33,583 nt of DNA from Gammaproteobacteria bacterium (lineage in GTDB: Bacteria > Pseudomonadota > Gammaproteobacteria > SZUA-21). Position 1 is the stretch's first letter. The number at the start of each line of letters is the position of its first letter. Positions 1 to 33,583 of this stretch are shown here, in pieces. The notes beneath the pieces were generated by a model that worked only from the letters and a program-made list of their open reading frames with translations, did not search any database and had not been told where the DNA came from. Made by a program: the position numbers and the translations under genes. The stretch spans positions 1 to 33,583 of the forward strand of contig QILK01000196.1 in NCBI GenBank assembly GCA_003233345.1, read 5' to 3'.

Positions 1-150
1 TTGACCATCACTACTAAAAATTCGGAGCGGAATATTAAGTTTATACTTGTGCAAATTTTTTACATCGGGTAGATCATCTGCGTCCGATACATGCGGGAGG
101 GGGAGTAGGGCTAGTATTAGAGTTATAAGGCTATAACGGTGATATTTCAT
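1..150 (-). CDS. mrcA: Penicillin-binding protein 1A, N-terminal part (runs off the window)
   Basis: Bifunctional peptidoglycan synthase of the inner membrane (transglycosylase plus transpeptidase). Only the first 50 codons are present, read leftwards from ATG at 148-150. A short hydrophobic segment (about residues 7-20) is followed by LPDV, a Leu-rich spacer, then IPLRIFSSDG. This matches the start of PBP1A proteins, where LPDV-x-x-L and a P-x-x-I/V-Y-S-x-DG stretch follow the signal anchor. The hydrophobic segment is shorter than the usual anchor. The catalytic domains lie outside the window, so the gene could also be a fragment. Identification rests on this short match alone. Confidence 0.65.
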   Translation of the reverse strand, partial: MKYHRYSLITLILALLPLPHVSDADDLPDVKNLHKYKLNIPLRIFSSDGQ

Positions 151-229
151 AAGTTTTCCGGCGTTTTATGCGATTATTTATATTATAAGGTATAAGCATA
201 AACCTTGTCATCTATGGACCTGGCGTGAT

Positions 230-400
230 GGTACCACGGATAATAAGGAAACCGTATATGGATCTGAATTTCCAAGGTCAGGCATTGGCCTCGAAACGGC
301 TCAGCGAGTTATTCGCAGGCACAATAGTAATATTTGGGCAGAATCAGAGATCAATAAAGGCGTTATTTTTTATTTCACCATCGGAGGAAATACTGCTTAG
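230..400 (+). pseudogene. C-terminal relic of a sensor histidine kinase (HATPase_c end)
   Basis: In the frame ending at TAG 398-400 the translation contains EFPRSGIGLETAQRVIRRH followed by IWAESEINKG and FYFTI. This is the G2 box and final strands of the HATPase_c domain of histidine kinases, in the form seen in phytochrome-type and PAS kinases. No H box, N box or G1 box is visible upstream, and the preceding codons of this frame do not look like a kinase. The piece is therefore a remnant left by a deletion or rearrangement. An ATG-initiated reading frame in another phase over the same bases is a shadow. Confidence 0.7.
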
Positions 401-683
401 AAAAACTTTGCTGGACAAAACTTCAAAGGACAGACCGAAAACTTAGGACTACCTTAACTAGATAATATAAATTGAGTATATAACATCTATATCAGTTACA
501 ATGCCGATTTGTTAGCTACATTAAATATAACAATGACTGTCGATTTTAGACTATTGGATAAACGGCTCGCATGTCGGGTGTCCTAGAATAAAAATACTCT
601 GCTGATTCTGATATCGATGCAACCTATTCGCTCGGTCAAGAAAGTCGAGCATTTAATTAAGCATGGTCTTATTAAGTGAGCGC
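401..683. other. Gene-poor stretch between kinase relic and attC site; ends with a cassette-gene tail
   Basis: No complete gene is visible. The last part, 587-679, is an open frame without a convincing start that ends at TGA 677-679 with the residues VKKVEHLIKHGLIK. Its stop lies 4 bases before the attC site, where the gene of an integron cassette normally ends. It may be the 3' tail of a lost cassette gene. I do not recognise the peptide. Confidence 0.35.
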
Positions 684-751
684 ATCCAACCAGACAGATC
701 AACAAGGACGCGCCGACAAGCGGCGTGCCTGTTAGCTGCGGACTGTTAGCT
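684..751 (+). other. attC: Integron attC recombination site
   Basis: The site begins with ATCCAAC (684-690), which fits the R'' consensus RYYYAAC, and ends with GTTAGCT (745-751), an R'-like box. Between them AACAAGGACGCGCCG (701-715) and CGGCGTGCCTGTT (721-733) form an imperfect hairpin with a 5-base loop. This central part, with GACGCGCC, CGGCG and GTTAGCT, is the typical layout of integron 60-base elements. R'' and R' are not perfectly complementary to one another. A coding region starts 16 bases after R', as expected for a cassette. No integrase gene is in the window. Confidence 0.7.
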
Positions 752-767
752 CTCGGAGAAACTCGGA

Positions 768-1385
768 ATGTCCCATGAATATGATTCAAGCCAAATAAAA
801 GTCTTGAAGGGTTTGGAGCCTATAAGAAAACGGCCTGAGTTTTATTTAGGCGATCTTGACGCCCCTGGTCTGAATACAAGGCTGGCTTTTCAGACACTGT
901 GTCATGCGGTAGATGAAGCTGTAGAAGGAAATTGTAACCATATTTTGATGCGAGTAAATAAATATAATGTTACATCGGAATATGACGTTGGTTTACCCCT
1001 TAAGCCTCACCCCGCAGCGGATCAGCTTCCCGCTGCGATGATATTTTTAGCTTTACATATGGGGTGTCACAATCAAAAAAAGAATATCGAAGTTGGCTCT
1101 GAATTATGTGAACTCGGGCTAGCTGTTTTGAATGGTGTATGTTCTGTATTAACAGCTTCTGTTGTTGAAAAAGGAAAAGCGGCAGAGTTCATATTTGAAA
1201 AAGGAGTTCTTCGAAGCAAACCAGAGATAGTTGATATATGTAGGGAAGATTATACGAAAATATCTATTGTGCTAGATCAAGCCATTTTAAAAAACACCAC
1301 TTTTGAGTTTTCCAAAATAGAACAGGAAGCTATAAGAATATCGGAAAAATATAAATTACCAATACAGGTAGAGGAAATGAGCTAA
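768..1385 (+). CDS. Stand-alone degenerate GyrB/ParE-like ATPase domain, probable integron cassette gene
   Basis: A 205-residue protein. The start (QIKVLKGLEPIRKRPEFYLGD) follows the opening of GyrB and ParE, and it continues with AVDEAVEGNC, the equivalent of the DNAIDEALAGHC helix. In GyrB this is the GHKL ATP-binding domain of type II topoisomerase. Here the key residues are changed: the catalytic Glu position of EVVDN is Gln (residues FQTLCHAVDE), Asp/Asn of that motif are Cys/His, the DDGRGIP motif has become EYDVGLP, and the glycine-rich lid GGLHGVG is reduced to CELGLAVLNG. ATP hydrolysis is therefore unlikely. There is no transducer, TOPRIM or DNA-cleavage domain. A Shine-Dalgarno-like GGAG precedes ATG 768. 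The attC upstream and an R''-like box overlapping its stop codon suggest a mobile cassette. A role as modulator or decoy of gyrase is only inference. Confidence 0.75.
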   Translation: MSHEYDSSQIKVLKGLEPIRKRPEFYLGDLDAPGLNTRLAFQTLCHAVDEAVEGNCNHILMRVNKYNVTSEYDVGLPLKPHPAADQLPAAMIFLALHMGCHNQKKNIEVGSELCELGLAVLNGVCSVLTASVVEKGKAAEFIFEKGVLRSKPEIVDICREDYTKISIVLDQAILKNTTFEFSKIEQEAIRISEKYKLPIQVEEMS

Positions 1386-1386
1386 C
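1380..1386 (+). other. Possible left half (R'') of the cassette's own attC
   Basis: AGCTAAC overlaps the TAA stop of the GyrB-like gene. It is the exact reverse complement of GTTAGCT at 745-751. Integration opens attC between G and TT of R', so a cassette starts with TTAGCT and its own R'' at the other end should be complementary to that. The match is what is predicted, but the rest of an attC hairpin does not follow, so the site seems cut off by later rearrangement. Confidence 0.4.
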
Positions 1387-1506
1387 CAGCTATTCCTATT
1401 GCTCATCAATCCATCTGTCTGTACAAAGCTTAAGCGCCATTCTTTAAGCTGATGGGGATAGAGTCTTTTTCTCGACAATACTGGCTGCGCTGTTCTGCGT
1501 CCATAG

Positions 1507-1629
1507 CAGGTCAGAAATAAAGCCGTAAATAAGAAATTTTTATCAGTCTACAGTGACTGGTTGCAAGCCTATAATGAATCACCAACAGAGGGTTTTTCTT
1601 GGGAAGAAGTTAAAAAAGAAATGAAATAA
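1507..1629 (+). pseudogene. Antitoxin gene remnant (C-terminal end only)
   Basis: The frame closing with TAA 1627-1629 encodes SPTEGFSWEEVKKEMK, the kind of C-terminus found on small antitoxins that precede ParE/RelE toxins. An in-frame TAG at 1504-1506 and the absence of a start codon show that the DNA-binding half is gone. The ParE-type toxin begins 2 bases after its stop, as in an intact operon. Confidence 0.5.
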
Positions 1630-1631
1630 TA

Positions 1632-1923
1632 ATGGACTACCAATTAATCATTCGCTCGGAAGCGAAAGAAGACTTATTAGACGCATTTCATTGGTATCAG
1701 GAACAAAGGTCAGACTTTGGTTTCGACTTTAAGTTATGTGTCGGTGAAGTCATTAATAAGATAAAAAAATCCCCTCATATATCAAACTGTGTTTCAAAAT
1801 GTAAAGCGTTCTGTTACCAAACGTTTTCCATTTGGAATCTTTTATATCGTTGAAGATAATACAATAATTATACTTTCAGTGTTACACGCAAGACGTGACC
1901 CAATGCATTGGAAAAAAGAAAGT
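1632..1923 (+). pseudogene. ParE/RelE-family toxin, frameshifted
   Basis: From ATG 1632 the product begins MDYQLIIRSEAKEDLLDAFHWYQ, the N-terminal strand and helix of RelE/ParE-superfamily toxins. After KKSPHI, near 1780-1785, the family sequence continues only in another frame: YQTVFQNVKRSVTKRFPFG, then FYIVEDNTIIILSVLHARRDPMHW, which is the conserved second half. One or two bases are missing or gained at the junction. The toxin should be inactive unless the ribosome slips. In the second frame the reading continues past the toxin into a transposase fragment, so a small rearrangement fused the two. Confidence 0.75.
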
Positions 1924-1944
1924 AACACTGGACTCAATTTCCAG

Positions 1945-2094
1945 GTGTCATTTATTATTAACAAAGGCCAACGTGCTCCTAATTTCACCGACTGGATGAA
2001 GCATCGTGTCGACTCGGGCAAAGGCAAGCTCATCTACAGTCAGCGAATGTTGGTCGTTGAGCCTGTGTTTGCCAATATCGGAACGAATAAGTAG
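1945..2094 (+). pseudogene. IS1182-family-like transposase, C-terminal fragment
   Basis: In the frame ending at TAG 2092-2094 the translation reads WMKHRVDSGKGKLIYSQRM followed by VVEPVFANI. This is the hallmark region of IS1182-type DDE transposases (WMK-x-R-x-DS-x-x-G-x-x-IY-x-x-R-x-x-x-VEPVF-x-N), close to the catalytic Glu. The rest of the transposase and any terminal inverted repeats are not visible. It is fused in frame to the end of the broken ParE-type toxin. Confidence 0.65.
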
Positions 2095-2150
2095 AATACG
2101 GTTTACAGAAGCTGGTTTTTCTACAGCCTCGTTATGCGTCATAGGGGATT

Positions 2151-2480
2151 ATGAGTAGAAAAAAGAACAAAATGGAGAGATTGAATCAAAGTCGTCTACT
2201 AGCTAGAGTAAAAGCTCAGTCAGGAATGGATACAACTGATCCTGATATTCGACCCCCATCTGGGGCAGTATTAGCTAATAAAGATGAGCTTTCTCATAAT
2301 AACACCTATGGTGGATTGCCAAGGTTCTACATTGATAAAGTCGTTGTATGCCGAAATTGTGGAACAGAAGAAATTTGGGCGGCAGGAAGACAAAAATGGT
2401 GGTATGAAGTAGCAAAGGGAAATATAAATACTAGGGCTGTGTTGTGTCGATCGTGCAGAGAGGCGAAAAGACAAAAATAA
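2151..2480 (+). CDS. Zinc-ribbon protein of unknown function
   Basis: A 109-residue protein with a basic, charged N-terminus and a C-terminal zinc ribbon with two Cys pairs: CRNC (about residues 70-73) and CRSC (about 99-102). Between them is EIWAAGRQKWWYEVAKG. The CxxCG-x-EE-x-W...QKWWYE...CxxCR pattern matches the small family known as probable zinc-ribbon domain. Its function is unknown; nucleic-acid or protein binding is the general expectation. It starts at ATG 2151 and stands alone between the IS relic and the EamA transporter. It may be another mobile cassette, but no attC was found after it. Confidence 0.7.
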   Translation: MSRKKNKMERLNQSRLLARVKAQSGMDTTDPDIRPPSGAVLANKDELSHNNTYGGLPRFYIDKVVVCRNCGTEEIWAAGRQKWWYEVAKGNINTRAVLCRSCREAKRQK

Positions 2481-2601
2481 GGGTAAGCAAGAAGTATTGC
2501 CTACTAAGAAAGCAGGGGACGCCGATGACTTATTAAATAGTTGAAAATGCGGAACCTACTAGCCCAAGGCTCGAGATCGGGTCATTTATGCTCTTTTACG
2601 C

Positions 2602-2607
2602 TATAAT
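2602..2607 (+). promoter_or_regulatory. TATAAT hexamer just before the EamA gene
   Basis: A perfect -10 hexamer lies only 5 bases upstream of ATG 2613. If it is used, the transcript would be nearly leaderless. No good -35 box is seen at 17 bases distance, and there is no Shine-Dalgarno motif before the ATG, so this is tentative. Confidence 0.25.
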
Positions 2608-2612
2608 CGCCT

Positions 2613-3488
2613 ATGAGTTGGTTTTTACTTGCGTTGGTATCGGCAATATCACTTGCGTCTGCAGACGCTTTTACCAAAAAATTATTTCCGGTCTCTACCG
2701 GCATGGAACTGGTGGCGATACGGTTTTTTGTTCCTGCCGTTGCCTTATTTCCTGTTGTCTTTTTTTTACCTTATTCGCAACTGGATCTGACATTCTGGTT
2801 GTTGATGGTATTACTGGTTCCCTTGGAACTATTGGCAATGTATTTATATTTAATATCAATTCGTGATGCGCCGCTGCCGAATACATTACCTTACTTGGCA
2901 TTCACACCGGTCTTTAACATAGCGACCGCCTGGCTCGTGCTTGGGGAGACGGTCACCAGCGCCGGGTTACTCGGAATCTTGCTGATTACTGTTGGCGCCT
3001 ATATGATTAATCTAAAACTCGAGCATTTACGTAATATTAGATCGTTAGTTAAACCGTTTTTAGCGATCCGGCAAAACAAAGCATCTTTGATGATGTTGGG
3101 TGTGGCGGCTATCTATAGTGTTACCTCCGTTTTTTCCAAGCAAGCTTTAAGTTATATCGAGCCAAAGTTGTTTGGTGCTTTTTATTATTTCTGCATTGGG
3201 GTTGCGGCATTACTGTGGGTTGGCTTTTCGCGACCCCGGTCATTTAACGTTCTAAAAAAACAAAAACTTCATTATCTATTTATCGGTAGCTTAATGGTGA
3301 TAATGGTAATCAGCCATTTTCTGGCGATTGCAGATATTGAAGTCGCCTATATGATTGCGGTAAAACGCACAAGTTTACTTTTTGGACTGCTGTATGGTTA
3401 TTATCTGTTTCACGATGAGCAAATTAGAAAAAATCTGTTCGCCGGGTTGCTGATGTTAGCAGGTGTTTGTGCGATTATATTAACGTGA
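2613..3488 (+). CDS. EamA/DMT-superfamily membrane transporter
   Basis: A 291-residue integral membrane protein with about ten hydrophobic helices arranged as two halves, the EamA fold of the drug/metabolite transporter superfamily. The first half ends in the typical LVLGETVTSAGLLGILLITVGAYMI segment region, and the second half ends with a YGYYLFHDEQ...AGLLMLAGVCAII stretch, the usual repeat of each EamA unit (gap marks residues not listed). Substrate is unknown; family members export metabolites or amino acids. It is a single gene followed by a REPIN-like repeat. GC-rich codon use resembles the core genes downstream more than the scraps upstream. Confidence 0.85.
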   Translation: MSWFLLALVSAISLASADAFTKKLFPVSTGMELVAIRFFVPAVALFPVVFFLPYSQLDLTFWLLMVLLVPLELLAMYLYLISIRDAPLPNTLPYLAFTPVFNIATAWLVLGETVTSAGLLGILLITVGAYMINLKLEHLRNIRSLVKPFLAIRQNKASLMMLGVAAIYSVTSVFSKQALSYIEPKLFGAFYYFCIGVAALLWVGFSRPRSFNVLKKQKLHYLFIGSLMVIMVISHFLAIADIEVAYMIAVKRTSLLFGLLYGYYLFHDEQIRKNLFAGLLMLAGVCAIILT

Positions 3489-3515
3489 CCAAACATCCGG
3501 ACAATATTGATCAAA

Positions 3516-3674
3516 GTAGCCCGGACTTCGCGCAGCGAACGCCGGGAAAACGAACATGGTGACGGTAGTAAAGTAGAATGTGCCTGATTCATCTCCAATA
3601 GGGGTTGTAGGATTTTGCCTGAATTTAAGAGGGTTATTCTTTCCCCGGCGTTCGCTGCGCGAAGTCCGGGCTAC
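3516..3674. repeat. REPIN-like element, copy A (31-bp perfect inverted repeats around 97 bp)
   Basis: GTAGCCCGGACTTCGCGCAG and the 11 bases after it form a 31-bp arm at 3516-3546. Its exact reverse complement is at 3644-3674. Each arm is itself an imperfect palindrome (CCCGG-TTCGC-GCA-GCGAA-CCGGG). Paired, inverted REP-type palindromes around a short spacer are the layout of REPINs, which are moved by RAYT (REP-associated tyrosine) transposases; no RAYT gene is in this window. A second copy at 27382-27543 lies in the opposite orientation with a related spacer. Confidence 0.8.
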
Positions 3675-3802
3675 GAACAGGAATGGGCTGTGTGAAGAAA
3701 TTAACTGGGTAGACTACTAGTACCCTCACGGGCTAAAATAGGCCCCAATTTAAGTTTTAGCTGTAACAGGTTCATGTTTTTAATAATTTATCGGAGATTT
3801 AT

Positions 3803-4234
3803 ATGACAATCGAGCGAACACTTTCTATTATTAAGCCAGATGCAGTAGCAAAAAATGTTGTCGGCGATATTATTTCAAGATTCGAGAAAGGTGGGCTTAA
3901 CGTCGTGGCATTAAAAATGGCACACTTAAGCAAGGACCAGGCAGGTGGTTTCTATGAAGTCCATAAGGAAAGACCTTTTTATAATGATCTTGTTGAATTT
4001 ATGACATCCGGTCCCGTGGTAATACAAGTGTTGGAAGGCGAAGGCGCTATTGCCAAAAACCGCGAGTTGATGGGAGCCACCAATCCGGCGGATGCCGCTG
4101 CCGGGACTATTCGTGCGGATTTTGCCAAAACAGTTGATGAAAATGCGGTTCACGGATCGGATGCGCCGGAAACGGCGAAAGCAGAAATCGCCTTCTTTTT
4201 TAGTGATGACGAAGTGTGCCCAAGAACTCGGTAA
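3803..4234 (+). CDS. ndk: Nucleoside diphosphate kinase
   Basis: Transfers the gamma phosphate of ATP to nucleoside diphosphates through a phosphohistidine, balancing (d)NTP pools in the cytoplasm. The protein has 143 residues, the normal length. The active-site His is H117 in [10 protein letters not shown], and K11 in the opening IIKPDAV binds phosphate. A Shine-Dalgarno-like GGAG sits a few bases before ATG 3803. It is the first gene of the ndk-rlmN-pilW-rodZ cluster, with 21 bases to rlmN. Confidence 0.97.
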
Positions 4235-4255
4235 CGTATATTATTTGGTATAGAC

Positions 4256-5365
4256 ATGACTGATACAAATTTAATAGGACTAGCTCATAGTGATCTTCAA
4301 GTGTTTTTTGCCACACTTGGAGAAAAACCTTATCGCGCATCCCAACTGATGAAGTGGATTTATCATCAGGGGGTGACTGACTTTAGTGAGATGAGCAATC
4401 TAAGCAAGGGTTTGCGCGAACGGCTGGAATCCAGTGCAACGATAAAATTACCGAAACTGGTATCAACGCAACCCTCTGACGACGGAACCATTAAGTGGTT
4501 GCTGGCATTGGCTGACGGGAATTGCATTGAAGCGGTTTTTATACCTGAAACAGAGCGTGGCACGCTGTGTGTTTCCAGCCAGGTCGGCTGTGCATTGAAC
4601 TGTTCGTTTTGCTCAACGGCGACGCAAGGATTTAGCCGCAATTTGACGGCCGATGAAATCGTTGGCCAAGTGCTTTTTGCCACACTCGAATTGGGGATTG
4701 CAAAAAACCGTGGTAGTAGAATCATTACCAATATTGTGCTTATGGGGATGGGTGAGCCGTTATTAAACTTTGAAAACGTGACGAAAGCTGTTGATATAAT
4801 GCTGGATGATAACGGGTTTGGGGTGTCCAAGCGGCGGGTCACACTAAGCACAGCTGGTCTGGTTCCGGCGATCGACAAACTTCGAGAGACGCAGGATGTC
4901 AGTCTGGCGGTGTCACTACATGCACCTAATGATGCGCTCAGGAATCAATTGGTGCCGATAAACAAGAAGTACCCGTTACATCAGTTATTGGCTGCATGTC
5001 AAAGATATGTCGCCGGAAAGGTACACAGGCGCATTACAATGGAGTATGTAATGCTAAAAGATATCAATGATTTAGATACACATGCGTATGAATTGGCACA
5101 AGTATTGAAGGATGTTCCATCAAAGGTGAACCTGATTCCCTTTAACAGTTTTCCAGGGGCAGACTTCCAGTGTTCGGATACCAAGCGTATGGAAAAGTTT
5201 CGTAATATCTTGATTAAAGCGGGCTTTCCAACAATTATTCGGAAAACCCGTGGTGGCGATATCGCTGCTGCTTGTGGTCAGCTGGTGGGTCAGGTTAACG
5301 ACCGAACCCGACGCCAGGCACAATGGAAACTAGAACTTGACCGCAAAAAGGGAATAACTGTATGA
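4256..5365 (+). CDS. rlmN: Dual-specificity 23S rRNA/tRNA adenine-C2 methyltransferase
   Basis: Radical-SAM enzyme that methylates A2503 of 23S rRNA and A37 of some tRNAs. The 369-residue protein has the iron-sulfur motif C112-x3-C116-x2-C119 (CALNCSFC). It also has the two mechanistic cysteines: C105 in RGTLCVSSQVG, and C340 in AAACGQL, which receives and releases the methyl carrier. The GMGEPL motif that follows in family members is present. Its stop overlaps the start of pilW by 4 bases, pointing to translational coupling. Confidence 0.97.
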   Translation: MTDTNLIGLAHSDLQVFFATLGEKPYRASQLMKWIYHQGVTDFSEMSNLSKGLRERLESSATIKLPKLVSTQPSDDGTIKWLLALADGNCIEAVFIPETERGTLCVSSQVGCALNCSFCSTATQGFSRNLTADEIVGQVLFATLELGIAKNRGSRIITNIVLMGMGEPLLNFENVTKAVDIMLDDNGFGVSKRRVTLSTAGLVPAIDKLRETQDVSLAVSLHAPNDALRNQLVPINKKYPLHQLLAACQRYVAGKVHRRITMEYVMLKDINDLDTHAYELAQVLKDVPSKVNLIPFNSFPGADFQCSDTKRMEKFRNILIKAGFPTIIRKTRGGDIAAACGQLVGQVNDRTRRQAQWKLELDRKKGITV

Positions 5366-6189
5366 TTCATTTTAATAATATACTATTATTAATGGCAGGC
5401 TACATATTTTTAATGATTCAGGGCTGTAACCAGTCCATAAAGCCTGAGACGCAACAGAGCGAAAAAAAGCAGCAGGATCAAAATAAAAATGTCAGAGCCC
5501 GGCCAATGCACCGATATCGGTTGGATGTGGCAAAGTCATCTGAGCTGAATGCGCAATTATGCGCGGCTTATATTAAAAAGAGCCGATATGTTGTGGCCAT
5601 GGAAAAGTGTAAGAAGTCATTAGAATATGATTCTAAAAATGCCAAACCACATAAGTGGCTGGCCGTTTTATATCAAAGGCTTGGACAAACAGGCAAAGCA
5701 GCCAAACACTTTAAGCGAGCAGTCGCGCTGGATTCAGGTGATGCAGGTACGCGTAATAACTATGGAACGTTTTTGTGTAAGCAGCGGAAGTATGCCGCCG
5801 CCGAAAAACAATTTTTACTGGCTGCGGGAGATCCCTTGTATCCAGCAAGAGCATTTGCATTGGCGAATGCGGGCGTCTGTATGATGGAAGCAGGACAGCA
5901 TAAAAAAGCGGAGCAATACTTTCGATCAGCTTTACGAATTGATCTATTCAATTCATTGGCTCTGATTAATTTGGCGCAAATCCGGTTTGATCAGGGAAGT
6001 TATAAGAGTGCTATGCCATTATTAAAAAAATGGTCGATGCGCAATAAACAAAATGCAAGGTCATTGTGGTTAAATATTCAAATTGCAAAATTGAATAGGA
6101 ATAAAGACAGGGTATCTAGTCTGGGAATGTTATTGAATGCACGGTTTCCAGCGTCAAATGAAGCACAACACTATCGGAAGATGAATTGA
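5362..6189 (+). CDS. pilW: Type IV pilus assembly TPR lipoprotein PilW/PilF
   Basis: Outer-membrane lipoprotein that lets the PilQ secretin multimerise (pilotin) for type IV pili. The 275-residue protein opens with a hydrophobic signal and a lipobox ending at C22 (MIQGC). From about residue 65 it consists of tetratricopeptide repeats, for example the segments at roughly 92-125 and 160-195 with the A-x-x-x-Y/F pattern of TPR helices. The ATG overlaps the rlmN stop, and rodZ follows after 1 base. The rlmN-pilW-rodZ order is widespread in gammaproteobacteria and supports the name. Confidence 0.9.
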   Translation: MIHFNNILLLMAGYIFLMIQGCNQSIKPETQQSEKKQQDQNKNVRARPMHRYRLDVAKSSELNAQLCAAYIKKSRYVVAMEKCKKSLEYDSKNAKPHKWLAVLYQRLGQTGKAAKHFKRAVALDSGDAGTRNNYGTFLCKQRKYAAAEKQFLLAAGDPLYPARAFALANAGVCMMEAGQHKKAEQYFRSALRIDLFNSLALINLAQIRFDQGSYKSAMPLLKKWSMRNKQNARSLWLNIQIAKLNRNKDRVSSLGMLLNARFPASNEAQHYRKMN

Positions 6190-6190
6190 T

Positions 6191-7126
6191 ATGGATAACA
6201 CTTTTAGCGGATTTGATAGTTCAATTATAAAAGGCCCGATGCCAGGCGAGGTGTTGCGGGAGGCGCGTCGTGCGCGCGATTTGTCGATGAAATATATTGC
6301 CAATCAGTTGCGTCTGAGTATCGATATAATCGATGCATTGGAAAATGATGATTATAAAAATCTGCCCGTTGCGGCGTTTGTGCAAGGTTATATAAGAAAT
6401 TATGCGGCGCTGCTTGGATTGAATGCGGATCCGCTTATTACCCAGTATACTTTACGTAAGGAAGAAGAAACTACCTTTACAGCTAAAAAGAAGAGAAAAC
6501 TTAAACAGGGAAAGTCATCTAAGAATCATGTTTTACCTGTGCGGATCTTTAGTTATGTCATTAGTTTGGGGCTTATCATTGCCGCAATGGCATTAATCTA
6601 TAATTCCAAGCCAAAAGAGGATGAGGATATTCTACTTGCAGATGAGACCATTCAAGTAGCATCCAAAATATTATCAGCGAAAAAACATGGACCGATAAGC
6701 GTCGATGAGCTTGATTTTGTTGGCAGTGTTTCCAAGCTTGCCGTGAGTGCGGTCGCTACTAAAAAATCAGTAATCAAAGCTAACAAACTCGATACTTTAT
6801 CGATAAAGTTTAATAAGTCGTCTTATATTGTTGTATTGGATGCTAATAACAAGCAATTGTTAAAGGAAAGAGGTGTTCAGGGTTATCGAGCCAAGGTCAC
6901 TGGCAGGGCACCATTCCGGGTTAAGTTAAAGCAGCCTAAAAATATTATTGTTAAGTTAAACGGACGATTGGTTAAACACTTAAAAAGAAGTCACTCAAAA
7001 ACCGGCCATAAAGGTGGGGCTAGAACAATCATTGTGCAAAAACAGCGTCCCCTTAGTAAAAATCCCCGGCTTAATGCCAAGGCAGACAATAGTAAACTGC
7101 GAAAGCGAAAACGCGCCAGGAACTAA
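6191..7126 (+). CDS. rodZ: Cytoskeleton protein RodZ
   Basis: Inner-membrane protein that links MreB filaments to the cell-wall elongation machine and maintains rod shape. The 311-residue protein has an N-terminal helix-turn-helix of the Cro/XRE type (about residues 20-85, LREARRARDLSMKYIANQLR). A single membrane helix follows at about 118-137 after a basic linker. A periplasmic DUF4115-type beta domain lies at about 205-265 (KVTGRAPFRVKL region). It ends in a very basic tail of Lys and Arg. It is coupled to pilW with a 1-base gap. Confidence 0.93.
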   Translation: MDNTFSGFDSSIIKGPMPGEVLREARRARDLSMKYIANQLRLSIDIIDALENDDYKNLPVAAFVQGYIRNYAALLGLNADPLITQYTLRKEEETTFTAKKKRKLKQGKSSKNHVLPVRIFSYVISLGLIIAAMALIYNSKPKEDEDILLADETIQVASKILSAKKHGPISVDELDFVGSVSKLAVSAVATKKSVIKANKLDTLSIKFNKSSYIVVLDANNKQLLKERGVQGYRAKVTGRAPFRVKLKQPKNIIVKLNGRLVKHLKRSHSKTGHKGGARTIIVQKQRPLSKNPRLNAKADNSKLRKRKRARN

Positions 7127-7277
7127 ACTTTTTTGCCAGAATTATCTGCAAGAATTATCTGATTTTGTAGATAGATTTAGACACAATCCCTGTTTCTGAC
7201 TGTTAATTTACTGTATTCCAGATTAAACTACCTTTCGATCTGATAATATCCCGATTTCAATTATCGAAGGACTGGTT

Positions 7278-8561
7278 TTGGCTAATAAAATACGACAAGT
7301 TAAGGGCATGCCGCCGGTTTTGCCGGAGAGTACTCCAAATTGGCAGTATGTCGAAAGTAAGTTCCGTCATTTGTTGCAGAGCAGCGGTTATGCGGAAATT
7401 CGTATGCCGCTTTTAGAGCACACAGAATTATTTAAGCGCTCAATTGGCGAGGTGACGGATATTGTTGAAAAGGAAATGTATACGTTTGATGACTTAAACG
7501 GTAAAAGCTTGACCTTGAGACCAGAAGGCACAGCAGGTTGCGTGCGCACGGCGATTGATAACGGTTTATTGCATAATCAAAAACAGCGGCTATGGTATGC
7601 AGGCCCAATGTTTCGTCATGAAAATACGCAAGCGGGTCGTTATCGGCAATTTCACCAGATAGGCGTAGAGGCGTTTGGATTTGCTGATACCGATATCGAA
7701 CTGGAACATCTGGTGCTGGTTTCCCGACTTTGGAAAGAATTAGGGTTAGCCAATATGACACTTGAATTAAATACGCTTGGAACCAGCGAAGAACGTTTAC
7801 AATATAAAAAAATTCTGGTCGATTATTTTCAGCAACAGCAAGATTTGCTTGATGAAGACAGTATTCGCCGTCTTGGCAGTAATCCATTACGTATTCTTGA
7901 TAGTAAAAATCCGCAGATGGCAGAATTAATTGGCAATGCCCCGGTTTTACTCGATCATCTGGGTGAAGAATCGACCGGTAAATTTAACCGTTTATTAGCG
8001 TTATTGGATAAGCTGCAGATCGCCTATACGGTCAATACGCGCTTGGTTAGAGGCTTGGATTATTACTGTCATACCGTTTATGAATGGACGACTAATGAGT
8101 TGGGTGCACAAAGTGCAGTTTGTGCAGGCGGTCGTTTTGATGGATTGGTGGAGCAACTAGGAGGTCGAGCAGGAACCGCTGTTGGCTTTGCCATGGGTAT
8201 CGAGCGATTGATTATGTTGCTGGAAAAGCAAAATAGTTTACCTGAGCCTGAACGACCTGATATCTATCTGGTGATGCTTGGTGATCAAGCGCAAGAAACT
8301 GGATTTGTCATCGCAGAAACCTTGCGTGATGCGATCGCCAACATACGTGTGATAATAAATTGTGGCGGCGGCAATATGAAAGCTCAGATTAAACGTGCTG
8401 ATAAAAGTGGTGCTGAACTAGCGTTGTTTTTGGGAGAAGATGAGGTCAACTCCGGGCAAATTAGTATAAAATACTTGCGAGAAGAGGGTAAACAGATCAA
8501 AATTGACCAGCAAAAATTGGTAGAATTTATACGCAAGCATATTTCCCAGCGAACTGGATAA
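7278..8561 (+). CDS. hisS: Histidyl-tRNA synthetase
   Basis: Class II aminoacyl-tRNA synthetase that charges tRNA-His. The 427 residues include motif 2 with MFRHENTQAGRYRQFHQ, the histidine-binding LVRGLDYYCHTVYEW, motif 3 ending in GFAMGIERL, and a C-terminal anticodon-binding domain. The start is TTG at 7278 with GAAGG 8 bases upstream; the first residues ANKIRQVKGMPPVLPE fit the family's N-terminus. ispG, the usual gene between rodZ and hisS, is absent; the 151-base gap holds only a short tandem duplication of AGAATTATCTG at about 7138-7161. Confidence 0.96.
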   Translation: MANKIRQVKGMPPVLPESTPNWQYVESKFRHLLQSSGYAEIRMPLLEHTELFKRSIGEVTDIVEKEMYTFDDLNGKSLTLRPEGTAGCVRTAIDNGLLHNQKQRLWYAGPMFRHENTQAGRYRQFHQIGVEAFGFADTDIELEHLVLVSRLWKELGLANMTLELNTLGTSEERLQYKKILVDYFQQQQDLLDEDSIRRLGSNPLRILDSKNPQMAELIGNAPVLLDHLGEESTGKFNRLLALLDKLQIAYTVNTRLVRGLDYYCHTVYEWTTNELGAQSAVCAGGRFDGLVEQLGGRAGTAVGFAMGIERLIMLLEKQNSLPEPERPDIYLVMLGDQAQETGFVIAETLRDAIANIRVIINCGGGNMKAQIKRADKSGAELALFLGEDEVNSGQISIKYLREEGKQIKIDQQKLVEFIRKHISQRTG

Positions 8562-8643
8562 ATTAACCCCATACATGGCGCGTATAACCGGTTGATCAGC
8601 AGGCTGATTAGGCAACACAAAATAGCAAAATAGAGGTATTAAA

Positions 8644-9387
8644 GTGTCAGATTTAGATGAAGAGCGACTTGAGCAAATCAAGCTTTGGTGGAAAAAGAAC
8701 AGTAAATCCCTGATAATGATTGTTACGGTTGGTTTATTGGCAGTTTTTGTCTATATGCAGTGGACCAGTTACAAGCTGGAACAGCGGGAACTGGCATCGA
8801 GGAGTTTCGATAACCTGGTTTTGGCATATTCCAAAGAATCAACAGCGGCGCTGAAAAAACCAGTGACTGTTAATAAAGGTGATACTAAAGATGATAGCAA
8901 AGGTGACAAAAAGCCTGAAAATAAAAAGTCAGTCGCAGAGTCAGCTTCTGAAAGATTAATTCGCGAACACAATAGCTCTCCGTTTGCGGTGGACAGTGCC
9001 TTGTTACTGGCAAAGATTAGAGTTGAAAAAAATGATTTAAAAGGAGCCATTGTACAACTGCAATGGGTGATCGCTAAAACTGCCGAGGGTTCATTCAGAG
9101 GCCAGCTTGCCAGATTACGCTTAGCCCGCGTCCTTCGAGATTCAGGACAATTGGATAAAGCGTTAAACACATTAGCGATTAAATATCCGGAAAAATTTAG
9201 CTTGTATTATAGTTATGTTAAAGGCACTATTTATGAGCAACAAAAAAAATGTGGTGATGCTAGGTCATCATATAAAAATTCGATAAAAATACTTTCAGTC
9301 AAAAATAAAAAATCACAGGCTGCGTCAAGTCGCGCGCAATTTAAACAACTAATAGAGCATCGATTGGAAAATGTTAAAAATTGTTAA
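8644..9387 (+). CDS. yfgM: YfgM-type ancillary SecYEG translocon/periplasmic chaperone-network protein
   Basis: A 247-residue protein with a short cytoplasmic start (EERLEQIKLWWKKNSKSL), one membrane helix at about residues 22-40, and a periplasmic TPR-like domain. In Escherichia coli YfgM binds the Sec translocon and PpiD. The EQIK-x-WWK motif before the helix and the position between hisS and bamB support the assignment. A Lys/Asp-rich low-complexity insert lies at about residues 72-100. The start is GTG 8644 after AGAGG. Confidence 0.9.
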   Translation: MSDLDEERLEQIKLWWKKNSKSLIMIVTVGLLAVFVYMQWTSYKLEQRELASRSFDNLVLAYSKESTAALKKPVTVNKGDTKDDSKGDKKPENKKSVAESASERLIREHNSSPFAVDSALLLAKIRVEKNDLKGAIVQLQWVIAKTAEGSFRGQLARLRLARVLRDSGQLDKALNTLAIKYPEKFSLYYSYVKGTIYEQQKKCGDARSSYKNSIKILSVKNKKSQAASSRAQFKQLIEHRLENVKNC

Positions 9388-10576
9388 TATGAATAAAGCT
9401 AAAACAGTAAAATATATTTTGATCAACGCGGTGCTGGCGGTTTCAGTCCTGTTGTTTGTGTCGGGTTGTTCGAAGATGTTCAGGGGAAAAGATAATACCG
9501 AACCACCGGCAAAACTAGAAAAATTCAAGCCATTGATTAAAGTCATCAAGGTTTGGGAGCGTGATATCGGTGTTGGTACCCGCAAGCTGACATTGAGACT
9601 GAAACCGGTTATTCACGGCAAGCATGTTTTTGCGGCGGATTATAAAGGCCGGGTGACGGCGCTATCGCTAGATAATGGCAAAGTCGTCTGGAAATCCGAC
9701 ACCAAGAAACGGGTTTCCAGTGGCCCGGTGGTCAATCATAAAGTGGCCATAGTCGGAACCACCGACGGCGAAGTGATTGCGCTCGATACTAAAACCGGGA
9801 AACAGATCTGGGTTGCCAAGGCTACCAGTGAGGTACTGGCTACACCGGCGATTTCCGGCGATATTGTTGTTATCAGGTCGATTGATGGCCAAATTATCGG
9901 TCTGGAAATTGGCACTGGAAAACGACTATGGATTTACGGTAAACCGGCACCCGTATTGACGATTCGCGGTAACAGTGCGCCAATCGTTTCGTACGATAAA
10001 GTCTATGTTGGCTTTGATAACGGAAAAATTGTCAGTTTGCGTGCCGATAAGGGTAGCGTTAATTGGGAAAAAACCATTACCCTCATCAGTGGTCGCACTG
10101 AGTTGGAGCGTTTGGTCGATATTGATTCCGATCCTTTGATCTACGAGGATTCTTTATATGTTTCAGCATACCAGGGACGCTTGACTTCGATTAATACCAA
10201 GACTGGACAGGTACAGTGGAACCGGAAAATGTCATCAGTTAAGAGCCTGGCGGCTGACGCTAACAGTATTTTTGTAACCGATGAGAAGAGCCATATCTGG
10301 GCTATTGATCGAAATACTGGAGCACCCTTGTGGAAACAGGATGCGCTAACCGCGCGCTTGGTGACTGGCCCGACGGTGATGGGAAAATACATTGTTGTCG
10401 GTGATTTTGATGGCTATTTGCATTGGTTGTCGAAAAAAGACGGTAGTTTTGTTGCACGAAAACGAGCTGATGGGCGCGGTTATTTGGAAGCGCCGGTTTC
10501 TTACAAGAATTCGATTATTATTCTTGGCCGCGGTGGGGAGTTAGCGATGTTTCGAATTGGAAAATTGTCCAAATAA
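9371..10576 (+). CDS. bamB: Outer membrane protein assembly factor BamB
   Basis: Lipoprotein of the BAM complex that inserts beta-barrel proteins in the outer membrane. The protein is a PQQ-type eight-bladed beta-propeller, with repeated blades such as ALDTKTGKQIW, GLEIGTGKRLW, SINTKTGQVQW and AIDRNTGAPLW. A signal peptide ends at a lipobox Cys (VSGC, residue 33 from this start). ATG 9371 overlaps the end of yfgM by 17 bases; ATG 9389, six codons later, would give a more usual signal peptide (MNKAKTVKYI) and begins just after the yfgM stop. Either is possible. Confidence 0.95.
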   Translation: MLKIVNMNKAKTVKYILINAVLAVSVLLFVSGCSKMFRGKDNTEPPAKLEKFKPLIKVIKVWERDIGVGTRKLTLRLKPVIHGKHVFAADYKGRVTALSLDNGKVVWKSDTKKRVSSGPVVNHKVAIVGTTDGEVIALDTKTGKQIWVAKATSEVLATPAISGDIVVIRSIDGQIIGLEIGTGKRLWIYGKPAPVLTIRGNSAPIVSYDKVYVGFDNGKIVSLRADKGSVNWEKTITLISGRTELERLVDIDSDPLIYEDSLYVSAYQGRLTSINTKTGQVQWNRKMSSVKSLAADANSIFVTDEKSHIWAIDRNTGAPLWKQDALTARLVTGPTVMGKYIVVGDFDGYLHWLSKKDGSFVARKRADGRGYLEAPVSYKNSIIILGRGGELAMFRIGKLSK

Positions 10577-10640
10577 AGCTAGTCCGCATATTTTATAAAT
10601 GATTCAGGTTTCTTTAAGTAGATTCCTCAGGATTATTTAA

Positions 10641-12062
10641 GTGTCTGATATACTCACAATTGCATTAATTGGCCGACCTAATGTTGGTAAGTCCACTCTA
10701 TTTAATTACCTGACAGGGTCACGAGACGCACTGGTCGCTGATTTTCCAGGGCTGACTCGTGACCGAAAATACGGTCGTGCCGTGTCTGGTGATACCGCCT
10801 TTATTGTTATTGATACTGGTGGATTTATTATTGATGCAGAAGGGGTTGATAAACTGACTGGCGACCAGGCGTTTCAGGCAGTTGCTGAGGCTGATATTGT
10901 ATTTTTTTTAGTTGATGGAAAAGCCGGATTAAATGTAGAGGATGAAGAAATTGCGGAAAAACTGCGTCGTCTTCACCGCCGTGTTTATTTACTTGTCAAT
11001 AAAACTGATGGTCTCAACCCGGAACTGAGTTGTACCGAATTTTATTCGTTGGGTATTGGCAATCCTTACCCTATATCAGCGACCCAAGGTCGGAATATTC
11101 GCAAGCTACTGGAGACTTTATTAGAAGATATCCCTGAAAATCGGCCACCAGAAGAGTTGAGTTCGTCGGCAACAGGTGACACGGGTCGTGCCATTCGTAT
11201 TGCCGTGATTGGGAAACCCAATGTCGGCAAGTCGACATTGATAAATAGAATTATAGGGGAAGAGCGATTAGTGGCATTCGATCAACCGGGTACTACGCGA
11301 GATACGGTTGAGATTGCCTTTTCAGTTGATAGCCAATCTTATACCCTGATCGATACGGCGGGAATACGAAGAAAAAGCAAAGTCATTAATACCGTCGAGA
11401 AATTTAGTGTTATTAAGGCAATCAAGGCGATTGAGCAGTGCCATGTTGTGATTTTACTTGTTGATGCCAGGGAAGGCTTGGCTGACCAGGATCTGGTCTT
11501 GCTGAGCTATATACTGGACGCTGGCCGCGCTTTATTGATAGCGATAAACAAGTGGGATGGACTGTCGTCTGAGCAGCGACAAGAGATCAGGGATACGCTC
11601 GATCGACGGCTAACGTTTATCGACTATGCCGATATACATTTTATCTCAGCATGGCATGGATCAGGTGTGGGCCACCTGTTTGAGTCCGTCAACCAGGCCT
11701 ATCAATCGGCAATGGCGGATTTCAAAACGAATAAACTGACCGACCTGTTAATCCATGCCGTCAACGCCCATTCTCCTCCATTAGTGAGAGGCCGCAGAAT
11801 CAAGCTTCGTTATGCTCATCAGGGCGGAAAAAACCCACCTATCATTATTATTCATGGAAATCAGGTAGATGCGGTGCCTGCAGCGTATACGCGATATTTG
11901 ACCAATATGTTTCGTAACAAATTAAGGTTATCAGGCACCCCAGTAAGAGTTGAATACAAATCGGGAGATAATCCGTTTAAAGACAGAAAGAACATTTTAA
12001 CAAAGCGTCAGAAAACACGGAAAAAAAGATTGATGAAATGGGTAAAACGTAGAAAAAAGTAG
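10641..12062 (+). CDS. der: Ribosome-associated GTPase Der (EngA)
   Basis: Essential GTPase with two G domains in tandem, needed for 50S ribosomal subunit maturation. G domain 1 has GRPNVGKST, DTGG and NKTD; G domain 2 has GKPNVGKST, DTAGIRR and NKWD. A KH-like domain (about residues 355-440) and a very basic C-terminal tail (KRQKTRKKRLMKWVKRRKK) follow. The 473-residue length is normal. The start is GTG 10641. It closes the hisS-yfgM-bamB-der series. Confidence 0.97.
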   Translation: MSDILTIALIGRPNVGKSTLFNYLTGSRDALVADFPGLTRDRKYGRAVSGDTAFIVIDTGGFIIDAEGVDKLTGDQAFQAVAEADIVFFLVDGKAGLNVEDEEIAEKLRRLHRRVYLLVNKTDGLNPELSCTEFYSLGIGNPYPISATQGRNIRKLLETLLEDIPENRPPEELSSSATGDTGRAIRIAVIGKPNVGKSTLINRIIGEERLVAFDQPGTTRDTVEIAFSVDSQSYTLIDTAGIRRKSKVINTVEKFSVIKAIKAIEQCHVVILLVDAREGLADQDLVLLSYILDAGRALLIAINKWDGLSSEQRQEIRDTLDRRLTFIDYADIHFISAWHGSGVGHLFESVNQAYQSAMADFKTNKLTDLLIHAVNAHSPPLVRGRRIKLRYAHQGGKNPPIIIIHGNQVDAVPAAYTRYLTNMFRNKLRLSGTPVRVEYKSGDNPFKDRKNILTKRQKTRKKRLMKWVKRRKK

Positions 12063-12376
12063 GTATACATGCAAATCAGCTAAAGACGTTGAGCTTCTAG
12101 ATAAAAACAGGTGCTTTTTACCAAAAAATTTGATTTAATGGCATTAACCTGTTCACTTTTATTCACATATTGTTTATTATGTGATCAGGTTCAAAGTTTG
12201 CTTTGGCTCCACAAACTATTCTTATAACTAATGTAGGTAGTTGTAGCAAATTAATATAAATAAAAAATAAAAAAGTTTTGATTTTTCGTTATCCGGGGTA
12301 GAACAATTAACTGTAGAAATAAGGGTACTTTTGTGCCCGTTATAGGCATTGCTGCTATCAGGAAAATCAAGTAAAA
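12063..12376. other. Intergenic region with a nested inverted repeat
   Basis: No gene is seen. A structured piece lies at 12146-12191: the outer arms AACCTG (12146-12151) and CAGGTT (12186-12191) enclose the inner arms CACATA (12164-12169) and TATGTG (12178-12183). No T tract follows, so it is not a typical terminator. It may be an operator or an RNA structure ahead of the next gene. The rest is AT-rich. Confidence 0.4.
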
Positions 12377-12877
12377 ATGAAATTTGTAGAACATTTTGAA
12401 AAAGAAAAACTAAGCTTTCATAATATTTCCAAGACCTGGCGTGGCATCATGCTGCAAACGGTCGCATTTGTTATGATTTTTGTTGTTTTGAATCAAATTA
12501 ACTATTTCACCAAATCATTACCGCAATATGGTGTATACACATTTTATATTGGATTATTTTCTATCATTCCTTCTCTATTTCTGATTTTCCGTTATCAGAG
12601 TATTCGCTCAGCTATTTTAAAAACATTTAAAGTTAATCGTAACTTTGTTTTATTAGGCAAAGATGCGGAAAAATTGCGCCGATGTATGGTCAATGGATTT
12701 ATTTTTGCAGACTTAACTTTGTTGAGTGGGGTCGCGCATTTAGTGGTAACAGGCAGTCTATTAGAAGCTTCATTTCTTTGGGGTATTACTCTAGCCTTAT
12801 GTCTCTACTATAAACCTTGTGTTAACTATATTAATTGTGGCGCCAATAAATCCTCAGTGTCCTCTTCCAAGCAATAA
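12377..12877 (+). CDS. Unknown four-helix membrane protein
   Basis: A 166-residue protein that I do not recognise. Four hydrophobic segments are visible at about residues 26-46, 53-72, 106-125 and 127-146, with a charged loop (KTFKVNRNFVLLGKDAEKLRR) between the second and third. Both ends are polar. It is convergent with the anti-sigma-like gene, only 12 bases away. The spacing and the long upstream region (314 bases) suggest its own promoter. No motif points to a function. Confidence 0.6.
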   Translation: MKFVEHFEKEKLSFHNISKTWRGIMLQTVAFVMIFVVLNQINYFTKSLPQYGVYTFYIGLFSIIPSLFLIFRYQSIRSAILKTFKVNRNFVLLGKDAEKLRRCMVNGFIFADLTLLSGVAHLVVTGSLLEASFLWGITLALCLYYKPCVNYINCGANKSSVSSSKQ

Positions 12878-12889
12878 TTATTCAGGCAA

Positions 12890-13552
12890 TTACTTCGTCG
12901 ATTTATAGAATTTGGATTTAGTGTCCTTAGATTTTTTACGGCTTTTACTTGTTGGTTTTGTCATTGGATCAAGGTTAATGACCGGATCATCACCTAGCAC
13001 TTTTTTAACGGGATACTTAGGATACATTTTTCTAAATTTGACAAACTCCACACGGGCAACATCGGCTTTGTCATGTTTATAAAGTTCATTGATATGTGCT
13101 AACCATTCGCTAGGCGAGTTCCGACTATGTCCATGTTTCTCGATATAGGCGTCTTTAGTGGTTTTTTTACGAGAATAGTCCTTAACAGGAACGGTTTTAT
13201 CTTTCGGTGATTTGCGGGTTTCCTCACGATCAGATTTTGTTTGTGCAACCGCATCTTTTTCGCTATCGAGATCAGAATGATCACTAACCGGTTTCACCAG
13301 TAGAAAAACACCTATCGCCATTAATATAACCATGACCGATGAAGTGGCTGGTGTTAGCCAGTCATTGCCAAATAGCTGTGTGAGCCAGGTTTTGATACCG
13401 GGCTTGGAACCTTGCTTGCTCGCCGACTTTAATATCATCTTATCCAGTCGGGCCGGTGGTTCGAGATTCTTAGCATTTTCCTGGTATATTCGCGAAAGCT
13501 CCGAATCGCCTTGAAGGTACTTTTCCAGATCCTGATCAGACTGCTTGCTCAT
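12890..13552 (-). CDS. Probable membrane-bound anti-sigma factor
   Basis: A 220-residue protein with a cytoplasmic N-terminus (SELSRIYQENAKNLEPPARLD, a motif seen in proteins encoded next to ECF sigma factors), one membrane helix at about residues 69-87, and a highly charged periplasmic or extracytoplasmic part rich in Lys, Asp and Ser. Its ATG overlaps the stop of the sigma gene by 4 bases, so the two are co-translated. By position and topology it should hold the sigma factor inactive at the membrane. No zinc-binding (ZAS) HxxxCxxC motif is seen, so the mode of binding is unclear. Confidence 0.65.
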   Translation of the reverse strand: MSKQSDQDLEKYLQGDSELSRIYQENAKNLEPPARLDKMILKSASKQGSKPGIKTWLTQLFGNDWLTPATSSVMVILMAIGVFLLVKPVSDHSDLDSEKDAVAQTKSDREETRKSPKDKTVPVKDYSRKKTTKDAYIEKHGHSRNSPSEWLAHINELYKHDKADVARVEFVKFRKMYPKYPVKKVLGDDPVINLDPMTKPTSKSRKKSKDTKSKFYKSTK

Positions 13553-14109
13553 GGTTCACCTCGAAGGGCTACTTTAAGTTTTGATACTGCATACCTGAGC
13601 CGACTCTTGGCTGTTTCCACATTAACGCCGGTAACATTGGCTATTTCTGCTAATTTGAGTCCTGACTCTTCACGTAATAGAAACGCTTCGCGTTGAGCTT
13701 CGGGTAATAATGCAATCGATTTTTTTAATCTTTCTTTCTTTTCTTCTTTATCTATAATTTCTGTTGGGTTTTCAGCTTTGAGATCAGGGATTGACTCCTG
13801 GTCGGGACAGTCGTCGTCATCAAATGATGCCGGCACCCCTTTACTTTGCTTTCGGTAGTAATCGATTAGCTTGTTGTGAGCAAGACGATAAAGGTAGGTC
13901 GTAAATTTGGCCTGAACGGTATATCGTTCTCTTGCTCGAATCAGGTTTAACCAGATGTCTTGATATAGTTCCTCGGCAATGGCAGAATTACCACATTGCC
14001 GGTACAGGTATCGATATAAGCCACCTTTATGTCGCGTATAAAGAATTTCAAATGCGGTGGTGTCACCATCCGCATATCGCAGCATTAATTTTTCGTCAGC
14101 GTCTTCCAT
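13549..14109 (-). CDS. ECF-family RNA polymerase sigma factor
   Basis: A 186-residue extracytoplasmic-function sigma factor. Region 2 shows LYTRHKGGLYRYLYRQ and AEELYQDIWLNLIR...FTTYLYRLAHNKLIDYYRK (gap marks residues not listed). Region 4 shows LPEAQREAFLLREESGLKLA followed by a helix-turn-helix with VETAKSRLRYAVSKL. I chose ATG 14109 (MEDADEKLMLRYADGD) because family proteins start close to this point; the frame stays open upstream to 14361 but that extension has no sigma-like sequence. The Shine-Dalgarno motif is weak. It is the first gene of a two-gene unit with the probable anti-sigma factor. Confidence 0.9.
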   Translation of the reverse strand: MEDADEKLMLRYADGDTTAFEILYTRHKGGLYRYLYRQCGNSAIAEELYQDIWLNLIRARERYTVQAKFTTYLYRLAHNKLIDYYRKQSKGVPASFDDDDCPDQESIPDLKAENPTEIIDKEEKKERLKKSIALLPEAQREAFLLREESGLKLAEIANVTGVNVETAKSRLRYAVSKLKVALRGEP

Positions 14110-14191
14110 ACAGCCGCAAAGGTTAATAAATAAATCCTTAAATTGGAAGAATAAACTTCTAAAAGTTAAAGAATAATTCGAGAATTGTGTA

Positions 14192-14197
14192 ATTATA
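14192..14197 (-). promoter_or_regulatory. Possible -10 box of the sigma/anti-sigma operon
   Basis: On the minus strand TATAAT preceded by GTG lies 83 bases upstream of the sigma start codon. No convincing -35 box is present, so this is a guess from the hexamer alone. Confidence 0.25.
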
Positions 14198-14311
14198 CAC
14201 CTGTTTAACGGGACTTGCGCTTGTTTTAGCATAATAGTTCGATATATCCGAGTAATATCCAATTTAACGTAAACCAGTCCAATAAAATCAGCTGATTCTT
14301 CGTCTAACCTT

Positions 14312-14379
14312 GTTATCAAGTAACAGCATATTTTTTGTTGGTTTGCCCGTGTTTTTTGCACGGGCGCTGTTCTCTTGAT
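14312..14379. repeat. Nested inverted repeat (cruciform-like) between M23 gene and sigma operon
   Basis: A GC-rich inner hairpin GCCCGTG/CACGGGC (14345-14351 and 14359-14365, loop of Ts) sits between longer imperfect outer arms: ATCAAGTAACAGC at 14314-14326 and GCTGTTCTCTTGAT at 14366-14379. It lies about 45-110 bases past the stop of the M23 gene on the minus strand, so it may act as a terminator, but neither side has a proper U tract. A protein-binding role upstream of the sigma operon is also possible. Confidence 0.4.
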
Positions 14380-14422
14380 TAGTAACGCCTTGACAAACGA
14401 AAGGGGTTACTGTCTTCGGATT

Positions 14423-15280
14423 TTAATGATTGATATGTCGAGTGTATTTTTTCTTGATAAACAAGGCTGGATCGACGGAGGTTCGGTTTAAGTAGACAGA
14501 CCAGTGAAGGTGGGGTCCTGTCGCGCGTCCGGTTTTCCCAACGGTACCTAGAGGTTGACCTTGCTTGAGTTTATCGCCAACACGGACATCGATAGAATTC
14601 AGGTGACAATATAATGTCATCAAACCCTGACCGTGATCAACAATGACCGTATTACCATTAAAAAAATAATCACCGGTATTAATGACGATGCCTTTTGCAG
14701 AGGCTTTAACCGGGGTGCCGAGAGGGGCGGCGATATCCATTCCACTGTGTGGTTTACGTGGCTGCTTGTTAAAATAACGGCGTGAACCATAGGTGCCAGT
14801 GAAGCGCCCGGTGACCGGTGGTTCGAAATACAGTTCTACCTTACGTTTTTTTTGCCAGTTTTTAAAGGCGGCTTTGATCGTTTTGATATCGTTAAGAATC
14901 CGCTTCATATCATTTTTATAGGGATTAACTTTTCGTTTGTTCTTAAGCGTGATGTACTGTGTTTTATATTTTTTGTATTTTACAAAAAATTCAATGCTCC
15001 TTCTTTTCTTGCGCTTATAAAAAATAGCAACAGATTGCGTACCGGGTTTAACGTATAACGGAATACCAACTACGGCAACCCACTGATCATCCTTTTTAAG
15101 GATCATGACCCGTTTTCCGCGATAGGAAGCTCTGACCGGTTTTTTATTTATCGGTAGTGGTAAAACCACAACGCCCCCAGGTACAGCGTTAATTTGTCTC
15201 ATGACAGTTGCTTGTAAATTTAATGAAACCAGCCCTGCAAATACTAAGATTATCGAGCAAGAAATATTTTTTCTATTCAT
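14423..15280 (-). CDS. M23-family (LytM-type) peptidoglycan endopeptidase
   Basis: A 285-residue secreted protein: a signal peptide (about residues 1-24), an N-terminal beta-rich, Lys-rich region and a C-terminal M23 domain. The zinc ligands are H178 and D182 (PHSGMDIAAP) and H259 in GPHLHW, with H257 as the catalytic partner. These residues are complete, so it should be an active metallopeptidase that cuts peptide cross-links, unlike the degenerate LytM activators such as EnvC or NlpD. It lies upstream of the ECF sigma gene on the same strand. Confidence 0.9.
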   Translation of the reverse strand: MNRKNISCSIILVFAGLVSLNLQATVMRQINAVPGGVVVLPLPINKKPVRASYRGKRVMILKKDDQWVAVVGIPLYVKPGTQSVAIFYKRKKRRSIEFFVKYKKYKTQYITLKNKRKVNPYKNDMKRILNDIKTIKAAFKNWQKKRKVELYFEPPVTGRFTGTYGSRRYFNKQPRKPHSGMDIAAPLGTPVKASAKGIVINTGDYFFNGNTVIVDHGQGLMTLYCHLNSIDVRVGDKLKQGQPLGTVGKTGRATGPHLHWSVYLNRTSVDPALFIKKKYTRHINH

Positions 15281-15381
15281 ATATACACCTGACAGTTACC
15301 AGAATCACAATGTGATTGATCGCTGTTGTCTTATTGATTATAAATTGATTAAAGAAAATCTAGTTTACCGCAAAAAGCCTG

Positions 15382-16731
15382 TTATTTAACAGTTTTACTA
15401 ACAGTGCAGATGATATTGCCATCAGATACGCGGGCAGCGATCTCGTCACCAGGCTTAACCTGTGCTGTTTTACTGATCAATGAGCGGTTTTTGCACGATG
15501 ATAAAATAGAATATCCCCGGTCAAGTGTAGCTAATGGGCTAACGGAATCCAGTGTTCTGGAAAGAATTCCGAGAGAGTACCTACTCGACTCAAGGTTTTT
15601 AGACATCGCTGATTTTAATCGTGATGCAAGATTGGAAGTTTGCTTGAGGTAACTGGAAATCGTGGATACCGGGTTATTGCGTTTAAGGTCGGCAACGGTT
15701 TTTAAGAGGACCGTTGTGCGCAGTGTCAGTTGCATAGAAAACCGTTGTTTAAGGCGTATAGCCAGCTCGTCTATTCTTTGCGAATGTTGCTCCAGTCTAC
15801 TGCTTGGATGTTGTTGTGCCAAGCGTTCGGACAGCCAGTTCATCTGGGTTTTTTGTTGGGTTAATTTATTAACGAGGGTTTTTTGCAGCCGTAAAAAATT
15901 GAGTTCGAGTCGCGATAAAATTTCATTCTGATCAGGGCTTATCGTCTCCGCAGCAACAGAGGGCGTCGGTGCGCGTACATCGGCGACCAGATCGGCAATG
16001 GTAAAATCTATTTCGTGGCCGATACCCGTCACAATAGGCAGTTTGCTCTTAAAAATTTCGCGAGCAAGTTGCTCGTTATTAAATGCCCAAAGATCTTCGA
16101 TAGAACCACCGCCTCTCGCCAAAATCAGTAAGTCACACGTCTTTTGTTGGTTAGCCAGTTTGATCGCTTTAATGATGGCGATAGCGGCATCGTCACCCTG
16201 TACCAAGGTGGGATATATCGTTACCCCTAACGGCGGAAATCTTCGTTGTAAGACCGTTAGAATATCTTTAACCGCAGCGCCGGTTGGCGAGGTAATAATG
16301 CCGACGCGTTCGGGCAGGGGCGGCAGTGGTTTTTTGTGCGCGGGGTCGAATAAACCTTCGTTAGACAAGGTTAGTTTTAATGCTTCAAATGCTTGGCGTA
16401 ATGCACCTTCGCCAGCCGGTTCAATCGACTGCGCGATTAGTTGAAAATCCCCGCGGGCTTCATAAAGACTGATTTTGGCCTGAATCAGTACTTTCTGTCC
16501 GTTTTCCGGGGTAAACGCCAATAGTCGGTTGCGGTTGCGAAACATTGCGCAGCGGATCTGTGCCGATGGGTCCTTGAGACTGAAATAGAGATGGCCGGAA
16601 CCTGGCTTGACTAGATTGGATATTTCACCTTCAACCCAAATAATGCAAAACCGGGATTCCAGTAACAGCCGTGCTTCCGAGTTTAATCGCGAAACACTGT
16701 ATATGTCTTTTTGCGCCAGATGAGTATTCAA
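15382..16731 (-). CDS. xseA: Exodeoxyribonuclease VII large subunit
   Basis: Large subunit of the single-strand-specific exonuclease VII. The 449-residue protein starts with an OB-fold domain (about residues 10-100, FCIIWVEGEISNL). The catalytic domain has the signatures LILARGGGSIEDLWAFNNE and GIGHEIDFTIADLVADVRAP (about 200-265). A long coiled coil (about 270-390) and a small C-terminal domain with RGYSIL follow. Its ATG directly abuts the stop of the small gene upstream (16732), so the two are probably one operon. guaB lies divergent upstream. Confidence 0.96.
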   Translation of the reverse strand: MNTHLAQKDIYSVSRLNSEARLLLESRFCIIWVEGEISNLVKPGSGHLYFSLKDPSAQIRCAMFRNRNRLLAFTPENGQKVLIQAKISLYEARGDFQLIAQSIEPAGEGALRQAFEALKLTLSNEGLFDPAHKKPLPPLPERVGIITSPTGAAVKDILTVLQRRFPPLGVTIYPTLVQGDDAAIAIIKAIKLANQQKTCDLLILARGGGSIEDLWAFNNEQLAREIFKSKLPIVTGIGHEIDFTIADLVADVRAPTPSVAAETISPDQNEILSRLELNFLRLQKTLVNKLTQQKTQMNWLSERLAQQHPSSRLEQHSQRIDELAIRLKQRFSMQLTLRTTVLLKTVADLKRNNPVSTISSYLKQTSNLASRLKSAMSKNLESSRYSLGILSRTLDSVSPLATLDRGYSILSSCKNRSLISKTAQVKPGDEIAARVSDGNIICTVSKTVK

Positions 16732-17028
16732 TTATTTGCTTTGTAGCCCGTAATTTAATGAAGAGCGATGCTGTTCCTTGCCCATTTTGATTTGTTCCAG
16801 TGCCTCTTTGGCGAGTTGCTCAGCTTTTTTATACTTTCCTTTGCGCCACAGTAGTTTAGCCGGTCCGATTTTTTCACTGTAGGTACTATCCCAGCTGAAA
16901 CCCAGTTTATCAACTTCTTTGAAAGCTTCAACGGCGGTATTTATTGCCGTGGCAGAGCTTTGCTTGTCTGCTGCGAATATAGCAGGATTAAAAAGTATGG
17001 TAAGTAAGAATATCCCTAATAATTTCAT
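16732..17028 (-). CDS. Small periplasmic protein resembling SoxXA-binding protein
   Basis: A 98-residue protein with a signal peptide ending near residue 19 (AIFA, then ADKQ). The mature part is mostly helical: AINTAVEAFKEVDKLGFSWD, then KAEQLAKEALEQIKMG. The pattern, with a Gly-x-x-Trp between two helices and a KKAxxLAxxA repeat, resembles the SoxXA-binding (SoxK-like) family of small periplasmic proteins. No sox genes are nearby. It precedes xseA with no gap, an unusual partner for a DNA-repair gene. Assignment is by memory of the family pattern only. Confidence 0.5.
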   Translation of the reverse strand: MKLLGIFLLTILFNPAIFAADKQSSATAINTAVEAFKEVDKLGFSWDSTYSEKIGPAKLLWRKGKYKKAEQLAKEALEQIKMGKEQHRSSLNYGLQSK

Positions 17029-17210
17029 ATTTCAAATCTCCTGGTTTAGCCATATGATAGACAAATCTGGGTAAGCCCGAACAGGGCAGTTTTTAACTGA
17101 AGGCATTCGTTGCGCTCATATTATTGTAGTCGATTTGGTTGCTTGTACTTGTATTTGCCAATAATTGCACAAATTTGAACGACTTTTATCCAAATTAGTT
17201 AGCAAACTGG

Positions 17211-17239
17211 TTTACCTGGATTGCAACAGATTTTATAAT
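17211..17239 (+). promoter_or_regulatory. Sigma-70 promoter of guaB
   Basis: TTTACC (17211-17216), a 17-base spacer and a perfect TATAAT (17234-17239). Transcription would start near 17246, giving a leader of about 45 bases before ATG 17293. Confidence 0.6.
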
Positions 17240-17292
17240 CCGCTGTACTAAAATAATGCTACTACAAACTAACAACCTTGGGGCATACCTAT

Positions 17293-18735
17293 ATGCGAGT
17301 CGTGCAAGAAGCGCTCACTTTTGATGATGTTTTGTTATTACCGGCACATTCAACTATTTTGCCGAAAGAAGTTTCATTGAAAACACAACTGACACGTGAA
17401 ATTTCATTAAGTATTCCACTGGTCTCGGCAGCCATGGATACCGTGACTGAAGCCCGGCTGGCGATTGCGCTGGCGCAGGAAGGCGGCCTGGGCATCGTTC
17501 ATAAAAACCTGGATTTATCGATACAGGCAAATGAAGTTCTACGTGTGAAACGGTTTGAAAGCGGTGTGATCAAGGATCCGATTACCGTCGCGCCTGACAC
17601 CAGTATCGGCGAGGTCATGAAAATAACCCGTTCAAACAGTATTTCCGGTGTCCCCGTCGTTGATGGGCTGAACCTGGTTGGCATTGTCACCAGCCGGGAT
17701 TTGCGCTTTGAGACCCGAATGAATGAACCGGTCTCGAAAATAATGACACCAAAGGAGCATCTGGTTACCGTAAAAGAAGGGGCCAGTCGCGATGAAGTAC
17801 AAAAACTGCTGCACAAACACCGAATTGAAAAAGTATTAGTGATTAACTCAAATTTTCATTTACGCGGCATGATCACTGTTAAGGATATTCAAAAATCGAC
17901 CGACTATCCCAACGCCTGCAAGGATGAAAGTGGCAGTCTGCGTGTTGGCGCAGCCGTGGGTACCGGTGCTGGAACAGAAGAAAGAATAGAGGCATTAGTC
18001 AATGCCGGTGTTGATGTTATTGTCGTTGATACGGCGCATGGGCACTCACAAGGTGTTCTGGATCGCATCGCCTGGACCAAAAAGCACTATCCCCAACTGC
18101 AGGTGGTGGGTGGCAATATTGCCACGGGGGATGCGGCAAAAGATTTACTGAAAGCCGGTGTGGACGCAGTTAAGGTCGGTATTGGCCCTGGTTCTATTTG
18201 TACAACACGAATAGTCGCAGGCGTTGGTGTCCCGCAAATTACAGCGGTATCCAATGTTTGTAAAGCGCTGGAGGGTAGTGGGGTGCCAGTGATTGCTGAT
18301 GGTGGTATACGCTTTTCGGGTGATATTGCCAAAGCCGTTGCCGCCGGTGCCCATGTCATCATGGTCGGTAGTCTGTTTGCCGGTACCGATGAGGCACCCG
18401 GAGAGGTAGAATTATTTCAGGGCAGATCCTATAAATCTTACCGGGGCATGGGTTCGATCGGGGCGATGAAGCAGGGTTCCAGCGATCGCTACTTTCAGGA
18501 CAGCGCCGATGTCGAAAAGCTGGTTCCCGAAGGCATTGAAGGACGCGTACCTTATAAAGGCCCGTTAATGAATATAGCGCAACAATTGCTCGGCGGATTA
18601 AGGCAAAGTATGGGTTATGTCGGTTGCGCCGATATTGAGGAGATGCGCACAAAGCCCGAGTTTGTTCGAGTCACCTTTGCCGGCATGCGCGAAAGCCACG
18701 TTCATGATGTCACGATTACCAAAGAAGCGTCGTGA
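17293..18735 (+). CDS. guaB: Inosine-5'-monophosphate dehydrogenase
   Basis: Oxidises IMP to XMP with NAD+, the first committed step to GMP. The catalytic barrel is interrupted by two CBS domains (about residues 90-205, region [20 protein letters not shown]). The active-site loop is [10 protein letters not shown] with the catalytic Cys at about residue 303. ATG 17293 ([20 protein letters not shown]) matches the family start; an upstream TTG at 17278 would add five unlikely residues. The protein is 480 residues and ends VTITKEAS, lacking the usual PNYR-type tail. A 22-bp deletion relative to the copy at 21510-21677 shifts the frame at the last codons. Confidence 0.95.
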
Positions 18736-18759
18736 TAGTCATTAATGTAATTTAGTCTA
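18614..18759 (+). repeat. guaB 3'-end direct repeat, left copy (part of the functional gene)
   Basis: 146 bp covering the last 40 or so codons of guaB and 24 bases beyond. It matches 21510-21677 with only about five base differences, apart from a 22-bp gap after GAAGCG in this copy. The match ends in TAATTTAGTCTA on both sides. The sequence after this point is unlike the guaA leader. Confidence 0.9.
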
Positions 18760-18832
18760 CGACTCTGATCTATCTTGAATCCAGCATCAAACGATAGATT
18801 TGATTTAGAGTTTATCAAGAGAGCACGATAAC

Positions 18833-19021
18833 GTGAAACCACTCTGCCAATTATTTAACGTAAATACGAGTAGCTATTATTACCGGATTAATAGGAAAGA
18901 CAATATTAACCTGAAACGAGAGCGACTCAACTGGCCGTTGATATTCACACCGCGAGTCGTGGGTGGAGCCGGTACACGAACGATCGCAGAACAACTGACA
19001 CAGCAAGGTGAAGTATTCTAA
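18833..19021 (+). pseudogene. IS3-family transposase OrfB, N-terminal fragment
   Basis: The frame from GTG 18833 encodes VKPLCQLFNVNTSSYYYR followed by GGAGTRTIAEQLTQQG. This fits the start of IS3-family OrfB: a helix-turn-helix ending in the S-x-YY motif, then the SRG-x-xG-x-RTI-x-x-L-x-x-x-G segment that precedes the DDE domain. The frame closes after 62 codons, so the catalytic core is lost. It is the only transposase trace in the guaB-guaA insert. Confidence 0.65.
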
Positions 19022-19145
19022 CGAATAAGAGGGGGATGACAGTGTCCGCGGATACACCAAGTACTCCTTTGATTTTGTTAATCGATAGGTTAAAGTTAGT
19101 TAATGGTAAGTTCCGATACTATTGAAAAAGTAGAAGATATTCTTA

Positions 19146-19331
19146 ATGTCAACCGCAAAAGATCAAATGAAACAAATACTTGAAGATCAGCCAGATGATA
19201 GCAGCTATGATGAGTTGTTAAAAGAACTGGCGTTCAAAAGAATGATCGACAGAGGGCTTGCAGATGTGGATTCTAAAAATACGATTAGTAATGAGGAGAT
19301 GGATCGTAGAATTAAATCATGGCAAAAATAA
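19146..19331 (+). CDS. Antitoxin of a ParE-type toxin-antitoxin pair
   Basis: A 61-residue acidic protein with ILEDQPDDSSYDELLKELAF and, at the end, ISNEEMDRRIKSW. This is a common small antitoxin family found directly upstream of ParE toxins; the helical DSSYDE-x-x-x-EL stretch and the NEE-x-x-x-RI tail are its marks. It overlaps the toxin gene by 13 bases. The antitoxin looks complete although the toxin is not. Confidence 0.75.
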   Translation: MSTAKDQMKQILEDQPDDSSYDELLKELAFKRMIDRGLADVDSKNTISNEEMDRRIKSWQK

Positions 19332-19537
19332 TATGGACTAGCGAAGCTAGCCAATGGTTAAAAGATATTTTTGATTATATTTCAGAGGACAATTACGAAG
19401 CGGCGAATAATGTGGTTAAGGGTATTTATAAGAAAGCACAAATATTAAAGGAATTTCCAGAAATAGGATATAAGTATAAGCATACGTCGGATAGAGCACT
19501 GATCGGCTGTTCAATAAACCTGGACTTTTGGGGATAG
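19319..19537 (+). pseudogene. ParE-family toxin, 3'-truncated by a repeat
   Basis: From ATG 19319 the product reads MAKIIWTSEASQWLKDIFDY, then KAQILKEFPEIGYKYKHTSDR, the first two thirds of a ParE toxin. After TSDR the family continues with strands that carry the R-x-x-x-YG-x-Y-x-I core; here the frame runs into the 60-bp repeat at 19491-19550 and stops after 72 residues. The missing C-terminal strands contain the gyrase-poisoning surface, so the toxin is probably dead. Confidence 0.75.
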
Positions 19538-19550
19538 GGATTTTATTCTA
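19491..19550 (+). repeat. 60-bp direct repeat, copy 1
   Basis: Begins ATAGAGCACTGATCG and includes TGGACTTTTGGGGATAGGG. It recurs at 21440-21499 with one base change. This copy is joined to the ParE toxin after codon TSDR. Flanks differ, except that both continue with TACCCA within a few bases. It looks like the end of a lost mobile element. Confidence 0.85.
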
Positions 19551-19753
19551 TACCCAAATCTGGACACGTTACCCACTGGGTTATTAGCATCTCCCCGTCT
19601 ATCGTTGCTTACGTATTTGGTGGTATATCAGATAATTTTATTATTAAACTGATTATAGCAAGCATAATTAGAGCATAGAAACTATTTATAGTTTCCATTT
19701 TCTGATTTCTGCATATATAAAAACTATTACTGATATATACGTTAAGTTTCTTA

Positions 19754-19984
19754 TTAACAAGAATCAAGCAGTTGAAAATATCTATCTCTACTCATTAACG
19801 CCGTCCGTAAGCAGGAAGTAATTACCCCTATAGAAACTGGATTATGAGCTGGGATTACAAGCGGCCGTGATATTCCGGGTTTTGTATAAGATCTGTGGCT
19901 ACCTTTTGTCCGCGCATGTTTAAACCCATCTTTTAAAAACACACACTCTAACTTTTTCCAATTAACAGGTGTGATTTTGGGCAT
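19754..19984 (-). CDS. hicA: HicA-family mRNA interferase toxin
   Basis: A 76-residue toxin with the HicA fold: a conserved catalytic His in GSHRSYTKPG, then RPLVIPAHN and a final helix TALMSRDRYFQLLDSC. It cleaves mRNA in the absence of HicB. I start it at ATG 19984 (MPKITPVNW), not at the TTG two codons upstream. It overlaps the end of hicB by 23 bases. Unlike the other toxins here it appears intact, with the catalytic His present. Confidence 0.88.
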   Translation of the reverse strand: MPKITPVNWKKLECVFLKDGFKHARTKGSHRSYTKPGISRPLVIPAHNPVSIGVITSCLRTALMSRDRYFQLLDSC

Positions 19985-20264
19985 TTGCAACTAGGGAAAT
20001 AGGTACGTCCATATAATGATTGCTATAATAACTGTCACTATATTCCGAAACAGAAAACCCGCATTCTTTTAATGATTTTTCGAAGGTCCCGGTTTCTATA
20101 CATGTTTCGAAAAACAACTGAATAGCCTCTAATAAATTATTTTTCGCTTCTTCTTCCGTACTTCCTTGACTGCTTACGTTTAAATCTGGGCATGAGGATA
20201 CATACAAATCTTCTTCCTTATCAATTTCATAAGCAAGTTTTAATGTGATACCTATATGGCGCAT
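19962..20264 (-). CDS. hicB: HicB-family antitoxin
   Basis: A 100-residue antitoxin with the degenerate RNase-H-like HicB domain: YEIDKEEDLYVSSCPDLNVS, GSTEEEAKNNLLEAI and a C-terminal part FFETCIETGT. It neutralises HicA and normally represses the operon. ATG 20264 (MRHIGIT) is preceded by a strong GGAGAAAGG; the ATG at 20279 lies inside that ribosome-binding site and is less likely. The gene order, antitoxin before toxin, is the reverse of the classical hicAB but common. Confidence 0.85.
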   Translation of the reverse strand: MRHIGITLKLAYEIDKEEDLYVSSCPDLNVSSQGSTEEEAKNNLLEAIQLFFETCIETGTFEKSLKECGFSVSEYSDSYYSNHYMDVPISLVANAQNHTC

Positions 20265-20279
20265 TTTACCTTTCTCCAT

Positions 20280-20832
20280 AATACATTTAACGACAAAAAG
20301 AAAAAAAAGTTTAATTTATAAAAGCAAAGTTCTTTCCAAGACGCTAAAAATGCACTAAATTATTTTGAAACATAAATAATAAATCCCAGGTAATCAATAC
20401 TAATAAAGTGTTTTTTTGTGACTAAATTTAACATATCCCCGACTGTCTGTAGGCACCCTACAAGAGTATATGTTACTTAGTAGCAGAATTCGACAAGTAG
20501 TTCCATATAATTAGACCACATATTAACGTTTAAAGTGCAAAGACTATGAGGGGGGAATCGTACATTCCAAAAATCTCTGACAGACCGTTTCAGAAAGCCT
20601 GAACCACTATAAATATGTACAGTATTAGTATGTATGGGATGTATTTTAACCGAAAATTGAATTAAACGGTATAGAGTCGGCTTATCTTGTTTATATTATT
20701 AAGTACACACTTTATTTACTGAAACTTAACACATTGTGTGTCCACTTTTTCTTTATAGTTTTATAATCTTGACTAGCATTAATCACTTTACTGAATCTTT
20801 CAATTAACTATCAAATTTTGAGATAAGTATAT
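20280..20832. other. AT-rich gene-free stretch inside the guaB-guaA island
   Basis: About 550 bases without a plausible coding region on either strand. It must contain the hicBA promoter on its left side (minus strand) and perhaps one for the small membrane protein on its right; a TATAAT at 20762-20767 is the only good hexamer, without a clear -35. No inverted repeats or tRNA-like sequence were noticed. Confidence 0.4.
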
Positions 20833-21105
20833 GTGGACGGAGCTACTTTATTTTCAAATATAATCGGCCATGTGGCATGGCCAATTGCGATTATTACTAT
20901 AACCATTATATTAAGGAAGCCAATAAGTGTTTTAGCTAATCGTATAGAACAAGCAGATTTTAAAAATACAAAAATTATGCTTACTAAATCAGAAAAGTAT
21001 GAAATTGAAGATAAAGCTGCTGAGTCATTTAGTGAAGAAGCTAATCAATTTTATAAAGATATAATTAAAAGTGCAATTGAGTTAGATGTTTTTGCTTTAA
21101 CTTAA
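20833..21105 (+). CDS. Small membrane protein of unknown function
   Basis: A 90-residue protein from GTG 20833. A hydrophobic helix at about residues 8-27 (IIGHVAWPIAIITITIIL) is followed by RKPISVLANRIEQADFKN and an acidic, helical C-terminus. The WP-x-AI...R-x-P-I-x-x-L-x-x-RI layout (gap marks variable residues) is seen in the N-terminus of many uncharacterised single-pass proteins of about 150-200 residues, so this may be a shortened version. An overlapping ATG at 20832 in another frame is closed quickly. Confidence 0.5.
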   Translation: MDGATLFSNIIGHVAWPIAIITITIILRKPISVLANRIEQADFKNTKIMLTKSEKYEIEDKAAESFSEEANQFYKDIIKSAIELDVFALT

Positions 21106-21439
21106 GTTTCAGTAGCTATTTCTCTATTTGTAATATGATAAACTCCTTTGAATAAATAATCGTTTACTATTTTTTGAAACCAAAAAGGAACTTGGCCCAT
21201 ATCACGCAGCAGTACCGAGCTTAAAATTTTATAAGTCTTGCAAATCGAAATAAACCTAGTCGGCCAAGATGCCAGTAACCAACTTGCCTGCCAAGTAAGC
21301 CAATAACGATGGGTCGTTGATAACTTCTTAGGGCATTTGTCGGTCTGAAGGCGGGAATTGGTTGAAAATCGAGTGAACACACAGAAAGAGTGAAGCAAAA
21401 GAGGAGAAAGTCAGTAAGGGTTCACCGTGATTAGGGGAA
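21106..21439. other. Gene-poor end of the island
   Basis: About 330 bases between the small membrane protein and the second copy of the 60-bp repeat. A 98-codon frame exists on the minus strand (21102-21398), but it has no start signal and no recognisable pattern, so I do not call it. It could be debris of a mobile element. Confidence 0.35.
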
Positions 21440-21499
21440 ATAGAGCACTGATCGACTGTTCAATAAACCTGGACTTTTGGGGATAGGGATTTTATTCTA
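21440..21499 (+). repeat. 60-bp direct repeat, copy 2
   Basis: Same 60 bases as 19491-19550 with one change (A for G after GATCG). It ends 10 bases before the duplicated guaB 3' end. It is the last island sequence before the old guaB-guaA junction. Confidence 0.85.
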
Positions 21500-21509
21500 C
21501 TTATACCCA

Positions 21510-21677
21510 GTTATGTCGGTTGCATCGATATTGAGGAGATGCGCACAAAACCGGAGTTTGTTCGAGTCACCTTTGCCGGCATGCGCGAAAGCCACGTTCA
21601 TGATGTCACGATTACCAAAGAAGCGCCGAACTACCGGGTCGAAGTCGTCGTGATAGCCATTAATGTAATTTAGTCTA
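21510..21677 (+). repeat. guaB 3'-end direct repeat, right copy (gene remnant beside guaA)
   Basis: 168 bp that match the end of guaB and the bases after it. Read in the guaB frame it encodes GYVGC at codon level with small changes, the conserved [18 protein letters not shown], then PNYRVE, the usual IMPDH tail, which the functional gene now lacks. The sequence continues without break into the terminator and leader of guaA. This suggests it is the original host copy of the gene end. Confidence 0.88.
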
Positions 21678-21702
21678 TTATTCTGGAGAATTAAGCCAGC
21701 CG

Positions 21703-21735
21703 ATGCGCCGCTTTTAGCGGCGTATTCTATTTCCC
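21703..21735 (+). terminator. Hairpin ahead of guaA, probable old guaB terminator
   Basis: ATGCGCCGCT (21703-21712), a TTT loop and AGCGGCGTAT (21716-21725) form a 10-bp stem with one G-T pair, followed by the moderately T-rich TCTATTTCCC. It would have followed guaB before the insertion and lies 45 bases before guaA. Confidence 0.5.
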
Positions 21736-21769
21736 AGTCAGATTTTCAAATACTTAGTAAAAGGCGGAT

Positions 21770-23359
21770 ATGAACACAGCATTAGATACGCAAATTCACC
21801 AGGATCGAATTCTGGTCATAGATTTTGGCTCGCAATATACCCAACTGATTGCCCGTCGAATCCGCGAGGCAGGTGTTTATTGTGAAATTCACAGCTGTGA
21901 AATGACCTCTGAGCAGATTAAGGACTACGCACCCAAAGGCATTGTCTTGTCAGGAGGCCCTGAGTCTGTGACCGGTGACGAGTCGCTTGTGGTCACACCG
22001 GCAATATTTGATTTGGATATTCCTATTCTTGGAATATGTTATGGCATGCAAACCATGGCAGCACAACTCGGTGGACAGGTCGAGCCGTCAACGCACCGGG
22101 AGTTCGGCTATGCGCAAGTCAGAGCTCATGGGCACTGCCAACTATTAAAAGACATCGAGGATCACGCCAGTGCGGAAGGTTATGGTTTGCTTGATGTGTG
22201 GATGAGTCATGGCGACAAGGTCACGGGCTTACCGGATGGGTTTATCAAAATTGCCAGCACAGATACTGCGGCGATCGCCGGAATGGCTGACGAAGCCCGC
22301 CAGTTTTATGGTTTGCAATTTCATCCAGAAGTGACGCATACCCAGCAAGGGCAAAGAATTATCCAGCGTTTTGTAACGTCAATCTGTGGATGTGACGGAT
22401 TGTGGACACCCGCGAATATTATTGATGAGAGTATTGCCCAGATTCGCGAGCAAGTCGGTGATGATAAAGTTTTGCTGGGATTGTCTGGTGGTGTCGATTC
22501 TTCCGTGGTTGCGGCGATGCTGAACAAAGCCATCGGTAAAAAACTGGTTTGTGTGTTTGTTGATAATGGCCTGTTAAGGTTAAACGAGGGCGACCAGGTC
22601 ATGGCCACCTTCGCCGAAAATATGGGTATCAATGTTATCCGGGTTAATGCGGAAGACCGGTTTTTAAACGCGTTGCAAGGTGTTGATGACCCCGAGCAAA
22701 AAAGAAAAATAATCGGCAACACCTTTATCGAGGTGTTTGAGGAAAAAGCAGAAGCACTTGAAAATATCAAATGGTTGGCACAGGGTACGATTTATCCTGA
22801 TGTCATTGAGTCAGCCGGTGCCAAGTCTGGAAAAGCGCACGTCATTAAATCGCATCATAATGTTGGCGGTCTGCCAGAGGATATGACGCTAAAACTGGTG
22901 GAGCCGCTGCGTGAATTGTTTAAAGACGAAGTCAGAAAACTGGGCTTAGAACTGGGATTGCCAAAAGACATGATTAACCGGCATCCATTTCCGGGTCCTG
23001 GTTTGGGTGTGCGTATCCTCGGTGAAGTAAAAAAGGAATATGCAGATATATTGCGGGGTGCGGATGCGATCTTTATTGACGAATTAAGAAAGAATAATTT
23101 GTATGATGCTGTTAGCCAGGCCTTTGCGGTCTTCTTGCCAGTCAAATCGGTCGGGGTTATGGGTGATGGCCGTCGTTATGATTATGTGGTGGCATTAAGA
23201 GCAGTGGAAACGGTGGATTTTATGACGGCCCGCTGGGCGCACCTTCCTTATGATGTTCTTGATATTATTTCCAGGCGCATTATCAATGAAACTCAAGGCA
23301 TTTCCCGAGTTGCTTACGATATATCCGGTAAACCACCGGCGACGATTGAGTGGGAGTAA
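21770..23359 (+). CDS. guaA: GMP synthase (glutamine-hydrolysing)
   Basis: Amidates XMP to GMP, the step after GuaB. The 529-residue protein has an N-terminal class I glutamine amidotransferase with the nucleophile C90 (LGICYGMQ) and the His-Glu pair in QFHPEVTHT. The ATP-pyrophosphatase domain has the P-loop [15 protein letters not shown], and the dimerisation domain ends in PPATIEWE. Start ATG 21770 follows AAAGGCGG. It was presumably transcribed with guaB before the 2.75-kb insertion; it may now depend on its own promoter. Confidence 0.97.
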
Positions 23360-23388
23360 GATTACGGTGGCCGTACAAAGTATGTCAA

Positions 23389-23417
23389 TGGACCGCTGGC
23401 AGTAGAAATACTATAAT
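23389..23417 (+). promoter_or_regulatory. Promoter of the RHH/PIN toxin-antitoxin operon
   Basis: TGGACC (23389-23394), 17 bases, TATAAT (23412-23417), 35 bases before the antitoxin ATG. GGCA and TGCC flank the -10 region and could be part of an autorepressor operator, as is common for RHH antitoxins. Confidence 0.45.
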
Positions 23418-23451
23418 GCCAGGCCTGTATTACTTTAACGTGAGGTATGCC

Positions 23452-23691
23452 ATGAAGCCGTTATCGGTAAAAATACCGGATGATTTATATGCTTTGCTAG
23501 AACAGAAGAGAGAGACTTCTGGAAAAAATCAGTCTGCCATTATTCGCATAGCATTAGAGGATTACTTGGTAAAAAGCGTGGCTGTAAAAACAGGATTAGT
23601 TGGTGAATTAGGGCAGGATTTGTGTGGCAGTATTAGTGCGCCGTCAGATTTATCAACAAATTCAAAGTATATGGACAATTATGGCTGCTAG
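23452..23691 (+). CDS. Ribbon-helix-helix (CopG-type) antitoxin
   Basis: A 79-residue protein. The first 45 residues (MKPLSVKIPDDLYALLEQ, then KNQSAIIRIALEDYL) form a ribbon-helix-helix DNA-binding domain, and the tail would bind a toxin. It should repress its own promoter and block the adjacent PIN-domain toxin. ATG 23452 follows GTGAGG at good distance. The longer frame starting inside guaA is spurious. It overlaps the toxin gene by 11 bases. Confidence 0.8.
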   Translation: MKPLSVKIPDDLYALLEQKRETSGKNQSAIIRIALEDYLVKSVAVKTGLVGELGQDLCGSISAPSDLSTNSKYMDNYGC

Positions 23692-24109
23692 CAAAGAGGT
23701 TTTTATTGTTGATACTGGACCCTTAGTTTCTTTTCTCAACAAGAATGAACCTTACCATGAATGGACAAAAAATCAATTCAACCAAATTTAACCGCCGCTT
23801 TTAACATGTGAATCTGTATTATCCGAAGTCTGTTTCTTAATAGGAAAAACAGGCAGTGATGCGTCAGTGGTTTTGGAATTTTTATCAAGAGGGATGATAT
23901 CCATTGGACTGTCATTCAAGAAAGAATATGAATCAATTAAGCGATTGCTAAAAAAGTATGCGGATGTGCCGATGTCACTGGCAGATGGGGGTATTGTTCG
24001 TTTATCAGAAATTCATTGGACTAGTCATGTTATTACATTTGATAGTGATTTTAGAGTGTATCGTAGAAATGGCCGAAATGTTATTCCAGTTATCATGCCG
24101 CCTAATTGA
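23681..24109 (+). pseudogene. PIN-domain (VapC-like) toxin with a nonsense codon
   Basis: Frame from ATG 23681 to TGA 24107-24109, 142 codons. It shows the PIN-domain pattern: VFIVDTGPLVSFLN with the first acidic residue D11, PPLLTCESVLSEVCFLIGK with the conserved Glu, and DVPMSLADGGIVRL, then HVITFDSDFRVYRR with the last acidic residues. The frame is unbroken except for one TAA at 23789-23791 (codon 37, FNQI-stop-PPLL). A single base change would restore it. The catalytic residues are otherwise all present, so the mutation is recent. Confidence 0.8.
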
Positions 24110-24251
24110 CGAGCAGTTACACAGAATTTCGTACAGCGCCCCTTTTGAGAATGTTTTTAAAATCTAAAACAAGAATTCTTGCGGGTGAAGGTATTAGAAA
24201 TCGTAAGGGTTAGAATAACCGTTTTTACAGGTTTCACTTTGAGATTCTATA

Positions 24252-24728
24252 ATGGAAGATTTGGAAAAAGACCTGGCTTATATGGGTAGTGCGTTGGCAT
24301 TGGCACAAAAAGCGCAATCGATTGATGAAGTGCCAGTGGGCGCACTGGTCGTATTAGATGATGAAGTGATCGGCGAAGGTTGGAACCAGCCCATTCGTAC
24401 TCACGATCCAACCGCGCACGCTGAATTAATGGCGATACGTCAGGCGGCAAATCATATTGGTAATTATCGATTGTTGGGTACGGTTATGTATGTCACCCTG
24501 GAACCTTGTTGTATGTGCGTTGGCGCGATGATACATGCGCGAATCAAGCGACTGGTCTACGCGGCTCCTGATTTAAAAACAGGTGCCGTTAGCAGTGCAT
24601 TTAATTTATTATCCGCTAAATCGCATAATCACACCATTGAAGTAAGCGCGGGTGTCTTGGAAGTGGAGTGTAGTCAGATACTTTCGGAATTCTTCAGTCA
24701 ACTACGTAAAAAACCCCGACGCTGTTAA
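24252..24728 (+). CDS. tadA: tRNA-specific adenosine deaminase
   Basis: Converts A34 to inosine in the tRNA-Arg(ACG) anticodon. The 158-residue protein has the cytidine-deaminase zinc site: H56 and catalytic E58 in HAELMA, and C86/C89 in EPCCMC. The substrate-binding NQPI region follows the family pattern. It converges with mltF across a shared hairpin. Confidence 0.96.
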   Translation: MEDLEKDLAYMGSALALAQKAQSIDEVPVGALVVLDDEVIGEGWNQPIRTHDPTAHAELMAIRQAANHIGNYRLLGTVMYVTLEPCCMCVGAMIHARIKRLVYAAPDLKTGAVSSAFNLLSAKSHNHTIEVSAGVLEVECSQILSEFFSQLRKKPRRC

Positions 24729-24787
24729 CAACAACCAGGGTAAGTCAGCTAGTGGCTTGCCGGTTGTTGGGTTTAACGCGTTTTTTT
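24725..24787. terminator. Bidirectional terminator between tadA and mltF
   Basis: AACAACC (24730-24736) pairs with GGTTGTT (24762-24768), extended by an inner GTAAG/CTTGC and an outer GTTAA/TTTAAC. On the plus strand a run of seven T follows at 24781-24787; on the minus strand GGGGTTTTTT follows. The hairpin covers the tadA stop region and the last codons of mltF, so the two convergent genes share it. Confidence 0.5.
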
Positions 24788-26325
24788 CTTTTGATTTTCC
24801 GTTTGCTTTTTTGCTTTGTCGTCGTCGCTTTGATTTCATTGCTGGCTTCGTTATTAGTTTTAACTGGATCCGGAGCAATCACCCGAGTATCGCCAGCAGA
24901 TTTTTTGGTGGTTGTTTTTGCCACGCTATGTAGCGCTTGGTTTTGCTCATAGCGAACCAGTAAATCATAGAAGCGGCGAATATTTCTGACATAGATCACC
25001 GGTTCATATCCCCGGGCGTAGCCAAAGCGGGCTTTTTTGTACCATTTTGCTTTGGTCAGTAAGGGCAGAGCTTTGCGTACATCAATCCACCGATAAGGAT
25101 CACCTTTGGTCTGGCGGACAATAATCTGCGCATCTACCAGGTGCAGACGCCCGACATTATAGGCGGCCAGTGCAAACCAGGTTCGGTCAGGGTCAGATAC
25201 CTGAATGTTTATTTTCTTTTTCATGCGGTTAAAATACTTTGCGCCCCCGGCAATGCTTTGGAACGGATCGCGCCTGTTCTTGATACGCATTTGTCGCGCG
25301 GTGCCACGTGTTAACATCATTAGGCCACGTACACCCGTTGGGGATACGGCTTTCGGATTCCACAAGGACTCCTGATAACCAATCGCGGCGAGCAAGCGCC
25401 AATCCATGTTATACCGCTTGGCTTCTTTTTGGAATGCGCGCCGGTATTTTGGCAGGCGTTCTTTTATATGTTTATGGTAACTGGTAATCTGAAAATAATT
25501 AAACTGATCAATATGGCCGTAGTATCTTTCTTTTAACTGCGCCAGTTTGCCGGATTTTTTCATTTGTAGAAAAAATTTTTGGGCCTCATTATACAGCGAA
25601 TTATCGTTGTCATTTCTAAATGCCCAGCCCAGGTTTTGCTTTACGATTTTTCCATTCTTGTCGTAGTTTTTTAGGTTGAAGGCGACACGCAGTTCCGGGT
25701 AGTAGCGTTGAATGGTAGCGACTTCGTTAGAATCGGCGATGGTATAGTCGAGATTTTTTCGCCAAACGTCATGCATTAGTTCTTCGGTTTCACTTTCCCG
25801 TGATTCTTCCCAGGATAGTGCAGGATATTTTTTCTTAATTTTGCGCAAGTGAGCCGAGTGTGCGCTACCGGACTTAATCCGCAGTTTGCCGGATAATCGA
25901 TTAGTAAATGATTTTGGTTTGGGTTTACCTAATCGATAGACCAGTTGTTGGGTGATCTCCTGATAAATGCTACCGAATCTAATATTTTTTTGCGGCGAGT
26001 TGGTAATCGTTAACCCGGCTGCTGCAAGATGGGCTTTGCGGTTTTCTACCAGCGTTAGAATATCTTCGTGGCGCTCGGGAATGATAAACTTTAGACGTAC
26101 GCCCAAGGAGCGGGCAAAACGGCTGGTCAATTCGTATTCAAGACCCATTTCTCCATACGGTCCATGAAAATAGGTGGTGGGTGACTGACGGGTTACAACA
26201 ATCAGGTAACCATCCTGTTTTACCCGGTCGAGAGCGGTTACTGCTCGATCAGAACAGGCTGTGACCAGGGTTCCAAAGAGTCCCATTATTGCTAATTTAG
26301 TAATATTTGATAAATTTTTACACAT
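24745..26325 (-). CDS. mltF: Membrane-bound lytic murein transglycosylase F
   Basis: Cleaves peptidoglycan glycan strands to 1,6-anhydro ends. The 526-residue lipoprotein has a signal and lipobox ending at C24 (LVTAC), an N-terminal solute-binding-like domain of type SBP_bac_3 (about residues 35-270, LIVVTRQSPTTYFHG) and a C-terminal SLT domain with the catalytic E319 (AAIGYQESLW, then SPTGVRGLMMLT). The long C-terminal tail (about 470-526) is Lys-rich and variable. Gene order tadA-mltF convergent is frequent in gammaproteobacteria. Confidence 0.94.
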   Translation of the reverse strand: MCKNLSNITKLAIMGLFGTLVTACSDRAVTALDRVKQDGYLIVVTRQSPTTYFHGPYGEMGLEYELTSRFARSLGVRLKFIIPERHEDILTLVENRKAHLAAAGLTITNSPQKNIRFGSIYQEITQQLVYRLGKPKPKSFTNRLSGKLRIKSGSAHSAHLRKIKKKYPALSWEESRESETEELMHDVWRKNLDYTIADSNEVATIQRYYPELRVAFNLKNYDKNGKIVKQNLGWAFRNDNDNSLYNEAQKFFLQMKKSGKLAQLKERYYGHIDQFNYFQITSYHKHIKERLPKYRRAFQKEAKRYNMDWRLLAAIGYQESLWNPKAVSPTGVRGLMMLTRGTARQMRIKNRRDPFQSIAGGAKYFNRMKKKINIQVSDPDRTWFALAAYNVGRLHLVDAQIIVRQTKGDPYRWIDVRKALPLLTKAKWYKKARFGYARGYEPVIYVRNIRRFYDLLVRYEQNQALHSVAKTTTKKSAGDTRVIAPDPVKTNNEASNEIKATTTKQKSKRKIKRKKRVKPNNRQATS

Positions 26326-26745
26326 ATAATTGATATTGCGACGTCATCATTATCTAGACTATTTTTATGTATGCAAGTTTCATTGCTAATTTTAAAAATT
26401 AGTTAAAAATCATACATAGAATCTTGTGAGATGGCCAACTAATACAGTGGAAAATCTGTCTCTAATCTTAGTACACGTGCAATTGATTCTATTATATACA
26501 ATCCTGTGGGGAAATATCCTGATTTATTATAATAAAATGGTAGATTAAAACTAGGAAGCCTATGGTTATTGCTTGGCTAATTTATAGCATGAGTTAACAA
26601 AACTAACAATTAGTAGTAATAACCTTTTTTTTACCGACCTTGTTTTTCTTCAGGATCGTGTATAATTAATTTCGGAAGCAAGCGATCCCTTCAAAAAATC
26701 TGGGTTGCTATATTGGTTTATTTATTGGAACTTTAAGGTTAACAA
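26326..26745. other. Intergenic region between mltF and an unknown gene
   Basis: 420 AT-rich bases without a coding frame. It must carry the mltF promoter (minus strand) and that of the next gene. TATAAT at 26661-26666, preceded by GTG, with TTGTTT 15 bases before, is a possible promoter for the gene at 26746. No repeats were noticed. Confidence 0.35.
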
Positions 26746-27354
26746 ATGATAAAAAAAGGGACACATGGAGCTTACAGTTGGTTTCAGCTAAATAACGACT
26801 ACTTAAGCTCGTTAATATTTGGCGTTCAAGAATTGGTGGTTGGCAAATATGTTGCCATCGTTGCTTACGATGGAGAGCCTTACCGTTTACGTTCTGATGA
26901 AATAAAGGCGGGTTGGCAACAAACCAATAGCGTTGCTCTCAGCCCTGTTGTACAGCGACCATTGGAGCTACCGGTTAACCAATTTGATGAATGGTATATC
27001 TTTCCACGACTGACGCCGTTTATGATTAAAGAGTCTTTTATTAATTATGGCGGTTTTTCGCTTTCCGATAAGAAAATGGATAATCCATTTCTTTCCAAGG
27101 CTTATCAGAAAAAATTAAACGAACATAGTGTTACCGGTAGTGCTAAGGAAGAGCGTTTTTGGAAACAATTGGAACTGGTGGAACCGGAAACTTATATTGC
27201 CGAAACCGACAAACTAATCATTGTTACCTCCAATCAGGATCTTGTTAAGCGCTTGGATCACTATTTTTCCAGTAAAGCGCTTAGTGTGACGGGTAAAAAC
27301 AGGTTTAGTAACAAAATACGAGAAACCTTCCAAAACTTACCAAAAAAAATCTAA
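26746..27354 (+). CDS. Unknown soluble protein
   Basis: A 202-residue protein that I do not recognise. It has no signal peptide or membrane helix. The start ATG 26746 follows AAGGTTAAC, a weak Shine-Dalgarno. The N-terminal half looks like a beta fold (VVGKYVAIVAYDGEPYRLRS) followed by a Phe/Tyr-rich middle (FDEWYIFPRLTPFM, FINYGGFSLSD). A helical C-terminus follows (KQLELVEPETYIAETDKLIIV, VKRLDHYF). It is a single gene bounded by a REPIN-like element. The codon usage resembles core genes, so it may be a lineage-specific chromosomal gene. Confidence 0.6.
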   Translation: MIKKGTHGAYSWFQLNNDYLSSLIFGVQELVVGKYVAIVAYDGEPYRLRSDEIKAGWQQTNSVALSPVVQRPLELPVNQFDEWYIFPRLTPFMIKESFINYGGFSLSDKKMDNPFLSKAYQKKLNEHSVTGSAKEERFWKQLELVEPETYIAETDKLIIVTSNQDLVKRLDHYFSSKALSVTGKNRFSNKIRETFQNLPKKI

Positions 27355-27381
27355 CGGGTTTGTCTTGATTCGGCGTTACCT

Positions 27382-27543
27382 GTAGCCCGGACTTCGCGCA
27401 GCGAACGCCGGGAAAAAAGCATAACTATCCTAAATTCTACTTAAATCTTACAATCTTCGTCAGTGTTAATTTTCTGGCACATCTCACGGTGCCATGGTGA
27501 CAATGTTCGCTCCCCGGCGTTCGCTACGCGAAGTCCGGGCTAC
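27382..27543. repeat. REPIN-like element, copy B (inverted relative to copy A)
   Basis: Arms at 27382-27412 and 27513-27543 are the same 31 bases as in copy A; the right arm has one mismatch (CTACGCG for CTGCGCG). Read in reverse complement, the 100-base spacer resembles that of copy A, with shared pieces such as GAACAT, ATGTGCC, GATTT and GAATTTA in the same order. So the whole unit, not only the arms, is shared, and this copy is turned round. Confidence 0.8.
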
Positions 27544-27575
27544 GGGGTTATATAAAAAATTATTTTGGTAGTGCA

Positions 27576-29093
27576 TTAGGATCTTGTGCTACCTATTTTA
27601 ATCTTCCAGATCTGTGGGCCTGTTTGGTGTATTGATTCACCGTCAGGGGTTACCGCGACGGTGACGGGCATGTTTTCAACTTCAAATTCATATATTGCCT
27701 CCATACCCAGCTCGGGAAAGGCGATGATTTTTGCCGATTTAATGGCTTTGGAGACTAGATAGGCGGCACCACCGGTGGCAATCAGATAAACCGATTGATG
27801 TTTTTTAATGGCGGCTATTCCGCTCGGACCGCGTTCGGCTTTGCCAATCATACCTAAAAGACCAGTGGCACCCAGCAGGGTATCGGTGAACTTGTCCATT
27901 CGGGTGGCAGTGGTCGGCCCTGCAGGCCCCAGGACTTCGCCGGGTGCGGGGTCTACTGGTCCAACGTAATATATAAATCGGTTGTTAAAATCGAGTCCGG
28001 GTGGAAAGGCTTCGCCTTTTTTTATCATATCGGTTAGTTTTTTATGGACGGCGTCGCGACCCGTCAAAATTTTTCCTGAAATTAACAAGCTGTCACCGCT
28101 GCGCCATGACAATATATCTTTGCGTTTGATGTTATCGATATCAATTTTTGTTGATGTATTTTGTGTATCAAGATTAATATCGGGCCAACAGTCCGGGGCC
28201 GGGGGGACGAGTTTGGCCGGTCCCGAACCATCCAGTGTAAAATGTATATGCCGGGTTGCGGCGCAGTTAGGAATCAGTGCCACCGGTTTTGATGCGGCGT
28301 GGGTAGGGTAATCAAGTACCTTGACGTCAAGGACGGTTACCAGGCCGCCTAATCCTTGCGCGCCAATGCCGAGCTGGTTGATCCGTTCATATAAATCAAT
28401 ACGCAGTTTTTCGGCGGTTGTTTTTGCACCTGCCTGTATCAATGTTTGAATATTAATGGGTTCCAATAGCGATTGCTTGGCCATCAACATGGCTTTTTCT
28501 GCGGTACCACCGATACCGATTCCGATGATGCCGGGTGGGCACCAGCCAGCACCGAGTTTAGGAATGGTTTTCAAAACCCATTCAGCAACATCATCACTGG
28601 GGTTTAAAACGGTAAAGGTGGCTTTATTTTCAGAACCGCCACCTTTGGCGGCGACGATAACGGAAACCTGATTGCCGGGAACGATGCGCATGACGATGAC
28701 CGCCGGTGTATTGTCGCCGGTATTCTTGCGTAATCCATCCGGGTCGGCAACGACAGACGCTCTGAGAGGATTTTCCTTGTGTGTGTAGGCGCGATGTACA
28801 CCGGCGTTAATGGCGTCTTCTATCGAGGGATAGCTCTGATCCCAGCTGGTTTGCATTCCGACCTCGAGAAAGACATTGATGATGCCGGTATCCTGGCAGA
28901 TCGGGCGTTTGCCATCGGCACACATTTTTGAATTAACCAGTATTTGTGCAATTGCATTTTTTGCCGCCACAGATTGCTCAGATTCATAGGCGCTGGTTAA
29001 GGCCTTAATAAAATCTTCTGAGTGATAATAAGAGATAAACTGCAATGCGTCGGCAATACTTTCGCTCAGATCGCTAAGCTTGATCATTGTCAT
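27576..29093 (-). CDS. Class I fumarate hydratase
   Basis: Iron-sulfur fumarase of the TCA cycle, fumarate to L-malate. The 505-residue protein combines the alpha part (start KLSDLSESIADALQFISYYH, then GKRPICQDTGIINVFLEVG with an FeS Cys, and IPNCAATRHIHF) and the beta part (VGPVDPAPGEVLGPAGPTTATRMD, then GMIGKAERG). Both are fused in one chain as in FumA/FumB. The other cysteines expected for the [4Fe-4S] cluster are in the ICQ, NCA and WCP regions. It is divergent from the SoxW-like gene. Whether FumA or FumB is meant cannot be told. Confidence 0.95.
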   Translation of the reverse strand: MTMIKLSDLSESIADALQFISYYHSEDFIKALTSAYESEQSVAAKNAIAQILVNSKMCADGKRPICQDTGIINVFLEVGMQTSWDQSYPSIEDAINAGVHRAYTHKENPLRASVVADPDGLRKNTGDNTPAVIVMRIVPGNQVSVIVAAKGGGSENKATFTVLNPSDDVAEWVLKTIPKLGAGWCPPGIIGIGIGGTAEKAMLMAKQSLLEPINIQTLIQAGAKTTAEKLRIDLYERINQLGIGAQGLGGLVTVLDVKVLDYPTHAASKPVALIPNCAATRHIHFTLDGSGPAKLVPPAPDCWPDINLDTQNTSTKIDIDNIKRKDILSWRSGDSLLISGKILTGRDAVHKKLTDMIKKGEAFPPGLDFNNRFIYYVGPVDPAPGEVLGPAGPTTATRMDKFTDTLLGATGLLGMIGKAERGPSGIAAIKKHQSVYLIATGGAAYLVSKAIKSAKIIAFPELGMEAIYEFEVENMPVTVAVTPDGESIHQTGPQIWKIKIGSTRS

Positions 29094-29237
29094 GGGGTTC
29101 GGTCGCCTTAAATGCTTTACAATTTCATTCTAATGGAACAAATGCTTTAATTGAAGGTCAAAATCTGAAATCACGGGTGAATTTCAGTAATATTATTCCG
29201 CAGCTGTGTTGCAGGTGCGGCTCTTTGGGAGGAATTA

Positions 29238-29765
29238 ATGAATAGATTAAAAATAGGCGTCTTATTATTAGCAATGGTATTGCTACCCGCTTGGTCTTTT
29301 GCCGACGATTTTCTTGAAAAAAGTCTGGGTGATTTTTCTGAGGAACTGGACCTGGCCAAAAGCAAAGGTAAAAAGGGCGTTTTAATATTTTTTGAGCAAG
29401 AGGGTTGCCCCTATTGTCACAAAATGAAGACCACTATATTTAATAAAAGTGATGTGCAAAAATATTTTAGCAAGCATTTTCTGGTTTTTTCCGTGGACAT
29501 CAAGCGCCAGGAAGAGATCAAGGATTTTCAAGGGAAAGAGACAACACAAAAGCAGTTTTTCTATCGAATAAGCAATAATCGTGATGCCACGCCAGTCATG
29601 GCGTTTTTTGATTTGCAGGGAAAGATGGTGGTTCGCTATATTGGTGCGACCGCTGACGCTAAAGAGTTTATGATGCTCGGCGCCTATGCAGCGACTAAAG
29701 CCTATACCAAGAAACCTTTTTCCAAGTATAAAATTGAAAACAAGAATAACTTGTCGTCAAAATAA
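29238..29765 (+). CDS. Secreted thioredoxin-fold protein, SoxW-like
   Basis: A 175-residue protein with a signal peptide (about residues 1-22, WSFA then DDF) and a thioredoxin fold with the redox pair C57/C60 in EQEGCPYCHKM. The cis-Pro segment DATPVMAFFD follows. The sequence GVLIFFEQEGCPYC and the GATADAKEFMMLGAY region are typical of the SoxW/thioredoxin_7-like periplasmic family. A periplasmic disulfide reductase or isomerase role is likely. Start ATG 29238 follows GGGAGGAATT, a strong ribosome-binding site. Confidence 0.8.
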   Translation: MNRLKIGVLLLAMVLLPAWSFADDFLEKSLGDFSEELDLAKSKGKKGVLIFFEQEGCPYCHKMKTTIFNKSDVQKYFSKHFLVFSVDIKRQEEIKDFQGKETTQKQFFYRISNNRDATPVMAFFDLQGKMVVRYIGATADAKEFMMLGAYAATKAYTKKPFSKYKIENKNNLSSK

Positions 29766-29874
29766 ATAGTGCATTGACTGAAAATTATGTCGTTTAAACC
29801 GTGGCGTTAGGCGATTATTACGTTACTATTAGACATGGAGGTCGGGTATAAGGTCGTTACCCAAAATTTAGTAT

Positions 29875-30144
29875 ATGAATATATGTCAAAAATGCATTGT
29901 ATCAGGCAAGGTTCAGGGTGTGTTTTATCGTGTTTCTGTACAGGAAGTATCGCTGGATAAAGGTGTCAACGGTTGGGCGAAAAATCTTCCAGACGGTAGC
30001 GTCGAAATAGTATTGTGCGGCGACAGCCAGGCGGTTGCTTATGTTGGTGAATGGTTATGGGCAGGCCCGCCTTATGCCGATGTTGTTAACGTTGTTTGCG
30101 AGCCACTGGATTATCAGCAGTTATCCGAATTTAAAATCAAATAG
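29875..30144 (+). CDS. acyP: Acylphosphatase
   Basis: Hydrolyses acyl phosphates. The 89-residue protein is of normal length with both signature stretches: SGKVQGVFYR with the phosphate-binding R19, and GWAKNLPDGSVEIVLCG with the catalytic N37. It starts at ATG 29875 and converges with proS, 12 bases away. Confidence 0.93.
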   Translation: MNICQKCIVSGKVQGVFYRVSVQEVSLDKGVNGWAKNLPDGSVEIVLCGDSQAVAYVGEWLWAGPPYADVVNVVCEPLDYQQLSEFKIK

Positions 30145-30156
30145 CAAACCGGTTGT

Positions 30157-31860
30157 TCAAAGCTTCTCTCGTAGAAAACTGATGATTTTATCCAGAGGAA
30201 TGTCTGTCGTATTTTGATCCCGACGTCCTTTATATTCAATAATGTTATTATCCAGTCCTCTTTCAGCGATGACTATCCGATGCGGTATACCTATCAACTC
30301 CATGGTCGCAAACATGACCCCGGGTCGTTGTTGCGTGTTTTCGAATAAAACATCGATACCCGCGTTGAGGAGATCCTGGTATAAGGACTCGGCGGCCTTT
30401 CGTACCCGATGGGATTTGTGCATATTCAGTGGCAATAGTGCCACCTGAAACGGCGCGATGGTGTCAGGCCAGACGATACCATTATCATCATGGTTTTGTT
30501 CTATGGCAGCGGCGACGATACGGGTAATCCCGATGCCATAACATCCCATTGTCATATTGACAGATTTACCGGCTTCATTTAGTACAGTGGCTTTCATCTT
30601 GGAACTGTATTCTGTACCCAGCTGAAATATATGACCCACCTCGATACCGCGGGCGATAGACAGGGTGCCCTTGCCATCTGGACTGGGGTCGCCGGCGACC
30701 GCGTTACGGATATCGGCGACGATAGGAATTGAGACATCACGCTCCCAATTACAACCGGTGAAATGCTTGTCGATCTCATTGGCACCACAGACAAAATCGC
30801 TTAATTGGGCGGCAGCATGATCAACAATAAGCGTCAGTTTAAGATCGACAGGTCCAATAAAGCCGGGTGGGCAAGCGATCGCTTTTTGGATCTCTTCTGC
30901 GGATGCCAGCACTAATGGTTCGGCAATGTTATCAAGTTTTTGTGCCTTGATCAGATTAAGCGCGTGATCACCACGGAGTACCAGGGCAAACAGTTTTTGT
31001 TCGCTATCTTTTACGATAAGGGTTTTAACACACTGTTGTGGTTTTATTTTTAAAAATTTTGTGATTTGCTCGATACTATGTTGCTTTGGTGTCTCCACTT
31101 TAGTCAGGTCCATTTGACCTGCCTGGCGGTTTTTATTGGAGGGCAAAGCAGATGCCTGTTCAATATTGGCGGCATACTGACTTTGATCAGAAAAACAGAT
31201 CGCGTCTTCACCGGAATCAGCAAGCACATGGAATTCATGTGACTGGCTGCCACCAATCGATCCCGAATCCGCTTCCACCGGTCTGAACTTTAGGCCAAGG
31301 CGGTTAAATATATTGGTATAGGCCAGGTGCATGCGCTCATAGGTTTCCTGCAATGAAGCATCCGTCAGGTGAAACGAGTAGGCATCTTTCATAATAAATT
31401 CGCGTGAGCGCATAACCCCAAAGCGGGGTCGAATCTCGTCGCGAAATTTTGTCTGTATCTGGTAAAAGGTAAGCGGCAACTGCTTATAGCTGCGTATTTC
31501 GTTGCGCACGATATCGGTGATGACTTCCTCGTGTGTCGGACCAAAGCAAAACTCGCGCTGATGACGGTCTTTTAACCTTAACAACTCCGGACCGTATTTA
31601 TCCCAACGTTCGGACTCCAGCCATAACTCGGACGGTTGAATGGCTGGCATGAGTAATTCCTGGGCGTGTGCGGCATTCATTTCTTCGCGTACAATCGCTT
31701 CGACTTTTCGCACGATGCGTAAGCCCAGTGGCAGCCAACTGTAAACGCCAGAAGCCTGCTTGCGGATCATGCCACTGCGGAGCATGAGTTTATGGCTAAT
31801 AATTTCCGCGTCGGCGGGAATTTCTTTTAATGTCGGGATTAAAAAATGACTGCGTAACAT
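30157..31860 (-). CDS. proS: Prolyl-tRNA synthetase
   Basis: Class IIa synthetase of the bacterial type that charges tRNA-Pro. The 567 residues contain motif 1 region ([10 protein letters not shown]), motif 2 ([26 protein letters not shown]), the YbaK-like editing domain insertion (about residues 225-385), motif 3 ([17 protein letters not shown]) and the C-terminal anticodon-binding domain. The editing domain should remove Ala mischarged on tRNA-Pro. Start ATG 31860. Confidence 0.97.
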
Positions 31861-31887
31861 AGTTGTTTAATTTGTCTCGTTTAATAG

Positions 31888-32232
31888 TTAAAAGGTTTTG
31901 CTATCCCATCCCCACATAGGGCGTTCAGCGTTGGCAAACTCAATGTAGATGCGATCTGGATTAACACCAAGTTCGGTATTCACCAGTTGGCATAATGCGG
32001 CTGATAACATTGTTGTTTTATCGTCGGGTAAACCAATACTCTTCAGTTCCATATAGACCAGCGGTAATGATGTACCTGCAAACAGCATGGTCTTGCGGTC
32101 ATCGATTGCCACCATAACATAGCGTTCGGGTTTACCTAATTGCTCGGCGACGACACGGGATGCCTTTGCTGACAGTTCGATTCCTTGCGCATTTTCGAGT
32201 GTACAATTAGTTTGAATTTTTAGGTAGGGCAA
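31888..32232 (-). CDS. MIF/tautomerase-superfamily protein
   Basis: A 114-residue protein with the MIF fold. P2, exposed after removal of Met, is the catalytic base, and the start MPYLKIQTN is typical. The sequences KASRVVAEQLGKPERYVMV and TELGVNPDRIYIEF correspond to the conserved helix and final strand. Bacterial relatives are poorly characterised. It lies 27 bases upstream of proS on the same strand, so they may share a transcript. Confidence 0.85.
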   Translation of the reverse strand: MPYLKIQTNCTLENAQGIELSAKASRVVAEQLGKPERYVMVAIDDRKTMLFAGTSLPLVYMELKSIGLPDDKTTMLSAALCQLVNTELGVNPDRIYIEFANAERPMWGWDSKTF

Positions 32233-32322
32233 TGGTCACTAATCCTGATTATCAATCGGACAGCTAGTTTCCCATAGTTTGAGATTTTTTGAAACCGTGA
32301 ATAAGGATTCGTATAAACGTAA

Positions 32323-32763
32323 TCAGGAGCAGTATTGATCCACCAGATCTTGTTGTGTCTTGATCAAGGTGCCGCGTTCATCATGAGTAACAACTGATAC
32401 CTGGTCGCCATCCTTCTTTCGAACGATGTTATGTGGTTTTTTTAACAGGGCGATATTTTTCTGTGCAATTGCGCAACGCATGGTATTTTGCGCTTTTTGC
32501 TTGGCTTTTACACTCGTGGGTTTGCTGTCCTTTTTTACCGATTTTTGTTTACGGACGATCGGAGGAGAGCTATCTGCGCGGGTATCGGGTTCAGCGACCG
32601 CTTGGGCCTGGTATTGATCGGGCGGATACTGGCCATAATGCACCTGGTTATCTTTATCGGTCCATTTATACATTTCTGCTAGAACCGATTGATTAAACAG
32701 TAATAACCCTATTGAAAAAAGTGAGCAGGCAGTGATAAGTCTGAATAGTTTAGTGATAGTCAT
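32323..32763 (-). CDS. DUF4124-domain periplasmic protein
   Basis: A 146-residue protein with a signal peptide (cut near residue 29, VLA then EMYKW). The following EMYKWTDKDNQVHYGQYPPD is the DUF4124 motif (YKW-x-D-x-x-G/N-x-VHY-x-x-xPP), found in many gammaproteobacterial envelope proteins. The rest is Lys/Gln-rich and probably unstructured, with two Cys near the middle and end (RCAIAQKN, QYCS). The function is unknown. Confidence 0.8.
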   Translation of the reverse strand: MTITKLFRLITACSLFSIGLLLFNQSVLAEMYKWTDKDNQVHYGQYPPDQYQAQAVAEPDTRADSSPPIVRKQKSVKKDSKPTSVKAKQKAQNTMRCAIAQKNIALLKKPHNIVRKKDGDQVSVVTHDERGTLIKTQQDLVDQYCS

Positions 32764-33065
32764 GTTTAGTGGTTGCAGATCCGATTTAGCCTTTCATATC
32801 TCTATTGCGGATAATCATTGCATAAACTTTAACTTTCTGGATTGATAATTGTCCCTATTTTAAATAGGCGTATCGATAAGCGATGAGAATTCCGGGCGTG
32901 GGTGCCTTAGCCTGAATTGATTCCGGCACATGTTGATAATTGTTAACAGCTAATTATTGGTATTAAAGTTCTCACCGGCGTTCAAAATCGTGTAGAATCC
33001 GATTCATTAAACCATATATTTTTTGGCATTTATTTATTTTATACTGAAATTAACTGTGTTAGGCA
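32764..33065. other. Intergenic region before ilvB
   Basis: 302 bases between divergent genes. No leader peptide rich in branched-chain amino-acid codons is evident, so an attenuator of the classical type is not supported. A TAGAAT at about 32992-32997 could be a -10 box for ilvB. The rest shows nothing distinct. Confidence 0.35.
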
Positions 33066-33583
33066 ATGGCATCTAAAAACAAAGAAAAAGTAGAACTTAC
33101 CGGGGCGGAGATTTTGGTTGCAGCACTTAAGTGTGAGGGCGTCAAGGAAATATTTGGATACCCAGGTGGTGCTGTATTACATATTTACGATGCGCTCTAC
33201 CGGCAGAATGACATAAACCATATCATGGTTCGCCACGAGCAGGCTGCCACACATGCAGCCGATGGTTATGCGCGGGCTTCCGGAAAGCCAGGCGTTGTGC
33301 TGGTCACGTCAGGGCCGGGTGCTACCAATGCGGTAACCGGTATTGCAACGGCCTATATGGATTCGATTCCGATGGTAGTGATTACCGGTCAGGTTCCTAC
33401 CAACTTAATTGGCGTTGATGCGTTTCAGGAAGTTGATGCAGTTGGCATTACCCGGCCCTGCGTTAAACATAATTTTTTGATAAAAAATGTAAAAGACCTG
33501 GCCTTGACGATTAAAAAAGCGTTTTACGTTGCCACCACCGGCAGGCCCGGACCGGTGGTTGTTGATATACCAAAAGATATCAC
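33066..33583 (+). CDS. ilvB: Acetolactate synthase large subunit, N-terminal part (runs off the window)
   Basis: Thiamine-diphosphate enzyme that makes acetolactate, the first common step of valine, leucine and isoleucine synthesis. The 172 codons present cover the pyrimidine-binding domain: [34 protein letters not shown], the catalytic Glu in [39 protein letters not shown] and [13 protein letters not shown]. The start is ATG 33066. ilvB and ilvI are not told apart by this part; a small subunit gene is expected downstream outside the window. Confidence 0.93.

What the first reader, a model, noticed from the sequence alone, without database searches (positions are those of the whole stretch)
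18614..21677. Accessory island between guaB and guaA bounded by duplicated guaB 3' ends
The last 120 or so coding bases of guaB plus the following bases occur twice, at 18614-18759 and 21510-21677, at about 97 percent identity by eye outside one gap. Everything between is accessory (transposase relic, toxin-antitoxin genes, unknown proteins). The copy beside guaA continues into the guaA leader, so it is the ancestral end. This is the footprint of an element that integrates at the 3' end of a housekeeping gene and brings a replacement end, as known for tRNA genes and guaA. I see no integrase in the insert, so it would be a degraded or mobilised form.
Basis: partly seen in the sequence, partly recalled or inferred. 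Interest (0 to 1): 0.8.

Follow-up and report, generated by a model that had tools for sequence, protein, structure and literature searches.

The report
Rolling-circle transposon scar duplicating guaB end

Summary
The duplication is real: 18614-18759 and 21510-21677 share the guaB 3' end and about 40 bp beyond it (5 substitutions, one 22-bp gap). Relatives have an empty guaB-guaA junction with one guaB end. The integrase reading is not supported. The right-hand copy begins 3 bp after the end of a 180-bp dispersed repeat (21329-21506/21510). Elsewhere in this genome that repeat lies just downstream of ISCR/IS91-family transposase C-termini. It ends in the oriIS motif of ISCR elements from other gammaproteobacteria (window ATAGGGATTTTATTCTACTTATAC; others AAAAGGGCGTTTATTCTTCCTATAC). 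A second ori end (19491-19556) cuts off a ParE toxin. Best reading: a one-ended, ISCR-type rolling-circle insertion into the end of the essential guaB gene that left a 150-170-bp target duplication, which kept guaB readable. The insert has no transposase, no recognisable terIS and no integrase. No similar target duplication was found at about 20 other ori ends in this genome or at 13 ISCR-like elements elsewhere, so it looks like a one-off, probably kept because guaB is needed. The guaB now read has lost the near-invariant C-terminal PNYR; the fragment beside guaA still encodes it. Whether repair or circle integration made the duplication cannot be decided from one sequence.

The parts
17293..18735 (+). 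guaB (IMP dehydrogenase); the last ~120 coding bases are the left copy of the duplication; protein ends ITKEAS*
   Evidence: Pfam IMPDH 3e-162 (the ORF listing start at 17278 is a TTG upstream of this ATG); C-terminus against relatives
18614..18759 (+). left copy of the guaB 3' end plus following bases, with a 22-bp deletion relative to the right copy
18833..19021 (+). relic of an IS3-family orfB (weak match)
   Evidence: NCBIfam transpos_IS3 E=0.004, far below the family's cut-off; no Pfam match
19146..19331 (+). RelB/ParD-like antitoxin (weak match, 61 aa)
   Evidence: NCBIfam NF050811 E=0.075, below cut-off; its place directly before parE
19319..19537 (+). ParE toxin, truncated at 19491 by the first ori-end fragment
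   Evidence: Pfam ParE_toxin 4.7e-7, profile positions 1-50 of 89; the last residues are read from the repeat
19491..19556 (+). ori1: terminal ~66 bp of an ISCR-type oriIS end, same orientation as ori2 and 98% identical to it over 60 bp
19754..19990 (-). HicA toxin
   Evidence: Pfam HicA_toxin 1e-9
19962..20279 (-). HicB-like antitoxin
   Evidence: Pfam HicB_lk_antitox / UPF0150 ~1e-3, below cut-off; paired with hicA
20833..21105 (+). 90-aa ORF of unknown function with a possible N-terminal membrane stretch
   Evidence: no family above cut-off
21329..21506 (+). ori2: 3' noncoding region of an ISCR-type element ending in the oriIS motif (TTTTATTCTACTTATAC); no transposase left in front of it
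   Evidence: dispersed repeat; lies next to ISCR/IS91 transposase C-termini elsewhere; oriIS homology with ISCR elements of other genomes
21510..21677 (+). right copy of the guaB 3' end, with the ancestral-type PNYR codons, continuing into the guaA leader; no longer part of a gene
21770..23359 (+). guaA (GMP synthase)
   Evidence: ORF and sequence; junction compared with relatives

Best explanation
The insert is the scar of an ISCR-type (IS91-related) rolling-circle transposon. Its oriIS end (ori2, ending at 21506) was joined to the chromosome inside the last ~120 bp of guaB (inferred from the junction). Its other end carried passenger DNA (an IS3 relic, a TA pair cut by another ori end, HicBA) and had no proper terIS. 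It was joined to the chromosome about 150-170 bp further on, beyond the guaB stop codon, so the segment between the two joints is now present on both sides. guaB therefore kept a complete, though slightly different, 3' end and the cell survived; the original end became a non-coding fragment before guaA. The source transposase is gone from this site, but ISCR-family transposase fragments and about 20 more ori ends are scattered in the genome. Shown here: the duplication, the ori identity, the coincidence of ori end and duplication edge, the empty site in relatives. Inferred: that the element's insertion caused the duplication, the one-ended joining, and the role of selection on guaB.
For: The edge of the right copy (21510) lies 3 bp after the TATAC end of ori2. 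The repeat that ends there has about 20 other copies ending alike, and in at least five contigs it follows an ISCR/IS91 transposase C-terminus. ISCR_clade_Ia and Zn_Tnp_IS91 match the transposase pieces in loci of the same genome. Elements from other genomes end in the same motif, mostly about 220-270 bp past the transposase stop; the ISCR1 oriIS region is 232 bp (PMC6218425). Relatives have an empty junction and one guaB end. The right copy has Ile where 0 of 65 relatives have it, as expected of a released fragment.
Against: The left end at about 18760 matches no terIS and no other copy in the genome. A long target duplication is not known for IS91/ISCR, and none of the other ori ends tested has one, so the event needs a special repair or recombination step. 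No direct evidence of transposition exists, and the window comes from a fragmented draft genome (274 contigs).
Confidence: 0.68

Rival explanations
1. Same transposon, different route: a rolling-circle product that started at ori2 of an element already lying behind guaB ran leftward through the insert into the guaB end, closed as a circle with ori2 joined to guaB, and integrated by homologous recombination into the guaB of an empty-site chromosome.
For: Gives exactly the same final structure (ori2 joined to the guaB fragment, duplicated ends). Run-through past the terminus is the standard proposal for how ISCR elements carry neighbouring genes (PMC13393415).
Against: Needs a donor with the insert already behind guaB, a circle, and an empty recipient: more steps than a single event. 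No donor form was found in the genomes searched.
Confidence: 0.15
2. A tandem duplication of the guaB end, or of a larger guaB-guaA segment, arose first; the transposon then inserted into the spare copy, with or without an adjacent deletion.
For: Tandem duplications are common, and a spare copy would tolerate insertion into the second guaB end.
Against: A short duplication by itself does not explain why the right copy starts within 4 bp of the ori end; with a large duplication, a deletion must also end beyond the first guaB.
Confidence: 0.1
3. Site-specific integrase-type island at the guaB 3' end that brought a replacement gene end, since degraded.
For: A replacement 3' end and flanking direct repeats are typical of such islands; the ancestral end lies on the far side.
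Against: No recombinase in the insert or contig; the repeat edge coincides with an oriIS end; no guaB-end duplication in 97 relative loci; no literature hit for a guaB site (limited library).
Confidence: 0.05
4. Assembly artefact: the contig joins two strain variants of the guaB end.
For: Draft genome in 274 contigs; many repeat copies lie at contig ends.
Against: The two guaB ends differ from each other and both flanks continue into proper neighbours; the family relative G002 shows the same gene order without insert.
Confidence: 0.05

Closest known systems
ISCR elements (ISCR clade Ia, IS91-like, HUH/Y2 transposase)
   Same: oriIS motif and its distance behind the transposase in the same-genome copies; one-sided carriage of neighbouring genes; transposase fragments of this family in the genome
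   Different: no transposase and no recognisable terIS at this site; passenger genes are toxin-antitoxin and unknown genes; a long target duplication is present
IS91 one-ended transposition
   Same: one defined end (ori), one undefined end, no tyrosine or serine recombinase
   Different: no target duplication is described for IS91 (own knowledge); here 146/168 bp are duplicated
Integrase islands with replacement gene ends (e.g. guaA-targeting islands such as GIsul2, PMC9376610; e14 at icd, own knowledge)
   Same: duplicated 3' gene end flanking accessory DNA, ancestral end on the far side
   Different: no integrase; the duplication edge is set by a transposon end

Membership tests
ISCR / IS91 family | HUH/Y2 transposase gene | tested here: not met
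   No transposase ORF or relic in 18760-21510: the transposase pieces do not match the window. Present only in other contigs.
ISCR / IS91 family | oriIS end with conserved terminal motif behind the transposase | tested here: met
   ori2 matches the 3' regions of same-genome and other-genome ISCR-like elements
ISCR / IS91 family | terIS end | tested here: inconclusive
   Left end near 18760 has no copy in the genome; no terIS model was available
ISCR / IS91 family | hairpin near the ori end | tested here: inconclusive
   Single-strand folding of the terminal 73-81 nt is no better than shuffles
ISCR / IS91 family | no target-site duplication | tested here: not met
   A 146/168-bp duplication flanks this insert; not seen at other ori ends
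Integrase island at a gene 3' end | tyrosine or serine recombinase | tested here: not met
   No family match in insert ORFs; genome-wide Phage_integrase hits lie on other contigs
Integrase island at a gene 3' end | flanking direct repeats with a replacement gene end | tested here: met
Integrase island at a gene 3' end | excised circle | not testable with these tools
   needs PCR or reads

The most novel reading that the evidence does not exclude
Rolling-circle (ISCR-type) transposons can insert with a target duplication of well over 100 bp, by joining their undefined end to a displaced or re-invading target strand, and so can enter the end of an essential gene without killing the cell, leaving a replacement gene end just as integrase islands do.
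Probability: 0.25. Interest if true: 0.6.

Novelty: new variant of a known kind. Interest (0 to 1): 0.36.

Why it matters
ISCR elements are blamed for spreading resistance genes, yet a 2018 paper stated that no ISCR element had been shown to transpose (PMC6218425). A clean natural junction that records both joints of an ISCR-type insertion in a gene that had to stay functional constrains how the undefined end is joined. It is also a caution for island finders: duplicated gene ends around accessory DNA need not mean an integrase.

Tried and rejected
Integrase in the insert or contig: none. tRNA gene as an alternative site: none in the window. Transposase relic in front of ori2 (tblastn with N- and C-terminal pieces): none in the window. 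Similar target duplications at other ori ends of the genome: none, about 13 of them with at least 3 kb of left flank. The same test on 13 ISCR-like elements of other genomes: the only repeats found were second ori copies. Duplicated guaB ends in 97 relative loci: none. Insert or ori DNA on plasmids: no match. Same-genus genome G001: its guaB end was not found and only a weak 30% hit to GuaA, so its junction could not be compared. Single-strand hairpin at the ori end: not better than shuffles. Promoter scan for an outward promoter near ori2 feeding guaA: not above chance.

Full report
Observation. The guaB end is present twice: 18614-18759 as the end of the live gene, and 21510-21677 as a fragment running into the guaA leader. 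Aligned, the two copies differ by 5 substitutions and a 22-bp deletion in the left copy. The deletion removes the PNYR codons, so the live GuaB ends ITKEAS. All relatives for which the C-terminus could be read end in PNYR, PNYH or PNYQ. The right copy still has PNYR but has Ile at a position where 65 relatives never have it, which fits a fragment no longer under selection.

Empty site. In most gammaproteobacterial relatives where both genes lie on the same fragment, guaA begins within a few to about 250 bp of the guaB stop. The family-level relative G002 has a gap of 98 bp. Burkholderiales have gaps of about 1.2-1.4 kb, which I did not examine. None of 97 relative loci has a second guaB end. 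So the 2.9 kb here is an insertion.

What sets the edge. Searching the insert against its own genome showed that 21329-21510 is a dispersed repeat with roughly 20 other copies at 67-93% identity. In contigs C136, C159, C125, C58 and C57 it follows, by about 40-130 bp, the C-terminal coding end of a transposase. That C-terminus matches the NCBIfam model ISCR_clade_Ia (profile positions 443-507 of 509), and N-terminal pieces elsewhere match ISCR_clade_Ia and Zn_Tnp_IS91. Y2_Tnp (PF04986) matches seven places in the genome. In the copies, conserved sequence stops at ...TTATTCTnCTTATA(C), after which the flanks differ.

Independent check of the ori identity. I took ISCR_clade_Ia-like elements from other genomes of the class and read the DNA behind their transposase stops. 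Nine of thirteen end, mostly about 220-270 bp past the stop, in AAAAGGGCGTTTATTCTTCCTATAC or a close variant. The one over the curated cut-off (L170) has GGGCGTTTGAACTTCCTATAC. Two elements in different genomes (L171, L172) are identical through this motif and diverge 2 bp after it, so this is the element's end. The window ori2 reads ATAGGGATTTTATTCTACTTATAC and ends at 21506. The guaB homology begins at 21510. The duplication edge is therefore set by an oriIS end to within 4 bp.

Inside the insert. ori1 (19491-19556) is the last ~66 bp of the same end, 98% identical to ori2 over 60 bp, in the same orientation, and it cuts ParE after about 57 residues. Between ori1 and ori2 lie HicA and a HicB-like gene and a 90-aa ORF of unknown function. 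Left of ori1 are the ParE pair and a weak IS3 orfB relic. There is no transposase piece in front of ori2, so the site holds ori ends and passengers only. No DNA match was found on plasmids.

Mechanism. The simplest account is a one-ended rolling-circle insertion: the ori end was joined inside the guaB end, and the other end, without a terIS, was joined about 150-170 bp downstream, past the stop codon. The stretch between the joints was duplicated, and guaB kept a working end. That ori2 defines one edge is shown; that a single event made both joints is inferred. A rolling-circle product that carried the guaB end and then recombined into an empty-site chromosome would give the same structure. 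A prior tandem duplication explains the ori coincidence less well.

Is it general? About 20 other ori ends in the genome, some 13 of them with at least 3 kb of left flank, have no target duplication; nor do 13 ISCR-like elements in other genomes, several of them with short flanks. So this is not the family's usual behaviour. The natural reason to see it here is selection: an insertion into the end of guaB is kept only if the gene end is restored. This is an argument, not a test.

Assessment. The case is a variant of a known kind: known ends, known passenger carriage, but an unusual long target duplication at a gene assumed essential. Main limits: one draft genome, no same-species strains, no reads.

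Noticed in passing
window 18700-18735: The live GuaB ends ITKEAS* and lacks the C-terminal PNYR found in every relative read here; whether the enzyme is affected is unknown.
   Followed up: partly
window 19491-19556 and 21440-21506: Two ori ends in the same orientation, 98% alike although other copies in the genome are mostly 70-85% alike, so one probably derives from the other; how the fragment came to cut ParE is not explained.
   Followed up: partly
window 23350-24109: A ribbon-helix-helix (CopG-type) gene directly behind guaA, followed by what looks like a broken PIN-type toxin: another toxin-antitoxin remnant beside the locus.
   Followed up: no
G000 (whole genome): The genome holds about 20 ISCR-type ori ends and several transposase fragments, many at contig ends; the family seems to have been active here and is mostly decayed.
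   Followed up: partly
window 21690-21730: The guaA leader holds a G+C-rich inverted repeat (GCGCCGC TTTTA GCGGCGT); G002 has a different hairpin-like repeat at the same place.
   Followed up: no
L082-L119 (Burkholderiales guaB-guaA junctions): Many Burkholderiales have a 1.2-1.4 kb gap of near-constant size between guaB and guaA, probably a conserved gene.
   Followed up: no
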